NCBI RefSeq assembly: GCF_900156675.1
Contig: NZ_FTOH01000007.1
Location: forward strand, 186,001-250,000
Direction: 5' to 3'
Length of the DNA: 64,000 bases
Source: Thalassolituus maritimus
GTDB taxonomy: Bacteria; Pseudomonadota; Gammaproteobacteria; Pseudomonadales; Oceanobacteraceae
The notes below the pieces were generated by a model, which was given only the letters and a program-made list of their open reading frames with translations, was not told the DNA's origin and ran no database searches. The position numbers were made by a program, and so were the translations under genes. This document shows positions 1 through 64,000 of this stretch, one piece after another (within the stretch, counting starts at the first letter, position 1; each line of letters starts with the position of its first letter).

Positions 1-1
1 T

Positions 2-268
2 CTTTTGCCTGCCGCACGAAAAGTGAATAACGAGAAGCGGGATAAAATTCCGACACCTGAGCTTTTGCGCAGTCGAAAAGAGGCTATCGTCGACCTCTGG
101 CAATTTGCTAATGAGGTTGAGCCAAAAGTCTTTCAGTTTGAGGTAGAGAGGACTTTAGGTAAGTTCCATAAGTCGTGTTGGGAGCAAGAGCTTTTTCAAT
201 ATATGTCTGAGCGAGCAGCTGTGGCGATATATCGGCGTGGCGAGACTGCGTGGAATTATGGTGCTTGA
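2..268 (+). CDS. Hypothetical protein, C-terminal part (5' end outside window)
   Basis: The reading frame is open from the window edge to a TGA at 266-268. The only start visible is a TTG at position 5 with no ribosome-binding site in view, so this is probably the tail of a longer gene. The visible 88 codons give a charged, soluble sequence with no membrane segment, signal peptide or motif I recognise; it ends near ETAWNYGA. It lies on the opposite strand to, and converges with, the methionine-salvage operon. No function is assigned. Composition looks like real coding sequence, but it could be spurious. Confidence 0.45.
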   Translation, partial: LLPAARKVNNEKRDKIPTPELLRSRKEAIVDLWQFANEVEPKVFQFEVERTLGKFHKSCWEQELFQYMSERAAVAIYRRGETAWNYGA

Positions 269-411
269 GAGCAATTCAGGTGTGCACTGCAAACCCCATG
301 GTTTATTCGAGAGGTTTCTTGATTACCAAAGCCGCGTCGGGGATATGATCCCCTCTCACAAGGGAGGCGCGGTAGGGTGCGCAGTGCGCGCATCAAACCA
401 GTAGAAGAATC

Positions 412-1119
412 TCAGATCTCTGCAAAACCCTTCACGGCTTTATGCTCAGCATCCGCCGGTATGCCGTCTTCACGAACCAACCACACAGTCTGCATTCCGG
501 CTTCTTTCGCGGCATCCAGTTCTTCTTTGATGTCTGACAAAAACAGCACGTCTTTGGCGTTTAATCCGGCGTGTGTTTTCTGCAGTTCAGCAAGGATATT
601 CCGATAAGACTGAGTCTCGCGTTTGCCGCCCATCAAGGTATCGAAATGGCCTTTAAATAAAGGCAGCAGGTTGCCATCCTGCGAGTAGCCGAAGAAGAGT
701 TCCTGGGCTTTTACCGAGCCTGAGGAATAAACGTACAGTGGCAGGCCGCTGTCGTACCATTTTTTCAGGTATTCGGTGGCGTCCGGGTAGATGTGCGCTT
801 GGTAGTCGCCATTTTCATACCCGGTTTTCCAGATCAGGCCTTGCAGGGCTTTGAGTGGGGTGGCTTTGCGGTCTTCGCTGATCCATTGCATCAGTTTGGC
901 GATGAGTGCATCCGTATTGTCTGCATTAATTGCGTCACCGTCTTCTGCAGCGAGTTCTGCCGTCTGTTGCAGGGCGGTCTGAACTTTTTCGTCGTTAATA
1001 TTTTCTTTTACGAACGCGGGCAGGTGGTCTGCCGCGTACGGGAAAAGTACGTCTTTAACGAAAGAGATCGAAGACGTGGTGCCTTCGATATCGGTCAGGA
1101 TCAGTTTGACGTTCTGCAT
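412..1119 (-). CDS. mtnC: Enolase-phosphatase E1 (methionine salvage)
   Basis: A 235-residue HAD-superfamily protein. The nucleophile motif is LTDIEGTTS with Asp10 and Glu12, the DxEGT form typical of MtnC. The motif II region is YSSGSVKAQ and the acidic motif III region is LFLSDIKEELDAA. In the family it enolises 2,3-diketo-5-methylthiopentyl-1-phosphate and removes phosphate to give acireductone. It is the last gene of the minus-strand order mtnA-mtnB-mtnD-mtnC and starts 7 bp after the mtnD stop, so transcription in one operon is likely. Length is normal and nothing looks broken. Confidence 0.95.
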   Translation of the reverse strand: MQNVKLILTDIEGTTSSISFVKDVLFPYAADHLPAFVKENINDEKVQTALQQTAELAAEDGDAINADNTDALIAKLMQWISEDRKATPLKALQGLIWKTGYENGDYQAHIYPDATEYLKKWYDSGLPLYVYSSGSVKAQELFFGYSQDGNLLPLFKGHFDTLMGGKRETQSYRNILAELQKTHAGLNAKDVLFLSDIKEELDAAKEAGMQTVWLVREDGIPADAEHKAVKGFAEI

Positions 1120-1126
1120 AGCGGAA

Positions 1127-1672
1127 TCAGTTTTCTAAACGGTTAAAGCGGTCGGCAATATCGCTGCCGGTGAAGTTCGCGACCCAGCCTTCCGGGTTGT
1201 TGAACAGGCGGATGGCGATAAAGTTCGGGTTCGGGCCCATGTCGAACCAGTGGGTGGTGTTCGCTGGCACGCTGATGAGGTCGCCTTGGGTGCACAGCAC
1301 TTCGTAGACTTTTTCGCCGATGTGCAGGGTGAACAGGCCTTCGCCACCGACGAAGAAACGTACTTCGTCTTCGCTGTGGGTGTGTTCGCTCAGGAACTTC
1401 TGACGGAATTCGCCTTTCTGAGAGTGATCGGCGCTGAGGCTGATAACGTCCACCGTCTGGTAGCCATCGTTTTTCTTCAGGCGGTCGATGTCTTTCTGGT
1501 AGGCCGCGATGACCTCTTCTTGTGGCGCACCCGGCTCAAGTTCTGCGTCGGTTTCCCACTGTTCGTAACGCACACCAGCTTCTGCCAGTTTTGCGGCCAT
1601 TTTTTCTTTGTTGTCGGTGGTGAACAACAGGTTGGTGACGTCGTGGTCTGTGTATACGCGGAGTACGCTCAT
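1127..1672 (-). CDS. mtnD: Acireductone dioxygenase
   Basis: A 181-residue cupin. The metal ligands expected for the family are present: His97, His99 and Glu103 in EHTHSEDEVRFF, and His141 in PANTTHWFD. In the family the Fe(II) form splits acireductone into formate and 2-keto-4-methylthiobutyrate, the methionine precursor, while a Ni form makes an off-pathway product. It sits between mtnB (7-bp gap) and mtnC (7-bp gap), consistent with translation in a tight operon. Which metal is used in vivo cannot be read from the sequence. Confidence 0.96.
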   Translation of the reverse strand: MSVLRVYTDHDVTNLLFTTDNKEKMAAKLAEAGVRYEQWETDAELEPGAPQEEVIAAYQKDIDRLKKNDGYQTVDVISLSADHSQKGEFRQKFLSEHTHSEDEVRFFVGGEGLFTLHIGEKVYEVLCTQGDLISVPANTTHWFDMGPNPNFIAIRLFNNPEGWVANFTGSDIADRFNRLEN

Positions 1673-1679
1673 AGTGGCC

Positions 1680-2324
1680 TCACGGTTGGCGTATTTTTAA
1701 TAATTCGAGTTGGTAACCTAACAGGTGTTCGAGCGCCTCAAGATGGCGGTAACACTCTGCGAGTTCTTTGCCCCAGGTATAAACCCCGTGGCCACGGATC
1801 AGGTAGGCATGTCCCTGACCGTGTTCCTGCATATGCGTTTCTACCTGCGCAGACAGGCGGTCGATGTCCTGATCGTTTGGAAAAATCGGGAAGGTGACGA
1901 TACCTTCGTGGGTGGTCTCGCCAGCGAAAGCTTTCTGCAGTTCCCAGCCAGTAATGCTCAGGCTGTTTTCTTTCCAGATCTGCGACAGTAACACGACGGT
2001 CGGTGAGTGCGTATGCAGCACGGCGCCGATATTGCCATCGCGTCGATACAGTTGCGTGTGCAGGCCGGTTTCTGCCGAAGGCTTACCTTCTGACAGTGGT
2101 TTGCCGTCCATGTTCACCGCCAGAATATCGGCTGGGGTCAGCTCGCCTTTGTGTTTGCCGGAGCTGGTGAGGGCACAGACGTCTTCGTTCAAGCGTACAG
2201 AGTAGTTTGAGCTGGTGGCGGGCGACCAGTTGTTACCGTAGAGAATACGGCCGTATCGGCAGAGTTCTTCGGCGGCTTTCTGGAAGTCTGCCTTGTTGAA
2301 TGCGGCTTTGTTGTAAGCAGTCAT
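1680..2324 (-). CDS. mtnB: Methylthioribulose-1-phosphate dehydratase
   Basis: A 214-residue class II aldolase-fold zinc enzyme. The zinc ligands expected for the family are visible as His104 and His106 in VLHTHSPT and His179 in YLIRGHGVYTWG. It dehydrates 5-methylthioribulose-1-phosphate to the 2,3-diketo intermediate used by MtnC. The start ATG follows the mtnA stop by 14 bp. It resembles araD/fucA-type aldolases in fold, but the operon with mtnA, mtnD and mtnC fixes the role. Confidence 0.94.
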   Translation of the reverse strand: MTAYNKAAFNKADFQKAAEELCRYGRILYGNNWSPATSSNYSVRLNEDVCALTSSGKHKGELTPADILAVNMDGKPLSEGKPSAETGLHTQLYRRDGNIGAVLHTHSPTVVLLSQIWKENSLSITGWELQKAFAGETTHEGIVTFPIFPNDQDIDRLSAQVETHMQEHGQGHAYLIRGHGVYTWGKELAECYRHLEALEHLLGYQLELLKIRQP

Positions 2325-2338
2325 AAGTCGCTACCTGC

Positions 2339-3343
2339 TCAGCTGTTGACCATAACGGCGATATTTTCCACCGTTGGATTTTCGACAAAGCCTTTCTCGG
2401 TCACGATAGCGTCGATCAGCTCCGCCGGTGTAACATCGAACGATGGATTGATCGCTTCACAGCCTTCTGGCGCAATTGGCTGGCCGTTAAGAGACGTCAC
2501 TTCTGACATCGGGCGCTGTTCAATCGGGATGGCATTGCCGCTGTCGAGTGTCAGGTCGAAAGTCGTGGTCGGTGCGGCAACCATGACTTTCATGCCGTGG
2601 TGTTTGGCTAAAACTGCCAGGCTGTAAGTACCAATTTTGTTGGCAACGTCGCCGTTGGCGGTGATGCGGTCGGCACCGACAATCACCCAGTCTGCGCCGT
2701 TAGCACGGAACAGTTGCGCGGCTGCGCCATCACACACCAGTTTCACCGGAATATTATCCTGCATCAGCTCCCATGCGGTTAAGCGTGCGCCTTGCAGCCA
2801 GGGGCGGGTTTCACCGGCGTATACCTGGGTGATTTTTCCGTCGGCGTAGGCCGAGCGGATGATGCCCAATGCGGTACCGTGGCCACCGGTTGCCAGTGCG
2901 CCTGTGTTGCAGTGGGTGTAAATGCGGCTGCCTTCTTTAATCAGCGAAGCGCCAAACTGCCCCATAGCCAAATTAGCAGCGATGTCTTCTTCGTGAATCT
3001 TTTTCGCTTCGGCGACCAGTGCGTGTGGGTCTTCGGTACCCAGGCTGGCCATGCGCTCCAGTGCCCAGAACAGGTTAACGGCGGTTGGGCGGGATTCTGC
3101 CAATACTTTATAGGCTTCGCCAAGATCACGGCCGTTTAAAGCATCCAGTGCGTAACCGTAGGCGGCGGTGATACCGATGGCAGGTGCGCCACGCACGACC
3201 ATGTCACGGATGGCATCAGCAACATCATTGGCGGTGGTGTATTCATGCACTGTGTGAGTGTGCGGCAGTACGCGCTGATCTAAAAGATGCAGCGATTGGC
3301 CGCGCCATTCGATGGCATGAAACGATGATGAATGCGCTGTCAT
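2339..3343 (-). CDS. mtnA: Methylthioribose-1-phosphate isomerase
   Basis: An eIF-2B-alpha-like aldose-ketose isomerase of 334 residues. Conserved blocks are [28 protein letters not shown] (catalytic Cys), [16 protein letters not shown] and [13 protein letters not shown] (catalytic Asp). It converts methylthioribose-1-phosphate to methylthioribulose-1-phosphate. I chose the ATG at 3343; a GTG three codons upstream at 3352 is also in frame. It is first in the mtnABDC operon. No mtnK or mtnP is visible here, so the phosphorylated substrate must be supplied by genes elsewhere. Confidence 0.95.
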
Positions 3344-3634
3344 AGGTAACACCAGACCGAGGGGTTAAAGCGCCGCATTTTACACCGGTTCAGCTTAACT
3401 TGTCGTGTGTGTCGCTGCCGCATGTTGGACTCCACCACCGCGGAGGTGATCGCGGTCTTGGGTGAAGCATGAAGCGGCCCTTGTTGGCATGGGCGCCGGC
3501 AATAAAATTATTGCGGAGGTAACAACTGCGCCAGAATGGCTGTTTGCAGCCTTTGCCAGCAGGGATGCTGGCACAGAGTTTACAGGGATGTATTTACAAC
3601 GTGCTGCACTCAGACATTCTGGGGGTGTTCCGGG
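3344..3634. other. mtnA leader / pgi-mtnA intergenic region with inverted repeats
   Basis: About 290 bp without a credible gene. It contains a 7-2-7 inverted repeat GCAATAA/TTATTGC at 3499-3514 and an 8-bp stem TGCCAGCA/TGCTGGCA with a GGGA loop at about 3554-3575. The second lies next to TTTACAGGGATGTATTTACA, a stretch resembling dispersed intergenic repeats I associate with marine gammaproteobacteria (from memory, unverified). No SAM or SAH riboswitch core was recognised. The mtnA promoter must lie here on the minus strand, but no convincing -35/-10 pair was found. Confidence 0.45.
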
Positions 3635-5293
3635 TTACAGAAGCTTCTGCATGCGATGGAAGGCGTTAATCAGACCATTGGTCGATCCGTCGAAACCGTC
3701 CGGCGCGCTTTGTGATTCCAGAGCATCGAGTACTTTGTTGCCGAGCTTTTTACCCAGCTCCACACCCCACTGGTCGAATGAGTTAACGTCCCAGAGCATG
3801 CCCTGTGCGGCAACTTTATGCTCGTAAAGCGCAATCAGTGCACCAACCACCTGAGGCGTCGATTTCGGGAAGTACAGCGTGTTGGACGGGCGGTTACCCG
3901 GAATCACTTTATGTGGCGCCAGCACCATGGCTTCGGCTTTGCTCATGCCTGAAGCAACCAACTCTTCGATGGCTTCGTCTTCCGATTTGCCCTGCAACAG
4001 CGCCTGGCTCTGCGAGAGACAGTTAGATACCAGCATCGCATGGAAGTTATCAATCGGGTTGTGACTGTTCATCGGCATGATGAAGTCACAAGGCGAGAAG
4101 TGCGTGCCCTGGTGCAACAGCTGGTGGAACGCGTGCTGACCATTGGTACCCACACCGCCCCAGATCACCGGGCCGGTGTTGTAATTCACTTTGCTGCCAT
4201 CAATGGTCACGCTTTTGCCGTTACTTTCCATATCAAGCTGCTGCAGGTGCGCAGGCAGTGAGCGCAGGTAGTGATCGTACGGCAGGATGGCGTGTGAGTT
4301 CACACCGAAGAAGTTAACGTACCAGACACCCAGCAAGGCCATGATGACGGGCATATTGTGTTCGAGTGGGGCCGTGCGGAAATGCTCATCCATCAGGTAA
4401 GCACCGCGCAGCAGGTCGCGGAAGTTATCAATCCCTATGGCCAGTGCCAGCGGAAGACCGATGGCCGACCAGAGCGAATAACGACCGCCGACCCAGTCCC
4501 ACATCGGGAAGATATTCTCTTCAGAAATACCAAACGCTGTGGCTTTTTCGACGTTTGAAGACACCGCGGTGAAGTGCTTGCACAGGTCGCCTTCGGTACC
4601 GCCGTTATCAAGGAACCACTGTCGGCAGGCATTGGCATTCTTCAGGGTTTCCTGAGTACCAAAGGACTTCGACTGGATAATAAACAGGGTGGTCGCTGGA
4701 TCAAGTCGCTTCAGAATCTCAGTAATGTGCGAGCCGTCGATGTTGGCAAGGTAGTGAATGTTCAGGCGGCTGTCCCAGTAGGGCTTGAGCGCGCTGGAGG
4801 CCAGTTTCGGGCCGAGGAACGAACCACCGATACCGATGGATACCACGTCAGTAAAAGGCTTGTTGGTGTAGCCGCGCCATTGGTTACGACGGATCTTCCA
4901 GCAGAACTCTTCCATGCGATGAACTGTCTCGCGGATCTCTGGCATGATGTTTTCGCCGTCGACCATGATGTCGCGGTCGCCGAAGTTACGCAGAGCGGTG
5001 TGCAGTGCCGGACGGTTTTCGCTGCGGTTAATGGTTTCGCCATTGAACATGGCTCCGATTTTCGCTGGCAGGTCCTGCTCACGGGCAAGGCTCAGCAGCA
5101 GAGACATGGTGTCTTCGGTGATGCGGTTTTTGGAGTAGTCGAGGGTCAGGCCTGCAGCTTCAAGCTGGAAGGTGTCAAAGCGGTTGGGGTCTTCGTTAAA
5201 CCAGTCACGCATGTGGTGATCACTGATGCGGCTGTAGTGTTCCTGAAGGTCTTTCCACGCTGCTGACTGCGTCAGGCTTCCTGTGTATCCCAT
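3635..5293 (-). CDS. pgi: Glucose-6-phosphate isomerase
   Basis: A 552-residue protein of normal length for bacterial Pgi. Family blocks are VSIGIGGSFLGPKLA, FIIQSKSFGTQET, VGGRYSLWSAIGLPLA, the catalytic-His region LLHQGTHFSPCDF and the C-terminal Lys region FDQWGVELGKKLG. It interconverts glucose-6-phosphate and fructose-6-phosphate in the cytoplasm. It is transcribed toward the mtn operon and stands as a single gene. A terminator-like hairpin just upstream belongs to panD rather than to pgi. Confidence 0.97.
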   Translation of the reverse strand: MGYTGSLTQSAAWKDLQEHYSRISDHHMRDWFNEDPNRFDTFQLEAAGLTLDYSKNRITEDTMSLLLSLAREQDLPAKIGAMFNGETINRSENRPALHTALRNFGDRDIMVDGENIMPEIRETVHRMEEFCWKIRRNQWRGYTNKPFTDVVSIGIGGSFLGPKLASSALKPYWDSRLNIHYLANIDGSHITEILKRLDPATTLFIIQSKSFGTQETLKNANACRQWFLDNGGTEGDLCKHFTAVSSNVEKATAFGISEENIFPMWDWVGGRYSLWSAIGLPLALAIGIDNFRDLLRGAYLMDEHFRTAPLEHNMPVIMALLGVWYVNFFGVNSHAILPYDHYLRSLPAHLQQLDMESNGKSVTIDGSKVNYNTGPVIWGGVGTNGQHAFHQLLHQGTHFSPCDFIMPMNSHNPIDNFHAMLVSNCLSQSQALLQGKSEDEAIEELVASGMSKAEAMVLAPHKVIPGNRPSNTLYFPKSTPQVVGALIALYEHKVAAQGMLWDVNSFDQWGVELGKKLGNKVLDALESQSAPDGFDGSTNGLINAFHRMQKLL

Positions 5294-5354
5294 TGGTTTT
5301 CCTGCACTTTTTCCGTAATTATTGAATTGAGTATACGGTGTGGGTAATCAACGG

Positions 5355-5386
5355 GCAAAAAAAGACCGCCCGGAGGCGGCCTTTGT
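5355..5386 (-). terminator. Intrinsic terminator after panD
   Basis: Read on the minus strand, a CCGCC/GGCGG stem with flanking A-T pairs and a four-base loop is followed by a run of seven T. It lies 25 bp past the panD stop codon and 60 bp before the pgi start, so it should isolate panD from pgi. Confidence 0.85.
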
Positions 5387-5411
5387 GGTCAGTTTGGCAG
5401 TGATCGTGTGA

Positions 5412-5792
5412 TCAGGCCACCTGAACCGGAATGTCGAAGCTGGTGTGGCTGACAGTGTTGTCTTCGTTCATGTACACCATCTTTGGCTTAAAGGTTGCCA
5501 GTTCTTCTTCGCTGTAGTTGCCATAAGCGCAGATGATGATGCGGTCGCCAACACTGGCGTGGTGCGCAGCTGCACCGTTTACAGAGATAATGCCTGAGTC
5601 GTCTTCGCCACGAATGATATAGGTGGTGAAGCGCTGGCCGTTATCAATGTTGTAGATCTGGATTTGTTCAAACTCACGCATGCCCGTTAGTTCGAGCAGC
5701 TTGCCGTCAATGGCACAAGAGCCTTCATAATTCAGCACAGAGTGAGTCACACGTGCCTGGTGAAGCTTGGCTTTCAGCATGATGGTTTGCAT
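5412..5792 (-). CDS. panD: Aspartate 1-decarboxylase proenzyme
   Basis: A 126-residue pyruvoyl enzyme. The self-cleavage site Gly24-Ser25 lies in NYEGSCAID, and the block [17 protein letters not shown] and the C-terminal IPVQVA match the E. coli protein as I recall it. It makes beta-alanine from aspartate for pantothenate synthesis. I chose the ATG at 5792, preceded by GAAGGG, because the resulting N-terminus ([12 protein letters not shown]) aligns with known PanD; a longer start five codons upstream is less likely. It is downstream of panB-panC but separated by about 120 bp with its own palindrome and terminator. Confidence 0.94.
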
Positions 5793-5838
5793 GGGTAAAC
5801 CCTTCAAGTTCTCTGTTCGGACAATCCAAATCCGCGTT

Positions 5839-5852
5839 GAAACACGTGTTTC
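5839..5852. promoter_or_regulatory. 14-bp perfect palindrome upstream of panD
   Basis: GAAACACGTGTTTC is a perfect palindrome centred about 54 bp upstream of the panD start codon, in the panC-panD gap. The position suits an operator or a small hairpin in the leader. The binding protein is unknown. Confidence 0.4.
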
Positions 5853-5911
5853 TGGCGGCTGTCTGAACTGTTCATTTTCTGGCCTATAGGCGTAAGGCGC
5901 GGAAGTATGCC

Positions 5912-6772
5912 CTAAACAATCCCGCGATTCAACGTTACGACCAGATTATCAATAAGGCGCGCATTGCCTAAAAATGCTGCCCCCAGAATGACCACCTCGG
6001 CAACCCCTGATACCGCTGGGCTCAGGTCTGTGGCGGATCTTACTTCGACATAGTCTGGGCGGAATCCGCGCTCTTCAAGGCGAAGACTAGCCGCGCTCAG
6101 GCTATTTTCCAGTGACTCACCGGCGTTCAGTGCGTCGGCAATTTCGTTCAGTGTCTTGTAGAGTCCGGTGGCAAGCTGGCGCTCTTCGTCCGTCAGGTAG
6201 CCGTTGCGTGAACTCAGGGCCAGTCCGTCTTCCGCGCGGGCAGTCGGGACGGTGACCACCTCCACTGGAATACACAGGTCGTTGACCATTTTCTTGATCA
6301 CAGCGACCTGCTGGAAGTCTTTTTCACCAAAGAAGGCGGCATCAGGCAGTACCTGATTAAACAGCTTGGTGACCACCGTAGAAACGCCATCGAAGTGCCC
6401 TGGGCGACTGCCACCGCACAGGCCTTCAGAGACCACTGGCACGTGGACAATGCTTTGCTCGTCCTGGCCGTTCGGATACATCTCGTCGACGTCCGGTGCG
6501 AACAGCAGGTCACAGTCGGCCGCAGCGAGCTTTTCCTGATCCTGTGGCAGGGTGCGTGGATAGCGCTGTAGATCAGTTTTGTCGTTGAACTGGAGCGGAT
6601 TCACGAAAATGCTGCTGACGACGTAATCGGTCTCAGCGTTGGCGCGATCAACCAGGCTGATGTGGCCCGCGTGAAGGTTCCCCATCGTCGGTACGAAACC
6701 AATACGTTTTCCGCTCATACGAGCGTTGCGGACGTGTTCCCGCAGTTCGGCAATGGTATGGACGGTGATCAT
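5912..6772 (-). CDS. panC: Pantothenate synthetase (pantoate-beta-alanine ligase)
   Basis: A 286-residue nucleotidyltransferase-fold enzyme. The ATP-binding HIGH-type motif is in [15 protein letters not shown], and the KMSKS-equivalent region is [22 protein letters not shown] is also typical. It condenses pantoate with beta-alanine using ATP. Its ATG overlaps the panB TGA by four bases, so panB and panC are translationally coupled. The product of panD downstream is its second substrate. Confidence 0.96.
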
Positions 6773-7578
6773 GCATCGAATCCATGTTCTGGGGCCGGGA
6801 AGCTGCCATCGCGGACTTCGTCAGCGTAGGCTTTGATCGCCTCTGGCACATTGCGGCCACCGGTCATGTAGTTTTTCACAAACTTCGGGATGTGCTGAGT
6901 ATTGAGGCCCAGCATGTCGTAGCAGACCAGCACCTGAGCATCTGTGTCTGAACCTGCACCAATGCCGACGACAGGTACGTTAACCGCTTCTGTAATGCGC
7001 TTCGCCAGAGGGCTGGGAACACACTCAAGCAGGATAATATCGGCCCCGGCTTCGGCCAGAGCAATGGAGTGCGCGACCATGGCGTCGGCTTTCTCTTCTT
7101 CACGGCCCTGAACGCGATAACCGCCCATTTTGTTAACTGCCTGCGGCGTAAGGCCGAGGTGGGCACATACAGGTACGCCCTGACGAGCCAGGCTTTCTAC
7201 AAGTGGCACCAGCCAGTCATCGCCTTCGACTTTAACCATGTGAGCACCGGCCTGCATGACAGCACGAGCGCTGTCTACGCCTGTTGCTATATCACCGTAA
7301 GTCATAAATGGCAGGTCGGTCATGATCAGTGCCTGGCGTTCAGCGCGGGCGTTACCACGTGCTACAGCAGCCGTGTGATAGACCATTTCTTCCAGTGTGA
7401 CTGGAATCGTACTGGTCTGGCCCTGAATTACGTTACCGAGTGAATCACCAACCAGCAGAGCCTCAACACCTGCATCGGCGGCCAGTTGGGCGAAGGTGGC
7501 ATCGTACGCGGTCAGTACAGAAAACTTCTGACCCTTGTCTTTCATGCTTTGTAACGTGCGGATGCTGATAGCGCTCAT
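6769..7578 (-). CDS. panB: 3-methyl-2-oxobutanoate hydroxymethyltransferase
   Basis: A 269-residue TIM-barrel enzyme that makes ketopantoate from 2-oxoisovalerate and methylene-tetrahydrofolate. Visible family motifs are LVGDSLGNVIQGQ (metal-binding Asp), VKVEGDD, VCAHLGLTPQ and VVGIGAGSDTDAQVLV. It is first of the panBC pair. A 60-bp gap separates it from folK upstream on the same strand. Pairing a folate gene with the folate-using first pantothenate step is a common proteobacterial arrangement. Confidence 0.96.
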   Translation of the reverse strand: MSAISIRTLQSMKDKGQKFSVLTAYDATFAQLAADAGVEALLVGDSLGNVIQGQTSTIPVTLEEMVYHTAAVARGNARAERQALIMTDLPFMTYGDIATGVDSARAVMQAGAHMVKVEGDDWLVPLVESLARQGVPVCAHLGLTPQAVNKMGGYRVQGREEEKADAMVAHSIALAEAGADIILLECVPSPLAKRITEAVNVPVVGIGAGSDTDAQVLVCYDMLGLNTQHIPKFVKNYMTGGRNVPEAIKAYADEVRDGSFPAPEHGFDA

Positions 7579-7638
7579 GCTGTTTGTTCTCCGGTAATCC
7601 CGATACGCGGGTAATGGGCGTATGGTGCGGATTGTGGG

Positions 7639-8133
7639 TTATAAGTCAATAACGGGCGATTGCAACTTGTGCAGATCGCCGTCAAATTCAGGCTGGATCT
7701 GACTGAGCCTTTGCCCGTCAGGTAAGGTGAGATCCGGCGCAATCTCCAGTAATGGGGTCACCACGAAAGAGCGGTTCGCCATTTCGTGGTGAGGAAGATT
7801 CAGGCGTTCTGAATTCAGTGTTTCATTGCCGTACAGAAGGATATCGAGGTCGATGCAGCGTTCGCCCCAGTGGCGGTGTTTTATCCGGCCCTGGGTCTTT
7901 TCAATCGCCTGCAGGGCATCGAGGAGATCCAGAGGCGCCAGAGTTGTCTCAAGTTCGGCGACGGCATTCACGTAGTCGGGCTGATCTTCAGGGCCAAGCG
8001 GCGCGCTGCCATAAAGAGAAGAGCAGCGGATGAGCTGAGTCTCTGGCAGAGCTTTCAGTGTTCGCAGGGCGATATGAATCTGCTCGATGGGCCCGTCGAT
8101 GTTAGCCCCAAGCCCGATATAAACCGTGGTCAT
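7639..8133 (-). CDS. folK: 2-amino-4-hydroxy-6-hydroxymethyldihydropteridine pyrophosphokinase
   Basis: A 164-residue HPPK. The N-terminal YIGLGANIDGP and the signature HRHWGERCIDLDILLYG, with the metal-binding DLD, are diagnostic. It transfers pyrophosphate from ATP to the pterin in folate synthesis. It starts 5 bp after the pcnB stop, so pcnB-folK form an operon, as they do in Pseudomonas. The length is usual. Confidence 0.95.
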   Translation of the reverse strand: MTTVYIGLGANIDGPIEQIHIALRTLKALPETQLIRCSSLYGSAPLGPEDQPDYVNAVAELETTLAPLDLLDALQAIEKTQGRIKHRHWGERCIDLDILLYGNETLNSERLNLPHHEMANRSFVVTPLLEIAPDLTLPDGQRLSQIQPEFDGDLHKLQSPVIDL

Positions 8134-8138
8134 TGGGG

Positions 8139-9506
8139 TCAGCTACGGTTGTTATTGCCGTTGCGACGACGACGCGGGCGACGGCGGCGTTGCCCATCAT
8201 TGCGCTCGCCTGCACCATCGTTGCGTCTGTCGTGTGAACGACTCGCGGCTGGTGGATGGTCTTTCTGGATTTCGGTCCAGAAATCACACAGCTCTTGCAG
8301 GTCTTCGCCGGACTGCTGACGTAGCAACAGGAAGTCGTAAGCGGCACGGAAGCGTGGATGCTGAGTCAGCTCGGCAGCTTTGCGGCTGCGTGTTTTCGGC
8401 AGGCGTAGCTGCATTTCCCAGATTTCACGCATCGGAATCGAGAAGCGTTTTGGAATCGCGGTCGCTTTCACCTGTTCCTGAAGCACCTTGTCGGCGGCTT
8501 TCTGTTGGGCAGGGTGGGGCGCCATGCCATCGTCTTCGTACTTCTGACGCACTTTATTCAGCTGCGGCCAGAGCAGTGCAGCCAGGAAGAAATACGGTGT
8601 TACCGACTTACCCGACTGAATACGGGCATCGGTGTTACGCATGGTGTTCTCGATCAAAGACACGGCGTAATCGTCTTCCTGCATGCGTTGTTCCGCAGAC
8701 GGGAACAGAGGTTCGAACAGGTGATAGTCACGAAGCATGCGCACAGTCTCCAGTGCGTTGCCTGCCAGAATAAGTTTCAGAGACTCTTCGAACAGACGCG
8801 CTGCAGGGATCTGAGTCATCAGTGGTGCCATGTCGCGAATCGGCGCGGCCGTTTTCGCTTCGATGTCGAAGCCAAGTTTTACCGCAAAGCGGATGGCACG
8901 GAGCATGCGCACCGGGTCTTCCCGATAACGTGTTGCCGGATCACCGATGAGGCGGATCTGCTTGGCTTTCAGGTCTTCCCAGCCGCCAGCGTAAGAGTGC
9001 ACACTGAAGTCATCGATGTTGTAGTAAAGGGCATTGATAGTGAAGTCGCGACGCATCGCATCTTCGTCTTTGTTACCGTAGACATTATCGCGCAGGATCA
9101 TACCCTGATCGCCCTGGCGGGATACTTTGTCCGAATGTTCGTCAGAGGGCGGGGCGCGGAATGTCGCGACTTCAATGACCTCGCGGCCAAATACCACATG
9201 AACCAACTTAAACCGACGACCAATCAGGCGTGAGTTGCGGAACAGAGCATTAACCTGCTCTGGCGTCGCATCCGTCGACACATCGAAATCTTTAGGTGAC
9301 AAACCCAGAAGGTTATCGCGGACACCTCCACCCACCAGATAGGCACCATAGCCAGCTTTACGCAGTCGATAGAGCACCTTAAGCGCAGGCTCACTGATGT
9401 TTGTGCGGGAGATAGAATGCTCGTCGCGCGGAATCACACGCAGCTGTACATCGTCAGCATCGGCTTTCTGGCTGAACAGTTTTTTGACTCGGTTGATCAG
9501 GGTCAC
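8139..9506 (-). CDS. pcnB: Poly(A) polymerase I
   Basis: A 455-residue class II nucleotidyltransferase. The active-site region is LVGGGVRDNLLGL followed by the catalytic DFDVST, and the CCA-adding-enzyme-like RNA-binding block INALYYNID and GDPATRYREDPVRMLRAIRF follows. The C-terminus is strongly basic (QRRRRPRRRRNGNN), as in other PcnB proteins. It adds poly(A) tails that promote RNA decay. The start used is GTG at 9506, whose ribosome-binding site is weak. Upstream lies the small-RNA array, the same cbrB-crcZ-pcnB order seen in Pseudomonas. Confidence 0.93.
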   Translation of the reverse strand: MTLINRVKKLFSQKADADDVQLRVIPRDEHSISRTNISEPALKVLYRLRKAGYGAYLVGGGVRDNLLGLSPKDFDVSTDATPEQVNALFRNSRLIGRRFKLVHVVFGREVIEVATFRAPPSDEHSDKVSRQGDQGMILRDNVYGNKDEDAMRRDFTINALYYNIDDFSVHSYAGGWEDLKAKQIRLIGDPATRYREDPVRMLRAIRFAVKLGFDIEAKTAAPIRDMAPLMTQIPAARLFEESLKLILAGNALETVRMLRDYHLFEPLFPSAEQRMQEDDYAVSLIENTMRNTDARIQSGKSVTPYFFLAALLWPQLNKVRQKYEDDGMAPHPAQQKAADKVLQEQVKATAIPKRFSIPMREIWEMQLRLPKTRSRKAAELTQHPRFRAAYDFLLLRQQSGEDLQELCDFWTEIQKDHPPAASRSHDRRNDGAGERNDGQRRRRPRRRRNGNNNRS

Positions 9507-9610
9507 GATAGAAGTGGTTCTCTGGTTAATCTGCGAGCGAGTTTACAGCTAAGCCGGAGCGGACACAAAGTAAACAGTTGAGGCTGGCCCGGAGGGGAGG
9601 TAGCAGACAA

Positions 9611-9646
9611 AGAAAAAGCCGCACTGATTGGGGCCAGTGCGGCTTT
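9611..9646 (-). terminator. Intrinsic terminator of CrcZ-like RNA copy 1
   Basis: On the minus strand a 12-bp stem AAAGCCGCACTG/CAGTGCGGCTTT with an 8-base loop runs into CTTTTTCTTTG. It ends the copy nearest pcnB and should stop read-through into pcnB. Confidence 0.88.
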
Positions 9647-9925
9647 CTGAGTCGGGTTGTGCCGGATGTTGTTATTGTTATGCCCGACTACCATGTCGAC
9701 AGATGTTTTGAATGGGCATCCCCTGCCTCATTTTTTATTGTTGTTGTCGGCGCTCAATGCGCATTCAAAACATTTGTCACCCAGGCCTTTGTTATTTTTA
9801 TTGTTGGCCCTTCTTCTCTACCCGATCCCTTCGGAAGCACTTTGTTATTTTTATTGGTGCGCTTCGTTTTGAGATCTTGTTGAGGCGTCGCATTTGTTAT
9901 TTTTATAGTTTGCGTTGCTCTCTGA
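9611..9925 (-). ncRNA. CrcZ-like Hfq/Crc-titrating small RNA, copy 1 (nearest pcnB)
   Basis: A predicted RNA of about 315 nt on the minus strand, between the sigma-54 promoter at 9935-9951 and the terminator at 9611-9646. It carries at least five A-rich ARN-type motifs, seen on the plus strand as TTGTTATTTTTATTG-like blocks near 9670, 9731, 9788, 9841 and 9893. The one at 9788-9805 reads on the RNA as AAC-AAT-AAA-AAT-AAC-AAA, exactly six ARN triplets, the length that fills the distal face of an Hfq hexamer. CrcZ in Pseudomonas lies at this locus, is driven by CbrB and sigma-54, and titrates Hfq/Crc to relieve catabolite repression. Function here is inferred; the 5' end is estimated. Confidence 0.85.
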
Positions 9926-9934
9926 TGAATATAA

Positions 9935-9951
9935 AGCGAATGGTGTGCCAA
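9935..9951 (-). promoter_or_regulatory. Sigma-54 promoter of small RNA copy 1
   Basis: On the minus strand TTGGCACACCATTCGCT has the invariant GG (9949-9948) and GC (9937-9936) separated by 10 bases, with TGGCAC matching the -24 box. An IHF-like site TATCAATGACTTA (9970-9982) lies 21 bp upstream of the GG. Confidence 0.85.
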
Positions 9952-10023
9952 CTTTTAAAAATCTATATTTATCAATGACTTACGTTTCATTGTCCCGGTT
10001 TTTGAGTTGTGCTGTGGCCCGAA

Positions 10024-10084
10024 GTGTTACGAAAGATTACGAATTGTGTAACCCACAGGTAACAAACTTCAGGAAACGTAACAC
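10024..10084 (-). promoter_or_regulatory. CbrB-type enhancer cluster for copy 1
   Basis: Five GTTAC/GTAAC-type half-sites occur within 61 bp (GTGTTAC, GATTAC, TGTAAC, GGTAACA, CGTAACAC), 75-135 bp upstream of the -24 box. Spaced, inverted GTTAC/GTAAC elements are what I recall for CbrB targets; the position suits a sigma-54 enhancer. Confidence 0.65.
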
Positions 10085-10182
10085 TGAGTAAATGTTCAAT
10101 CAGCCTTACGCCGGATGCCACTGAAGAGTAAACCGTCGAGAGGGTATGAAGAGGTCGGATCGGGTAGGGCGAATTTCAGGCA

Positions 10183-10208
10183 ATAAAAAAGCCGCAGGTG
10201 CGGCTTCT
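10183..10208 (-). terminator. Intrinsic terminator of CrcZ-like RNA copy 2
   Basis: On the minus strand a GCCGC/GCGGC stem extended by A-T pairs is followed by TTTTTTATTG, ending the middle RNA gene. Confidence 0.85.
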
Positions 10209-10416
10209 TGGATTCTTTCTGCAGTCTTTGTTTGGACGCCTCTGTTATTTTTATTGTTAGCGGCCCAACTGTCTTATTTTTCTCTGATCTTCCGTACTTC
10301 TTATTGTTTGTGAAGGGGTCCTTCACTGGGCTTGCTGATTATTTTTATTGTTTGCGTTTCAGCGGCAAGCCCGGCAGTCCGACTTTGTTATTTTTATTTG
10401 TGTCGTCCTGCTGTAC
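10183..10416 (-). ncRNA. CrcZ-like Hfq/Crc-titrating small RNA, copy 2 (middle)
   Basis: A predicted RNA of about 235 nt between the sigma-54 promoter at 10426-10442 and its terminator. The A-rich motif at 10241-10258 reads on the RNA as AAC-AAT-AAA-AAT-AAC-AGA, again six ARN triplets. Further blocks lie near 10271, 10301, 10337 (five triplets) and 10385. It is the shortest of the three copies. Outside the motifs the transcribed sequence has diverged from copies 1 and 3, while the promoter module and terminator are conserved, which suggests old duplications kept for their decoy motifs. No open frame with a start and ribosome-binding site is present. Confidence 0.83.
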
Positions 10417-10425
10417 GTAAATTAA

Positions 10426-10442
10426 TGCCAAGACCGTGCCAG
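10426..10442 (-). promoter_or_regulatory. Sigma-54 promoter of small RNA copy 2
   Basis: On the minus strand CTGGCACGGTCTTGGCA has GG (10440-10439) and GC (10428-10427) with the required 10-base spacing. An IHF-like TTTCAATGGGTTA (10461-10473) begins 21 bp upstream of the GG, the same offset as in copies 1 and 3. Confidence 0.87.
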
Positions 10443-10514
10443 TTTTTAAAAGTCTTTATTTTTCAATGGGTTATGGTTTTTCAATGGCGGGCGTCAGGCG
10501 CATTTTTACAGAAA

Positions 10515-10617
10515 GTGTTACGTAACATTACGCTGACATATGTCTATTGGTAACAGTTGGGCGAGTGGGGTAACACTTTAGTCGAAGTGTTCTGCCTGGG
10601 GTAACAAAGTCGTTACC
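10515..10617 (-). promoter_or_regulatory. CbrB-type enhancer cluster for copy 2
   Basis: Six or more GTTAC/GTAAC half-sites occur: GTGTTACGTAACA is a head-to-head pair at 10515-10527, followed by GGTAACA near 10549, 10569 and 10600 and GTTACC at 10612. They lie 75-180 bp upstream of the -24 box. Confidence 0.62.
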
Positions 10618-10663
10618 GATCGGGAATGATTGCTGAGTCGGGTGCTGATGCCTGACGGACAGG

Positions 10664-10690
10664 CAATAAAAAAGCCGCTCAGGCGGCTCT
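10664..10690 (-). terminator. Intrinsic terminator of CrcZ-like RNA copy 3
   Basis: On the minus strand an AGCCGC/GCGGCT stem with a four-base loop is followed by TTTTTTATTG. It is nearly the same sequence as the copy 2 terminator. Confidence 0.86.
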
Positions 10691-10928
10691 TCAGGGGCGT
10701 TATTCTTATTATTCTGTGCTGCCACAGGTGTCATCGTCGTTTTGAATAGGCAGAGCTTCTGTTTTTATTCTTGTTTTGTCTCTGCTCATTCGAAACTAAC
10801 AATGGTGGCCATTGTCATTTTTGTTATGAGGTTGGGAATTACCGGCGCTTTGTTATTTTTATTAGTGCGCCTCCCGCTTACCGGCAGTGTCTCTTTGTTA
10901 TTTGTATTGATGGACACCAGCTCAGTAC
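10664..10928 (-). ncRNA. crcZ: CrcZ-like Hfq/Crc-titrating small RNA, copy 3 (nearest cbrB)
   Basis: A predicted RNA of about 265 nt directly downstream of cbrB, between the sigma-54 promoter at 10938-10954 and its terminator. A-rich blocks lie near 10698, 10760, 10813, 10850 (five ARN triplets, AAT-AAA-AAT-AAC-AAA) and 10893. Being next to cbrB, it occupies the position of crcZ in Pseudomonas; calling this copy, rather than copies 1 or 2, the crcZ orthologue is arbitrary. The expected role is to bind Hfq (with Crc) when CbrAB senses poor carbon supply, freeing repressed catabolic mRNAs. Confidence 0.83.
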
Positions 10929-10937
10929 TGTCTATAA

Positions 10938-10954
10938 AGCTAAACTCGTGCCAG
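10938..10954 (-). promoter_or_regulatory. Sigma-54 promoter of small RNA copy 3
   Basis: On the minus strand CTGGCACGAGTTTAGCT has GG (10952-10951) and GC (10940-10939) 10 bases apart. An IHF-like AAACAATGAGTTA (10973-10985) begins 21 bp upstream of the GG. Confidence 0.87.
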
Positions 10955-10997
10955 TTATTAAAAATACAATAAAAACAATGAGTTACGAAATTACACT

Positions 10998-11015
10998 TGT
11001 CTATAATTATAGACA
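10998..11015. repeat. 18-bp perfect palindrome in the copy 3 control region
   Basis: TGTCTATAATTATAGACA is a perfect palindrome between the IHF-like site and the enhancer cluster of copy 3. Copies 1 and 2 lack it. It may be an extra operator or a cruciform-prone spacer. Confidence 0.6.
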
Positions 11016-11026
11016 GTTAGACTAAA

Positions 11027-11157
11027 GTGTTACGAACTGTGAGCCATTAGGTAACAGTTTTGATACCTGAGTAACACTCTGTAACTGGATTTGATACATA
11101 CGTAACAGAAAAGACGAAAGGCTGTCCCGAAAAGAGTATGTACGAGCAGGGGTAACA
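11027..11157 (-). promoter_or_regulatory. CbrB-type enhancer cluster for copy 3
   Basis: GTGTTAC at 11027 and GTAAC-type sites near 11050, 11071, 11081, 11101 and 11150 form a cluster 75-205 bp upstream of the -24 box, immediately past the cbrB terminator. Confidence 0.62.
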
Positions 11158-11159
11158 AA

Positions 11160-11194
11160 AAGAGTGGCCGAGCTGGAATCAGCGGCCACCTTTT
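11160..11194 (-). terminator. Intrinsic terminator overlapping the cbrB stop codon
   Basis: On the minus strand a GGTGGCCG/CGGCCACT stem with a 12-base loop is followed by CTTTTTG. It begins inside the last cbrB codons and should separate cbrB mRNA from the small-RNA genes. Confidence 0.75.
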
Positions 11195-12582
11195 TTGCGT
11201 GGAATGCCAAGGCGCTGGCGACGTTCCCACAGCGATTTACGTGAGATTCCCAGCTTTTTCGCCAGTTCGGTCTCGGTCATGGACGCTTCGTTCTCGAGTA
11301 CGAAGTGCACAAAGTAATCGTCCAGTGACAGATCACCCTGCTGCTCGTCGTTCTGGTCCGTAGGCTGGTATGGGTTGTCTTCGACCAGGCTGTTACGCAT
11401 GGAGTCACTTATGTAACGATCAGGGCTGACTTCGATGCCCAGCAGGTCAGGTTCAACCTCATCAGACTCAGCGAGGATGACAGAGCGCTCAACAGCATTC
11501 TCCAGCTCGCGCACATTGCCGGGCCAGTGGTAATCACGAATCGCTTTCAACGAGGCATCGTTAAAGCGCATCGGCGCCTGAGCCATTTTCTCACAGGCGC
11601 GTGCCAACATAGCGGTGGCAATTTCAATGACATCTTCACCGCGGTCACGCAGAGGCGGCAGGTGCAGTTCCATTACGTTGAGGCGATAATACAGATCTTC
11701 CCGGAATTCGCCTTGTGAGGAGAGTTCTTTCAGATTGCGGTGCGTGGCAGCGACGAGGCGTACATTTACCTTCTGGCTTTGCACTGAACCGACACGGCGA
11801 ATTTCGCCTTCCTGCAGAACGCGTAGCAGCCGCGCCTGAGCTTCAAGGGGAAGCTCGCCGATTTCATCCAGAAAAAGGGTGCCGCCATCCGCGGCTTCAA
11901 CCAACCCCTGGCGCTGAGCGGTCGCACCGGTAAATGCGCCTTTCTCATGGCCGAACAGTTCGGACTCAATCAGGGTTTCAGGGATTGCCGCGCAGTTTAC
12001 GGAGATCAACGGCTTGTCAGCGCGCCGACTCTGATTATGAATTGCTTTGGCCACCAGTTCTTTACCGGTGCCGGATTCGCCTTGAATCAGCACAGTGGCG
12101 TCTGTTGGAGCAACCTTGGCGATCTTTCGGAACAACAGCTGCATTGGCTCGCAGCTGCCGATAATCCCGGTTTTAGAGGATGGCACTGGCTCTGGCAGGT
12201 CATCCAGCGTGTCTGTCACTGCATCGGCAGTTTCTGTGCGCATTGCCAGGATACGCTCGACCGCCTGAATCATTTCGTCGTGATCAAAGGGTTTGGCAAT
12301 GTAATCAACCGCGCCGAGCTTCATGGCATCGACGGCAGAACGCAGACTGGCGTAGCTGGTCATGATCAGAACCGGCACTTTTCCTGCGAGCTCAATAAGG
12401 TCAGTGCCATGGCCACCAGGCAGTCTCAGATCGCTGATGATCATGTCATAGCTGGTCAGGTCGAGCGCTTTGGCGGCATCGACAGAGTCTGCTTCAGTCA
12501 CTTCATGATTATGGCGAGTTAACAGGCGACGCACCGCGTTGCGGATAATAGCTTCGTCTTCTACGACCAGAATATGACTCAT
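11179..12582 (-). CDS. cbrB: CbrB, sigma-54-dependent response regulator
   Basis: A 467-residue NtrC-family activator. The receiver domain covers about residues 1-120, with a phosphoacceptor Asp in [13 protein letters not shown]. The AAA+ domain has Walker A GESGTGKE, the sigma-54 contact loop GAFTGA in [12 protein letters not shown] and Walker [13 protein letters not shown] Fis-type helix-turn-helix ends the protein ([20 protein letters not shown]). It is named from synteny: it is cotranscribed with the CbrA-type kinase (4-bp overlap) and is followed by the CrcZ-like array and pcnB. It should activate the three sigma-54 small-RNA promoters. Confidence 0.93.
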
Positions 12583-15509
12583 GAATGGTGATCCGTTAAC
12601 TCAGGTTGTTCACAACGTGGAAGACTGACTGTAACACAGGTTCCGCGTCCGCTGGCCAATGGGCTGTCGATTGCGATGTGACCGTAGTGCTCTTCAATGA
12701 TGCTGTAGACTAGTGATAGTCCCAGTCCTGTCCCTTTACCCACGTCTTTGGTGGTAAAAAATGGCTCAAATATATGATCGAGCGTTTCCGCCGGAATGCC
12801 GTGTCCGTCATCGATCACGCGGATTCTGACCTGCTGTTCATCCATATCGCCCTGAACCCAGATGGTGCCGCCGGCTTCGGAGGCATCGCGCGCGTTACCC
12901 AGCAGGTTTACAAACACCTGCACCAGACGCTGAGCATCTCCCATAGTCATCAGTTCGGGCGGGCAGTCGTTAATAAAATTGATGTCCTGACTGCGCTTAC
13001 TCAGCTTAAGAAGCTGGATGGCTTCGTTGATACAGTAGGTGGCGTCGACCGGCTCGTGTTCTGTGCTGTGATGTCCGGCGTGAGAGAAGTTCATTAGCGA
13101 TTGCACGATTCGGGTAACACGCTTGGTCTGTTCCTGAATCTGGTCGGCCATTTCCAGTAATTCCGGGTTGTCGGTCTCGTAACGCATGCTTTGCGCCAGA
13201 CAGTCGATCCCCGTGATTGGGTTGCCAATTTCGTGGGCGACGCCGGCAGCAAGACGACCGATCGACGCAAGGCGCTCACTGTGCATCAGCTCTTCTTCAA
13301 GGAGCTGAGTCTCAGTCTGGTCCTCAAGCAGAATAACGGTACCGCCGGGCTGGCTGCCGCTGGGTTGCAGAACGGCTTTGTGCATACCAAACCAGCGTGG
13401 ACGACCGGCACTGTCGACCCGGTGCTTGTGTTTGTGCATGGCGTGGCTGGTCAGGAAGTCGGTCAGCATCGGACCCCATGGAGAAGGCAGACGACTGACG
13501 TGCGAGCCCGTCACTTCACGGGACTCGGTACCCGTCAGTTGCGACATGACCTGATTCCACATCAATACTTCGCCATCCGGAGCGAGTGAGCATACCCCCA
13601 TAGGAAGGCGCTCAAGTGTCTGGCGGTGATAACGGCGCAGGTTATCGAGTTCGCTGGCAAGACCGCCCAAGCGGCTGTGGAAACCTTCAAGGCGCTGTTC
13701 CAGCTGGAAGATGTCTTCGGTCAGCTCAACGTCTTTCTGGAAGGGCAGATAGCGGTTCACCAGATCGTGAGCAACCGTTGGGCCCATCAGACCTGAGAGG
13801 TTGGCCTCCAGTCGGGCACGCAGGCGGCGCAGAGCGTACGGTCTGTCTTCGTAGGACGGAAGCTCAAGATCATCTAACGCCTGATAGACTTCGCGTTCTG
13901 CGACGTAGCGTCCCAATGACGGTGTTAACGCATTGATGACTTCATTGGTGTTTACCGCTTGCAGAGGCAGACGCGATGGGCGTGACACGTTATCAATTGA
14001 GCAGGCATCCGCGGCAGACTGCTCTTCGGCGCTGCGTTTGGTGCTCAGGCTGATAATGACAAACAACAGGAAATTGATACCAATCGCAGTGATGGCTGAT
14101 AAGTGCCAGTTGCCTTCATCGGTGGGCGGTAAGAAGAACGGGATTTCCCAGCCCAATGCCAGCTCACAGAACGGCAGTAACAGACCATAGATCCAGGTGA
14201 CGGTGCCGACGACCAGACCGACGATAAAGCCTTTACGGTTGGACTGAGGCCAGTAGAGCAAGCCGAGAATACCGGGCAGGAATTGCGAGCAAGCAACGAA
14301 CCCGAGAATGCCCAGCTGGCTTAGATCCAGATCAGAGCCGACGATGCGGTAGAAGCCATACGCCAGTAACAGGATTACCCCAATCAGTGAGCGGCGCATC
14401 CACAGCAACCAACGATAGAAATCGTAGCGTGGTGCAGGCTTATAAACCGGGAGCACCAGATGGTTGAGGAACATGGCCGCGGTCGACAGGGTGGTAACAA
14501 TGATGATGCCGGACGCAGCCGCCAGGCCGCCGACGAAAATCATTACGGTCAGAAATTCAGATTCCAGCGCCAGGCCAATGCCCAGTGCGAAGTAGGAAGG
14601 GTCACTGTCGACGTTCAGATAGTAGCCAGCCCACAGAATAGGTGGCACCGACAGGCTCATGATCAGTAGAAAAAGTGGAAAGCCCCAGCTCGCATGCTTG
14701 AGTGCCCCAGGGTTGGTATTCTCGGTGAAGGCCATATGGAACATGTGAGGCATCGCCACCGCAGCCGCAAAGAACATCAGCAGCAGGGTTCGCCATGGGC
14801 CATCCTGAAGTCTTACCTGTTCGCGTGCGAGCTGGGCCTGATTGTCTGATAACCACTGTTCCAGGCCGCCGACTTCAGGGAATACGCCAAACAGAACCAC
14901 GCCGCCCAGCACAAGAATGGCGACCAGCTTCAGAACGGATTCAAAGGCAATGGCGAACACCAGCCCTTCGTGTTTCTCACGTGGAGACACATGGCGCGCA
15001 CCAAACAGAATGGCGAACAGGATCATGATCAGACAGTAGGCCAGTGCCAGATTCTCAACCGGCCATTCGCGGTTCAGCAGATAAAGCGTATCGCCGATGG
15101 CTGTGATCTGCAGCGTCAGCATCGGGATCACAACCGCCAGCATGATCAGGGAGACGGTGATCCCTGCCCACCGCGACCTGTAACGGAAGGCAAGTAAGTC
15201 AGCCAGAGAGCTTAGCTGGTAGGTCCGGGTGATCTGCAGAATCGGCTTAAGCAGAATCGGGGACATGACAAAGGCCCCGGAAATACCCATGTAGTAGGCG
15301 AGGAAGCCATAACCGTATTGGTTAGCCAGACCGACAGAGCCGTAAAACGCCCAGGCGCTGGCATAGACACCCAAAGACAGCACATACACCAGAGGGTGGC
15401 GTACCCAGGCGCGGGGTAGCCAGTTGCGCTCGACGGCATAGGCCGCGAGAAAGAGAGAAAACAGATAGCCAACGCCGAGGAGCGCCAGCTGACCAAGGCT
15501 AAACGTCAT
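12579..15509 (-). CDS. cbrA: CbrA, transporter-fused sensor histidine kinase
   Basis: A 976-residue protein. The N-terminal half is a sodium/solute-symporter-like membrane domain with about 13 membrane segments. It is followed by a PAS region ([20 protein letters not shown]), the H-box [16 protein letters not shown] and the ATPase motifs DGHGIPAE and [14 protein letters not shown]. The family couples histidine or nutrient sensing to phosphorylation of CbrB. I chose the ATG at 15509, preceded by GAAGGACAACG, over an upstream GTG/TTG-type start, because it matches CbrA length (about 980) and overlaps the small upstream gene by 11 bp. Confidence 0.93.
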
Positions 15510-15678
15510 CGTTGTCCTTCTGCTTGCTGTTAAACCAGATGTAGAGAGCAATCAGAAGCGCCCAGATACCGAATGGACGATACCAGGCGGCACGGTCGTC
15601 GAGCCACCAGTCCATCATGACTGGAGAAATAAGATAGATGCCAACCAGCATCAGCAGACTGAGGCGATAATCGTACAT
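15499..15678 (-). CDS. cbrX: Small membrane protein, cbrX-like
   Basis: A 59-codon frame from ATG at 15678 to TAG at 15499-15501. It begins MYDYRLSLLMLVGIYLISP and has two predicted membrane segments (about residues 6-20 and 33-49) and a charged tail SKQKDNDDV. It overlaps the cbrA start by 11 bp, so translation of the two is probably coupled. A small gene in this position, cbrX, is known upstream of cbrA in Pseudomonas; the name rests on position and character, not on an alignment. Function is unknown. Confidence 0.75.
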   Translation of the reverse strand: MYDYRLSLLMLVGIYLISPVMMDWWLDDRAAWYRPFGIWALLIALYIWFNSKQKDNDDV

Positions 15679-15728
15679 TTAGCGCTCTGGGTGTTTGGTT
15701 GCCCAGAGGTTATCACACCAGACGCTGA

Positions 15729-16607
15729 TTATGTGCGTTGAAATGGCCCGGGCGCAGGCATGGATTGCTCGCCTTTCAAGGGCGCGGGGTTCCAGTGACT
15801 GACAGCCCAGTTTAAGAGTTCGTCCGCTGGCGCACCAAACAAGGTTTGTGGGGGCGACTGGCGTAGCCAATGCAGGGCCTGCCACAGGGTTTCACCTATG
15901 TGTGCATCAGCGAGTGGCAGAGCCAGATTCTGTTTACTCAATTTCTGGCCGTTCTGCTCGACGGCCACAGGAATGTGACTGTAATGGGGAATGCTGAGAG
16001 ACAATGCCTGTTGCAACAGATACTGACGAACGGTGGAGTCGATCAGGTCGATACCGCGAACGACGTGGGTAATTTCCTGTGCGGCGTCATCGACGACGAC
16101 GGCAAGCTGGTACGACCAGAAGCCGTCTCGGCGACGGATAACAAAATCGCCGATTTCATCTGCGAGGTCATAGCGGTGATCGGGTTGCAGGCCATCATGC
16201 AGGCTGGTTGCGCCGCCGGGGCACAGAAAGCGCCAGGCGAAATCATGATCGGCGGGTGGTGGGCAGACGCCCTGATGAAGTTCTCCACCAAGCTGCTTGC
16301 GGGAACAGGCACAGGGAAAGGCATCGCCCTGATATCGCAGTTTATCCAGCGCCGCCTGATAGAGTTCACCGCGCTCGCTTTGATAAACAATGTCACCGTC
16401 CCAGTGCAGACCATAGGCATCAAGAATCCTTAGAATCTCAGCAGAAGCTGTCGGATCTTCGCGGGGAGGGTCGAGATCTTCGATGCGGACCAGCCACTGC
16501 CCATGACAGTGTCGTGCATCCAGATAGCTGGCGAGTGCAGCCAATAAAGAGCCAAAATGAAGAGGCCCGGTCGGGGAGGGAGCAAAACGCCCGATGTAAT
16601 CAGTCAT
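15729..16607 (-). CDS. gluQ: Glutamyl-Q tRNA(Asp) synthetase
   Basis: A 292-residue truncated glutamyl-tRNA-synthetase paralogue lacking the anticodon-binding domain. The HIGH-type signature is FAPSPTGPLHFGSLLAAL, the KMSKS-type loop is NGQKLSKQNLA, and the zinc-binding region is FPCACSRKQLGG...GVCPP. It attaches glutamate to queuosine in tRNA-Asp. It lies 62 bp downstream of dksA on the same strand; dksA-gluQ is a common enterobacterial and pseudomonad operon. Confidence 0.94.
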   Translation of the reverse strand: MTDYIGRFAPSPTGPLHFGSLLAALASYLDARHCHGQWLVRIEDLDPPREDPTASAEILRILDAYGLHWDGDIVYQSERGELYQAALDKLRYQGDAFPCACSRKQLGGELHQGVCPPPADHDFAWRFLCPGGATSLHDGLQPDHRYDLADEIGDFVIRRRDGFWSYQLAVVVDDAAQEITHVVRGIDLIDSTVRQYLLQQALSLSIPHYSHIPVAVEQNGQKLSKQNLALPLADAHIGETLWQALHWLRQSPPQTLFGAPADELLNWAVSHWNPAPLKGEQSMPAPGPFQRT

Positions 16608-16668
16608 AGATGTGTTCCGGCAGGCAGGTCATCGCTGCCCACCGGTCACTGAACTAAAGCGTCGGAGC

Positions 16669-17103
16669 TTATACGCCGAGTTGCTTTTCCTTGATCTCTG
16701 CAAGGGTCTTGCAGTCGATGCACAGGTCAGCAGTCGGGCGTGCTTCAAGGCGACGAATACCGATCTCAACGCCACAGGCAACACAATAGCCGTAGTCGTC
16801 TTTGTCGATCAGATCGATGGTCTTCTGAATCTTCTTCAGCAGCTTCCGCTCGCGATCACGGGTACGCAGTTCAAGGTTGAACTCTTCTTCCTGGCTGGCA
16901 CGATCATTCGGGTCAGCGTAGTTGTTAAGTTCGGTCTGCATGTGCTCTTTTGTGCGGTCAACTTCTTCCATCAGCTCCTGACGCCAGTTGCCGAGGATTT
17001 TGCGGAAGTGATCCTGTTGCGCTTCATTCATGTACTCCTCGCCTTCTTTCAGGTCGTATGGAGTAAAGTCAGACAGGGCAAATTCTTTTTTCTCTTGCGG
17101 CAT
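16669..17103 (-). CDS. dksA: RNA polymerase-binding transcription factor DksA
   Basis: A 144-residue DksA. The coiled-coil is flanked by the entry SDFTPYDLKEGEEYMNEAQ, the acidic tip ADPNDRAS carries the two Asp needed for function, and the zinc finger YGYCVACGVEIG...LCIDCK has all four Cys. It binds the RNA polymerase secondary channel and, with ppGpp, resets rRNA and amino-acid promoters. It is upstream of gluQ. A candidate extended -10 (TGACTATTAT on the minus strand) lies about 30 bp before the start. Confidence 0.97.
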   Translation of the reverse strand: MPQEKKEFALSDFTPYDLKEGEEYMNEAQQDHFRKILGNWRQELMEEVDRTKEHMQTELNNYADPNDRASQEEEFNLELRTRDRERKLLKKIQKTIDLIDKDDYGYCVACGVEIGIRRLEARPTADLCIDCKTLAEIKEKQLGV

Positions 17104-17313
17104 TTCTCTTGTGCCTCACCTGTTCAAATAATAGTCACGCATCAGCGCTTTTCTGAGCTATGCATCAGATGCGCAAAAAATACAAGGCCGGGAAACTATC
17201 AGATAACATCGCCAGCGCCAATACTTTTATGTGTTCATTTGTGAGTTCATATCCTGCTGTGCCAACACCTAATCTGGCACAATAGCCCATAAATCTTCAA
17301 AAATTTGAGAACT

Positions 17314-18510
17314 ATGTCATCAACTTCGAAAAGAAGTGGCGAAATTAAGCCGTTTCAGGTCATGGCTATTCTGGCAGAAGCGCAGGCTCTGCAGGCCGCA
17401 GGACATGACATTATCCACCTTGAGGTCGGTGAACCAGATTTCACGACGCCGGAGCCTGTAACCGAAGCAGGTATTGCTGCCTTAAGAGCAGGAAAAACGG
17501 GATATACACCGGCACTGGGCCTGCCTGAGCTGCGTGAAAAAATCGCGCACTATTACCAATCGCGGTTTGGCGTCACCGTGCCCGCATCCCGTGTGGTACT
17601 GACGCCCGGTGCGTCGGGGGCATTACTGCTACTGACGGCAGCGAGGTTAAACCCGGGTGATCAATTGATGCTGGCTGATCCGGGATACCCGTGTAACCGA
17701 CATTTCGCGCGCGTGTTTGAGGCTCATGGGCAACTGATCCCGGCAGGTCCTGAGCAGAAGTACCAGTTGACGGCGGCCGATGTCGAAAGGCACTGGCAAC
17801 CATCGACTCGTGCTGCGTTGGTGGCGAGCCCTGCGAATCCGACGGGCACCGTCCTGTCTCTGGATGAATTGTCACATCTATCTCAAACCGTCGCTAAGCA
17901 GGGCGGCGAGCTTTGGGTCGATGAGATTTATCAGGGGCTGAACTTCGGAGCCGGTGAAGGCGGCGGAGCTGAAACCGTATTGTCAGTCGCCGACGATGCA
18001 GTCGTGCTGAACAGTTTTTCCAAATTCTTCGGCATGACGGGGTGGCGTCTGGGATGGGCTGTCGTACCTGAATCACTCGTTCCCGTGCTGGATACTCTCG
18101 CACAGAATCTGTTTCTGGCGCCACCTACACCGGCCCAGTACGCCGCGTTAGCCGCCTTTTCTCCAGAAGTCATGGCGACATTAGAAGAGCGTCGGCAGAT
18201 ACTGCACGAGCGCCGCGATTATCTGCTGAGCGTATTGCCTGAGCTTGGTTTCAAGGTGCCAGTGGTCCCTGAGGGAGCATTCTACGTCTATGCGGATGCC
18301 AGTCGTTTTACCGATGACAGTCTGGCGTTCTGTGCGCGGCTTCTGCGTGAAACGGGGGTTGCCATTACGCCGGGCGTGGACTTTGGCGAGCATCGTGCTG
18401 GCGAGCATGTGCGCTTCGCTTTCACGACCCGTATTGAGCGCTTACAGGAAGCGATAGGGCGCCTTGCTGATTGGTTGCCAGAATACGTTGCTGAACAGGG
18501 TGGTCGATAA
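17314..18510 (+). CDS. Pyridoxal-phosphate-dependent aminotransferase (class I/II)
   Basis: A 398-residue fold-type I aminotransferase. Visible motifs are HLEVGEPDFTTPEPV, GYTPALGLPELREKIA, ASPANPTGTV (PLP Asn) and NSFSKFFGMTGWRLGW with the Schiff-base Lys, followed by the substrate-carboxylate Arg region. Substrate cannot be read from sequence; aspartate, alanine or aromatic amino acids are all possible. The ATG at 17314 is chosen over a TTG three codons earlier. Its stop overlaps the sfsA start (TAATG), so the two are translationally coupled. Confidence 0.88.
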   Translation: MSSTSKRSGEIKPFQVMAILAEAQALQAAGHDIIHLEVGEPDFTTPEPVTEAGIAALRAGKTGYTPALGLPELREKIAHYYQSRFGVTVPASRVVLTPGASGALLLLTAARLNPGDQLMLADPGYPCNRHFARVFEAHGQLIPAGPEQKYQLTAADVERHWQPSTRAALVASPANPTGTVLSLDELSHLSQTVAKQGGELWVDEIYQGLNFGAGEGGGAETVLSVADDAVVLNSFSKFFGMTGWRLGWAVVPESLVPVLDTLAQNLFLAPPTPAQYAALAAFSPEVMATLEERRQILHERRDYLLSVLPELGFKVPVVPEGAFYVYADASRFTDDSLAFCARLLRETGVAITPGVDFGEHRAGEHVRFAFTTRIERLQEAIGRLADWLPEYVAEQGGR

Positions 18511-19220
18511 TGCAGTACGAATTACCTCTGATCGAAGGCACTCTGATTAAGCGTTATAAGCGCTTTCTTGCCGATATCCGTTTGCAGGACGGCTCCGAGA
18601 TTACGGTGCATTGCCCGAACACAGGTTCGATGAAACGCTGCGCTGAGCCGGGGAGTAAAGTCTGGATTTCGGACAGTGCGAATCCGAAGCGTAAATACCG
18701 CTACACCTGGGAATGGGTCGAAGTCGATGGCAAGTACCGTATTTGCGTGAACACCTCCCGTCCTAATCAGATCATTGGTGAGGCACTCGAGGCCAGAGCG
18801 ATAGAAGGCCTTACTGACCATGACTCACTGCAGCGGGAGCCCAAAGTCGAGGATGGTCGCCTCGACTTCTGCCTGATGTTTGAAGACGGTCGCCGGTGCT
18901 GGATTGAAGTAAAAAGTGTCACTCTGCTCGAAGAAGACAATGGTCTTGGCTGCTTTCCGGACGCAGTAACCGACCGCGGACGTAAGCACTTGCTTCGCCT
19001 GCAAGCCCTGAAAGAAGAGGGGGACCGGGCGGTACTTCTGTTTTGTGTGCCTCACGAAGGTATTCGTGAAGTGACCGTGGCAGAGCATATCGACCCCAGG
19101 TACGCTGAGGCGTTACGTGCGGTGGTGGCTTCGGGGGTTGAAGTGATGGCGGCGGAGGTCAGCTTCGCCGACGATGATTCAGGACTTGAGGTGTGTGGCG
19201 TATTGCCAGTAGTGCTCTGA
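18510..19220 (+). CDS. sfsA: Sugar fermentation stimulation protein homologue SfsA
   Basis: A 236-residue SfsA family protein. Conserved blocks are LIKRYKRFLADIRL, TVHCPNTGSMKRC, NTSRPNQIIGEALE, CWIEVKSVTLLEE and FPDAVTDRGRKHLLRL. The IEVKSVT core is a nuclease-like fold signature. The E. coli protein was linked to maltose gene expression and binds DNA, but the biochemical role is unresolved. It overlaps the aminotransferase by one base. A degenerate 11-bp triple repeat follows its stop. Confidence 0.94.
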   Translation: MQYELPLIEGTLIKRYKRFLADIRLQDGSEITVHCPNTGSMKRCAEPGSKVWISDSANPKRKYRYTWEWVEVDGKYRICVNTSRPNQIIGEALEARAIEGLTDHDSLQREPKVEDGRLDFCLMFEDGRRCWIEVKSVTLLEEDNGLGCFPDAVTDRGRKHLLRLQALKEEGDRAVLLFCVPHEGIREVTVAEHIDPRYAEALRAVVASGVEVMAAEVSFADDDSGLEVCGVLPVVL

Positions 19221-19262
19221 CAGTACTTGGAGAGCAATTTGAGAGTCATTTGAGAGCACTCT
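19211..19262 (+). repeat. 11-bp degenerate tandem repeat and inverted repeat after sfsA
   Basis: Three 11-bp units, GAGAGCAATTT, GAGAGTCATTT and GAGAGCACTCT, run from 19230 to 19262. The arms AGTGCTCT (19211-19218) and AGAGCACT (19253-19260) form an inverted repeat around them. No T-run follows, so it is not a classic terminator. Confidence 0.6.
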
Positions 19263-19282
19263 GATGTATTTCAGGTTACGGG

Positions 19283-19600
19283 TCACAGTTCTATCCAGAT
19301 ATCGTCATCGCGCACTTCGCAAGGGAGTGGCGTGAGCGACTGGCCGGTGCAGGGGCCGGATACACAGTAACCGCTTTCGATCAGAAACAGCGCGCCGTGC
19401 ATGGCGCACTGAATCAGCCTGCCATCCGAATCCAGAAACTGATCTGGCATCCATTCAAGGTTTACGCCCAGATGCGGGCAATGATTACGGTAGGCGTAAA
19501 GAGTGCCTTGTTGGCGGACTATAAAAAAGGAATGTCCGTCGAGTTCAAACCCACGGGACTGACCTTCTTGCAGGTCGGAATCTTTGCAGATGGCTGGCAC
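19283..19600 (-). CDS. Rieske [2Fe-2S] ferredoxin-like protein
   Basis: A 105-residue single-domain Rieske protein. The two cluster-binding boxes are visible as NHCPHLGVNLEW (Cys-x-His) and QCAMHGALF (Cys-x2-His). There is no membrane anchor or signal peptide, so it is a soluble electron carrier like those of oxygenase or nitrite-reductase systems; the partner is not encoded nearby. I chose the GTG at 19600, preceded by AGGACGTACT, over a TTG 14 codons upstream that lacks a ribosome-binding site. It lies downstream of the small RNA or leader at 19705-19850 and might be controlled by it. Confidence 0.85.
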   Translation of the reverse strand: MPAICKDSDLQEGQSRGFELDGHSFFIVRQQGTLYAYRNHCPHLGVNLEWMPDQFLDSDGRLIQCAMHGALFLIESGYCVSGPCTGQSLTPLPCEVRDDDIWIEL

Positions 19601-19704
19601 AGTACGTCCTGTTACTTCTTTTGATCGTAAGAAATGCCGCAACGATGTTGCCTTGCGGGATATAAAAACCGGAGGGCTATTCTAGCAAGTCGATCTGACA
19701 AGCG

Positions 19705-19850
19705 GGCAAAAAAACGCCCCTCGACTCTTCGTGAAAAGATAGAGGGGCAAAGCAACCGTGATTAGCCTGGCCTCTCGGCCAGTGATGAGAGAGATCATCA
19801 TTCAGACCATGTCAGAATGCTGAACATCGCTGGTGATGAGCCAGCGACAG
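19705..19850 (-). ncRNA. Candidate Fur-linked structured small RNA or leader with intrinsic terminator
   Basis: A predicted transcript of about 145 nt on the minus strand, from the promoter at 19856-19884 to the terminator at 19707-19748. It folds on paper into successive hairpins: TCGCTGG/CCAGCGA, TGATGA/TCATCA, CTGGCC/GGCCAG closed by a GAGA tetraloop, a short single-stranded stretch GGCTAATCACGGTTGC, then the terminator. A Fur-like half-palindrome overlaps the promoter, so an iron-stress RNA of the RyhB/PrrF kind is possible. It also lies just upstream of the Rieske gene and holds short start codons, so an attenuating leader is the alternative. Confidence 0.6.
19707..19748 (-). terminator. 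Terminator of the candidate small RNA
   Basis: On the minus strand the stem GCCCCTC/GAGGGGC, with an inner CTTTTC/GAAGAG stem, is followed by seven T. It lies about 105 bp upstream of the Rieske start. Confidence 0.85.
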
Positions 19851-19855
19851 GATTC

Positions 19856-19900
19856 ATACTAGGGTAGGTTCTAAATGCAGTCAAGAATAATTATCATTTA
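19856..19900 (-). promoter_or_regulatory. Sigma-70 promoter with Fur-like box
   Basis: On the minus strand TTGACT (19884-19879) and TAGTAT (19861-19856) are separated by exactly 17 bp. Directly upstream, TGATAATTATTC (about 19896-19885) matches the first half of the Fur 7-1-7 pattern TGATAATnATTATCA; the second half is weak. Confidence 0.7.
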
Positions 19901-19949
19901 GTTTTGTAAAGAGTATGTCAAAGACGTTTCTTTGACCGGAGAGCGCCTT

Positions 19950-20735
19950 TCAGTGCTGCTCCAGTACCTGCTGGTTCATCATATTGATGCGTCGTGCCAG
20001 GTTTTCAATCAGGTTTACCGCAGCCTGCGGCTGAGCCTTGATCAATACGGTGAAGTCCTGCTGCGGCACAGCCATCACGGTACACGCCGTGGAGGCGATG
20101 ATGGATGCTGAACGCTTTTCGCCGGTAAACACCGCCATGGCCCCAAAGACTTCATCTTCACCCAGTTCGCCGACAGACACCCCGTCAACAATGACATCAG
20201 CATTGCCGCTGATGATGGTGTACACCATATCGGCATCGTCGCCTTGTTGAATAATGGTATCGCCCGCTGAAAAGTTCAGAAATCCGGCCGCAGGCTTGAG
20301 CTGCTCTTTCGACAGAGCGCCAAGGCGTTCTGTCAGTAGCGAATTGAGGGTGACCAGGTAATGGCTCCAGCAGTGCTGGCGGCGCTTATCGTTGTAGATA
20401 TGAAGCAGAAAATCATCGCGATTGATGGGTTGTAGTTCGACATAGCCATCGGTCATGAGTGTTGGTGATGGCAGGTGGAACGACTGACTGATTCCGATCA
20501 GGTCGCCTTCTTCACAGGAGAACAGGGTATTTTCGTTGCTGCAGATATTGATGATGCCATCTTTAACAAGGAACAGGGTGTCTTCGTCAAAGTGCTCGTA
20601 GAGGTCATCCACTGATTCAAAAGTGACAGTATTCTGCGTGTAAGCGAAACCCAGCAGCATCTCTCTTGCGAGTTGCTGCAGCCGGGGGGAGTTCGCTTCA
20701 AATCCTGTCGCGGGTTCAGTTCCATTCTGATACAT
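19950..20735 (-). CDS. Cyclic nucleotide-binding domain protein
   Basis: A 261-residue soluble protein. The C-terminal part (about residues 150-255) is a cNMP-binding beta-barrel: FSAGDTIIQQGDDADMVYTIISGNADV, then GELGEDEVFGAMAVFTGEKRSASI, where GExxA/RSA normally hold the cyclic nucleotide. Here the phosphate-binding stretch reads FGAMAVFTGEKRSAS. There is no helix-turn-helix, so it is not a CRP-type DNA-binding regulator. A degenerate cNMP-like fold may fill the N-terminal half (VDDLYEHFDEDTLFLVKDG). Output is unknown. The small-RNA promoter lies just past its stop. Confidence 0.82.
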   Translation of the reverse strand: MYQNGTEPATGFEANSPRLQQLAREMLLGFAYTQNTVTFESVDDLYEHFDEDTLFLVKDGIINICSNENTLFSCEEGDLIGISQSFHLPSPTLMTDGYVELQPINRDDFLLHIYNDKRRQHCWSHYLVTLNSLLTERLGALSKEQLKPAAGFLNFSAGDTIIQQGDDADMVYTIISGNADVIVDGVSVGELGEDEVFGAMAVFTGEKRSASIIASTACTVMAVPQQDFTVLIKAQPQAAVNLIENLARRINMMNQQVLEQH

Positions 20736-20832
20736 GGTGCCTCTCTTGCTTCTGTGAGCAATTCGTTGATGACACTACTTTACCCGATTCGGCTGAGATG
20801 TAAGCAGCCTCAGTCGCTCAGTGATAACTGAG

Positions 20833-21180
20833 TCACATATTGCTCGTGTGGCGCAAACGTGTCCCCATTGTCACTGATAAGCGGATCTCTTCGGCGCTCA
20901 GTTCGGGCGGGAAATAGCAACCGCTGATTTTTGCATCCGCCAGACTCGCGCCTCCGAGTTGGCAGCCCCGGAAGTCGATACCACGCAGATCCGAGCCGCG
21001 GAAATACGTATCTGTGAGGTCCATACCGGATACGTTGAGCTTACGCAGATCCAGACCTCGAAGATCACACCCGGTAAGATCACAGGACTGCCCGGACTCG
21101 CGCGCCTGATTAAAGCCCTCGACGTTATCGTCGCGCAGCATCAAATACATCGGGTCCTGACTGATTTGAGGTGTGGTCAT
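20833..21180 (-). CDS. Pentapeptide-repeat protein
   Basis: A 115-residue protein with about eight A(D/N)LxX-type units at residues 33-80 (LTGCDLRGLDLRKLNVSGM, then LTDTYFRGSDLRGIDFRGC), which predict a right-handed quadrilateral beta-helix. I chose the ATG at 21180, which has AGGAG 8 bases upstream. A longer frame reaching 21432 would run into polB on the other strand. It diverges from polB with only 55 bp between. Family members mimic DNA or act as scaffolds; no specific role can be assigned. Confidence 0.85.
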   Translation of the reverse strand: MTTPQISQDPMYLMLRDDNVEGFNQARESGQSCDLTGCDLRGLDLRKLNVSGMDLTDTYFRGSDLRGIDFRGCQLGGASLADAKISGCYFPPELSAEEIRLSVTMGTRLRHTSNM

Positions 21181-21235
21181 GCAGTGGCTCCTGAAATACA
21201 CTTTGATGCTCTCAGTATAGGCACTGGTTCTGACA

Positions 21236-23623
21236 TTGCTTTCCACACCGCTTCCCGCATTTCTTCTCAGCAGTCGCTGGCAGGATGAGGGCGATACAAC
21301 ACAACTGATTTTCTGGTGGGCGACTTCCGAAGGCGCCGTCCGTACCTGTATCGAACAGCCCTGCGTTTGCTTTATTCCGGCGAAACACAGGGGGCGTGCT
21401 GAAGAAGTTATATCGGCCCTTGGCTGGCCCATTACCTTGCGGGAAGTTAGCTTAAAGCTGTTCAGTCAGGAACAGGCCGTCGCCTGTTATCTTCCTTCTG
21501 CTTACCTTTACCGCTGGCGCGATGTCCTGAGCGACCAGAAAATTCAGGTTTATGAGTTGGATATCCGCCCCACCGATCGGTATCTGATGGAGCGTTTTAT
21601 TGCCGGGTCGGCTCAGATACATGGTGGGGAGTGGACGTCTTTCTCGCAATCCGCTACCTGGCACTCTGCGAACGGTGTGCAGCTTACTCCTGGTGATTAT
21701 CGTCCGGAACTGCGTTACCTGTCGGTGGATATCGAAACTTCGTTCCCGCGCACGGACGAGCCTGACCGGCTGTTTTCTATTGCTTTTTATGCACCTGATT
21801 TCTCTCACGTTCTGATGATCAGTGACCAGGAAGGCGATAATCAGGAAGGCGATAACTATGAAGCCGTTGCCGATGAGCCTGCGTTACTGACACGTTTTCT
21901 GGATGTCATCGCAGAGTATGATCCTGATGTGCTGATCGGCTGGAATTTTATTCAGTTTGATATGGCGTTTCTTAAGCGTAAGTATGCCGAGCACGATATC
22001 CCGTTTGCCCTTGGTCGCGATGGCAGCCTGCTCGACTGGCGCCAGTCTGCACAGAACCCGGATCGTATTTTCCTGCACACGCCAGGGCGGGTGATCCTCG
22101 ATGGAATAGAGTGTCTGCGTACGGCGACCTGGCAGTTTGATAGCTTTGCGCTTGATGACGTTGCTGACCAGCTTCTGGGCGAAGGGAAGTTACTTCATGG
22201 CGAAGAGCGCGGTGGTGATATCGAGCGGCTGTTTGTTGAAAATAAGCAGGCGCTTGCGGCTTATAACCTGAAAGACTGTGAACTTGTCTGGCGTATTTTT
22301 GAGCACACGGATTTGTTCAGTTTTCTGGTTGAGCGCTCGCGCATGACGGGTCTGCTGATGGACCGTATGGGTGGCTCTGTTGCCGCCTTTGAATACATGT
22401 ATCTGCCTCGCATGCACCGGGCTGGCTGGGTTGCACCCAATATGGGGAACGGTTACAGCGCGGAAAAAAGCCCAGGCGGCTATGTTATGGACTCACAGCC
22501 GGGCTTGTTCAGGCATGTACTTGTGCTGGATTTTAAAAGTCTCTACCCCTCTATTATCCGGACATTCTGCATAGATCCGGTTGGTTTGATTACAGGGGAG
22601 CATGCGCCGGCTGAAGAGGTTATTCCCGGATACTTTGGTGGCGTATTTCATCGGGATCAGCACATTCTTCCTGATTTAATCCGACATCTTGGTGAGCTCA
22701 GGGAGGAGGCAAAAAAGCACAATAATCAGCCGCTTTCTCAGGCGATTAAAATCATCATGGCGTCGTGTTACGGCGTGCTGGGGTCTGACGGATGCCGCTT
22801 TTACGATACAAGACTGGCGGCCTCAATCACCAAACGTGGTCATGACATTATTCAGCGAACAACGGCTTATATTGCTGAGAAAGGCTATCAGGTTATTTAC
22901 GGCGATACTGACTCGGTTTTCGTTTGGCTGCGTCAGGACCTCGATGATCACGAGGCCGATAAGCTAGGGCATCAACTGGCTGAAGATATTAACCAGTGGC
23001 TTTCCATTGAACTGAAAAACGAATTCAGGCTCCAAAGCTATCTGGAACTCGAATACGAAACGCATTACCGACAGTTCTTTATGCCGTCCATCCGCGGTGC
23101 CGAAACTGGAAGTAAGAAGCGCTACGCTGGCATCAATGCGAGTGATGACCGATTAGTATTTAAAGGCTTAGAAGCGGTGCGGAGCGACTGGACACCGTTG
23201 GCTCGTGAGTTCCAGAGAGAGTTATACCGCCGGGTGTTCTGTGGCGAGCCCTGGGGACAGTGGCTAAAAAATCAGGTCGGTGAACTTTTTGATGGCAACG
23301 CAGATGACATGCTGATATATCGTAAGCGCTTGCGACGACCATTACCTCACTACCAGAAAAGCAGGCCGCCCCATGCGAAAGCCGCGGCGGTGATGGATCG
23401 TTGGCTGGAGACCCAGAGACGTCCTCCCAGATATCAGGACAGGGGAGGTTGGATCAGTTATGTCATGACAGTGAACGGGCCAGAGCCAGTAGAGGTGCGA
23501 CAGTCGGCCATCGACTATGACCACTATCTGGAAAAACAACTTAAACCAGTAGCTGACTCTATCTTTCAGTTTACTGGCCATAATTTTGATCAGGAAGCCG
23601 GCCAGCAGCACCGACTGTTCTGA
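21236..23623 (+). CDS. polB: DNA polymerase II (family B)
   Basis: A 795-residue family B polymerase. The exonuclease motif is LSVDIETSF, the polymerase motifs are VLDFKSLYPSIIRTF (A), QAIKIIMASCYGVLGS (B) and VIYGDTDSVFVWL (C), and TGSKKRYAG is also typical. It is a repair and translesion polymerase. The start appears to be TTG at 21236; the N-terminal FLLSSRWQDEG aligns with the start of E. coli Pol II as I recall it. A 15-bp near-perfect tandem duplication at 21827-21856 adds EGDNQEGDN in the exonuclease domain. No LexA box was recognised upstream. Confidence 0.95.
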   Translation: MLSTPLPAFLLSSRWQDEGDTTQLIFWWATSEGAVRTCIEQPCVCFIPAKHRGRAEEVISALGWPITLREVSLKLFSQEQAVACYLPSAYLYRWRDVLSDQKIQVYELDIRPTDRYLMERFIAGSAQIHGGEWTSFSQSATWHSANGVQLTPGDYRPELRYLSVDIETSFPRTDEPDRLFSIAFYAPDFSHVLMISDQEGDNQEGDNYEAVADEPALLTRFLDVIAEYDPDVLIGWNFIQFDMAFLKRKYAEHDIPFALGRDGSLLDWRQSAQNPDRIFLHTPGRVILDGIECLRTATWQFDSFALDDVADQLLGEGKLLHGEERGGDIERLFVENKQALAAYNLKDCELVWRIFEHTDLFSFLVERSRMTGLLMDRMGGSVAAFEYMYLPRMHRAGWVAPNMGNGYSAEKSPGGYVMDSQPGLFRHVLVLDFKSLYPSIIRTFCIDPVGLITGEHAPAEEVIPGYFGGVFHRDQHILPDLIRHLGELREEAKKHNNQPLSQAIKIIMASCYGVLGSDGCRFYDTRLAASITKRGHDIIQRTTAYIAEKGYQVIYGDTDSVFVWLRQDLDDHEADKLGHQLAEDINQWLSIELKNEFRLQSYLELEYETHYRQFFMPSIRGAETGSKKRYAGINASDDRLVFKGLEAVRSDWTPLAREFQRELYRRVFCGEPWGQWLKNQVGELFDGNADDMLIYRKRLRRPLPHYQKSRPPHAKAAAVMDRWLETQRRPPRYQDRGGWISYVMTVNGPEPVEVRQSAIDYDHYLEKQLKPVADSIFQFTGHNFDQEAGQQHRLF
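21827..21856 (+). repeat. 15-bp tandem duplication inside polB
   Basis: CAGGAAGGCGATAAT is followed directly by CAGGAAGGCGATAAC, 14 of 15 bases identical. It keeps the frame and adds five residues in a surface-like acidic stretch. Confidence 0.8.
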
Positions 23624-23649
23624 CCGACAGAATAACGACAGGAAATACT

Positions 23650-24618
23650 ATGATCAGATGTATGCTCGAAAGTAGCGACGGTTCAATCCTTACTGGTGGT
23701 TCTGAATTGCTGATTGAGTGGCAGCGTAACCGTGAGGGTAAGTTCTGGCTTGATATTCAGGAAGAAGATACGTCCGGTGAGCGCAAGTTGCTGGAAAAAC
23801 TGGGCCTGCATACTCTGGCCGTACAGGATGCCCAGCGTGATCGACATCCACCTAAACTCGAAGAGTTCGATGATTTTACTTTTGTTCTGTATCGCGGGAT
23901 TGCCAGCTTCAATGCAGAGTTAGTGCATGACTCTCAGAATATTGCGTTTTTTGTTGGTGATAACTTCCTCGTTACCCGTCACCCTAAACCGGCAGTCAGT
24001 ATTGAGAAGCTGTTTTCTGAACAAGGCTCAAAGTTACTGAAACAGGGGCCGGGGTTTCTTGCACTGCGAATTATGCATACGTCGGCGGGGTTGTACCTTG
24101 ATGCGCTCCTTGAGTTCGAAGAGCGCCTGAGTGACATCGAAGATGCGCTGATGAATGATGGTAACGATGATCTGATGCGTGAACTGGTGACTTACCGAAC
24201 GCGCCTGGTAAAGCTACGTCGCTTGTTCAATTATCACCGTAATATTACCGATGAACTGCGCAGCGATGAGTACCTTGCTCTGAATTATAAAGACGATCCG
24301 ATGGGGCACGCGATCACAGATCTTCATGATCGATTTGATCGCCTGTATACGCTCGCGGAAATTTTCTACAGCATCAGCGGTGACTTGATTGACGGTTATA
24401 TTTCGATAGCTTCTCATCAGCTGAACCGCACTATGCAGGTACTGACGGTGATTACTGCGATCTTTGTTCCTCTCGGGTTTCTGGCGGGGCTCTATGGCAT
24501 GAACTTCGAGTACATCCCTGAGCTTAAAATAGAAAATGGCTACTTTATTTTATTAGCGGCCATGGGCTCAATCGCGGTGGGCTTGCTGGCACTGTTCCGC
24601 AAAATACGCTGGCTGTAA
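23650..24618 (+). CDS. CorA/ZntB-family divalent cation transporter
   Basis: A 322-residue protein with a cytoplasmic N-terminal domain, a long helix region (about residues 150-240) and two C-terminal membrane segments. The signature GMN is visible in LAGLYGMNFEYIPE between them. The family conducts Mg2+, Co2+, Ni2+ or Zn2+ as a pentameric channel, and selectivity cannot be read reliably from the motif. It lies 26 bp after polB and may share its transcript. It converges on the cytochrome c peroxidase gene; a TGTGGACTC/GAGTCCACA inverted repeat spans the junction. Confidence 0.9.
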   Translation: MIRCMLESSDGSILTGGSELLIEWQRNREGKFWLDIQEEDTSGERKLLEKLGLHTLAVQDAQRDRHPPKLEEFDDFTFVLYRGIASFNAELVHDSQNIAFFVGDNFLVTRHPKPAVSIEKLFSEQGSKLLKQGPGFLALRIMHTSAGLYLDALLEFEERLSDIEDALMNDGNDDLMRELVTYRTRLVKLRRLFNYHRNITDELRSDEYLALNYKDDPMGHAITDLHDRFDRLYTLAEIFYSISGDLIDGYISIASHQLNRTMQVLTVITAIFVPLGFLAGLYGMNFEYIPELKIENGYFILLAAMGSIAVGLLALFRKIRWL

Positions 24619-24644
24619 TGCTAATCGGGTGTGGACTCGGGTGG

Positions 24645-25886
24645 TCAGAGTCCACATTCTTCGGCATCTTCGGGAAGCAGGTGTTCGTACTGCTCATCAG
24701 TCAGGCTATAAAGGAAGCAGACCACCCCTTCGATATCGTTCTCACTCAGAGCTGTGCCCTGACGTAGCTCCGGAAAACTCACGTTTGCGGCGACTTCAGG
24801 TGCCGCCCATTCCACACCGGTTTCCGGGTTTATGCCGTTAGTTGAGTTTGTCAGGTGGCGGTCGTAAAAGCGGATGACGGTATCCAGAGACTGAAATACT
24901 CCATTGTGCATGTAGGGCGCTGTGACGCCCACATTGCGTAAGGTAGGCACCCGGAACTTACCTTCCAGCTCACTCGTATCAGGCTCGTCTGAAACAGCGT
25001 CGATGGCAGCAAGACCCGTATCAGTGAAGCCTTCATCACTGCCGTTTGCTGTGCGAAGTCCGGTATTTACCGGGACACCAATATTGTGAAACTCGTAATT
25101 ACTGAATGTCTCGCCTTCATTGCCATTTGGCCGGAGCTGGTGGCAGGTTGCGCAGTTTGTAAACTGCTGCGAGAAAAAGCGAGCCTTGCCCAATGCTGCT
25201 TTGGATACCGGGCTGTATTCGTATTCGCCGCGGAGGAATTTGTCGTATTTTGAATTGAAGGGCGACATGTCAGCGCTGCGCTCAAACGCTGCAATGGCCT
25301 GAGTCATAGCAAGATAGGCCTCGTCGATATCATCAAAAATGTTGGCGCCGAAGAGTTCAGTAAAGTTTTCTTCGTAGCTGACATTTTCTCTCAGGCGAGC
25401 GACAACAGTGGCCTTGTCGGGCATATTCATCTCGACCGGATTCAGCGGTGGGCCGCCGGCCTGATCTTCCAGTGTCGCTGCCCGGCCATCCCAGAACTGG
25501 CCACCTATATAACCAACATAGTCTTCCCTTGGGCTGTTAAAACGTTGATGGGTACCGTAGGTGAATTCCGGGATGCTGGCTGAATACAGCGCGGTTGGCG
25601 TATTCCGGTCGCCGAGAGACACGCCATCATCACCGACGGAAGCAGAGCGCACGTTGCCGCTGCCATTGATAGACGGGTCTGTGAACGCATGATCCGGGTC
25701 GTGGCAGGTCGCGCAGGACTGTGTGCGGTCAAGTGAGAGGTTGGTGTCGTGGAACAGGGTTTCGCCCAGTGCGATCAGTTGATTCTCAGAGTCTCCCGCT
25801 GAAGCGGAGTCAGAGCTTCCGCTGCCCCCGCAAGCCGTTAACAGCGCCGGAAGCAGCAACGCCAGCGTTAGCAACTTCAGCTTCAT
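24645..25886 (-). CDS. Di-heme cytochrome c peroxidase family lipoprotein
   Basis: A 413-residue exported protein. The lipoprotein signal LLPALLTAC puts the lipid on Cys19. There are two heme-binding CATCH motifs, at about residues 58-62 (RTQSCATCHDP) and near 213 (FTNCATCHQL), plus the typical GDRNTPTALYSAS and RVPTLRNVGVTAPYMHNG blocks with distal Met/His ligands. The family reduces H2O2 or related substrates with electrons from cytochrome c. I chose the ATG at 25886; longer starts add residues before the signal. An FNR/Anr-type box lies 80 bp upstream. It diverges from the imelysin operon. Confidence 0.9.
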   Translation of the reverse strand: MKLKLLTLALLLPALLTACGGSGSSDSASAGDSENQLIALGETLFHDTNLSLDRTQSCATCHDPDHAFTDPSINGSGNVRSASVGDDGVSLGDRNTPTALYSASIPEFTYGTHQRFNSPREDYVGYIGGQFWDGRAATLEDQAGGPPLNPVEMNMPDKATVVARLRENVSYEENFTELFGANIFDDIDEAYLAMTQAIAAFERSADMSPFNSKYDKFLRGEYEYSPVSKAALGKARFFSQQFTNCATCHQLRPNGNEGETFSNYEFHNIGVPVNTGLRTANGSDEGFTDTGLAAIDAVSDEPDTSELEGKFRVPTLRNVGVTAPYMHNGVFQSLDTVIRFYDRHLTNSTNGINPETGVEWAAPEVAANVSFPELRQGTALSENDIEGVVCFLYSLTDEQYEHLLPEDAEECGL

Positions 25887-25936
25887 GTTCCACACCATGT
25901 ACACATCACTAGTTACAACTATTTGAGTCATTGATC

Positions 25937-25977
25937 AGAGTACTGAAATAATAGCAGATGATAGTGATTTAAATCAT
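25937..25977 (-). promoter_or_regulatory. FNR/Anr-type box and -10 for the cytochrome c peroxidase gene
   Basis: GTGATTTAAATCAT at 25964-25977 contains a perfect TGAT-N4-ATCA core. Its centre, 25970.5, lies about 41 bp upstream of the start point predicted by a TACTCT -10 (25942-25937, minus strand). This is class II FNR geometry. Oxygen control of di-heme peroxidases is known in other proteobacteria. Confidence 0.6.
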
Positions 25978-25995
25978 GAAACGGGTTACGTTTGT

Positions 25996-26016
25996 TATTG
26001 AAAGTAATTCGCATTG
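25996..26016 (+). promoter_or_regulatory. Fur-like box upstream of the imelysin operon
   Basis: TATTGAAAGTAATTCGCATTG resembles gammaproteobacterial Fur boxes (compare AATGAGAATTATTATTA, read on the opposite strand as AATGCGAATTACTTTCA). It lies about 60-80 bp upstream of the first imelysin start, where it could cover the promoter. Confidence 0.5.
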
Positions 26017-26073
26017 AGTTTACTGTACTCTCACTTTTCTAGCCCCAGTGGCTCTCAGATGATGGAGTAACGT

Positions 26074-27669
26074 ATGAAGCTTTCTCGACTGGCGATCGTT
26101 GTCGCGGCCGGATTCACACTGGCTGCCTGCGGTGGCAGCAACAGCAGCAGCACGGATGACATTCTTAACCTTGATAACGTAGGTAAGGTACTGGAAACCA
26201 ACGCCGACATCGCCTACGCCGCCTATCAGGATTCGGTAACGACCGCTCAGGCGCTGAAAGCGGCCCTGGCTACCTTCCGTGCTGATCCGAGCGAAGCAAA
26301 CCTGCAGGCAGCGAAGCGCGCCTGGCTGGTAGCTCGTGAGCCATACGGTCAGACTGAAGTTTACCGTTTCCGTAACAGCCCGATTGACTCGACTGATTAC
26401 AGCAGCGAAGACGGCCCTGAAGGGGCGATAAATGCCTGGCCTTTGGGTGAAGCGCTGATTGATTATGTGAAAGTCCTTGATACTGAGATGAACATCAGTG
26501 CTGATTTCGGCACAAGCCAGATTGGCGTAACTGACAACGAAGTGTCAGGTTCTAATGGTCGCGTTGGTGACGAAAACGTGACTGACGATGGGACACTCTA
26601 CGAAATCACCGCCGAAGACTACGATGAGTCCGACAACATCATCTCGCGCACCGATATCGAGATCAATGCAGACCTACTGGAAAAATCGGCCACTGCCGAA
26701 GATGAGCATGACGTGATCTCCGGCTATCACGCGATTGAATTTCTGCTCTGGGGCCAGGACCTGAACAGAGAAGGTAACACCACCGACGGCACTGATCGCG
26801 ACGAAGCCGTCAAAGTTCTCGATGTAGAAGATGCGGAAGACGAAAACTCTTTCTACGCAGCCGGTGGTGATCGTCCTATTACAGACTTTCAACCGAGCTA
26901 TTACGATGCCGAGACCGCTGCTGAAAGTGAAGGTCTGGTTGATGCAGCTTACGATTCTGACGTCGAATCTCACCGTCGTCACAGATTCCTCGAAGTCGCC
27001 GTTGATAAGCTGATCGCTGACCTTGAATCTGTTCGTGATGGCTGGGCGCCGGGTGCGACTTACCGCACCGCATTTACTACAGTCACCAACGAAGCTCAGG
27101 CAAAACAGAAATTAACTGAAATTCTGACCGGTATGGGTACGCTGTCTGAAGGTGAACTGGCGGGTGAACGTATGCAGATCGCTTTCTCTGCGAACTCTCA
27201 GGAAGACGAGCACTCATGTTTCTCTGACAACACGCACCGTGATATCTGGTTGAACGCAGAAGGCGTGTCAAACAGCTACTATGGCGAATACGCAGGGTAT
27301 GACAGCACGCTGAATGGCGTTGATGATGTGACCACCAACGCGGTAAATGGTTACGGTATCGATGACTGGCTGAAGGATTCTGGTGAAGCTGAACTCGCAG
27401 CAGAAATCGCAGTGGCCCTGGCGGCGACCGAAACTCAGTACGTTGCCATTGATACTCAGGCGCGTGCTGGGTCCCCGTTTGATGTTCAGATCATGGAAGA
27501 AAACGCAGAAGTTTCCAGTGCGGTGGCACAAGCCATTATTGCCCTGAACGCTCAATCGGCATTGATCGCAGATATCGCTGAAAAAGCAGGTATCGACGGA
27601 TCTGTCGTCGTAGACCCTGAAGCGTCGGCGTGTGATACCGAAGACCCAACCGCGAGCTGTGACGAGTAA
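26074..27669 (+). CDS. Imelysin-family (M75-like) lipoprotein, iron-regulated
   Basis: A 531-residue lipoprotein. The signal MKLSRLAIVVAAGFTLAAC puts the lipid on Cys19. The family signature GxHxxE is intact as Gly217-Tyr-His219-Ala-Ile-Glu222 (SGYHAIEFLLWGQD). Known relatives are the insulin-cleaving membrane protein ICMP of Pseudomonas and IrpA; both are iron-regulated and probably act in iron or heme handling, and protease activity is debated. It is first of a five-gene operon-like set with a Fur-like box upstream and a terminator-like hairpin just after it. Confidence 0.9.
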   Translation: MKLSRLAIVVAAGFTLAACGGSNSSSTDDILNLDNVGKVLETNADIAYAAYQDSVTTAQALKAALATFRADPSEANLQAAKRAWLVAREPYGQTEVYRFRNSPIDSTDYSSEDGPEGAINAWPLGEALIDYVKVLDTEMNISADFGTSQIGVTDNEVSGSNGRVGDENVTDDGTLYEITAEDYDESDNIISRTDIEINADLLEKSATAEDEHDVISGYHAIEFLLWGQDLNREGNTTDGTDRDEAVKVLDVEDAEDENSFYAAGGDRPITDFQPSYYDAETAAESEGLVDAAYDSDVESHRRHRFLEVAVDKLIADLESVRDGWAPGATYRTAFTTVTNEAQAKQKLTEILTGMGTLSEGELAGERMQIAFSANSQEDEHSCFSDNTHRDIWLNAEGVSNSYYGEYAGYDSTLNGVDDVTTNAVNGYGIDDWLKDSGEAELAAEIAVALAATETQYVAIDTQARAGSPFDVQIMEENAEVSSAVAQAIIALNAQSALIADIAEKAGIDGSVVVDPEASACDTEDPTASCDE

Positions 27670-27676
27670 GTCTGCC

Positions 27677-29131
27677 GTGGTAAATAAAAAGCCGGCGCTT
27701 CGCCGGCTTTTTGCGTTAGCAGCGGCCAGTTCTGGGCTGGCCGCTCTGACGCTTCTTGTTGGTTGTAACGACAGTAGTACGCTGGATCAACAGATTCTGG
27801 CGGGCGGTGTTGCCACCTATTCAACGACGCACCTGACCCGCTTCGATTTACCCGCTCCGACGCTCACGGACGGAGAAAAGGCGGATTTTTATGCTGGGCG
27901 CGCGTTAGCACATCAGCCGTGGGTGAAGGCACCGACAAGCACGACCGCGCGCGATGGCCTGGGGCCGTTGTTTAATGCCCGCAGTTGCCTTGGCTGTCAT
28001 ATCGAAGGTGGACGCGGCACATTGCCTGCCGACGACACAGAAGCGGTCTTTACTGCCTTTGTCCGTCTGAGTATTCCCGGTGAAGAGCCGCAACTGGGTT
28101 CTGTGCCTGAACCCACTTATGGTCAACAGATTCAAACACAAGCGACGGGCCTGATGGCGCAGCTGGGGTTACCTCCCGGTCCTGACGACCTGAAACCTGA
28201 GGCTGACCTGAGGATTGACTGGCAGTATCACTCGCATACCTATCCTGACGGCAGCGTGGTTGAATTGCGAAAACCTCAACTGGATTTGCGCCAGTTAAGT
28301 GATGGTGCGCTGCATCCAGATACCTTGTTCAGTCTGCGTCAGGCACCAGGCATGTTTGGGACCGGACTGATTGCAGCCATTAAACAAGCCGACATTGATG
28401 CTCTGGCTGATCCGTCTGACACTAATAAAGACGGTATTTCAGGTCGGGTTAACCAGGTATGGAGTGCCTCTGAACAGACGATGGTTCCTGGTCGCTTCGG
28501 CTGGAAGGCGAATCGCCCCGATCTTGAAGTCACTGTCGCCGCCGCGTTTGCAGATGATATCGGTATTTCTAATCCGCTGTTTCCTTCGCAACCCTGCACT
28601 CGAGCCCAGCTTTTGTGCCAGCAACAACCTAATGGCAATAATTCGGATGGCTTCGAAATTCCTGCTGATTTATTAGAGTTAGTCGTCGAATTTCTGCGTC
28701 ACACCGGAGCGCCTGCTGCACGCCTGACTGAAAAGCATAACGCTGGCCAGATGGCGTTTAATCTCGCTGGTTGCCAGCAATGTCACGAGCCCTCGTTCAC
28801 GACCTCTGAAAATGCTCCTGCTTCACACCTTGCGGGTCAACGTATCTGGCCATACAGTGATTTTCTCCTGCACGATATGGGGCCTTTGCTGGCTGATGAG
28901 CGACCTGACTTCCAGGCGACGGGCTCTGAGTGGCGAACGGCGCCTTTGTGGGGGATTGGGCTTCAGAAAACCGTGGGGGCAGACCTTTCACTACTGCACG
29001 ACGGGCGAGCCCGTAGCGTTGAAGAAGCGATTCTTTGGCACGGTGGAGAAGCAGCTAAAGCGCGGGCTCTTTTTGAGGCTATGTCTGCAGATACCCGGCG
29101 ACAACTGATCGCCTTTGTGGAGGCGCTCTGA
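27677..29131 (+). CDS. Di-heme oxidoreductase (DUF1111, thiol-oxidoreductase-like) lipoprotein
   Basis: A 484-residue exported protein with two heme motifs: CLGCH at 104-108 (NARSCLGCHIEGGRG) and CQQCH (LAGCQQCHEPSF). A lipoprotein signal ends LTLLVGC at Cys30. GTG at 27677 gives a normal-length signal; another GTG at 27632 would overlap the imelysin frame and add 15 residues. Genes of this family sit beside imelysins in many proteobacteria, which suggests electron transfer in iron uptake. A strong terminator-like hairpin lies inside its first ten codons. Confidence 0.87.
   Translation: MVNKKPALRRLFALAAASSGLAALTLLVGCNDSSTLDQQILAGGVATYSTTHLTRFDLPAPTLTDGEKADFYAGRALAHQPWVKAPTSTTARDGLGPLFNARSCLGCHIEGGRGTLPADDTEAVFTAFVRLSIPGEEPQLGSVPEPTYGQQIQTQATGLMAQLGLPPGPDDLKPEADLRIDWQYHSHTYPDGSVVELRKPQLDLRQLSDGALHPDTLFSLRQAPGMFGTGLIAAIKQADIDALADPSDTNKDGISGRVNQVWSASEQTMVPGRFGWKANRPDLEVTVAAAFADDIGISNPLFPSQPCTRAQLLCQQQPNGNNSDGFEIPADLLELVVEFLRHTGAPAARLTEKHNAGQMAFNLAGCQQCHEPSFTTSENAPASHLAGQRIWPYSDFLLHDMGPLLADERPDFQATGSEWRTAPLWGIGLQKTVGADLSLLHDGRARSVEEAILWHGGEAAKARALFEAMSADTRRQLIAFVEAL
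27686..27747 (+). terminator. Terminator-like hairpin pair inside the start of the di-heme oxidoreductase gene
   Basis: AAAAAGCCGGCG and CGCCGGCTTTTT (27686-27712) form a 12-bp perfect stem with a 3-base loop, ending in five T. A second perfect 9-bp stem AGCGGCCAG/CTGGCCGCT follows at 27721-27745. Both lie inside the signal-peptide codons, so termination here would favour the upstream imelysin. Confidence 0.75.
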
Positions 29132-30301
29132 ATGGCGACGTCTGACATGATGACGAGAAGGCAGATCCTGAAATCAGGCTTGTTCGGCAGTACGGTTCTT
29201 TTACCTTTGCATGGCCTTGCTTTGGGTCATTCCTCTTCGGTGATGGAGAGTGAATATTGGGGCTCAGCAGTTCTATCTGAGGATCAGACCGGATTTGCTT
29301 CTGTATCCCGCAATCAATCGGCTGCCCTTGAGCAAACGGCATTTCGTGGTCACGGGGTGTGCCTGAATCCTACAGATAAAAATAGCCATTCGATACTGAT
29401 GATGGCTCGCCGTCCGGGCAGTGAGGGAATTATTTTTGACCTGGCGACTGGCGAAGAATTATCGCGCTTTTACGCGCTCCCTGAACGTCAGTTTCAGGGC
29501 CACGCCTGTTACAGTGAAGATGGCTCAGAAATATACGTGACACAAACGATATTTTCTCCCGGCCACCCTGATCACGGCAAAGGCATGATCAGTGTTCGTG
29601 ATGCCAGAAACTTCGTTCAATTACGTGAGTTTGAAACGGGCGATCCCGAGCCCCATGAAGTGCTGCCTATGCCTGACGGAATACACCTTGTCGTTGCTAA
29701 CGGTGGTCGTTTTCCGGGACAGGATGGGCGAAGTAACGACGCCACAGAGATGAGCTCGTCACTGGTGATCATCGACAGAACTACTGGAGAAATCAGTCAG
29801 CGCCACACCCTGACGGAGCCGAAAGCAAGCATCCGTCATCTTGCCATCAACAAGGAGGGCAGTGTGGTTGCTGCTTTGCAGGTGCAGCGTCAGGCGATGA
29901 AAGACACCAGACCCCGCCCCTTAGCAGCGGTGCTGACATCAGCAGGACACTTCGACTATTTACCCGCCCCGGGAAACCTGTGGTTGGGAGCACATGACTA
30001 TATGGGCAGTGTTGCGGTACATGCTTCTACAGATATTGCCTGTATGACGACCCCGAAAGGGAATTTCGCTGCTTTCTGGCATGTGAGTTCGCATACGTTA
30101 TTGGGTTACTTTCAGATGCACGATGTATGCGGTGTGTCTGTCAGCGAATTAAATGATTGTTTTGTGCTGAGTAATTCCGCAGGCGAATTACGATTTATTG
30201 ATCCCGTAACCCAACAAGAAAATACATCGCTACGCCAGAGTTATTCTGATCTGCGTTTCGATAACCATTTATCTCAACCCGTGATAATCCGAAAAGGCTG
30301 A
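29132..30301 (+). CDS. DUF1513 protein, exported beta-propeller-like
   Basis: A 389-residue protein. The N-terminus MTRRQILKSGLFGSTVLLPLHGLALG carries a twin-arginine-like motif (TRRQIL), so Tat export is likely. The rest has blade-like repeats (GHACYSEDGSEIYVTQ, HEVLPMPDGIHLVVANGG, RHLAINKEGSVVAALQ) that suggest a seven-bladed propeller. The ATG directly follows the upstream TGA, so translation is coupled. DUF1513 proteins regularly accompany imelysin and the di-heme oxidoreductase. Biochemical function is unknown. Confidence 0.85.
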   Translation: MATSDMMTRRQILKSGLFGSTVLLPLHGLALGHSSSVMESEYWGSAVLSEDQTGFASVSRNQSAALEQTAFRGHGVCLNPTDKNSHSILMMARRPGSEGIIFDLATGEELSRFYALPERQFQGHACYSEDGSEIYVTQTIFSPGHPDHGKGMISVRDARNFVQLREFETGDPEPHEVLPMPDGIHLVVANGGRFPGQDGRSNDATEMSSSLVIIDRTTGEISQRHTLTEPKASIRHLAINKEGSVVAALQVQRQAMKDTRPRPLAAVLTSAGHFDYLPAPGNLWLGAHDYMGSVAVHASTDIACMTTPKGNFAAFWHVSSHTLLGYFQMHDVCGVSVSELNDCFVLSNSAGELRFIDPVTQQENTSLRQSYSDLRFDNHLSQPVIIRKG

Positions 30302-30307
30302 CCAACT

Positions 30308-31435
30308 TTGAATAAGCCAGAAACATTACTCAACTGCGTCCGTATTGATGACGGGTACCGCAGACATTATTTCAGGACCGCAGCCGCGATATTACTGGCT
30401 GGACTGCTTACCGCCTGTGGCGGTGAGCGCAAAAATGATCCGCTGGTCCTGACAGATGACACACTGAATACTGCATTGACGCGTATCGTTGATCAGACCG
30501 TCATCCCCAATACGCAAGCCTTTGCCGAAGATGCGGAGGCTCTGGTTGTCGCCGCCTCCAGTTTCTGTAATGCCCCGAACACAGATGGGTTGCAACAGAC
30601 CCAATCAGCCTGGGAGGCGAGCAGTACTGGCTGGTATCGTATTCTGCCATTTTTGTTCGGGCCACCAGACGATAATTTACTGACCCCCGGTTATCTCTTT
30701 ATCGACTCGTTGCGCCAGCGTGGAAACGATTACACCTCAACTATACGTACGGAAATTAATGAATCTGTATCTGGTAGCGAGCCTCTTAATGGCGCCTATT
30801 TTGATGGTCTGAGTTTTACCAAGGTAGGACTGTTGGCCTTAGAAGTCGCTCTATTTGAAGACGCCTCCGAAAGCTCAGCTGACTCAGACATCGTTGCTGG
30901 GTTTATTGCCCATCCCCGACGCTGTGACTACCTGGAGGGCTTGGCTCAACTGCAGGCCGAGTACGCCAATGACTTTTATCAGGGGTGGACAAGTGATTAT
31001 CAGAACTCCGGTGAAGCTTACCGTGAGCGCTTTCTTCGCGGCGCGACGGATGATGGCTCGGCGCCACTCACACTGCTTCTCACCAGTGCGCAGGAGCATC
31101 TGAATTACCTGAAACAGCGCACAGTGGCTGATCAGGCAGGCCAGATATCAGGTATAAGCTCGGCACTTATGCAGGCAAGTATCGAGGCGACTGAAGCCAT
31201 TGTGGAGGGTGACCAAGGCTCCGTTGTGACTCTTGCCTCGCTTATGCTGGCAGCTCAGGAGGAGTCGGCATTATTGTCTGTACGCGATAATTTCGAACGT
31301 GCTTATGAGGCGATTGATGACCAGAGTAATCTGGATTTTTATACCGCTGCCGGATTGTTAGATGGCAATTTTAAACGAGAAATTCCCGATGGCCTGGCCG
31401 TAGAGTTAGGTATTAATTTCAGTGATGGCGATTAA
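30308..31435 (+). CDS. Second imelysin-like lipoprotein
   Basis: A 375-residue lipoprotein with signal AAAILLAGLLTAC, lipid on Cys37. The region aligned with the imelysin motif reads Gly174-Leu-Leu-Ala-Leu-Glu179 (TKVGLLALEVALF), so the His of GxHxxE is replaced by Leu. It is therefore probably a non-catalytic or differently binding paralogue of the first imelysin, as in clusters that carry two copies. The start appears to be a TTG at 30308 with a poor ribosome-binding site. It lies 6 bp after the DUF1513 gene. Confidence 0.83.
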   Translation: MNKPETLLNCVRIDDGYRRHYFRTAAAILLAGLLTACGGERKNDPLVLTDDTLNTALTRIVDQTVIPNTQAFAEDAEALVVAASSFCNAPNTDGLQQTQSAWEASSTGWYRILPFLFGPPDDNLLTPGYLFIDSLRQRGNDYTSTIRTEINESVSGSEPLNGAYFDGLSFTKVGLLALEVALFEDASESSADSDIVAGFIAHPRRCDYLEGLAQLQAEYANDFYQGWTSDYQNSGEAYRERFLRGATDDGSAPLTLLLTSAQEHLNYLKQRTVADQAGQISGISSALMQASIEATEAIVEGDQGSVVTLASLMLAAQEESALLSVRDNFERAYEAIDDQSNLDFYTAAGLLDGNFKREIPDGLAVELGINFSDGD

Positions 31436-31476
31436 TAAATTGCACCTTCGCTACGATCAGATACAGGACATACACA

Positions 31477-32706
31477 ATGAAAATGAACACGAAAAAACAA
31501 GCGCATTTTTATAAGCCGATGCTGACGACACTGTCTGTCGCTATTATGACAATGTCAGGACTGAACGCATCTGCACAGGAAGCAGGGGATGAACCGGTTT
31601 CACGCGCAGAGCTGGAACAGCGTATTTCGGAGCTTGAGTCTTTGTTAAATGAGAGGCTGGGTGCTCTCGCAGATACCATGGATGAAAACCTGGCGCAGGA
31701 GTCGACGAAGCAGGTTCATCTTGGTGGTTATGGTGAATTGCATTACAACAACCTGAGTACTGACGACGAAGATAAGCGCCAGATAGATCTGCATCGACTC
31801 GTTCTGTTTATCGGTTACGACTATTCCGACTCGATACGCTTTGTTTCTGAATTTGAAGTTGAGCACACCCTGGTCAGTGGCGGTAGCCAGTACGGCGCGG
31901 TAGAAATTGAGCAGGCCTATATTGAAATGGATGTTCTTAACGGTGCCCAGTTCCGTACTGGTGTTATGCTGATGCCTATCGGTATTGTCAACGAAACACA
32001 TGAGCCGCCGACATTTTACGGTACCGAGCGTCCCATCATAGAGACCACCGTCATTCCATCGACCTGGTACAGCGCGGGTATCTCGCTGTCAGATACTCTG
32101 GATAACGGTCTGAGCTACGATGTTCTGATCACTGAAGGATTTAAAACCGAAGACCCGACCACCAATGACGCGGCAGACCCCTTTGACCTGAAAGCTGGCA
32201 AGCAGAAGTCGTCTTATGCTTCAGTATTTGACCCAGCGATAACGGCTCGCCTGCGTTACCGTGGAATTACCGGCCTCGAGATTGCGGGTTATACACAGTA
32301 CCAGCCAGACCTTGATCAGAGCGCTGAAGAGTCTTACGCGGACTCTGCATTACTGCTGGGCGGTCACGTTATTTATACCCTCAAAGACACAACGTTTACG
32401 GCACTGTATGCCCGTTGGGACCTGGAAGGCGATGCCGCCGAAGAAGCAGGAAAGTCCGAGCAGTATGGCGGCTATGTTGAGGTATCTCAGCGCTTAGGCG
32501 AAAAGTGGGGCGTGTTTGCCCGTCAGAGTAACTGGTCGCAATCTGAGGATGATAGCGCTGCTCAGACTGATTTTGGTGTGAATTATTATCCGCACCCTGA
32601 CGTTGTATTTAAAGCGGATGTTCAGATGCAGAACGACGACGCCGAAAGTCGCGGTGATATTAATTCAGGCAGTGGTTTCAATCTTGGGATGGGTTATCAG
32701 TTCTGA
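31477..32706 (+). CDS. Outer-membrane porin (phosphate-selective porin O/P-like)
   Basis: A 409-residue protein. A signal peptide ends ...NASAQEA. A short coiled-coil (SRAELEQRISELESLLNERL) is followed by a beta-barrel that starts HLGGYGELHYNN and ends on the terminal Phe of GMGYQF, as expected for BAM-inserted porins. Substrate is unknown. Its place as last gene of the imelysin/di-heme operon (42-bp gap) suggests passage of an iron- or heme-related solute, which is inference. Its 3' end overlaps the convergent YibQ-like gene by 10 bp. Confidence 0.85.
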   Translation: MKMNTKKQAHFYKPMLTTLSVAIMTMSGLNASAQEAGDEPVSRAELEQRISELESLLNERLGALADTMDENLAQESTKQVHLGGYGELHYNNLSTDDEDKRQIDLHRLVLFIGYDYSDSIRFVSEFEVEHTLVSGGSQYGAVEIEQAYIEMDVLNGAQFRTGVMLMPIGIVNETHEPPTFYGTERPIIETTVIPSTWYSAGISLSDTLDNGLSYDVLITEGFKTEDPTTNDAADPFDLKAGKQKSSYASVFDPAITARLRYRGITGLEIAGYTQYQPDLDQSAEESYADSALLLGGHVIYTLKDTTFTALYARWDLEGDAAEEAGKSEQYGGYVEVSQRLGEKWGVFARQSNWSQSEDDSAAQTDFGVNYYPHPDVVFKADVQMQNDDAESRGDINSGSGFNLGMGYQF

Positions 32707-33575
32707 TAACTCAGGTCGTTAGGCTGAGCCTCTGTCTTGTTTTTCACTGGCAGAGGCAACCGCAGCTCGAGTCGGGACCTCAATTCAGCGTTATCGGCTG
32801 TGTGAACAGGATTCAGCCATGCCTCTTCCTGAAGATGTTGATCAGCTCGGGTAATAATCACTTCATCGGATGCGATCAACTCGGGTAAAACGACTTCGAG
32901 AAAATCGAGTGTCTCAGGGTAAGGGTGACCGATTAAAATGGCGCTGCCTTTACGCTCTGCAATATCCATTGCGCGTTGAAACTGAGCAAAAAGACCGTCA
33001 AGACTGCGATCATTATCGAGAAAAACATCGCGCCGGTCGGTTGGTATTCCCGCCTGCAGGGCTTCACTCTCGGCCACGCTCAAGGGGTTTGTGAGGCTGT
33101 CTATAAAATAGAGTCCACGCTGCTGTACCACCTTCATAATACTGTTCATGGCAGTCTGGTCGGCGGTAAGAACACTGCCCATGTGGTTATTCACGCCTTG
33201 CACATGGGGGATGGAATCCAGACTTTCTGTCAGTGTTTGCTGCAGTTCTTCAGGTGTCATCTCCTGTGTCAGAGCACCCGGCCCCAGGGCTGCACCTGTG
33301 GCGTTAGCCATAGGGGCGTGGAGCATGATTCCTTTATTATTTTCTGCGGCTATGCGGGCGAGACGCGCTGCATGTGGGGTGTGAGGGAGAAACGCCAGTG
33401 TTACCGGGCCAGGAAGTGCGACGGCACGATCACCTAATGGGCCGTTATTACCAACGTCATCAATGATAATAATCAGTGTAGGAGTGGCGAGCACCGGTGA
33501 GGAAATAAAAGCGGTGAGAGTCAGTAAAAGCACAGCAAGTGGCTTTTGAATGATGTTTCTCACCGCGCGGACCAT
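32697..33575 (-). CDS. Divergent polysaccharide deacetylase family protein (YibQ-like)
   Basis: A 292-residue exported protein with signal peptide ending SSPVLA. The domain begins TLIIIIDDVGNNGPLGDRAVALPGP, with the Asp-Asp of the NodB-like fold, and contains GIMLHAPMAN, GVNNHMGSVLT (metal-binding His) and AILIGHPYPETL. The gene order gpmI-envC-ctpA-yibQ on one strand is conserved in gammaproteobacteria, tying it to cell-envelope remodelling. Enzyme activity of this family is not settled. Confidence 0.88.
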   Translation of the reverse strand: MVRAVRNIIQKPLAVLLLTLTAFISSPVLATPTLIIIIDDVGNNGPLGDRAVALPGPVTLAFLPHTPHAARLARIAAENNKGIMLHAPMANATGAALGPGALTQEMTPEELQQTLTESLDSIPHVQGVNNHMGSVLTADQTAMNSIMKVVQQRGLYFIDSLTNPLSVAESEALQAGIPTDRRDVFLDNDRSLDGLFAQFQRAMDIAERKGSAILIGHPYPETLDFLEVVLPELIASDEVIITRADQHLQEEAWLNPVHTADNAELRSRLELRLPLPVKNKTEAQPNDLSYQN

Positions 33576-33577
33576 CC

Positions 33578-34960
33578 TTATTCAGCAGTCGTACTGCTTT
33601 TGGTTTTTTTCGGACTAAGGATGGTGACACCACGGAGCAGTGTGTGTGCTTCATAGAGCTGAAAATCACGACGAATCAGGTCATCGCTTTTATTTTCATT
33701 CTTAGCGTCATTTTTAGCGTTATTCTTACTTTCAACATTGCTCTCTGAGGCGGCTTTGCTGTCCGGATTCTCAAGGTGCCCCGGAAGATCTGATTCCTTG
33801 TAGTACTGCTGCTCGCTCGGCGTTACTTCGCTTTGCTCGACAACGATATCCGGCACAATGCCTTGTGCCTGAATTGAGCGGCCGTCAGGCGTAAAGTAGC
33901 GGGCGGTGGTCAGCTTGACAGCGGCGGTCTCTGAGACTGGCAATACCGTCTGAACTGAGCCTTTGCCGAACGATTGAGTACCAACAATGACGGCACGGCT
34001 GTGGTCCTGCAGGGCTCCGGCAACAATCTCAGAAGCCGACGCTGAGCCACCGTTGATCAGTACAACGATTGGAATATCAGGCATCAGAGTATCAGAGCGC
34101 GCTTCGTAGCGGACATCTGACATGGGCGAACGACCTTCCGTGTAAACAATCAGACCTTCAGAAATAAAGGTATCAACGACTACGACGGCCGCCTGTAAGA
34201 CGCCGCCAGGATTATTACGCATATCCAGAATCACGCCGTTCAGGTCGGTATCGTTCTGCCAGGCGCGCAGAGCTTCCTGGAGTTCAGAACCGGTGTTTTC
34301 CTGAAACTGGGTGAGACGAACATAGCCGATTTCGCCGTCGAGCATTTCGGTGCGAACACTGGCCACTTTGATTTCAGCGCGTTCAATGGTGAAGCTCAGT
34401 AGTTCGGCTTCTCCTTTACGGCGCACTTCTAAGGAAATCGGCGTGCCGGGTTCGCCACGCATCAGTTCAACAGCATCGCTCAGTGACAGACCCATGACGG
34501 GTTCGCCGTCGAGGCTGACAATAAGGTCTCCAGCCCGGATGCCCGCGCGCTGTGCCGGGGTATCGTCGATCGGCGTAATGACACGGACCAGGCCATTTTC
34601 CATACCGACTTCAATGCCCAGTCCTCCGAATTTACCTGAGGTGTTTTCCTGAAGGTCGGAAAAGTCGTCTTCCTGAAGATAGGCAGAATGGGGATCGAGC
34701 GAATTAAGCATGCCTTTGATCGCGTTGTTGAACAGTGTCTGGTCATCGACCTCTTCAACGTACGAGCTGCGGATGCGTTCGAATATTTCGGTGAACGTGC
34801 GAAGATCCTGAAGGGGCAGTTCCTGCTGGATTTGCGGGCTGCTTTCAATTGCCGACTGGTCCTCAGTGATATCTACTGCGGTCTCTTCAGCGATACCTGA
34901 TAACGGCATAAAGATGACTGCACTGGCAATCAAGGGGCGGAGCAGATGTTTCCTTAGCAT
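33578..34960 (-). CDS. ctpA: C-terminal processing peptidase (S41)
   Basis: A 460-residue periplasmic protease. The signal peptide ends MPLSGIAEE. The PDZ domain is about residues 80-155 (FGGLGIEVGMENGLVRV, then RAGIRAGDLIVSLDG). The catalytic core has the Ser in GGSASASEIVAGALQD and the Lys in GTQSFGKGSVQT. I chose the ATG at 34960, which gives a proper signal, over a start 30 codons upstream. CtpA-type enzymes trim envelope proteins, including peptidoglycan hydrolases, which fits EnvC next door. The C-terminal tail is rich in Asn and Lys repeats (SKNNAKNDAKNENKS). Confidence 0.93.
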   Translation of the reverse strand: MLRKHLLRPLIASAVIFMPLSGIAEETAVDITEDQSAIESSPQIQQELPLQDLRTFTEIFERIRSSYVEEVDDQTLFNNAIKGMLNSLDPHSAYLQEDDFSDLQENTSGKFGGLGIEVGMENGLVRVITPIDDTPAQRAGIRAGDLIVSLDGEPVMGLSLSDAVELMRGEPGTPISLEVRRKGEAELLSFTIERAEIKVASVRTEMLDGEIGYVRLTQFQENTGSELQEALRAWQNDTDLNGVILDMRNNPGGVLQAAVVVVDTFISEGLIVYTEGRSPMSDVRYEARSDTLMPDIPIVVLINGGSASASEIVAGALQDHSRAVIVGTQSFGKGSVQTVLPVSETAAVKLTTARYFTPDGRSIQAQGIVPDIVVEQSEVTPSEQQYYKESDLPGHLENPDSKAASESNVESKNNAKNDAKNENKSDDLIRRDFQLYEAHTLLRGVTILSPKKTKSSTTAE

Positions 34961-35075
34961 GTTCACTCGCTCTGTATAACGTGCCGCAAGCATGGCACAA
35001 AACTGTCTGGCTGTTAAGAATGGCCTGTTCTGAGGCGTTTTGCTTAACAATTCTGTTTCTTTCTGACGTAATTCT

Positions 35076-36197
35076 TCAGCCGCGTTTCAGCCAGGCGGCA
35101 GGGTCCTGCGGTTGACCTTTATGACGAATCTCAAAATAGAGGGCGGCACTTTGTTGGCCGCCACTTTTTCCGGCTGTGGCAATAATTTCACCGCCATTGA
35201 CCCAGCTGCCAACGTCCCGGAGCAGGGTCTGATTATGCGCATAAAGACTGAGGTAGCCATCGCCGTGGTCAAGAATTAACAGCAGGCCAAATCCTCTTAA
35301 CCATTCAGAAAACACGACCCGGCCATGGTGTATCGCGCGGATATCGGCACCTTCCCGTGTGCCTATCTTCCAGCCTTCCCAGCGTGCATTGGGGCCGTTG
35401 CGGTTGCCAAATGCAGCGAGCACCGGGCCGGCAAGTGGTCGGGGGAGCTTGCCACGCATCTTACGGAAAGGGACTTCATCGTTATGACGTGGACTGTTAC
35501 TGACCAGTGTTTCAACTTCGGCCAGCAGAGATTCAAGTCGTTTGCGGTCAGCTTCACGCTGTTTCAGGCGTTCACTTTCGCTGCTCATCTGGCGATCAAG
35601 CTTAGCGAGCAGAGTCTGTTGTTCTGCACGGCGCTTCTCGAGTTGCTTGTTTTCCCGGGTCAGGCGCGCATCACTTTGGCGGAGCTGTTCTTCCTGCTCT
35701 GCAATTAATACTTCCAGGTTATCCAGCCGGTTAAGTTCGGCAATTGTTTCGCTGAGGTTCTCGAGACGGGCACGGTTAAAGTAACCGAAGTAGCGGGTCA
35801 TTCGCTGGTTCTGGGCCGGATCGTCCTGAGCGAGCCAGAAGCGTATGGCTGCCTCATCGCCCATCTGTCGGGCAAGGCGTATCTGTTCACTTAATAGTTT
35901 CTGGTGGCGGTTACGGAGCTGACGAACCTGAGCCTGCTCCGCCTGGAGCTTTTTTAGGCGAATCTGCTCCTCACGCAAACGAGCGCGGGTGGCTTCTATC
36001 TCTTTGATCTGCGCAGCGATTTCCTGATCGGATTTGCGCAGTCGCTGTTGCAGATCATCATGCTCTTCACGGGCTTCCGTGAGCCAGCTTTGCAGCTTTT
36101 TGATTTCGGCCTTGATCTGATCCAGACGTGCCTGATCATCAGCCTGAACGGTCAGACTGATGATCATAGTGAGGACTACAACAACAGAACGTAGCAT
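35076..36197 (-). CDS. envC: Murein hydrolase activator EnvC
   Basis: A 373-residue periplasmic protein. A signal peptide ends SLTVQADD, followed by a long coiled-coil (about residues 22-235) and a C-terminal LytM/M23 domain. The LytM metal ligands are degenerate (GTREGADIRA instead of HxGxD, and YFEIRHKG instead of HFE), as known for EnvC, which activates AmiA/AmiB at the septum rather than cutting peptidoglycan. It lies 17 bp after gpmI and upstream of ctpA. Confidence 0.92.
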   Translation of the reverse strand: MLRSVVVVLTMIISLTVQADDQARLDQIKAEIKKLQSWLTEAREEHDDLQQRLRKSDQEIAAQIKEIEATRARLREEQIRLKKLQAEQAQVRQLRNRHQKLLSEQIRLARQMGDEAAIRFWLAQDDPAQNQRMTRYFGYFNRARLENLSETIAELNRLDNLEVLIAEQEEQLRQSDARLTRENKQLEKRRAEQQTLLAKLDRQMSSESERLKQREADRKRLESLLAEVETLVSNSPRHNDEVPFRKMRGKLPRPLAGPVLAAFGNRNGPNARWEGWKIGTREGADIRAIHHGRVVFSEWLRGFGLLLILDHGDGYLSLYAHNQTLLRDVGSWVNGGEIIATAGKSGGQQSAALYFEIRHKGQPQDPAAWLKRG

Positions 36198-36214
36198 GAG
36201 GTCTTCAGTTTGGA

Positions 36215-37750
36215 TTACTTGGTCAGTAGCGAAACACCGGTCATTTCAGCCGGTTGCTCAACGCCCATAATGTCCAGCAGGGTAGGTGACACGTCACACA
36301 GGCGTCCGGTGTTCAGGCCGCCTTCTGCGCGGTTATGGACGTGAATCAGGTTCACTGGTCCGGTGGTGTGCTGAGTCATCGCCTGACCATTTTCATCCAG
36401 CATTTGCTCAGCATTGCCGTGGTCGGCAGTAATCAGGCATTCGCCACCTACTTCCAGAATCGCGTCAGTTACTTTCTGCAGGCAGTCATCAATGCATTCC
36501 GCGGCTTTAACAGCAGCGTCGTAGACACCAGTGTGACCGACCATGTCGCCGTTTGCATAGTTACAGACGATCAGGTCGTAGCCCCCATTTTTGATGGCGT
36601 CGACCAGTTTGTCGGTGACCTCTGGGGCGCTCATTTCGGGTTGCAGGTCGTAAGTGGCAACGTCTGGTGACTTCACAAGAATACGGGTTTCGCCGTCGTA
36701 CTCCTGTTCGCGACCACCTGAGAAGAAAAAGGTCACGTGGGCGTACTTTTCAGTTTCAGCAATACGCAGCTGCTTCATGCCTTTGTCAGAAACGTATTCG
36801 CCAATGCCATTCACCAGCTTTTCTGGTGGGAAAGCACAGCTGGCTGGAATGTCAGCGGCGTATTCCGTCATCATGACGTAGTCGCACAGGGCAGGGCGAG
36901 CCTGGCGTTCAAAACCTTTGAATGTATCGCCTTCAACGAATGCGCGGGTGATTTCACGGGCGCGGTCAGGGCGGAAGTTGAAGCAGATGATGGCATCGCC
37001 GTCTTCCACTTTGCCCGGCTGGTCGCCAATCACAGTCGCTTTAACAAACTCGTCGTTTTCGTCACGCTCATAGGCGGCTTTCAAGGCATCAACACCTGTA
37101 GGTGCTGAGAATTCGGCCTGACCGAGTGTCATCGCATTGTAGCCCTGCTCGACACGATCCCAGCGGTTATCGCGGTCCATCGAGTAGAAGCGACCAATCA
37201 CCGTCGCAATGGCGGCGTTACCGAGCTTCGCGCAATGCGCTTCAATTTTGCAGAGCGACGGCTCGGCCGAGCGTGGTGGCATATCTCGGCCGTCGAGAAT
37301 GGCGTGGATGCAGACCTTGCTGACACCTTTCTCTTTGGCCATATCAAGCAGGGCAATCAGGTGATCTTCGTGACTGTGAACACCGCCTGGCGATAACAGA
37401 CCAAGCAGGTGCACGGTCTTGCCTGTTTCTGCCGCTTTGTCCATCGCTGCCGCAAGAGCTGCGTTACTGGTCAGTTCACCATCGCGGATGGTTTTGTTGA
37501 TGCGGGTGTAATTCTGATACACGATGCGACCAGCACCGAGGTTCATATGGCCAACTTCAGAGTTACCCATCTGGCCATCCGGCAGACCAACGGCTTCGCC
37601 GGATGTCTGAATCAGAGCATTCGGGTACTCATTCAGAAGGCGATCCCAGGTTGGGGTGTTGGCGTTGGCAATGGCGTTATTCGCGGTTTCTTCGCGGTAG
37701 CCCCAGCCATCAAGAATAATCAGGGCGGTCGGTTTTGGTCGCGTGGTCAT
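36215..37750 (-). CDS. gpmI: 2,3-bisphosphoglycerate-independent phosphoglycerate mutase
   Basis: A 511-residue alkaline-phosphatase-fold glycolytic enzyme. The metal site begins [12 protein letters not shown]. The phospho-Ser motif is [14 protein letters not shown], and the C-terminal metal block is [12 protein letters not shown]. It interconverts 3- and 2-phosphoglycerate using Mn2+. It is first in the gpmI-envC-ctpA-yibQ string and divergent from the rhodanese-secB pair. A TATACT -10-like box lies about 35 bp upstream. Confidence 0.97.
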
Positions 37751-37827
37751 GTCCGTACACTCAGAATTACAGCAAAATGGCAGTATACCTTACCCCCGGG
37801 CGACACTGAACAAAGCGCCCGCGAATA

Positions 37828-37851
37828 ATTGTCATATACAGGAATGACAAT
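37828..37851. promoter_or_regulatory. 8-8-8 inverted repeat between gpmI and the rhodanese gene
   Basis: ATTGTCAT (37828-37835) and ATGACAAT (37844-37851) form a perfect inverted repeat around an 8-bp spacer in the divergent promoter region. The position suits an operator; the regulator is unknown. A TATACT at 37885-37890 could be the -10 of the plus-strand genes. Confidence 0.45.
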
Positions 37852-37924
37852 GCGTCGGCGGTGGAGGCATAGCGCCAGTGACGGTATACTCCGGCCTCCA
37901 TATTGAAAGACAGTAGACAGGCTA

Positions 37925-38338
37925 ATGGATCAGTACATTGAATTTGTCGTAAATCACTGGTGGCTGGTAGGCATCTGGGCAGCGTTTCTGATCGCTTTGC
38001 TCTGGGATAATAACCGCCGCAACGGGCAGACTGTGTCCACCGCTGAAGCGACGACTATGATCAACCGCCAGAACGCATTGGTTCTGGACATCCGCGACAA
38101 GGCTGACTTCAAAGCAGGTCATCTTGTGAATGCGGTCAACATTCCGTATGCCAGCCTTGCTCAGCGTATGAATGAGCTGGACAAAGAACGCGAGCGTCCC
38201 ATTGTTCTGGTGTGCAAAACAGGCCAGACCGTCAGCATGGCGGGTAAAATGCTGCGTGAGAAAGGCTTCAATGCTGTACGTATGAAAGGCGGCATGATGG
38301 AATGGAACAGCCAGAATCTGCCAGTCGTTAAGAATTAA
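37925..38338 (+). CDS. Membrane-anchored rhodanese-like protein
   Basis: A 137-residue protein with one N-terminal membrane helix (about residues 8-27) and a rhodanese domain. The active-site loop is VCKTGQTVS with the catalytic Cys, preceded by LVLDIRDKADFKAGHL. It probably handles persulfide sulfur at the inner membrane. It precedes secB by 20 bp. In many relatives grxC lies between the two; here it is absent. Confidence 0.9.
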   Translation: MDQYIEFVVNHWWLVGIWAAFLIALLWDNNRRNGQTVSTAEATTMINRQNALVLDIRDKADFKAGHLVNAVNIPYASLAQRMNELDKERERPIVLVCKTGQTVSMAGKMLREKGFNAVRMKGGMMEWNSQNLPVVKN

Positions 38339-38358
38339 ATCTGATAAGGAACCAACTA

Positions 38359-38823
38359 ATGGCCGAAAATAAAGAACAGGCGCAGTTCGCTCTTCAGCGT
38401 ATCTACACCAAAGACGTGTCATTCGAAGCACCTAACTCTCCAGCGGCATTCACTAAGCCATGGAAGCCTGAAGTAAAGCTCGACCTGAACACCAATGGTC
38501 GCAAAGTCGATGAACAGCACTATGAAGTTTCAGTAAAGGTAACTGTGACCGCGAAAAACGACGGCGACACCGCGTTTTTGGTTGAACTGGTACAGTGTGG
38601 ACTCTTCGTTGTGGCGAATATTCCAGAGCAGCAGATGGGTCCTATGCTGGGTGCAATGTGCCCTAACATCCTGTTCCCGTACCTGCGTGAAAACGTCGAT
38701 AACCTGGTGATCAAAGGCGGTTTCCCTGCGCTGATGCTGGCTCCGATCAACTTTGACGCCCTGTATCAGCAGCGCGTGAAAGAAGCGCAAGCTCAGCAGG
38801 CTGGCGAACAGCCAACGCACTGA
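38359..38823 (+). CDS. secB: Protein-export chaperone SecB
   Basis: A 154-residue SecB. Conserved blocks are FALQRIYTKDVSFEAPNSP, YEVSVKVTVTAKN, CPNILFPYLRENVDNLV and GGFPALMLAPINFDALY. It forms tetramers that keep secretory precursors unfolded and hands them to SecA. It is downstream of the rhodanese gene and followed by a strong bidirectional terminator. Confidence 0.97.
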   Translation: MAENKEQAQFALQRIYTKDVSFEAPNSPAAFTKPWKPEVKLDLNTNGRKVDEQHYEVSVKVTVTAKNDGDTAFLVELVQCGLFVVANIPEQQMGPMLGAMCPNILFPYLRENVDNLVIKGGFPALMLAPINFDALYQQRVKEAQAQQAGEQPTH

Positions 38824-38839
38824 GAATTGCTATTCCAAC

Positions 38840-38872
38840 AAAAACGCCCCGTCTATCGGGGCGTTTTTGTTT
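38840..38872 (+). terminator. Bidirectional terminator between secB and trmL
   Basis: AAAAACGCCCC and GGGGCGTTTTT flank a short loop, with T-runs on both strands. It can end secB and the convergent trmL. Confidence 0.92.
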
Positions 38873-38892
38873 CTTTAACTAGATACCCTGGC

Positions 38893-39357
38893 TTACTGCC
38901 CACCTTTATAGCCGAGCTGGCGCCACGCCTCATAGACCATGACGGCTACGGCATTCGACAGGTTCATACTGCGACTGTGTGAGAGCATCGGCAGGCGCAG
39001 CCAGTCTTCTTTTGGGATAGTCAGTCTGACATCTTCTGGCAGGCCCCGGGTTTCTGGCCCGAACATCAGATAGTCCCCCTCGGTGAAAGCAACATCGGAA
39101 TGACGTGTATTGCCTTTGGTCGTCAGAGCGAAGAGTCGTTGTGGCTGTTCGCCGGCAATAAATGCTTCGTAGTCTTTATGTATCTTCACACTGGCCCACT
39201 CACTGTAATCCAGACCGGCGCGGCGCAGCGCTTTCTCTTCCATATCAAAACCCAGGGGTTCAATAAGGTGCAGGTGACAGCCGGTATTGGCACACAGACG
39301 GATGATGTTGCCCGTATTAGGCGGTATTTCTGGTTCGAAGAGGACAATGTGAAACAC
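38893..39357 (-). CDS. trmL: tRNA (cytidine(34)-2'-O)-methyltransferase
   Basis: A SPOUT methyltransferase of about 154 residues. Signature blocks are [43 protein letters not shown] and the knot [23 protein letters not shown]. It methylates the wobble base of tRNA-Leu. I chose the GTG at 39357, since the protein then starts [12 protein letters not shown] like E. coli TrmL; an upstream start at 39450 would add 31 unrelated residues. A TATAAT at about 39450 on the minus strand fits a promoter for the shorter form. Confidence 0.9.
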
Positions 39358-39538
39358 GATAGAAGTCCGGAAATCAGAGGCGGAGCGCGAGGCATCCTGG
39401 AATAGAAAGTTTGTTTCTATGGGCCATATATCTGTCTGGCTCCGGGTCATTATAGTCAGGCGTGTCGCCTCAGACCATCGCTTTTCTCACCATGGTCTAC
39501 ACTCAGATTCAGTAAGTTGAATTTGTGTGAGGGTTGCC

Positions 39539-40483
39539 ATGCAGCTGCCGTGGCTGAAACAACGTCGAACCGCGCAGGGATGTCTGGGTATAGAGATTAA
39601 TCATGGTCGTGTGTGGGCTGTACACCGCACCCAGCGTGGGGTCGTATCCAGCTATATCGCAGAAACTGATGAATCCGGTTTTGCTCAGTTATCTGAATGG
39701 GTTGAAGCTCAGGGGCTCGCGGGTTCTCCCACTGTGGTATGCATGGACAGCGAGCGTTACGAGCTGCAATTAGTCGATGCTCCCCCTGTTCCACCGGAAG
39801 AGCTGACCGATGCGCTTAGCTTTCGCATTGATGAGTTAGTCGGGGCGCCAGCTGCCGATAAGGTGCTGCAGGCATTCCCTCTTCCCGGAGATGCGTATCG
39901 CGGCCGCATGAGCATGGCGTTTGCGGCGATCACAGACCGTGCCTATCTCAAAGAAATCGTCGATTTCTGCCGTGACAGCGATCTCCAGCTGGAGCAGATC
40001 ATTATTAATGAATTGGCGGTTCTGAATCTTCTGGCCAGTATTGAGCCCGAAGACAGCGTGGCTGTTGTGCGTCTGGAAGGCAGTAGTGGTGTGATTTATC
40101 TCTACCGTGACGGTGCTCTCTATTTTACCCGTCAGATATCACTGGGGACGGATGACCTTGGTTTGAGCTCTCTGAATGTCGAAGAGGGTGGGCTGAGTAT
40201 GCAGCCAAACAGCCGCATCGATGTGCTTGCCCTTGAGCTGCAACGCTCGATGGACTATTTCGAGAGCCAGCTGGGCCTGGGCGCCGTGTCTCAGCTTTGG
40301 ATGATGAAATCGGATCTGGTCGATGTCACCGATGCGCTGGGCGAGCTCGAAGAACGAGTGAATACGCCGGTTCGGCTTATGTCGTTAGAGAGCTTCTTTA
40401 ATCGTCAGGAAGACGATCGCCCACTTACAGCCTCTCTTGCTGTAGCACTTGGAGGGGCGCTTGGCTATGAGTTGGGAAATTAA
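39539..40483 (+). CDS. mshI: MSHA biogenesis protein MshI (PilM-like)
   Basis: A 314-residue cytoplasmic actin-like protein. It begins LKQRRTAQGCLGIEINHGRVWAV, has the phosphate-binding-like SVAVVRLEGSSGVIYLYRDG and ends with a LAVALGGALGYELGN tail. The ATG at 39539 has GAGGG 9 bases upstream and is preferred to a GTG at 39527. In the MSHA locus it anchors the pilus inner-membrane platform, like PilM. It is the first msh gene here; the regulatory mshH usually found before it in Vibrio is absent. Confidence 0.88.
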   Translation: MQLPWLKQRRTAQGCLGIEINHGRVWAVHRTQRGVVSSYIAETDESGFAQLSEWVEAQGLAGSPTVVCMDSERYELQLVDAPPVPPEELTDALSFRIDELVGAPAADKVLQAFPLPGDAYRGRMSMAFAAITDRAYLKEIVDFCRDSDLQLEQIIINELAVLNLLASIEPEDSVAVVRLEGSSGVIYLYRDGALYFTRQISLGTDDLGLSSLNVEEGGLSMQPNSRIDVLALELQRSMDYFESQLGLGAVSQLWMMKSDLVDVTDALGELEERVNTPVRLMSLESFFNRQEDDRPLTASLAVALGGALGYELGN

Positions 40484-41153
40484 ACAACGCGCTAACTTTT
40501 ACCTCGAAGAATTTCAGCCACCAAAGATCCCGGATGACCTCAGGGCCATTCTCATCGGTGCGGGTCTGCATGTGGGGATCGCCGTGATCGCTCTGCTTGG
40601 TCTGGTTATTAACTGGCACTGGCAGGGGCACAGACTGCAAGGAATGGTTGAGCGGCAAACGATTGTTGAGCAACAGGTTGCCAATATAGAGAGCGAGCGA
40701 CCTCCTCTGAAATTGAATGATGCGCTGGTGGCTCAACGTACCAAGTTACGTGAGGACCTCGAAAGTAGTCAGCGTATCCTGCGCTATCTGACGCAGCAGG
40801 AGCTCGACAGCAGTACGTCATTTACCACTATGGTGAAAGAACTGGGTGATCAGGACGTACGCGGTGTCTGGCTTAAGAGCTTTGCGTTCTATGATGAAGG
40901 GCGTCACATCAATATCTCAGGCTACACCGATGACCCGGCGAAAATATCCCGTTATGTGTCAGACCTGCTGAAGCGCAGCGGTTTCTCTGAGCAGGCGTTC
41001 CGGTATGTGGATGTTCGCAAAGAGGAAGAGAGCCGCTGGTTGACCTTCAGGCTGGACACCCGCCCGCGTGAAAAAGAGAAAACATCTGAGCCTCGTAATA
41101 CCGCAATGACATCTGCAGAGGTGCTGCGTCGCGTGCGGGAGGGCACCCTATGA
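40467..41153 (+). CDS. PilN-like MSHA biogenesis protein (MshI2)
   Basis: A 228-residue inner-membrane protein. It begins MSWEIKQRANFYLEEFQPPK, with one membrane segment at about residues 30-50, a coiled-coil and a periplasmic ferredoxin-like domain (GVWLKSFAFYDEGRHINISG). It is a PilN-type partner of MshI. The ATG at 40467 follows GGAGGGG and overlaps mshI by 17 bp. Its end overlaps mshJ by 4 bp. It is sometimes annotated mshI2. Confidence 0.84.
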   Translation: MSWEIKQRANFYLEEFQPPKIPDDLRAILIGAGLHVGIAVIALLGLVINWHWQGHRLQGMVERQTIVEQQVANIESERPPLKLNDALVAQRTKLREDLESSQRILRYLTQQELDSSTSFTTMVKELGDQDVRGVWLKSFAFYDEGRHINISGYTDDPAKISRYVSDLLKRSGFSEQAFRYVDVRKEEESRWLTFRLDTRPREKEKTSEPRNTAMTSAEVLRRVREGTL

Positions 41154-41815
41154 AAATGATCTGGTGGCAAGACCCACGCATTGTTACTGGGTTGGAAAAA
41201 TACCGTGAGCTGAGTGCGCGCGAGAGAAAACTGGTGCTGATCACTGCGCATGTTGTGGTGGCAGCCGTCGTACTTTTCTTTATCGCAGGCCCTATCTGGA
41301 GCACCGCATTAACCGAGCGTATGCAAGCGAACGAAATTGAGTCGAATGCTCTTCGTCTTGAAGCGCATTTGCAGCGTTTGCGCAGTACGCCAGTGCTTGA
41401 CCCGAATGACGCCGTGCGCGATGACATAGAAAAAGTTCTGGGTCAGAAAGACGTCGTAGATGAGCGGATTCAGAGTCTTACCGATACCCTGGTCGCCCCT
41501 GAAAATATGCCGTCGGTACTGGAATCGATGATGACTCAGGACACACGACTCAAGCTGGTCAGTCTCGAAAATAGTGAAGGAGAGAGCATCGCACTCGGCT
41601 CTGAATTCAGTGACGTCGACCTTTATCGCCATGGCATGAAAATTCGCATGTCCGCTGACTACCCGTCGCTGATGAGTTATCTGCAACGTCTGGATTCGAT
41701 GCCATGGAAACTCTACTGGCAGTCGCTTGACTACACGGTTGAAAACTACCCCAGCGGTGAGCTTTATCTTGAAGTCTTTACCCTCAGTACCCGTGAGGAG
41801 ATTCTCAGTGATTAG
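41150..41815 (+). CDS. mshJ: MSHA biogenesis protein MshJ (PilO-like)
   Basis: A 221-residue protein with one membrane helix at about residues 35-55 (LVLITAHVVVAAVVLFFIAG) after a short basic cytoplasmic segment. A coiled-coil and a periplasmic PilO-like domain follow (MKIRMSADYPSLMSYLQRLDS). It pairs with the PilN-like protein in the inner-membrane platform. The start ATG overlaps the upstream stop by four bases and follows GGGAGGG. It overlaps mshK by 8 bp. Confidence 0.87.
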   Translation: MKMIWWQDPRIVTGLEKYRELSARERKLVLITAHVVVAAVVLFFIAGPIWSTALTERMQANEIESNALRLEAHLQRLRSTPVLDPNDAVRDDIEKVLGQKDVVDERIQSLTDTLVAPENMPSVLESMMTQDTRLKLVSLENSEGESIALGSEFSDVDLYRHGMKIRMSADYPSLMSYLQRLDSMPWKLYWQSLDYTVENYPSGELYLEVFTLSTREEILSD

Positions 41816-42131
41816 ATCAGTCGTTATGGCGCTTTGCCTGAGCGGACTTTCCCTGAATGCGATGGCGGCCAGTGATCCGATGAAGCCGCCACAGTTCGCT
41901 CCTGCAGCGGTCGAGCAATCAGCAGTAAAGAAAACAAGCTTTACGCTACAACAGATAAAAATGAGTCAGAACGGTGCGTCTGCGGTAATTAACGGCAACT
42001 TAGTTAAAGAGGGCGATATGGTTTCCGGTGCCCGGGTTGTAAGAATTACATCAGACAAAGTTGTTCTGAAATACAGGCAGAAACTGAAAACACTGTCTTT
42101 ACTTAGTAATACGAAACATTCTGGTAAGTAG
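41808..42131 (+). CDS. mshK: MSHA biogenesis protein MshK (PilP-like)
   Basis: A 107-residue periplasmic protein. The signal peptide is about MIRSVVMALCLSGLSLNAMA. SDPMKPPQ after it and KTSFTLQQIKMSQNGASAVI and GDMVSGARVVRI give the small beta-domain typical of MshK. I chose the GTG at 41808 because GAGGAG lies 8 bases upstream and the signal then fits; a longer frame from 41727 would run inside mshJ. It links the platform to the secretin MshL. Confidence 0.84.
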   Translation: MIRSVVMALCLSGLSLNAMAASDPMKPPQFAPAAVEQSAVKKTSFTLQQIKMSQNGASAVINGNLVKEGDMVSGARVVRITSDKVVLKYRQKLKTLSLLSNTKHSGK

Positions 42132-42132
42132 G

Positions 42133-43743
42133 ATGCAGACTGTGAATAAACATAGAAGTAAAACTTTTGACCGAGCTGCTGTCATCATATTCAGCATGCT
42201 GATGGCGTCTTGTGCGACGACCTATACGCAGAAGCAGCCAGAGCAAAAGGCAGACAAAGACGCTGCACCGAAAAAGCTGCTGCAGGCAGATGCGCCTGCA
42301 CTCGCAGGGCTTGATCCTAAAAGCCTGATGCCAGAAATAGCAATGCCGGAGAAAGCAGAAGAACGATTCGATGTCACTGCGAACCAGGTTCCTGCGGGCG
42401 CCTTCTTTAACAGCCTGGTCGAAGGCACCGGTCTTAACATGATCGTTCACCCTGATGTCAGCGGCAATATATCTCTGAACCTGAAAGATGTTACGGTCAG
42501 AGAAGCCCTGATGGCCGTTCGTGACCTGTATGGCTATGACTTTAATGAGTCCGGTTACGGTGTTCAGATTCTACCGAAAGCACCACAAACCCGTATCTTC
42601 CCGATCAACTATCTGAATGTGATGCGTTCTGGTCGTTCGGGTATGAAGGTCAGTAGCGGTATGACCAGTTCTGATGCAGAAAATGGCGCGGCGACTTCTG
42701 TTTTTGGAGAGTATGACGGTAACCAGACAAACTCGTCTGAAGTCGAAACCCTGACAGGGTCTGAGTTCTGGAAAGACCTGCGTTCGACTCTGTCTCTTAT
42801 GATGGCATCCGAGGAAGGTGCTTCCGTCGTTGTTGATGCTCACGCTGGTCTCGTTATTGCTCGTGCTATGCCGGGCACTCTGACTCAGGTTCAGAGATAC
42901 CTGGAGCAAGCCGAGCTGACGGTTCAGAAGCAGGTACTGATCGAAGCAAAAATTGTTGAGGTGACACTGAGCGATGGTTACCAGAGTGGCATTAACTGGA
43001 ATACGATCGCGGCGCAGACCGGTAAAAATGACGTCTGGGCAACGCAGACATCGGCCGCGCTGAACGACCCGAACGATATTGCGGGAATTTTCAGCCTCAA
43101 TATTGATGCCGGTAACTTTGCCGGTGCGCTGAGTCTTCTCGAGACCCAGGGCGATGTTGAGGTGCTGTCGAGCCCACGCATTGCGACTGTTAATAATCAG
43201 AAAGCAGTTATCAAAGTTGGTAACGATGAATATTTCGTCACCGATGTGACCAGCACAACCACGGCGACGGTCACAGGCACATCTGATACGCCAGAAATTG
43301 AACTTACGCCATTTTTCTCAGGTATTGCACTCGATGTGACACCACAGATCGGTGATGACGAAGACATTACGCTGCACGTGCATCCAAGTGTTACCGAAGT
43401 TCAGGAAAAGCAGAAACGTATTCAATTGAATGATGATGAATACTCTCTGCCGGTAGCAGCCAGTACCGTTCGTGAGACAGACTCTATTGTGCGCGCACGC
43501 TCCGGTCAGATCGTTGTGATTGGTGGTCTGATGCAGAATAAATCCAATGATGTGGTTCATAAAGTTCCGGTGCTCGGTGATATCCCGCTCCTGGGCGGCT
43601 TATTCCGTCAGACGCGCCGTGAAACCGTACAGAGTGAACTGGTGATTCTTATCCAGCCTCGCATTATTGGCACCCAGCTCCCCGCGGAGCGAATTGAACA
43701 GTTAAACAGCCGCTACTCACGCGTGTTATTACCGGAGTGGTGA
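42133..43743 (+). CDS. mshL: MSHA outer-membrane secretin MshL
   Basis: A 536-residue secretin lipoprotein. The signal ends SMLMASC with the lipid on Cys27. Periplasmic N domains contain FDVTANQVPAGAFFNSLVEGTG and the secretin core contains VEVLSSPRIATVNNQKAVIKVG and the C-terminal VPVLGDIPLLGGLFRQTRR signature. It forms the gated ring through which the pilus passes. It follows mshK by 1 bp and precedes mshM by 1 bp. Confidence 0.93.
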   Translation: MQTVNKHRSKTFDRAAVIIFSMLMASCATTYTQKQPEQKADKDAAPKKLLQADAPALAGLDPKSLMPEIAMPEKAEERFDVTANQVPAGAFFNSLVEGTGLNMIVHPDVSGNISLNLKDVTVREALMAVRDLYGYDFNESGYGVQILPKAPQTRIFPINYLNVMRSGRSGMKVSSGMTSSDAENGAATSVFGEYDGNQTNSSEVETLTGSEFWKDLRSTLSLMMASEEGASVVVDAHAGLVIARAMPGTLTQVQRYLEQAELTVQKQVLIEAKIVEVTLSDGYQSGINWNTIAAQTGKNDVWATQTSAALNDPNDIAGIFSLNIDAGNFAGALSLLETQGDVEVLSSPRIATVNNQKAVIKVGNDEYFVTDVTSTTTATVTGTSDTPEIELTPFFSGIALDVTPQIGDDEDITLHVHPSVTEVQEKQKRIQLNDDEYSLPVAASTVRETDSIVRARSGQIVVIGGLMQNKSNDVVHKVPVLGDIPLLGGLFRQTRRETVQSELVILIQPRIIGTQLPAERIEQLNSRYSRVLLPEW

Positions 43744-43744
43744 G

Positions 43745-44626
43745 ATGGATGTTACTGACATTAAGCAAGCATGTGAGTCGCACTATGGGCTGAGTGATAC
43801 GCCTTTCTCATTAACACCCGATACCGGGTTCTATGTCGGGCTGGAATCCCATGATGAAGCTTTCGACTCGGTTCGGTACGCACTGGCAGCCGGTGAAGGT
43901 TTTATTAAAGTCACGGGTGAGGTGGGCACAGGCAAAACGCTTCTGTGCCGGCGCCTGCTGAATCATCTCGAATCTGCAAAAAGTGATACCGCGTATATTC
44001 CGAATCCTACGCTGTCGCCGACAGCGTTATGGCTCGCAATCGGCGATGAACTCGGCTTGTCCGGACATTCCCGGTTGAGTCAGCTGCGCGCAGATATTCA
44101 ACGCTATTTATTAAATATTGCTCAGGAAGGGCGGCGTCTGGTACTGGTTATTGATGAAGCTCAATGCCTGCCTCCAGAAACCCTGGAAGCACTGCGTCTG
44201 ATTTCTAACCTTGAAACTGAGCGCCAGAAACTGGTGCAGATCGTTCTCTTCGGTCAGCCGGAGCTGGATGACATTCTTAGTGAACAGCGCTTTCGCCAGC
44301 TGCGACAACGCATTACAACGTCGGCACATATCGAAGCACTACGTACCCCTGAAAGTGTCAGCCACTACCTCAATCATCGCCTGGTGTGTGCTGGGTATTG
44401 CGGCGAGCCATTGTTTACCCGAGGTGCCGTGCGCTTTTTATGGATCACCAGCGGCGGTACGCCAAGGCTGGTGAACGTTCTGGCTGCCAAGTCTCTGCTG
44501 GTGGCTTTTGGTCAGGGCAGTAAAGCGATTCATGCGCAGCACGTCGAAAAAGCAGCAGCAGACACAGAAAGTATTCAGCAGCCAATCGGCTGGCATGAAC
44601 GCCTGAAACTCGTGATCGGATTGTAA
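43745..44626 (+). CDS. mshM: MSHA ATPase MshM (ExeA-like)
   Basis: A 293-residue AAA+ ATPase. Walker A is KVTGEVGTGKTLLCRR and Walker B is RLVLVIDEAQCLP; a sensor region ITSGGTPRLVNVLAAKSLL follows. It begins with HYGLSDTPFSLTPDTGFYVG, the usual ExeA/GspA opening. It is thought to help assemble the secretin or platform. It lies between mshL and mshN. Confidence 0.92.
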   Translation: MDVTDIKQACESHYGLSDTPFSLTPDTGFYVGLESHDEAFDSVRYALAAGEGFIKVTGEVGTGKTLLCRRLLNHLESAKSDTAYIPNPTLSPTALWLAIGDELGLSGHSRLSQLRADIQRYLLNIAQEGRRLVLVIDEAQCLPPETLEALRLISNLETERQKLVQIVLFGQPELDDILSEQRFRQLRQRITTSAHIEALRTPESVSHYLNHRLVCAGYCGEPLFTRGAVRFLWITSGGTPRLVNVLAAKSLLVAFGQGSKAIHAQHVEKAAADTESIQQPIGWHERLKLVIGL

Positions 44627-44636
44627 GGAGCGAATT

Positions 44637-45686
44637 ATGAGTCTTATACATCAAGTGCTCAAAGATCTTGACGGTCAGCGGGAAGTAACGCCGGGCGAAA
44701 TCATTGGTTATGCAGATCATGAAGACCGTCAGAGGCTGATGATCTGGCCGGCATTGGTTATCTCGATATTTGCCGCTGTCTCTGTGTTGTATTTCAGCCA
44801 GTACTTCGAGTCGGACCCTTCTGTGATTAACCGCAATTCATTGCCTGTGATTCCTGTTTCCGGAAAGAACCCCGCAGTTGTACCTGTAATTGCTGAAGTT
44901 TCTCAACCAGAGATAGTTACCGGGAATCAGACCTCCCTGAATACCGTTGAGCGCGATAAACCAGAGGTTGTCACTCTGGCCGTTGCGCCATCGCCCGAAG
45001 TAGCAGGAAGCGCAGCACTTCTTGATGAGGTTGAGACAAAAGCAACGACTTCGAAAAAAACAGATGCCAAAGTGGCAGTAGCCTCTCCCGTAGTGCAGCA
45101 GCCTGCAGAGATGCAGCGTGAAGTCGCGCCGGCCATTCCTGAAGCACTTATCGTTGATGAACCTGAAGTGGTGCAAAGGACAGTTGCGGTTAAGCAAGAC
45201 AGCGCACCTTCGGCTGCCAGTGTGACGCGACGTCTGGACCCTGAGAATTTCTATATCCGTGCGGTAACTTACTATCGCAATGGCGACTGGCAGCGCGCGT
45301 TGTCTCAACTGGAAGAGGCGATAAAGCTGGGAACCGCGATTGAATATCCCGCACTTCAGGCCCGTATTTATCTGGAGCAGGGGATGCGTGATGAGTTTAT
45401 TGCTGCGTCCGAAAAATACGCCACGAATCAGAGTCGCACCTGGCTCAGTACGATTGCACCGGGCCTGCATATGTTTGGGCAGTATCAGGCGGCCGCAGAA
45501 TACTACTCGCGTCTGATACAACAGGAGCCTCGCAATACACAGTGGGCTATTGCCCGTACTCAGGCACAAATAGATGCGGGTGCGATTAGCAGCGCACAGC
45601 AAAGCCTTGAGTTTCTCACCGAAAATTACCCTCTGAGTAAACCACAGCAAGACTGGGTTAAGTATCAGCAAGGGCTGCTGGAGTAA
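44637..45686 (+). CDS. mshN: MSHA biogenesis protein MshN (TPR)
   Basis: A 349-residue protein with an N-terminal cytoplasmic segment SLIHQVLKDLDGQRE, one membrane helix at about residues 36-56, a low-complexity linker rich in Pro, Glu and Val (about 70-195) and C-terminal TPR-like repeats (FYIRAVTYYRNGDWQRALSQ). It is a periplasmic TPR component whose exact role in pilus assembly is unclear. It starts 10 bp after mshM and precedes mshE by 3 bp. Confidence 0.86.
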   Translation: MSLIHQVLKDLDGQREVTPGEIIGYADHEDRQRLMIWPALVISIFAAVSVLYFSQYFESDPSVINRNSLPVIPVSGKNPAVVPVIAEVSQPEIVTGNQTSLNTVERDKPEVVTLAVAPSPEVAGSAALLDEVETKATTSKKTDAKVAVASPVVQQPAEMQREVAPAIPEALIVDEPEVVQRTVAVKQDSAPSAASVTRRLDPENFYIRAVTYYRNGDWQRALSQLEEAIKLGTAIEYPALQARIYLEQGMRDEFIAASEKYATNQSRTWLSTIAPGLHMFGQYQAAAEYYSRLIQQEPRNTQWAIARTQAQIDAGAISSAQQSLEFLTENYPLSKPQQDWVKYQQGLLE

Positions 45687-45689
45687 AAC

Positions 45690-47405
45690 ATGGAAGCAAG
45701 ATTACGTCGTAAGGTTCGTGTCGGCGATCTGCTACTTGAAAAGCAGTTAATCGATCAGAAACAGTTGCAGATGGCACTGGTAGAGCAGAAGCGTACCGGT
45801 AAAAAACTGGGTAAAGCGATCACGGATCTCGGTTTCGTTTCCGAGATTAAATTACTTTCGATTCTGTCTGATTATTTTGGTTATCCATTTATCGATCTGT
45901 CGCGTTTTCGTCTGGATAACGCGCTGATTCAGCAGTTACCTGAGACTCAGGCCCGTCGTTACCGTTGTCTGTTGTTGTCTGAAGAGCCTGGCGGCTTGAT
46001 GGTAGGTATGGCAGACCCGACCGACCTTATGGTGATTGATGATCTGCAGCGAATCCTCAAAAAGCCGGTACTGCCCGCATTTGTTCAGGAAGATGAACTG
46101 CTCTCTATTCTCGACAACGTCTATCGTCGACAGGAACAGATGGCCTCGATTGCGGGTGAGCTCGCAGGTGAATTACAGAGCAGCGACTTCGATATCAATG
46201 CCATTGTTTCAAGCTCTGATACGTCAGAGGCTCCTGTCGTACGTTTGTTGCAGAGTCTGTTTGAAGACGCCGTACAGGTAAAAGCATCGGACGTGCATAT
46301 TGAACCGGAAGAGAGTCAGCTGCGGATTCGTCTGCGTGTCGATGGTGAGCTGCAAGAGCAGATCATGAAAGAGAAACGCGTTGCCTCGGCACTGGTTTCG
46401 CGTCTGAAAATTATGTCGGGCCTGGATATTTCAGAAAAACGTTTACCGCAGGACGGTCGTTTTAACATCCGCGTACGCAACAAGAATATCGACGTACGTC
46501 TGTCGACTATGCCGGTGCAGTTTGGTGAGTCGGTGGTTATGCGTCTGCTTGATCAGAGCGGCGGTATTCTGAGTATGGCGTCATTGGGTATGCGGGATCA
46601 GATCCGTAAGCGCTTTGAATACCTGATTACTCGTCCTCATGGGTTGATTCTTGTTACCGGCCCGACGGGTTCAGGTAAAACAACAACGCTTTATGCGGCA
46701 CTGACTCAGCTGAACCAGGCCGAAAAGAAAATCATCACCGCCGAAGATCCTATCGAGTACAGGCTTCCGCGAATTAATCAGGTCCAGGTAAATACCAAAG
46801 TGGGTCTCGAATTTTCGACTGTTCTTCGTGCGGCTCTGCGTCAGGACCCGGATATCGTTCTGATTGGTGAGATGCGTGACCACGAGACGGCAGAGATCGG
46901 CTTGCGGGCAGCAATGACAGGTCACATGGTACTCTCGACTCTGCACACCAATGATGCGCAGTCGGCAGCCGCTCGCCTTATGGATATGGGCGTTGATAGC
47001 TATTTGGTTGCTTCTTCCCTCAGAGCAGTACTGGCGCAGCGACTGATTAAAAAGCTGTGCCCTCACTGTACACAGAGCTATGAGCCCGATGATCAGGAAA
47101 AAGCCTGGTTAGAAACCATGGAGCCGGACAGCTCGTCGCGTCAGTACCTTAATGGGCGCGGTTGTCACCACTGTAATAATACCGGCTATCAGGGGCGTGT
47201 CGGTATTTACGAGTTACTGGAGCTCGATGCCAACATGATAGGTGCATTGCGTAAGGGGGATTCTCAAGGATTCTCTGAGGCAGCGCTTAAGTCACCGTAT
47301 TTCCGGCCACTCGCTATGTCAGCTCTGGACTTTGCGACTGAGGGGGTGACCTCTCTGGATGAAGTCTTCCGCGTTTCTGCGACTCTGGACGGCGAGGAGA
47401 TCTGA
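45690..47405 (+). CDS. mshE: MSHA pilus assembly ATPase MshE
   Basis: A 571-residue GspE-family ATPase. The N-terminal MshEN domain (about residues 5-150) begins RKVRVGDLLLEKQLI; in Vibrio this domain binds cyclic di-GMP. The ATPase has Walker A GPTGSGKTTTLYAAL, the Asp box ITAEDPIEYRLP, Walker B PDIVLIGEMRD and the His box MVLSTLHTND. A four-Cys zinc motif (KLCPHC, then GCHHCNNTG) follows. It powers pilin polymerisation. Its stop overlaps mshG by one base. Confidence 0.95.
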   Translation: MEARLRRKVRVGDLLLEKQLIDQKQLQMALVEQKRTGKKLGKAITDLGFVSEIKLLSILSDYFGYPFIDLSRFRLDNALIQQLPETQARRYRCLLLSEEPGGLMVGMADPTDLMVIDDLQRILKKPVLPAFVQEDELLSILDNVYRRQEQMASIAGELAGELQSSDFDINAIVSSSDTSEAPVVRLLQSLFEDAVQVKASDVHIEPEESQLRIRLRVDGELQEQIMKEKRVASALVSRLKIMSGLDISEKRLPQDGRFNIRVRNKNIDVRLSTMPVQFGESVVMRLLDQSGGILSMASLGMRDQIRKRFEYLITRPHGLILVTGPTGSGKTTTLYAALTQLNQAEKKIITAEDPIEYRLPRINQVQVNTKVGLEFSTVLRAALRQDPDIVLIGEMRDHETAEIGLRAAMTGHMVLSTLHTNDAQSAAARLMDMGVDSYLVASSLRAVLAQRLIKKLCPHCTQSYEPDDQEKAWLETMEPDSSSRQYLNGRGCHHCNNTGYQGRVGIYELLELDANMIGALRKGDSQGFSEAALKSPYFRPLAMSALDFATEGVTSLDEVFRVSATLDGEEI

Positions 47406-48622
47406 TGGCTATCTTTCTCTATCGCGGTCGTGATAACTCGGGAGCGGCGGTAGAGGGCTCCCTACAGGCAGGTAGCCGGGAAGTCGCAGTATCCCAATTG
47501 ATGCAGCGTGGCATTACCCCGCTAAAAATTCAGCAACAGAAAGCCTTACCGACAAAAGACGGTAAAACAGTCCAGCGTTCACGAAAAATTAAATCAGAAG
47601 AACTCGTTCTGTTCACCCGCCAGTTGTATGCACTGACGAAAGCCGGGGTTCCTATCATACGAGCGCTGACCGGGCTGGCCGAGAGTGCCAACAACGATCA
47701 ACTGCGCACGGTATTGCAGGACATCAGCGAGCAACTGGTCGGTGGTTCTGATCTGGCTTCGGCATTTCGAAGACATCCTAAACTCTTCTCTCCTATTTAC
47801 GTCAGCATGATCCATATTGGTGAAAGCACCGGTAATCTGGATGACGCTTTGCTGCGCCTGGTCGGGCACCTGGAAATGGAGCGTGAAACTAAAAAGCGTA
47901 TCAAGTCCGCGTTGCGTTATCCGATCATGGTCGTCAGTGCTATTACGATAGCCATGGTGGTGGTCACCATGTTTGTTATTCCGAGTTTTTCATCGGTTTT
48001 TAATAAGTTAGGCGCGGATCTGCCGTTTGCTACTTTGATCCTTATTTCTGTCTCAGAATTTATGCAGAACTGGTGGCACTTATTGCTGGCAGGTCTGGTT
48101 GTCGGCGGTGTCGCGTTTCGTCAGTTTATATCTACGGACGAGGGCGCGGTCTGGTGGGATCGCACTAAATTAAATATTCCATTGATTGGCAGCATCTTTG
48201 AGCGTATCGCGTTGGCACGTTTCTCACGTTCGTTTTCTATGATGTTAACGGCTGGCGTGCCAATCCTGAATAGCCTGTCTATTGTAGCGGCCAGTGTCGG
48301 TAATCGTTTTATCGGGAATGCCGTCAGCGATATGGGGGATGGTGTCCAGCGTGGTGAAGGTCTGACAAATACCGCACAAAGAACTGGCCTGTTTACACCA
48401 CTTGTACTCCAGATGATGTCAGTGGGCGAAGAAACTGGCTCTGTAGACCGGCTGCTGGATGAAGTGGCCGACTTCTACGAAGAAGAAGTCGATTACGAGC
48501 TCAAACAGCTGTCAGACGCGATAGAACCTATTCTGCTCGTCTTTCTTGGGGCTCTGGTACTTCTCCTCGCTCTGGGTGTGTTCCTGCCCGTCTGGGAGCT
48601 TAGTGGTGCGGTGTCACGTTAG
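47405..48622 (+). CDS. mshG: MSHA platform protein MshG (GspF-like)
   Basis: A 405-residue inner-membrane platform protein with two repeated GspF domains and three main membrane segments (near residues 172-192, 220-240 and 378-398). Motifs are LFTRQLYALTKAGVPIIRAL, PIYVSMIHIGESTGNL and FSRSFSMMLTAGVPIL. It transfers ATPase force to pilin extraction. Its TGATG start overlaps the mshE stop. A 101-bp gap follows before mshF, which may hold a separate promoter. Confidence 0.94.
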   Translation: MAIFLYRGRDNSGAAVEGSLQAGSREVAVSQLMQRGITPLKIQQQKALPTKDGKTVQRSRKIKSEELVLFTRQLYALTKAGVPIIRALTGLAESANNDQLRTVLQDISEQLVGGSDLASAFRRHPKLFSPIYVSMIHIGESTGNLDDALLRLVGHLEMERETKKRIKSALRYPIMVVSAITIAMVVVTMFVIPSFSSVFNKLGADLPFATLILISVSEFMQNWWHLLLAGLVVGGVAFRQFISTDEGAVWWDRTKLNIPLIGSIFERIALARFSRSFSMMLTAGVPILNSLSIVAASVGNRFIGNAVSDMGDGVQRGEGLTNTAQRTGLFTPLVLQMMSVGEETGSVDRLLDEVADFYEEEVDYELKQLSDAIEPILLVFLGALVLLLALGVFLPVWELSGAVSR

Positions 48623-48723
48623 ACACTGACGCCACAAATGTAACAGAAGTTCTTGTAATTCTATATTTGTTTATTTTCGTTAAATCCAGCTTCAAAAATT
48701 CAATTGTTGACTAAGGTTTAAGT

Positions 48724-49227
48724 ATGCCAACGACGTTACTGAACGTCGGCGGGAACAGGGGATTTTCCCTCCTCCAGTCGGCGATCGCATTGGCGGTAAT
48801 GATGGTCGGGATACTGATTCTGGTGCCTCGGATGAACGACATTATCGAAGATGCCTGGCGTGCACATGTTCAGTCGGTAGGTACGTCCCTGCAGACCGGA
48901 GTCATGATTTTCCGGAAAGTCTGGATGACCGACAGAAACAGCACCCTGCAGGAAGGGCTTGCCATTAATCAATATGGCTGGCCCGTGCCGCAGGAACCGG
49001 GATGGATGCCCGGGGCGGGAGTAACTACGACACTGAGTTGTGAAGCGCTGTGGAATAGTCTTCTGGATATAGAAGTTCCCACACTGACCGCTGGTGATAA
49101 TGCCAGCGCCGATTTCCGGGTCGAAGTCGTAGAGGGACATTGTCGGTACTACCACAGAGCAAGTGGCGACAGATTTTACATTGACTATAGCTCGGCCGAT
49201 GGCCGCGTAAGCTGGAATATCCGATAA
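48724..49227 (+). CDS. mshF: Minor pilin-like protein MshF
   Basis: A 167-residue prepilin-like protein. The N-terminal segment NRGFSLLQSAIALAVMMVG has a prepilin-type Gly-Phe site and hydrophobic helix, but residue +5 is Gln rather than the usual Glu (GFSLLQ). It has two Cys in the C-terminal half (LSCEAL and GHCRYYH) that could form the disulfide loop. It is called MshF from its place between mshG and the pilin genes; it could also be a divergent MshB. Confidence 0.72.
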   Translation: MPTTLLNVGGNRGFSLLQSAIALAVMMVGILILVPRMNDIIEDAWRAHVQSVGTSLQTGVMIFRKVWMTDRNSTLQEGLAINQYGWPVPQEPGWMPGAGVTTTLSCEALWNSLLDIEVPTLTAGDNASADFRVEVVEGHCRYYHRASGDRFYIDYSSADGRVSWNIR

Positions 49228-49244
49228 CACACAGGAGTCGGGAC

Positions 49245-49712
49245 ATGAAAAAACAAAGAGGTTTTACACTGATCGAACTGATCATGGTAATTGTTATTCT
49301 CGGTGTGCTCTCTGCCTTTGCGCTGCCACGGTTTGCCGATTTTGGTCAGGATGCGCGGGTCGCTAGTCTGAATGCGTTGGCGGGTGCCCTGAGAGCCGCA
49401 GCCAATATTGCGCATGCGCAGCAGTTGGCGGACGGTGCAACGCCGGGAACGGCAGTGGTTCTTGAAGGTGCCTCCATTGCCATGGTGAATGGTTACCCTC
49501 AGGCTGTTCAGGCGGGTATCACCGATGCTGCTCAAGTGGCGGGTGACTACCAGATTGCCCATGGTGCTGCCGCCGGTGGCGAAGAGGCTGTCTATACACT
49601 GACAACTGGCGCCGGTTGTACTGTGACTTATACCGCTGCAACCGCTGCAACGGATAACGTAAACCCGATCACCGCAGCGCCGCAGGTGGTTGTTAATCCG
49701 AACGGCTGCTGA
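49245..49712 (+). CDS. mshA: MSHA major pilin MshA
   Basis: A 155-residue type IV prepilin. The short leader MKKQRG is followed by FTLIELIMVIVILGVLSAFALPRF with Glu5. The body is rich in Ala and Gly, and a C-terminal disulfide loop is likely between GAGCTVTY and the last residue Cys of NPNGC. Its size and simple sequence suit the major subunit. It starts 18 bp after mshF. No separate mshB was found. Confidence 0.85.
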   Translation: MKKQRGFTLIELIMVIVILGVLSAFALPRFADFGQDARVASLNALAGALRAAANIAHAQQLADGATPGTAVVLEGASIAMVNGYPQAVQAGITDAAQVAGDYQIAHGAAAGGEEAVYTLTTGAGCTVTYTAATAATDNVNPITAAPQVVVNPNGC

Positions 49713-49719
49713 GGCTGAC

Positions 49720-50184
49720 TTGATCCGCCAGCAAGGCTTCACACTGGTTGAGATGATAATGGTGATCACCCTGATCGCCATTATCTCAATCGGCGCAAGC
49801 AGCCTTTTCCTGAATACCGATCGCTACACCACAATCGCAGCGCGTGAACAACTGGTCACGGTTGCGGTACTGGCCCAAAGAAGGGCCCTGGCAAATGCAG
49901 TGGCGGCAACTCCGGTCAATCTCACGGTTTCTCAGACCAGCTCTGATTGGCTTTTCACTGTTTCGCAGGGGACAACCAGCTTTGGCACGCGGGAAGCTCC
50001 GCGCGCAGGGGCAGCGCTGGCCATTAACGGTGCTACTCTGGCTAACGGTGGCAGCACAACGATTAATTTTGATATCAATGCAGAAACCGGCGCTGCGAAT
50101 CAGTTTGTTTTTTCCGCTGGGAATTCTCACTCACTCTGTATTTCTGCCAGTGGTTTCGCCTATATCGGCAACTGCCAGCCCTGA
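49720..50184 (+). CDS. mshC: MSHA minor pilin MshC
   Basis: A 154-residue prepilin with leader LIRQQG and FTLVEMIMVITLIAIISIG, carrying Glu5, and a C-terminal Cys pair (SLCISASGFAYIGNCQP). The start is a TTG at 49720, preceded by GAGG 8 bases upstream; a longer frame from 49690 would run inside mshA. It follows mshA by 7 bp. By order it is MshC, a minor pilin near the tip. Confidence 0.8.
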   Translation: MIRQQGFTLVEMIMVITLIAIISIGASSLFLNTDRYTTIAAREQLVTVAVLAQRRALANAVAATPVNLTVSQTSSDWLFTVSQGTTSFGTREAPRAGAALAINGATLANGGSTTINFDINAETGAANQFVFSAGNSHSLCISASGFAYIGNCQP

Positions 50185-50199
50185 AGGAGGCACGCACTT

Positions 50200-50685
50200 A
50201 TGCTAAGAATGCGCGGCATGTCTCTGGTCGAAATGGTCATTACTATCGTCATTATTTCTGTCGCCTTAGTTGGTTCTCTGCGGGCGTTCAGTGTTCTTAC
50301 CGGGCGATCTGCTGACGTTCTTATTCAGACCCGCTCCGTCGATCTGGCTCAGCTTTATTTTGATGAAATACTGTCGCGTCGCTATGACGAGGCCACAGGG
50401 ACGAATGGTGTTCCTGCCTACACTGGGGCGTGCCGGATTACTAATGACGGCGAAAGCCGTGACAATTACGATGACGTCGATGATTACGATGCCGTCACCA
50501 ACGAATCCCCGGATACGATGGACGCCTCTCTTGCAACGGATTACAGCGGCTACACGGTCTCTATCAACGTAGTCTGTGATGACTCTATTGGTGTGAACAC
50601 CGGTGGCGCTAAGCGTATAGAAATCACGATTGACGACCCGACCGGCGATACCTCGGTATTCTCTATGTATAAGGGGAATTACTGA
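50200..50685 (+). CDS. mshD: MSHA minor pilin MshD
   Basis: A 161-residue prepilin: leader MLRMRG, then MSLVEMVITIVIISVALVGS with Glu5. It contains a very acidic stretch DNYDDVDDYDAVTNESPDT (about residues 88-106) and two Cys (GACRITN and VVCDDS). It starts after GGAGG and overlaps mshO by one base. It is named from order and the MshD-like N-terminus. Confidence 0.85.
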   Translation: MLRMRGMSLVEMVITIVIISVALVGSLRAFSVLTGRSADVLIQTRSVDLAQLYFDEILSRRYDEATGTNGVPAYTGACRITNDGESRDNYDDVDDYDAVTNESPDTMDASLATDYSGYTVSINVVCDDSIGVNTGGAKRIEITIDDPTGDTSVFSMYKGNY

Positions 50686-51512
50686 TGGTAACAAAAGCGA
50701 TGACCTTAACTGATCTGCGGCGTCAGTCTGGATTTACCCTGGTTGAGCTGGTGATGACATTGGTGGTGGCTGCGGTGTTGGGCATCATGTCGGTTCAGTT
50801 TATCCGCTCTACCAGTGAAGGTTTTATCTCAAGCAACGGTCGTGAACAATTAGCGGCGGCTGGCTATGTCGTTAACGAACAGATCAGCCGCGGATTGCGC
50901 GACGCTCTACCGGGCAGTATCCGTACAACCGCTGACGGACTGTGCGTTGAATATATGCCTGTAGTCGCCGCTTCGATGTACACCGATTTATCGGTTAATT
51001 CGGCAGTTACCTCATTCCGTGCCGCACCATATTCTGTATCCGACGGTGCGAGTGGTTACGTATCTGTTTATCCTATCGGGTCGGCTAACCTGTACGCCCA
51101 GAATGATCCGGGACCTCTGACGCCGGATATCGGCTCAGTGCCCGCGGGGACAACCGAGGTTGATGTCACGCTTGCGAGCTCTCATACCTTCCCATCAGAT
51201 TCGCCGGAGCGTCGCTACTATTTAACGTCTGCGCCTGAAGCCGTCTGTCAGGATGGAGCCTATCTCTATCGTTACCGCAACTACGGCTTTATCAGTGACG
51301 TCGCTAACCTAAAGGCAGCCTTACCTACCAATCGGGCTGGCGGTCGCACCGTTCTGGCATTTCCACTTCAGGCAGGATCCATGACATTTCGCTTTCAGAA
51401 TCCAACGCTGGCGCGAAGTGGCCTGGTGGCATTTGAGTACGTGCTGCAACACCCGACAACAGGCGAGACGCTTTCCATGGGGCAGCAGGTGAGGGTTGTT
51501 AATGTTCCCTGA
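50685..51512 (+). CDS. mshO: MSHA minor pilin MshO
   Basis: A 275-residue prepilin with leader ending RRQSG and FTLVELVMTLVVAAVLGIMS, carrying Glu5. It is larger than the other pilins, as is usual for MshO, with a globular domain containing VCQDGAYLYRYRNYGF. It overlaps mshD by one base and mshP by 11 bp, so the minor pilins are translated as a block. Confidence 0.87.
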   Translation: MVTKAMTLTDLRRQSGFTLVELVMTLVVAAVLGIMSVQFIRSTSEGFISSNGREQLAAAGYVVNEQISRGLRDALPGSIRTTADGLCVEYMPVVAASMYTDLSVNSAVTSFRAAPYSVSDGASGYVSVYPIGSANLYAQNDPGPLTPDIGSVPAGTTEVDVTLASSHTFPSDSPERRYYLTSAPEAVCQDGAYLYRYRNYGFISDVANLKAALPTNRAGGRTVLAFPLQAGSMTFRFQNPTLARSGLVAFEYVLQHPTTGETLSMGQQVRVVNVP

Positions 51513-51927
51513 TGATGTGAAACGGATAGCTCTATCCCCGCAGCGCGGCTTTGGTCTGCCAATGGCGCTGTTTGTTATTACTGTGCTTGCTGTGATCGTC
51601 ACGGTAATGGGGTCTATGCAGACGACCAGTGGTCAGTCGAGTGTGCTTCATATTCAGGGGAAGCGCGCTTTTTACGCTGCTGAATCAGGTACCGAAGCGG
51701 CTCTTAATGTACTGCTGCCTCCGGATGGTTCTCCCGGGCGAGCCTGTGCAACTTCCCCATTTTTTACTGCGACTTTTACTGCTCCTGGTCTGCGCGGATG
51801 CAGTGTTTCCGTCAGTTGTGTTCAGATGACCGTCGATGGCGAGGATCTCTATACCCTGATATCGCAGGGTTCTTGTGGCACCGGACTTGATCAGGCGTCA
51901 CGAACGCTAGAAGTTCGGGCTCGGTAG
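51502..51927 (+). CDS. mshP: MSHA biogenesis protein MshP
   Basis: A 141-residue PilX-like protein. RGFGLPMALFVITVLAVI is a prepilin-like segment without Glu5, followed by GKRAFYAAESGTEAALN, a helix signature of MshP/PilX. Three C-terminal Cys (RGCSVSVSC and GSCGTG) could form disulfides. The ATG at 51502 has GAGGG 6 bases upstream. A 185-bp gap before mshQ holds no recognised gene. Confidence 0.86.
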   Translation: MFPDDVKRIALSPQRGFGLPMALFVITVLAVIVTVMGSMQTTSGQSSVLHIQGKRAFYAAESGTEAALNVLLPPDGSPGRACATSPFFTATFTAPGLRGCSVSVSCVQMTVDGEDLYTLISQGSCGTGLDQASRTLEVRAR

Positions 51928-52112
51928 TGTTTCCCGCCTATAGCTAGATTGCCGTTACATAGCGCTGTGATTACGAGGTTAATACAGTCCATCGTGACGT
52001 TTTGTGAAAGAATAGAAAAAGCCAAACTGAAGAATATCATTTAGTTATATCGGGAAGGTTTAGCAAGGTGCTGCAGGTTTTGCCGTAACCAAAGGTTAGC
52101 TGGAAGAATATT

Positions 52113-55100
52113 ATGCTGAAATATGCGCTGCTGTCTTTATTGTTTACCTCCATGAGTGCCATGGCTCGCATCGATTTATGGTCGGACGACTTCGAGCGGA
52201 GCAATCTGAACGGCGGTCCTCAGAAGTACACAGTAACGCCTATTGGTTCTCGTGGTGAGGCGGGCATTGGAACTTACATCGCAAACTCCGGTTCCCGCAG
52301 CATGTTTATTTGTTGCGATGAGGTTTACGTTACTTCAGATCCAATGGACCTGAGTGCTTCGAATTACGCAGAAGTTAATTTCTGGTTAAGAAGCGGTTCT
52401 GATAACTACAGTGAATGGCCTTCAAGCAGTGATGATCTCCGCCTGGATGTTTTGCTGGATAATGGCAGCTGGCAGGCTTTGCAGTTATGGGAAGGTGGCG
52501 GCTCGTCAGGAGGGGATACCTACAACGTTTATGCCAGAATTCCTGTTGCAGGCTTACACAGTAATTTCCGTTTTCGTTTTTACCAGGCTGACGGCTCAGG
52601 AAGCTCTTTTACCCGTCGGGACTTCTGGCATATTGATGACCTGAAGGTGACCGATTTTGAAGTGGGCACCACTCGCTATCCACTTTTCGAAGATCAGTTT
52701 GAACGCAATTTCCTCTTGTCACCACCTCCCGGCGGAACATTACCTGATTGGTACGTCATCATTTTCGACGGTAATTTTACATCGCAAATCAGTAATCACA
52801 CCGCTGAAACTGGCACCCGTAGCATGTTTACCTGCTGCGGTGAGCGAACCACGACCACACGTAGCATCGATTTGTCCGGAGAGACGTTTGTCGAACTGGA
52901 GTATTGGATTCGCTACGGCGATGATAACTTCAGTGGTACGGATGCAATCACACTAGGGAATTACGACAGTGAAGACCCATCAGCGGCTGAATTGTATGTG
53001 CAGATTTATTTACCTGATGGCACGTGGCGTACGATCGATTTCCATGATCCGTCGGCATCCAATTCTGGGGAAATTTATCGGTATGAGGCGCGGGTTCCTG
53101 ATGATGCTTTACACAGTAATTTCAGGCTCAGATTTTATCAGGCAGACGGCACGACCTCTTTGTTTCGACGCTATGATTTTTATCATATTGATAATGTCTA
53201 CGTAGGTACACGCGACGATACCTCATCGGCGGTTCATCACTTCCGCTTATCTTACAATTCGGCCGCCCTGACCTGTAATCCGCAGGACGTAACAATTCAG
53301 GTATGTGAGGACGCCTCCTGTTCGGGTCTTTATACAGACCCCGTCGATATCGTCTTATCCCCGACAGGGTGGGTTGGTGGAAATGCCGTCACGATAACGG
53401 GGGGGAGTGGCGTTGCTTCACTGGCCCGTACCACAGCTGGAACCGTTGATCTGGATGTCGTTTCTTCAATCCCGTTGATGACAGGCTCCAATAATCGTTG
53501 CTCTATTGATGGCGGCCCCTATACGCCGTCTTGTTCTCTGACCTTTGCTGACTCGGGTTTTCTGGTCGACGTACCGGATATTATTGCGGGTAAGGGCACG
53601 GCTGCAGCGACGATACAGGCAGTACGTAAAAGTGATAACGCACCACAATGCGTACCTGCCTTTGCCAACGTCACTAAAAATGTGGACTTCTGGACCAGCT
53701 ACGATATTCCGGCCTCGGGCTCGATGGTGACAAGTATGGGCGGCGTAGCGGTATCAGGAAATAATCTATTGCCGACAACGCTGTCGCTGAATTTCGATAG
53801 TAATGGTGAGGCGGTATTGCCTTCATTGAATTATTACGATGCCGGCCAGAAGTCACTCTACGCCCGCTACGTAGGCACGGGTGCTGATCTCGGTCTGATT
53901 ATGGAAGGAAGCGACCCTTATATTGCACGCCCAGCCGGGTTGTGCGTGGATACGGGCAGTAGTTGCACATCAGGGGCAGCAACGTGTGGAGTCTTTGGCA
54001 CCGCGGGAGCTCCTTTCCCCGTTAGTATCACTGCGGTTGCATGGGAGTCAGATTCAGATAGTGATTTCTGTAGCGACAACAGCGGGACGCCAAATTACAA
54101 CTCCGGTGGCAATATTACGCTGAGTTCCAACCTCTTGGCGCCTATTCCAGGTAACCCCGGTGTTACAGAACCGATGGAGTATAATCATTTATCGTCTAAT
54201 GGAACTGGCGGCGAGAATGTCGTTTCGATGACGCAAAGTGAGGTGGGCGTTTTCACCTTCAGTGCGACTCCACCTCTTTACCTGGGCGCGGCCTTAGGGT
54301 CGACATCAAGCACAACACCAGTGACTTATACCAGTCAGCCAACCGGCCGCTTCATACCCGATCACTTCGAAGTCTCGGCCAGTGATGTCGGTGAGTTTTC
54401 TCCTGCCTGTCCGACGGGAAATACCTATACAGGTCAGTCATTCGACTGGTTAATTGCTCCTACAATCGCTATTACTGCGTTTAATGGGGCGAGCCCTAAG
54501 GCAGTGACTGAGAATTATACTCACGACGATTTCCGTCGCCTGGCAGCGGCAAACGTCGCAGATAATATTACCTATCCCACAGAGGACAACGCGACGGATG
54601 GTAACGATGGCAGCCGGATGCAGCTCTCTGGAGTGCCTGACACACAGTTTAATGACGGATCAATAAGTGTCTCGGGAGCAGGGCAAATGGAATATGTATT
54701 CTCGGCAGCGGATAGCCTCGCCTATTTGCGCAACAGCGCTGCTGAAATAAATACATTCAGTCCTGACCTGGTCTTTGAAATTGGCTCGGCTATCTCTGAT
54801 GGTGAGGCGAATGTAAACAACACGGTCAACTTCACACCCGATGGAAGCTCTGTTGATGTCCGCTTCGGCAGGATGATAGTTGAAGACAGTTACGGCCCTG
54901 AAAACAGTAATTTGACGTTGCCCATGTCTATGGAATATTTCGCTGATGGTGAATACGTCCTTAATACCTTTGATTCATGTTCGACCTGGAACAGTGCTAA
55001 CGCCAGTGTGGATAGCTTAAGCTCGATCCTGCCGGGGTCAGGGGCAGTGTCTTCGGGCACGACGGGTAGCAATGGTCTGGAATTAGCAGCGCCCACCACC

Positions 55101-55271
55101 GTAGCAGGGACTCCTGACACAGGTGATGCCACCGTGACCTACGATGCACCCTTCTGGCTGGAGGGTGATTTTAATGGTGATGGAAACTTCAACAACGATC
55201 CATCCGCAACGTCGACTTTCGGCGTTTATCGTGGTCACGAGCGGGTTATCTACAAAAAAGAGTTGAGATAA
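52113..55271 (+). CDS. mshQ: MshQ-like surface protein 1, with duplicated N-terminal domains
   Basis: A 1052-residue exported protein. The signal ends SMSAMA. Two homologous beta-sandwich-like domains follow (about residues 20-185 and 190-370). Each has a vicinal Cys pair (RSMFICCDE, RSMFTCCGE) and a NFRxRFYQADG core. From about residue 375 comes the MshQ region (VHHFRLSYNSAALTCNP), ending with an Asp-rich loop DFNGDGNFNND and FGVYRGHERVIYKKELR. Role at the pilus or cell surface is inferred; the Asp-rich loop could bind Ca2+. The next gene begins directly at its stop. Confidence 0.82.
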   Translation: MLKYALLSLLFTSMSAMARIDLWSDDFERSNLNGGPQKYTVTPIGSRGEAGIGTYIANSGSRSMFICCDEVYVTSDPMDLSASNYAEVNFWLRSGSDNYSEWPSSSDDLRLDVLLDNGSWQALQLWEGGGSSGGDTYNVYARIPVAGLHSNFRFRFYQADGSGSSFTRRDFWHIDDLKVTDFEVGTTRYPLFEDQFERNFLLSPPPGGTLPDWYVIIFDGNFTSQISNHTAETGTRSMFTCCGERTTTTRSIDLSGETFVELEYWIRYGDDNFSGTDAITLGNYDSEDPSAAELYVQIYLPDGTWRTIDFHDPSASNSGEIYRYEARVPDDALHSNFRLRFYQADGTTSLFRRYDFYHIDNVYVGTRDDTSSAVHHFRLSYNSAALTCNPQDVTIQVCEDASCSGLYTDPVDIVLSPTGWVGGNAVTITGGSGVASLARTTAGTVDLDVVSSIPLMTGSNNRCSIDGGPYTPSCSLTFADSGFLVDVPDIIAGKGTAAATIQAVRKSDNAPQCVPAFANVTKNVDFWTSYDIPASGSMVTSMGGVAVSGNNLLPTTLSLNFDSNGEAVLPSLNYYDAGQKSLYARYVGTGADLGLIMEGSDPYIARPAGLCVDTGSSCTSGAATCGVFGTAGAPFPVSITAVAWESDSDSDFCSDNSGTPNYNSGGNITLSSNLLAPIPGNPGVTEPMEYNHLSSNGTGGENVVSMTQSEVGVFTFSATPPLYLGAALGSTSSTTPVTYTSQPTGRFIPDHFEVSASDVGEFSPACPTGNTYTGQSFDWLIAPTIAITAFNGASPKAVTENYTHDDFRRLAAANVADNITYPTEDNATDGNDGSRMQLSGVPDTQFNDGSISVSGAGQMEYVFSAADSLAYLRNSAAEINTFSPDLVFEIGSAISDGEANVNNTVNFTPDGSSVDVRFGRMIVEDSYGPENSNLTLPMSMEYFADGEYVLNTFDSCSTWNSANASVDSLSSILPGSGAVSSGTTGSNGLELAAPTTVAGTPDTGDATVTYDAPFWLEGDFNGDGNFNNDPSATSTFGVYRGHERVIYKKELR

Positions 55272-57890
55272 ATGCGCCTACGTAAAAAGCAGGTTCGTGT
55301 GCGGCCCAGAGTCTGGGTTATTTCAGTATTGTTTTATCTATGCGCTTCATCGGCTGCTGCACTTCCTGTGCTGTTTAGCTTGCTCAATAGTGCCGTTGTC
55401 GGTGTAGACTGGATTGCCAGTAATACTTCCCGGGTGGTGATTAATTCACTGGGCGAACTCAATCTTCGTAATGGTTATGTCGAAGTCGAGTCACCGGTAT
55501 TTGATTTCTCTGAAGCAGATTCTGTTGATATTAATTTCGATGTTTACGTACCATTTAGCGTGGGATTTGGGCTTATAGGTACGGCACCTAACCCGGGAGA
55601 AGATCTGGTCGTTCAGTATCGGCGCAGCAACGGCGGTTGGCAGACACTGACGACCTTCGTTGCAGACAACGGCTTTCTTGGGCTGCTCTCAATAGGGGAT
55701 AACTATTCCTATTCAGCGTCGCTACCTGCGAACGCTTACCATGATAATTTCCAGCTACGTTATGTCATGACCGGCGGCGGGATCACTTTCTTCGATCTTC
55801 TCGGTGATAACTGGTACGTCAGTGATATTGAGATCACAGCGGATCTACCACCGGCAGGTCCGGATCATTTCCGGTTGTCCTATGCGTCTGACGCGTTAAC
55901 CTGCAAGCCTCAAACCGTCGATATTCTGGCGTGTGCCGACAGCGCTTGCTCTAGCCTGTACACCGACGATGTGAATATAGCCTTGTTGCCCGCCGGTTGG
56001 GTCGGCGGTAACACGCGAACGCTGTCGGGGGGGAGTGGCAGCTTTGAGTTACGCCAGACGGTCCCAGGCACAACTGTAGTTGGAATCTCATCATCGTCAC
56101 CTGCGAAAGTTGGCGGAAGCAATCTCTGCTCGGTGGACGGCGGCAGCGTATCTGTGACGTGTAACCTGGCGTTTGCCGATGCGGGTTTTGTAGTCAGTGT
56201 TCCTGATTTTATATCCGCGAAAGGACCCGCTTCGGCGACTATACAGGCAGTCAGAAAGAGTGATAACTCACCTGAGTGTGTGCCGGCTTTCGCAAACGTA
56301 TCGAAGGATGTGGATTTATATTCCCGTTACGACGCGCCTGCTTCTGGCAGTAAAGCTGTGCAAGTCGCAGGCGTTGATGTGTCCACTTCACCTGTAAGCC
56401 CAACAAGCCTCTCTCTTGCCTTTGATGCTTCCGGCACCGCCTCGCTGATGTCCTTTAACTACGACGACGCCGGGCAGAAAACACTGTTTGCCAGTTATAC
56501 CGGAAGTGGTGCTGATGCTGGACTGATCCTGAATGGACAAACCAGCTTTGTAGCGCGCCCGGTGGGGCTGTGTATTGATCCAGCTAATGTCTGTAACGAG
56601 CCTTATGAAGACTGCCCAGTGTTTGCGCTCGCAGGTGCGGCATTCCCGGTTAATATTCGTGCGGTCGCCTGGGAAGCAGATAGCGACAGTGATTTCTGTT
56701 TGGATAACATCACGACACCAAATTACAGCTCAGGATCGCCGATTACTTTGTCTTCAACCGTTGTCGCACCAGCCGCCGGACAAAATGGCACACTAGAACC
56801 CGCTGAATATATTCACCCTGCGAGCGTCAGCGGCGTTTCGAGTATTAATCTTACGCAAGGAGAAAGCGGTGTATTTACTCTAAATGCAACGCCGCCTTTG
56901 TATTTTGGCGCAGCGCTCGGCACCTTGTCTGATACCAATTTAGCCACCTTCTCAAGTGCGCCGCTGGGGCGGTTTGTTCCCGCGTATTTTGAGGTGAGTG
57001 TGGCAGACTCTGGCGTATTTTCTGGCGCTTGTAGTACTGGAAATAGCTATACCGGGCAATCTTTCTCATGGCTGGTGGCACCGGCAATCATTGTTTCTGC
57101 CTACAACGCAGCGGCCGATGTTGAGATTACTCAGAATTATACTGACACTGCTTTTATGCGTTTATCGGCCGGTGACGTATTTAACGGAGTTTCATTCCCG
57201 TCAGTCGACCAGAGTGTTGTGGGCAACGATGGCCTGGCGCTCTCTTTGGCTGGTTCTCCTACTACTGATTATCAGGCTGGCTCATTAACGGTAAGTAGCC
57301 CTGGGGTAATGGAGTATGTCTTTTCACCACTAGATAACATCGCCTATGTGCGTGATTTAAACGCTGAAATAAATCCTTTTTCTCCGGAGCTGCAATTTAC
57401 GCTTACCGGTGTCACTGACGGCGAGGCAACTCAGTCTGCCAACGTTGACTTCACACCCGATGGCAGCGGGGTGAGTATGCGCTTTGGCCGTATGCGTTTA
57501 CAGGATACCTTTGGTGCCGAGACTCACGACCTGACGGTAAGGCTGATTACAGAATATTTTCAAGATGGTCGGTATATACAGAATACAGAGGATGACTGTA
57601 CCGTCTGGGACAGTGCCAATGCTTCTGTAGACGGCATCAGTCAGATCACTGCCAGCTCTGGTCAGTTAACTGAGGGTAGCAGTGGTAACGAGGGAATTAC
57701 CTTACTCGCCCCAACACTGGTACCCGGCACACCGGATACAGGTGATGCGTCTCTGAGCTACACTGCCCCGCAGTGGTTACGAGGCGATTACGATGGAGAT
57801 GGTAGTTTTGAATCGCCCTCATCAACCGTCAGCTTCGGTGTCTTCCGTGGGCATGAACGCATTTTATATCGCAGGGAAATCCGGGAGTAA
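55272..57890 (+). CDS. MshQ-like surface protein 2 (tandem paralogue)
   Basis: An 872-residue exported protein with a basic, long N-region and signal ending ASSAAALP. It has only one N-terminal sandwich-like domain (about residues 35-190), lacking the vicinal Cys pair. Its MshQ region is clearly paralogous to the upstream protein: DHFRLSYASDALTCKPQ, SLCSVDGGS-type Cys, and the ending DYDGDGSF then FGVFRGHERILYRREIRE. It begins at the base after the upstream stop, so translation is coupled. One of the two may be the functional mshQ; this cannot be decided from sequence. Confidence 0.8.
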   Translation: MRLRKKQVRVRPRVWVISVLFYLCASSAAALPVLFSLLNSAVVGVDWIASNTSRVVINSLGELNLRNGYVEVESPVFDFSEADSVDINFDVYVPFSVGFGLIGTAPNPGEDLVVQYRRSNGGWQTLTTFVADNGFLGLLSIGDNYSYSASLPANAYHDNFQLRYVMTGGGITFFDLLGDNWYVSDIEITADLPPAGPDHFRLSYASDALTCKPQTVDILACADSACSSLYTDDVNIALLPAGWVGGNTRTLSGGSGSFELRQTVPGTTVVGISSSSPAKVGGSNLCSVDGGSVSVTCNLAFADAGFVVSVPDFISAKGPASATIQAVRKSDNSPECVPAFANVSKDVDLYSRYDAPASGSKAVQVAGVDVSTSPVSPTSLSLAFDASGTASLMSFNYDDAGQKTLFASYTGSGADAGLILNGQTSFVARPVGLCIDPANVCNEPYEDCPVFALAGAAFPVNIRAVAWEADSDSDFCLDNITTPNYSSGSPITLSSTVVAPAAGQNGTLEPAEYIHPASVSGVSSINLTQGESGVFTLNATPPLYFGAALGTLSDTNLATFSSAPLGRFVPAYFEVSVADSGVFSGACSTGNSYTGQSFSWLVAPAIIVSAYNAAADVEITQNYTDTAFMRLSAGDVFNGVSFPSVDQSVVGNDGLALSLAGSPTTDYQAGSLTVSSPGVMEYVFSPLDNIAYVRDLNAEINPFSPELQFTLTGVTDGEATQSANVDFTPDGSGVSMRFGRMRLQDTFGAETHDLTVRLITEYFQDGRYIQNTEDDCTVWDSANASVDGISQITASSGQLTEGSSGNEGITLLAPTLVPGTPDTGDASLSYTAPQWLRGDYDGDGSFESPSSTVSFGVFRGHERILYRREIRE

Positions 57891-57910
57891 TAGGCTCCCG
57901 GTTGTTTTGT
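57881..57910 (+). terminator. Terminator at the end of the MSHA locus
   Basis: CCGGGAG (57881-57887) and CTCCCGG (57895-57901) form a 7-bp stem around the TAA stop, followed by TTGTTTTGT. It ends the plus-strand MSHA transcript before convergent ntrC. Confidence 0.75.
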
Positions 57911-57928
57911 CGCGGTCAGCTGAAATAG

Positions 57929-59359
57929 TCAGTCATCGCCATGATCATCGTCATGATGATCTTCGGTGTCCATCTGCAGCTCTTTGATCTTTCTTGTCAG
58001 GGTGTTCCGGCCCCATCCCAGCAGGTTTGCGGCATCGCGACGACGACCCGCGGTATGCTTAAGTGCGGTCTCAATCATAATACGTTCAAAGATAGGAACT
58101 GCGGTATCAAGCAGATCCGTCATGCCCGAGGCCAGCTGTTGATCAGCCCAGAAACGCAGATTCTGTTCCCAGTTACCTGAGGTCTGAATATCACTTTTCT
58201 GTTCCAGAAGCTCAGGTGGCAGATCTTTTACTAGCACTTCGCGACCAGATGCCATCACAGTGATCCAGCGACAGGTATTCTCGAGTTGGCGGACGTTACC
58301 CGGCCAGTCCAGGGTAGACAAAAACTCTTCGGTTTCTGGTCGCAGCGACTTAGTCTCTACTTCAAGCTCTTCGGCTGCGCGTTGCAGGAAGTGCGTCAGA
58401 AGTTTCGGGATATCTTCACGACGATCGGCGAGACGAGGCAGGTGGATACGGATAACGTTAAGACGATGGAATAAATCTTCGCGGAATTTCCCGTCTTTTA
58501 CCAAACCTTCAAGGTCCTGGTGCGTTGCAGCAATAATGCGCACATTCACCTTGACCGGTGTCGTACCACCTACGCGGTAAAACTCACCATCAGCCAGTAC
58601 ACGAAGCAGTCGTGTCTGGGTGTCAGCCGGCATATCACCGATTTCGTCGAGGAATAAGGTGCCACCGTTAGCTTGTTCAAAACGTCCACGACGTTGGCCG
58701 CCAGCGCCGGTGAAAGAGCCTTTTTCATGGCCAAAAAGCTCTGATTCAATCAGATCTTTGGGAATTGCAGCCATGTTCAGAGCAATGAAAGGCTCAGGAG
58801 CACGAGGGCTATGCTTATGAAGTGCATGAGCGACGAGTTCTTTACCCGTGCCTGATTCACCGTTAATTAAAACAGTAATATTCGATTGCGAGAGACGACC
58901 AATGGCGCGGAAAACTTCCTGCATTGCGGGCGCTTCACCGATGATCTCCTGCGTTGGCATCTCAGGTTCAACCGATGGTGCCTGTGCTGAAATTTCAGAG
59001 AAGTGATCTATGGCACGTTGAATCAGGCTGACCGCTTCGTCGACATCGAAAGGCTTTGGCAGATATTCAAAGGCACCACTCTGGTACGAGCTGACCGCGC
59101 TCTCAAGGTCAGAGTGCGCTGTCATAATGATGACTGGTAAATCAGGATGTGCCTCGTTGGCGTGCTTCAACAGCGTGAGACCATCCATACCCGGCATGCG
59201 GATATCCGTAATAATGGCGCTGGGATGCTCTTTTTTCAGTTGATTGAGTGCAGGTTCAGCCTGCTCAAATACTTTGGTATCAATCCCCGCCTGTTGCAGT
59301 GCTTTTTCTAAAACCCAGCGGATGGATTTATCGTCATCAATGATCCAGACAGTGCTCAT
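57929..59359 (-). CDS. ntrC: Nitrogen regulator NtrC (sigma-54 response regulator)
   Basis: A 476-residue NtrC. The receiver domain (VWIIDDDKSIRWVLEKAL, Asp in AIITDIRMPGMDG) is followed by the AAA+ domain with GESGTGKE, the loop HEKGSFTGAGGQ (GSFTGA instead of GAFTGA) and [12 protein letters not shown] Fis-type HTH follows (DAANLLGWGRNTLTRKIKEL). After the HTH comes an unusual tail rich in Asp and His (DTEDHHDDDHGDD). It activates nitrogen-limitation promoters. Its start overlaps the ntrB stop by four bases. Confidence 0.95.
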   Translation of the reverse strand: MSTVWIIDDDKSIRWVLEKALQQAGIDTKVFEQAEPALNQLKKEHPSAIITDIRMPGMDGLTLLKHANEAHPDLPVIIMTAHSDLESAVSSYQSGAFEYLPKPFDVDEAVSLIQRAIDHFSEISAQAPSVEPEMPTQEIIGEAPAMQEVFRAIGRLSQSNITVLINGESGTGKELVAHALHKHSPRAPEPFIALNMAAIPKDLIESELFGHEKGSFTGAGGQRRGRFEQANGGTLFLDEIGDMPADTQTRLLRVLADGEFYRVGGTTPVKVNVRIIAATHQDLEGLVKDGKFREDLFHRLNVIRIHLPRLADRREDIPKLLTHFLQRAAEELEVETKSLRPETEEFLSTLDWPGNVRQLENTCRWITVMASGREVLVKDLPPELLEQKSDIQTSGNWEQNLRFWADQQLASGMTDLLDTAVPIFERIMIETALKHTAGRRRDAANLLGWGRNTLTRKIKELQMDTEDHHDDDHGDD

Positions 59360-60438
59360 AGTGGTTCCAAAGGCAGATAAATTGAGAATGTGGTGCGTCC
59401 GGGCTCGGATTCAAATTCAATGATGCCGTCGCACTGATTAATAATGGATTGTGAGATCGAAAGGCCAAGGCCTGTACCTTCAGGGCGTCCCGTAACCATC
59501 GGATAGAAAAGACTCTCCTGAATCTCTTCAGGAATGCCAGGGCCGTTATCAGTAATATCGACACGAACAACGAGGCGGTGACGGTGATGGCCAATCGTAA
59601 ACTGGCGCATCGATCGGGTTTTCATTGTTAGTGATGGTGGTCGCTCCGGGTTTGGATTTTCCATCATCGCCTGCATCGCGTTGCGGCAGATATTCAGCAG
59701 GGCCTGAACCATCTGACCGCGATCCGCTTCCATTTCAGGAATAGACGGGTCGTAATCACGGACGACTTCAATCTGATGTTCAGATTCAACGTCGACGAGC
59801 TGGCATACCCTCTCAAGAACTTCGTGAATATTAATTTGTTCGGTCTGAGGCAGAGTACGGGGGCCGAGCATCCGGTCCACGAGGTCACGAAGACGGTCTG
59901 CCTCTTCGATAATAATATTGGTGTACTCGGCCAGATCGGCCGTTGGTAATTCACGCTCAAGTAGCTGGGCTGCGCCGCGAATCCCACCGAGTGGGTTCTT
60001 AATCTCGTGGGCCAGGCCACGCACCAGGTTACGTGTTGTTTCCTGCTTGGCGATCAGCTGCTCTTCGCGGCTGATGCGCATCAGGCGGTCACGCCCTTGC
60101 AGTTCAACCAGCAGACAGGGCAGTCGCGTTTCAGGGTGTGATAACGGACTTACGCTATAGTCCAGAGTCGCCTGCTGCTGGTTATGAAGCTCAATCGTCG
60201 CTTCACGTTTGGTATAAGAGTGCCCATTGATCAGAGCATCACGAAAGGCCTGTGTCGCTTCATCAGACTCTCTGGCGAGCATGGTGAACTCAACGCCTCT
60301 TCCACGCTGGCCACTGACTTCAAGCAGGGCTTCGGCAGCGGGATTCATGAAAATAATACTCAGATCAGCATCCAGCAGAACAATCCCGGTATTCAGGTGT
60401 TCCATCAGGCGTTGATTGAGGTGTGGGCTGGCGAGCAT
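59356..60438 (-). CDS. ntrB: Nitrogen sensor kinase NtrB
   Basis: A 360-residue soluble kinase with an N-terminal PAS domain (NTGIVLLDADLSIIFMNPAAE), the H-box GLAHEIKNPLGGIRGAAQLL and ATP motifs DNGPGIPEE and GTGLGLSISQSI. It phosphorylates NtrC under nitrogen limitation, controlled by PII. I chose the ATG at 60438, with GGAGAT 6 bases upstream, over one six codons earlier. It is first of ntrBC. NtrC-like half-sites lie in the gap upstream. Confidence 0.95.
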   Translation of the reverse strand: MLASPHLNQRLMEHLNTGIVLLDADLSIIFMNPAAEALLEVSGQRGRGVEFTMLARESDEATQAFRDALINGHSYTKREATIELHNQQQATLDYSVSPLSHPETRLPCLLVELQGRDRLMRISREEQLIAKQETTRNLVRGLAHEIKNPLGGIRGAAQLLERELPTADLAEYTNIIIEEADRLRDLVDRMLGPRTLPQTEQINIHEVLERVCQLVDVESEHQIEVVRDYDPSIPEMEADRGQMVQALLNICRNAMQAMMENPNPERPPSLTMKTRSMRQFTIGHHRHRLVVRVDITDNGPGIPEEIQESLFYPMVTGRPEGTGLGLSISQSIINQCDGIIEFESEPGRTTFSIYLPLEPL

Positions 60439-60456
60439 AGCTATCTCCATTTGCAC

Positions 60457-60700
60457 TCAGTTCAGCAATAATTGAGCCAGAAGTGAGTTTTGCACATAAA
60501 TGGCGCGGAGTCGCTTCTGACATGCTGCGTGAGTGTTCAAATGAAGAAAAACAGCCCCTTTAATGCACCAAATGTGGGCGAGTAGCGGTGTCGGTGAGTC
60601 GTTTTGGTGCCCTGTGTCAGTGCTCTGGACCGTATAGAAGGTTTTTTAGCCTTCATCTGATTTTGTCCTGGCTCTGAAAGTAGGCCTTGATGGGGGAGGT
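60457..60700. other. Intergenic region between the DUF4124 gene and ntrB
   Basis: About 245 bp with no open frame worth calling. It holds the NtrC-like half-sites described separately and a weak GAAGG/CCTTC stem at about 60638-60655 after the DUF4124 gene. The ntrBC promoter must lie here. Confidence 0.5.
60564..60612 (-). promoter_or_regulatory. NtrC-like half-sites upstream of ntrB
   Basis: TGCACCAAATGTGGGC (60564-60579) resembles one half and part of the other of the NtrC dyad TGCACCA-N3-TGGTGCA, and CGTTTTGGTGCCC (60600-60612) adds another GGTGC half. They lie about 125-175 bp upstream of the ntrB start. No clear sigma-54 promoter was found. Confidence 0.4.
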
Positions 60701-61252
60701 TTAGCGAGCCAGGGAAGATGCCCGTTTCACATGAAGAGTAATCGACTGGCTGCTGATGCGCACGTCGCCGTCAGGACCTCTGACTTCCATATGCAGTCGA
60801 TGTTCGCCGCGGTCCAGATTATCGAGCTGAAAGCTTGTCTGGCTACCGCGAGCGATCTCGATACCTGCATCCAGCAGTACGATGCTGTCTTTCTTCTGCA
60901 GCGCTGGTGTCAGCACGCCTGAAATACGGACATCGCCATTTACACCAATGGGCAGGGTAGTGCCGTCAGCCGGAGAGATAATACTCAGGCTGGTATAAGC
61001 CGGTGTGACGGGCTCGTCGTCTGATTCTTCAGAAGGACGCTCAGGCTGAGGGACATTAAACGCAGGCATGGATGGAAGCTCCTGAACCACATGGGTTTCT
61101 GAGCCGGCGCTTTTGCGGTCGCTGAATACCGGGTTGCCGTCGGCATCCCGGGTAATATACACCTTTGTCTGAGCGGTGGCAGGAAGCGCACTGGAGACTG
61201 TAACAACCGCAGTTGCTAAAAGAGTGATCAAGGTGGTCATTGAGTGTCGCAT
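60701..61252 (-). CDS. DUF4124 domain periplasmic protein
   Basis: A 183-residue exported protein. The signal peptide ends SSALPATAQ. The DUF4124 motif follows (KVYITRDADGNPVFSDRKSAG), and the C-terminal half resembles an Ig-like domain (SIISPADGTTLPIGVNGDVR, HRLHMEVRGPDG). I chose the ATG at 61252, 9 bases after GGAG. DUF4124 genes commonly lie between glnA and ntrB in pseudomonads; here glnA is not adjacent. Function is unknown. Confidence 0.85.
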   Translation of the reverse strand: MRHSMTTLITLLATAVVTVSSALPATAQTKVYITRDADGNPVFSDRKSAGSETHVVQELPSMPAFNVPQPERPSEESDDEPVTPAYTSLSIISPADGTTLPIGVNGDVRISGVLTPALQKKDSIVLLDAGIEIARGSQTSFQLDNLDRGEHRLHMEVRGPDGDVRISSQSITLHVKRASSLAR

Positions 61253-61351
61253 ATCCATATCTCCGGGTGCTTAGGCACGTATTTGATCTGAGTATAGAAC
61301 GCGCTATCCTGCGCCCGCAAACCGCAGCGGTATTTCAGTGGGAGTTTTTCA

Positions 61352-61786
61352 ATGATTGGCTTGATACAAAGAGTGTCTGAGGCAAGTGTTCGTGTCGACG
61401 GCGAGGTGATTGGCAGTGCCGGGCGCGGTTTACTGGTATTGCTTGGAGTTCAGAAGGAAGACGACAAAGAGAAGGCTGACCGCCTGTTAGATAAAATTCT
61501 GCGCTACCGGGTCTTCCCGGATGATGAGGGGCGCATGAACCGTAGCATCAGCGATATTGATGGTGATCTTCTGGTTGTTTCTCAGTTTACTCTGGCGGCA
61601 GATACCCGAAAGGGCACACGCCCCGGATTTTCGGGGGCGGCGGCACCGGACGACGCCAGCGCCTTGTATGAGTACTTCTGCAGCCGTGCCAGTGAGAAGG
61701 TAACTACGGGGACCGGACGGTTTGGCGCCGATATGAAGGTCTCTCTGGTAAATGATGGCCCTGTCACCTTCTGGTTGGAAGTCTGA
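61352..61786 (+). CDS. dtd: D-aminoacyl-tRNA deacylase
   Basis: A 144-residue DTD. It begins [19 protein letters not shown] and has the active-site [17 protein letters not shown] and the C-terminal [16 protein letters not shown] (the cross-subunit GP dipeptide). It hydrolyses D-amino acids mischarged on tRNA, and glycine from tRNA-Ala. It diverges from the DUF4124 gene. A 130-bp gap carrying an FNR box separates it from the next gene. Confidence 0.96.
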
Positions 61787-61804
61787 GGTCCGGCCTCACG
61801 CTTA

Positions 61805-61847
61805 TTGATATTGATCAAGTATCATTACACCGGTCATCTGCTATGCT
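61805..61847 (+). promoter_or_regulatory. Perfect FNR/Anr box with class II promoter geometry
   Basis: TTGATATTGATCAA at 61805-61818 matches TTGAT-N4-ATCAA in every fixed position. A TATGCT -10 at 61842-61847 predicts a start near 61853, which puts the box centre at about -41.5, the class II position. The target is the SirB2-family gene at 61920. Confidence 0.8.
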
Positions 61848-61919
61848 TCGCGGCTGTTCTGCCGCCACGTATGCAGACTGGCCCCATTTAAAATAACTAA
61901 ATACTGAAGGAAATCCGTC

Positions 61920-62297
61920 ATGTACATGGCTCTGAAGCACTCTCATATTGGATTTGTCTACTTATCATTTATTCTCTTCGTCGTCCGCTTTGTGCTGGCT
62001 AATTACAAGCCACTGCTGAACAGCAATAAAGCCTTGAACATTGCTACACATGGCATCAATACTTTGCTTCTTATTACCGCCGGTGCGCTTTGCGTAACCC
62101 TCAGCCAATATCCGTTTGAAGCGGCATGGGTTACTGCCAAGTTGCTGGGCCTGATTGCATACGTTGTGCTGGGTGTGATCGCAATTAAGAAAGTAAACGT
62201 AAAAGCGTTTGTTCTGGCGCTGGTGGTATTTGTTTATATCTTCGGTGTGGCAAAAGCGCACAGTGCGCTTTCGTGGGTGGGCATCCTGACCGCCTGA
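61920..62297 (+). CDS. SirB2-family integral membrane protein
   Basis: A 125-residue protein with four predicted membrane helices (about residues 9-27, 44-63, 71-90 and 96-115). Opening MYMALKHSHIGFVYLSFILF with an early His, and a second His in VAKAHSALS, match the SirB2 family. The name comes from a Salmonella invasion-gene effect; the biochemical role is unknown, and heme binding by the conserved His has not been shown as far as I know. The FNR/Anr box upstream suggests use under low oxygen. A terminator follows. Confidence 0.85.
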   Translation: MYMALKHSHIGFVYLSFILFVVRFVLANYKPLLNSNKALNIATHGINTLLLITAGALCVTLSQYPFEAAWVTAKLLGLIAYVVLGVIAIKKVNVKAFVLALVVFVYIFGVAKAHSALSWVGILTA

Positions 62298-62330
62298 TCT
62301 CTACTTTTGTTTTGATCCATTGGCATAAAT

Positions 62331-62356
62331 AAAGGCAGCCTCGGCTGCCTTTTTTG
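62331..62356 (+). terminator. Intrinsic terminator after the SirB2-family gene
   Basis: GGCAGCC and GGCTGCC form a perfect 7-bp stem with a TC loop, followed by six T. It ends the SirB2-family transcript, converging with the chemoreceptor gene. Confidence 0.92.
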
Positions 62357-62377
62357 TGCATCACGCTTATACACATC

Positions 62378-64000
62378 TCAGACTTTGAAGTTAGAGACGC
62401 TCTTGCGCATATCAGAGGTGTTCTGTTCAAGCACATTGACAGAATCGACCAGCTGGCGGGTACTCGCCTGATTCTCCTGGCTCATATTACGTGCTTCTGC
62501 CAGGTTCTGGTTGATGTTATTAATGACCGACGTCTGCTCTTCAATGGCTGATGCCACTTGTAATACCTGATCTTTAATCCGTACTAAAGAGCCCGATACT
62601 TCGCCAATGTTCGATTCTGAGGCCCGTGCGGTTTCTACAGAACGTTCTGCGGTCTCTTCGCCACCCTGCATACTGTTAACCGCGCGGTTCACACCACTCT
62701 GTAGCTTATCGATCATGCTGTTAATGTCTTCGGTCGCCTGCTGGGTCTTGCTGGCCAGACTCCGGACTTCATCAGCAACCACCGCAAAACCACGACCTTG
62801 CTCACCCGCGCGGGCTGCCTCAATAGCAGCGTTGAGAGCCAGCAAGTTCGTTTGTTCAGCAATGCCTTTAATGACATCAAGCAGTGAGGCGATCCCTGTG
62901 GTTTCCTGTTCCAGTTCGCGGATAACGCCGGCGGATTCACTGACGCTGCTGGCGAGGGCGGCAATATCAGTAACCGCACTGCGGAATTGTTCGGCGATTT
63001 CACGGACGTGTTTCTCAGCGTTGGTCGCTTCTTCGGCGACACGGGTCGATGACTGGCTGACCTCGCCAATGGCCTGTTCCATTTCACGGTTAGCGTGAGT
63101 CACATGTTCAAGCTCAGCAACAAACTGAGCCGTGGTTTCCTGACTTTTCTGAGCACCTTGTTCGAGCTGTTCTGTGGTCCCGCGTACCTGGGTCGATACT
63201 GTCTGTACGTTGGTGACCAGGCTTTGCATCCCCTCAAGGAATTTATTGAAGGTCTTCGCCATTTCACCAATTTCGTCGTTACTTTCAACCGTGAGCCGGC
63301 GGGTCAGGTCGCCTTCACCACGTGCCAGTTTATCCAGCGCTGAGGTGGTTCGTTTTATTGGACGAGTGAGTAGTGGCGGCAGGAATACGATAACAGCAAC
63401 GATAATCGCGACAGAGAGAAGCGTGAGAATCAGTAGGTTCCGGCGAGCGGCCTTATTCAAGGATACGCCTTCAGCATGCAGTGACGCCGCAGATTCAGCC
63501 AGGTTTTCACCAACGGTATCCAGAATATCACGGGTGGCCTCAAATTCTTTTTCCAGCGCGCCTGTACTGAGTGCCTCTGCCTGTTCATACGAAATTCGCC
63601 CCGAGGTAACGTCCTCTACCATTTTTTCTGATTTAGGACGCCACTTCGCGAAGGCGGCAAGAAACGCTTCGGCCTGAACCCGCGTTTTGTCATTCACTTG
63701 CATGTCGATGACAGCATTGAGGCGATCATAGACCTGGTCCAGGTTCTCTTTATGAGATGCCTTCAGGCCTTCGTTGTCGCCGCCGAAAGCCAGAGTGCGT
63801 TCAGCAATCTGAGCCTGATACAGATCGCGGTCAGCGTTAAGTACTTTATTCAGAGCTGGGGTGTAGGTACCGTTAATCAGTTCGGATGTAGTGGTTACCC
63901 CACTCAGAGTATTTAGCTGTAACACACTGAGGATGATCAGAAGAACGCCAATAACGGCTAAAGGTATACGTAACTTCAGTGTGAGGCTCAGATCGCGCCA
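62378..64000 (-). CDS. Methyl-accepting chemotaxis protein (5' end outside window)
   Basis: The frame stays open to the window edge beyond a GTG at 63925. Upstream codons give [19 protein letters not shown], the first membrane helix, so the gene starts outside. The visible part has a periplasmic four-helix ligand domain, a second membrane helix ([20 protein letters not shown]), a HAMP domain ([20 protein letters not shown]) and a signalling domain. The hairpin tip [20 protein letters not shown] is diagnostic. There is no C-terminal NWETF-type CheR tether. The ligand is unknown. Confidence 0.94.

Follow-up and report, generated by a model that had tools for sequence, protein, structure and literature searches.

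A tandem array of three CrcZ-like RNA genes, putative Hfq/Crc decoys, between cbrB and pcnB in Thalassolituus maritimus

Introduction

Pseudomonas CrcZ (Rfam RF01675) is a single RNA of 407 nt whose gene has cbrB upstream and pcnB downstream, and which combines CbrB subsites, IHF, a sigma-54 promoter, A-rich motifs and a terminator. Additional CbrB-controlled CrcZ paralogues, CrcY in P. putida and Azotobacter and CrcX in P. syringae, lie at other loci. The RsmX/Y/Z decoys of CsrA/RsmA are likewise a multi-copy set of protein-titrating sRNAs with binding motifs in hairpin loops, but they differ in protein, motif and regulator and offer a functional analogy only.

P. aeruginosa CrcZ contains six A-rich stretches (PMC4063720). 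In P. putida, the CbrB subsites TGTTAC/GTAACA have been mutated and footprinted, and IHF is also required (PMC6296734). The CbrAB-crcZ system has been called unique to Pseudomonas and Azotobacter (PMC8871633, PMC6296734), and a 2022 review describes cbrB-crcZ synteny as unique to Pseudomonadaceae; we found no report of tandem CrcZ arrays, or of CbrAB outside Pseudomonadaceae, in the open-access literature. Here we describe a locus in Thalassolituus maritimus, analyzed within a 64,000-nucleotide stretch of DNA (the window), that shares the gene neighbors and component parts of Pseudomonas crcZ but would encode three tandem RNAs of ~235-315 nt. Whereas CrcY and CrcX are dispersed, the window copies lie head to tail in one intergenic region, each with predicted CbrB control.

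Three complete modules fill the cbrB-pcnB interval

The 1.67-kb interval between the end of cbrB (11179) and the start of pcnB (9506) on the minus strand consists of three successive complete modules (Table 1). Read 5' to 3' on the minus strand, each has CbrB subsites (TGTTAC/GTAACA) and then an IHF-like site ahead of a sigma-54 promoter of the form TGGCAC-N7-GC; A-rich Hfq motifs follow, and a terminator-like hairpin with a T run closes the module. The A-rich blocks of the array together form a 10-copy repeat family. A first-pass annotation of this DNA had proposed three units, each with its own sigma-54 promoter, A-rich blocks and terminator, in the slot that crcZ occupies in Pseudomonas. 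We find all of these parts in all three modules, the starts it predicted (9925, 10416 and 10928) fall within a few bases of the promoter positions, and both profile searches and gene order in relatives place cbrB on one side of the array and pcnB on the other. At the level of sequence, the three-module layout is confirmed. In both RNA 1 (~10730-10800) and RNA 3 (9698-9778), a long stem of strongly conserved sequence, UUUYGAAUG.../...AUUCAAAAC, encloses an A-rich loop.

Our preferred reading, to which we assign a probability of roughly 0.86, is that the locus holds three CrcZ-like decoy sRNA genes in tandem, whose products would titrate Hfq/Crc upon induction by CbrB, with the size of the array setting the decoy capacity.

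Table 1. Features of the cbrA-pcnB region, in window coordinates and in minus-strand order
Feature	Coordinates	Strand	Basis
cbrA: SLC5-type transporter domain fused to sensor histidine kinase	12579..15551	-	histidine-kinase profiles over C-terminal part; homologues adjoin cbrB in relatives
cbrB: NtrC-type sigma-54 activator, presumed array activator	11179..12582	-	NtrC-family profiles; cbrA-cbrB-array-pcnB order conserved
CbrB subsites, module 1: TGTTAC 11157, 11107, 11076, 11056; GTAACA 11033	11028..11157	-	PMC6296734 consensus
IHF-like site, module 1: TAACTCATTGTTT, two mismatches to YAANNNNTTGATW	10973..10985	-	
Sigma-54 promoter 1: TGGCACGAGTTTAGCT	10938..10953	-	pattern match
CrcZ-like RNA 1: ~260 nt, 5' end inferred; 4-5 A-rich motifs; GCCGC...GCGGC-T6 terminator	10664..10925	-	sequence; consensus fold, six sequences
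Hairpin 1a: GUGUCC/GAGACAC	10887..10918	-	R1 model E=0.013; consensus fold
Hairpin 1b: GGCGC-(18 nt)-GCGCC	10842..10873	-	R1 model E=2e-7; MFE; consensus fold
CbrB subsites, module 2: TGTTAC 10606, 10575, 10555, 10527; GTAACA 10521	10516..10606	-	
IHF-like site, module 2: TAACCCATTGAAA, mismatched to consensus, same offset	10461..10473	-	
Sigma-54 promoter 2: TGGCACGGTCTTGGCA	10426..10441	-	pattern match
CrcZ-like RNA 2: ~235 nt; 3' end GCCGCACCTGCGGC-T6	10180..10413	-	sequence
Hairpin 2a: CGAC-(18 nt)-GUCG	10377..10408	-	R1 model E=1.5e-6; MFE
Hairpin 2b: weak; within a longer hairpin in MFE	10326..10359	-	R1 model E=0.17
Hairpin 2c: GCC/GGC flanks; absent from MFE	10234..10265	-	R1 model E=3.3e-6
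CbrB subsites, module 3: TGTTAC 10083, 10064; GTAACA 10030	10025..10083	-	
IHF-like site, module 3: TAAGTCATTGATA, perfect match, the only one in the window modules	9970..9982	-	
Sigma-54 promoter 3: TGGCACACCATTCGCT	9935..9950	-	pattern match
CrcZ-like RNA 3: ~315 nt; 4-5 A-rich motifs; 15-bp terminator stem 9648-9613	9608..9922	-	sequence
Hairpin 3a: CGCA-(18 nt)-UGCG; compensatory A-U to U-A in two relatives	9886..9917	-	R1 model E=6e-4; MFE
Hairpin 3b: GAAGCGC-(18 nt)-GUGCUUC	9834..9865	-	R1 model E=1.9e-7; MFE; relatives' fold
Hairpin 3c: GGGCC-(18 nt)-GGCCU	9781..9812	-	R1 model E=3.3e-7; MFE; relatives' fold
Long conserved hairpin: stem GUUUUGAAUG.../...CAUUCAAAAC, A-rich apical loop	9698..9778	-	inverted repeat I1; kept in relatives
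pcnB: polynucleotide adenylyltransferase, downstream border of array	8139..9506	-	TIGR01942, 520 bits

Each module carries a CrcZ-type promoter

Within the 64-kb window, TGGCAY-N7-GC-W has no minus-strand matches other than the three promoters; three unrelated matches lie elsewhere on the plus strand. Their -12 elements differ by copy (TAGC, TGGC and TCGC). In the ~230 bp upstream of promoters 1, 2 and 3 there are five, five and three perfect TGTTAC/GTAACA hexamers, together 13 of the 47 in the window. Across the modules of the window's family, CbrB subsites cluster 70-140 bp upstream.

The IHF-like sites in the window match the reverse complement of the consensus and share one offset from the promoter. 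This fixed distance had been noted in the first-pass annotation, and it extends to the family: among the family sites with up to two mismatches, 73 stand exactly at -32 from the promoter T. Within one mismatch, YAANNNNTTGATW or its reverse complement occurs no more than 60 bp upstream of the promoter in 92 of the 98 family modules, compared to ~17 expected from shuffles. By sequence and family conservation, the array therefore has the upstream architecture of CrcZ, CrcY and CrcX sRNAs: CbrB subsites, an IHF-like site and a GG-N10-GC sigma-54 promoter, arranged as published for crcZ/crcY.

These promoters bear on a very different account of the locus, in which read-through from cbrB yields a single long transcript, the chief role of the repeated stem-loops is to protect or process that transcript, and the internal promoters have little activity or are vestigial. 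Consecutive structured units could indeed stabilize a long RNA, and read-through from PcbrB adds to CrcZ levels in P. putida (PMC8871633). If read-through sufficed, however, promoter loss would be expected, whereas complete CbrB, IHF-like and sigma-54 sites precede each unit family-wide, and each unit has its own terminator. We regard this account as highly unlikely.

The RNAs are CrcZ-like but fall below the Rfam threshold

A covariance-model search with CrcZ had been put forward as a check on the decoy proposal. No match in the window region reaches the gathering score of RF01675 (15.7 and 11.7 bits versus 95). The synteny, promoter and motifs are of CrcZ type. In the survey of the order described below, the three Pseudomonas loci have RF01675 CrcZ in this slot (family f21; 307-320 bits), and family f2 also reaches the threshold (101-103 bits). 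Since the window RNAs score far below gathering, we call them CrcZ-like rather than members of RF01675, and their homology to CrcZ rests on synteny, promoter and motifs. They have every crcZ-type feature that we tested at the sequence level: a gene adjoining cbrB, several A-R-N motifs, an intrinsic terminator and the promoter set. Other Rfam matches in the region, including MIR169, narK, rsmX, isrK and asX2, are weak, and we judged them to be chance. The core motif also differs, being AAUAAAAAUAACAAA in the window family and mostly AACAANAACAA in the copies of Pseudomonas CrcZ. Scans of the window genome with the hairpin model described below, and with a strict pattern of two motifs, revealed no additional crcY-like locus, although a diverged copy could escape both.

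Most strict-core A-motifs lie in hairpin loops with covarying stems

The core of the A-motif, NNN-AAUAAAAAUAACAAA, spans 18 nt or six triplets, and is located in hairpin loops of 17-18 nt whose stems covary. In its strict form, the core AAYAARAAYAAYARA plus the three preceding bases again gives 18 nt, which in most copies reads as six A-N-N triplets, most often five A-R-N and one A-N-N. We spotted this register by eye in the window and then tested it on the family, using every occurrence of the strict core regardless of its flanks. The mean stem directly outside the 18 nt is 3.58, compared to 1.13±0.13 when right flanks are swapped among motifs, with related genomes counted separately. When near-duplicates are thinned to leave 36 sequences, a fairer set that includes the window's own motifs, standard pairs make up 64.7% of the cells across seven pairs, versus 39.8±2.7 in shuffled sequences. 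The covariation score in this set is 0.568, versus 0.198±0.030 when shuffled, and sliding the register by 1-3 bases lowers it to 0.11-0.24. These covariation tests concern strict-core motifs; many other A-motifs have no hairpin.

With a looser motif, and again counting related genomes separately, 202 of 334 motifs in the family lie in a hairpin, compared to 49.8±6.4 expected by exchange, with a loop-length peak at 17-18 nt; in other families the corresponding values are 68 of 256 and 19.9±3.9, with a broader peak. While most strict-core motifs of the window family lie in such covarying loops, we saw no clear signal at the three Pseudomonas loci (3 of 14 motifs in a hairpin; null 1.8±1.1). The arrangement is not wholly new, as the Rfam CrcZ consensus already draws two A-motifs in comparable hairpin loops of 22 and 18 nt.

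Individual folds agree with the family pattern. A covariance model of the hairpin, itself built from such sites, has five matches at E<1e-3 when run over the full 3.86-Mb genome, and every one falls in the array. Within the window array the model places seven motif hairpins at E<0.02, with further A-motifs besides, against the six A-rich stretches of P. aeruginosa CrcZ. Minimum free energy (MFE) folds put most window core motifs in these loops, hairpin 2c being an exception, and consensus folds of orthologous modules retain several motif hairpins with compensatory changes. In the family, the only matches of the model that we could not place at the arrays are lone A-motif hairpins at L214 ~1605-1640 (G016:C1:2843107-2843138) and at G015:C23:10035-10066, which have an 18-nt loop on a long stem (GCTGCAC...GTGCAGC) and sit just past the stop codon of an apparent membrane-protein gene.

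The distal face of Hfq accommodates 18 nt as six triplets (PMC6422490), so that one 18-nt loop equals one distal-face footprint of the hexamer in size. This correspondence raises the possibility that the decoys are evolvable counters of Hfq hexamers: an 18-nt loop would pre-shape the A-N-N crown, one hairpin would capture one hexamer, and module gain or loss would tune capacity between species. We offer this idea tentatively, and rate it at somewhat below even odds. The covarying loop defines a minimal RNA for structural work on Hfq capture and can serve as a model in searches for further sites of this kind.

Hfq and Crc are encoded in the genome

The genome of the window encodes both proteins that the array is proposed to titrate. 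Hfq scores 102 bits, above the cut-off. Crc lies in the order pyrE-crc-rph and has as its best PDB match 4jg3, P. aeruginosa Crc; it is 39% identical to a P. aeruginosa Crc sequence that served as a probe only, and the PDB search is independent of this probe. Among 44 family genomes, 42 have Crc. In Thalassolituus marinus, crc is in two overlapping pieces (G039:C17:48343-49115) and appears broken, by a frameshift or a sequencing error.

At the position of the distal-face tyrosine Y25 of E. coli and Pseudomonas Hfq, the Hfq of this genome (L213, G000:C11:162045) has a phenylalanine. This substitution could indicate that some factor different from Hfq/Crc recognizes the A-rich hairpins, or that the hairpins are DNA or RNA elements unrelated to catabolite repression. 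Against this stand the make-up of the motif, mostly five A-R-N and one A-N-N, the match between loop size and Hfq footprint, the location of the array in the crcZ slot, and the presence of both crc and hfq. We consider this the least probable of the alternatives discussed here.

The decoy reading, which the first-pass annotation had also favored, thus draws on the crcZ position, the CbrB/IHF/sigma-54 sites of each module and the presence of Crc and Hfq. In this model, carbon limitation would activate CbrA/CbrB, and CbrB, assisted by IHF, would switch on the three sigma-54 promoters separately. By analogy with Pseudomonas, the A-motifs of the RNAs would then take up Hfq, with Crc, on its distal face (PMC4063720, PMC6422490). 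Jointly, the RNAs would draw Hfq/Crc away from catabolic mRNAs and relieve carbon catabolite repression, and the size of the array would set the decoy capacity; a larger number of modules may mean a greater supply of decoy, or a response that is graded. Gene order, promoter architecture, motifs, terminators, covarying stems, conservation and a recent duplication (see below) are read directly from the DNA, and we infer from them transcription, CbrB dependence, Hfq/Crc binding and a dosage effect.

Arrays of two to four modules are the rule in the family

We extracted cbrB-pcnB intervals from two sets of genomes, those of the window's family and 80 others from the order. As a module we counted a promoter with at least one GTTAC/GTAAC in the 220 bp upstream and at least two A-motifs in the 350 bp downstream, a rule that we fixed after seeing the first scans. 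The 41 family genomes, several of which are metagenome-assembled genomes (MAGs), hold 98 modules in which promoter, upstream subsites and downstream A-motifs are kept: one module in 1 genome, two in 25, three in 13 and four in 2. Oceanobacter kriegii DSM 6294 has three modules, Parathalassolituus penaei four, Thalassolituus marinus and T. alkanivorans two each, and an uncultured Thalassolituus MAG four; an Oleibacter marinus MAG is among the records nearest to the window (PcnB 99% identity). The comparison across Thalassolituus and Oceanobacter relatives that had been suggested therefore finds promoter-RNA modules recurring at this locus. It does not support the first-pass claim that this particular genome triplicated the decoy, as near relatives hold the same triplet in positional orthology and 40 of the 41 family genomes have two to four modules.

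Beyond the family, 71 genomes from 37 other families, Pseudomonas included, have a cbrB match; these were sampled from the order and are not independent lineages, and several of the matches are distant (42-56% identity) and possibly not true CbrB. A module is present in 59 of them, usually as one copy (50 genomes) and in scattered smaller arrays of two (8) or three (1; G099, family f14), with none in the remaining 12. The choice of rule affects some counts: in both L048 and L070, a third promoter fails it. Five loci (L082 and L084 in f27; L093, L129 and L133 in f44) combine a distant cbrB match with A-motifs upstream of pcnB and no module passing the rule; the two f27 loci have TGGCAC-N7-GCC promoter-like sites.

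Relatives have two to four modules, so the regulatory part that Pseudomonas is known to carry once at this position is an expandable array elsewhere. Given that 59 of 71 cbrB-bearing genomes of other families have a module, and that the Thalassolituus/Oceanobacter family has arrays of two to four, variation in copy number at a single locus forms a natural dosage series for asking how much decoy relieves Hfq/Crc repression. Neither this order-wide distribution nor the covarying 18-nt loops figured in the first-pass annotation.

Array history and divergence of the modules

In a CbrB tree, the family forms one supported group (SH-aLRT 99), and its first split separates lineages that mostly have two or more modules; in the families nearest to it, a single module or none is present. 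We therefore infer that the family ancestor had at least two modules. The arrays in f14, f31, f12, f30, f39 and f6 suggest separate origins, with gene conversion or loss as alternatives.

Among the near relatives, modules keep their positional identity. In L034-L036, the counterpart of window module 1 is the first module and that of window module 3 is the last. Across these relatives, copies of module 1 resemble one another, and copies of module 3 likewise, much more closely than modules 1 and 3 resemble each other. Module 2 is weakly conserved, and the three modules therefore need not be equally functional. These patterns invite the view that the RNAs have diverged, such that one is the main Hfq/Crc decoy and the others are specialized, either in induction threshold or as base-pairing RNAs that use Hfq, and that the array is not simply extra dose. 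The copy-specific -12 elements and subsite numbers fit this view, as do long invariant stretches in module 1 beyond its A-motifs. However, all three modules retain A-motifs, motif hairpins and the promoter architecture, and one relative has recently duplicated a whole module almost unchanged, which suggests that copies are interchangeable at least at first. Overall, we find such specialization rather unlikely, and favor an array of three decoys.

The duplication in question is in L036 (G035, a MAG), whose last two modules form a 537-bp tandem duplicate identical at 534 of 537 bases (99.4%). Arrays thus appear to be still growing. The L036 duplicate could reflect either a copy gained very recently or an artifact of assembly. 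One further relative has a split array (L215; G037:C1:386000-400500), with one module by pcnB and the other ~11.7 kb away, in the opposite orientation and just after cbrB, as if a cbrAB-bearing segment had been inverted or moved.
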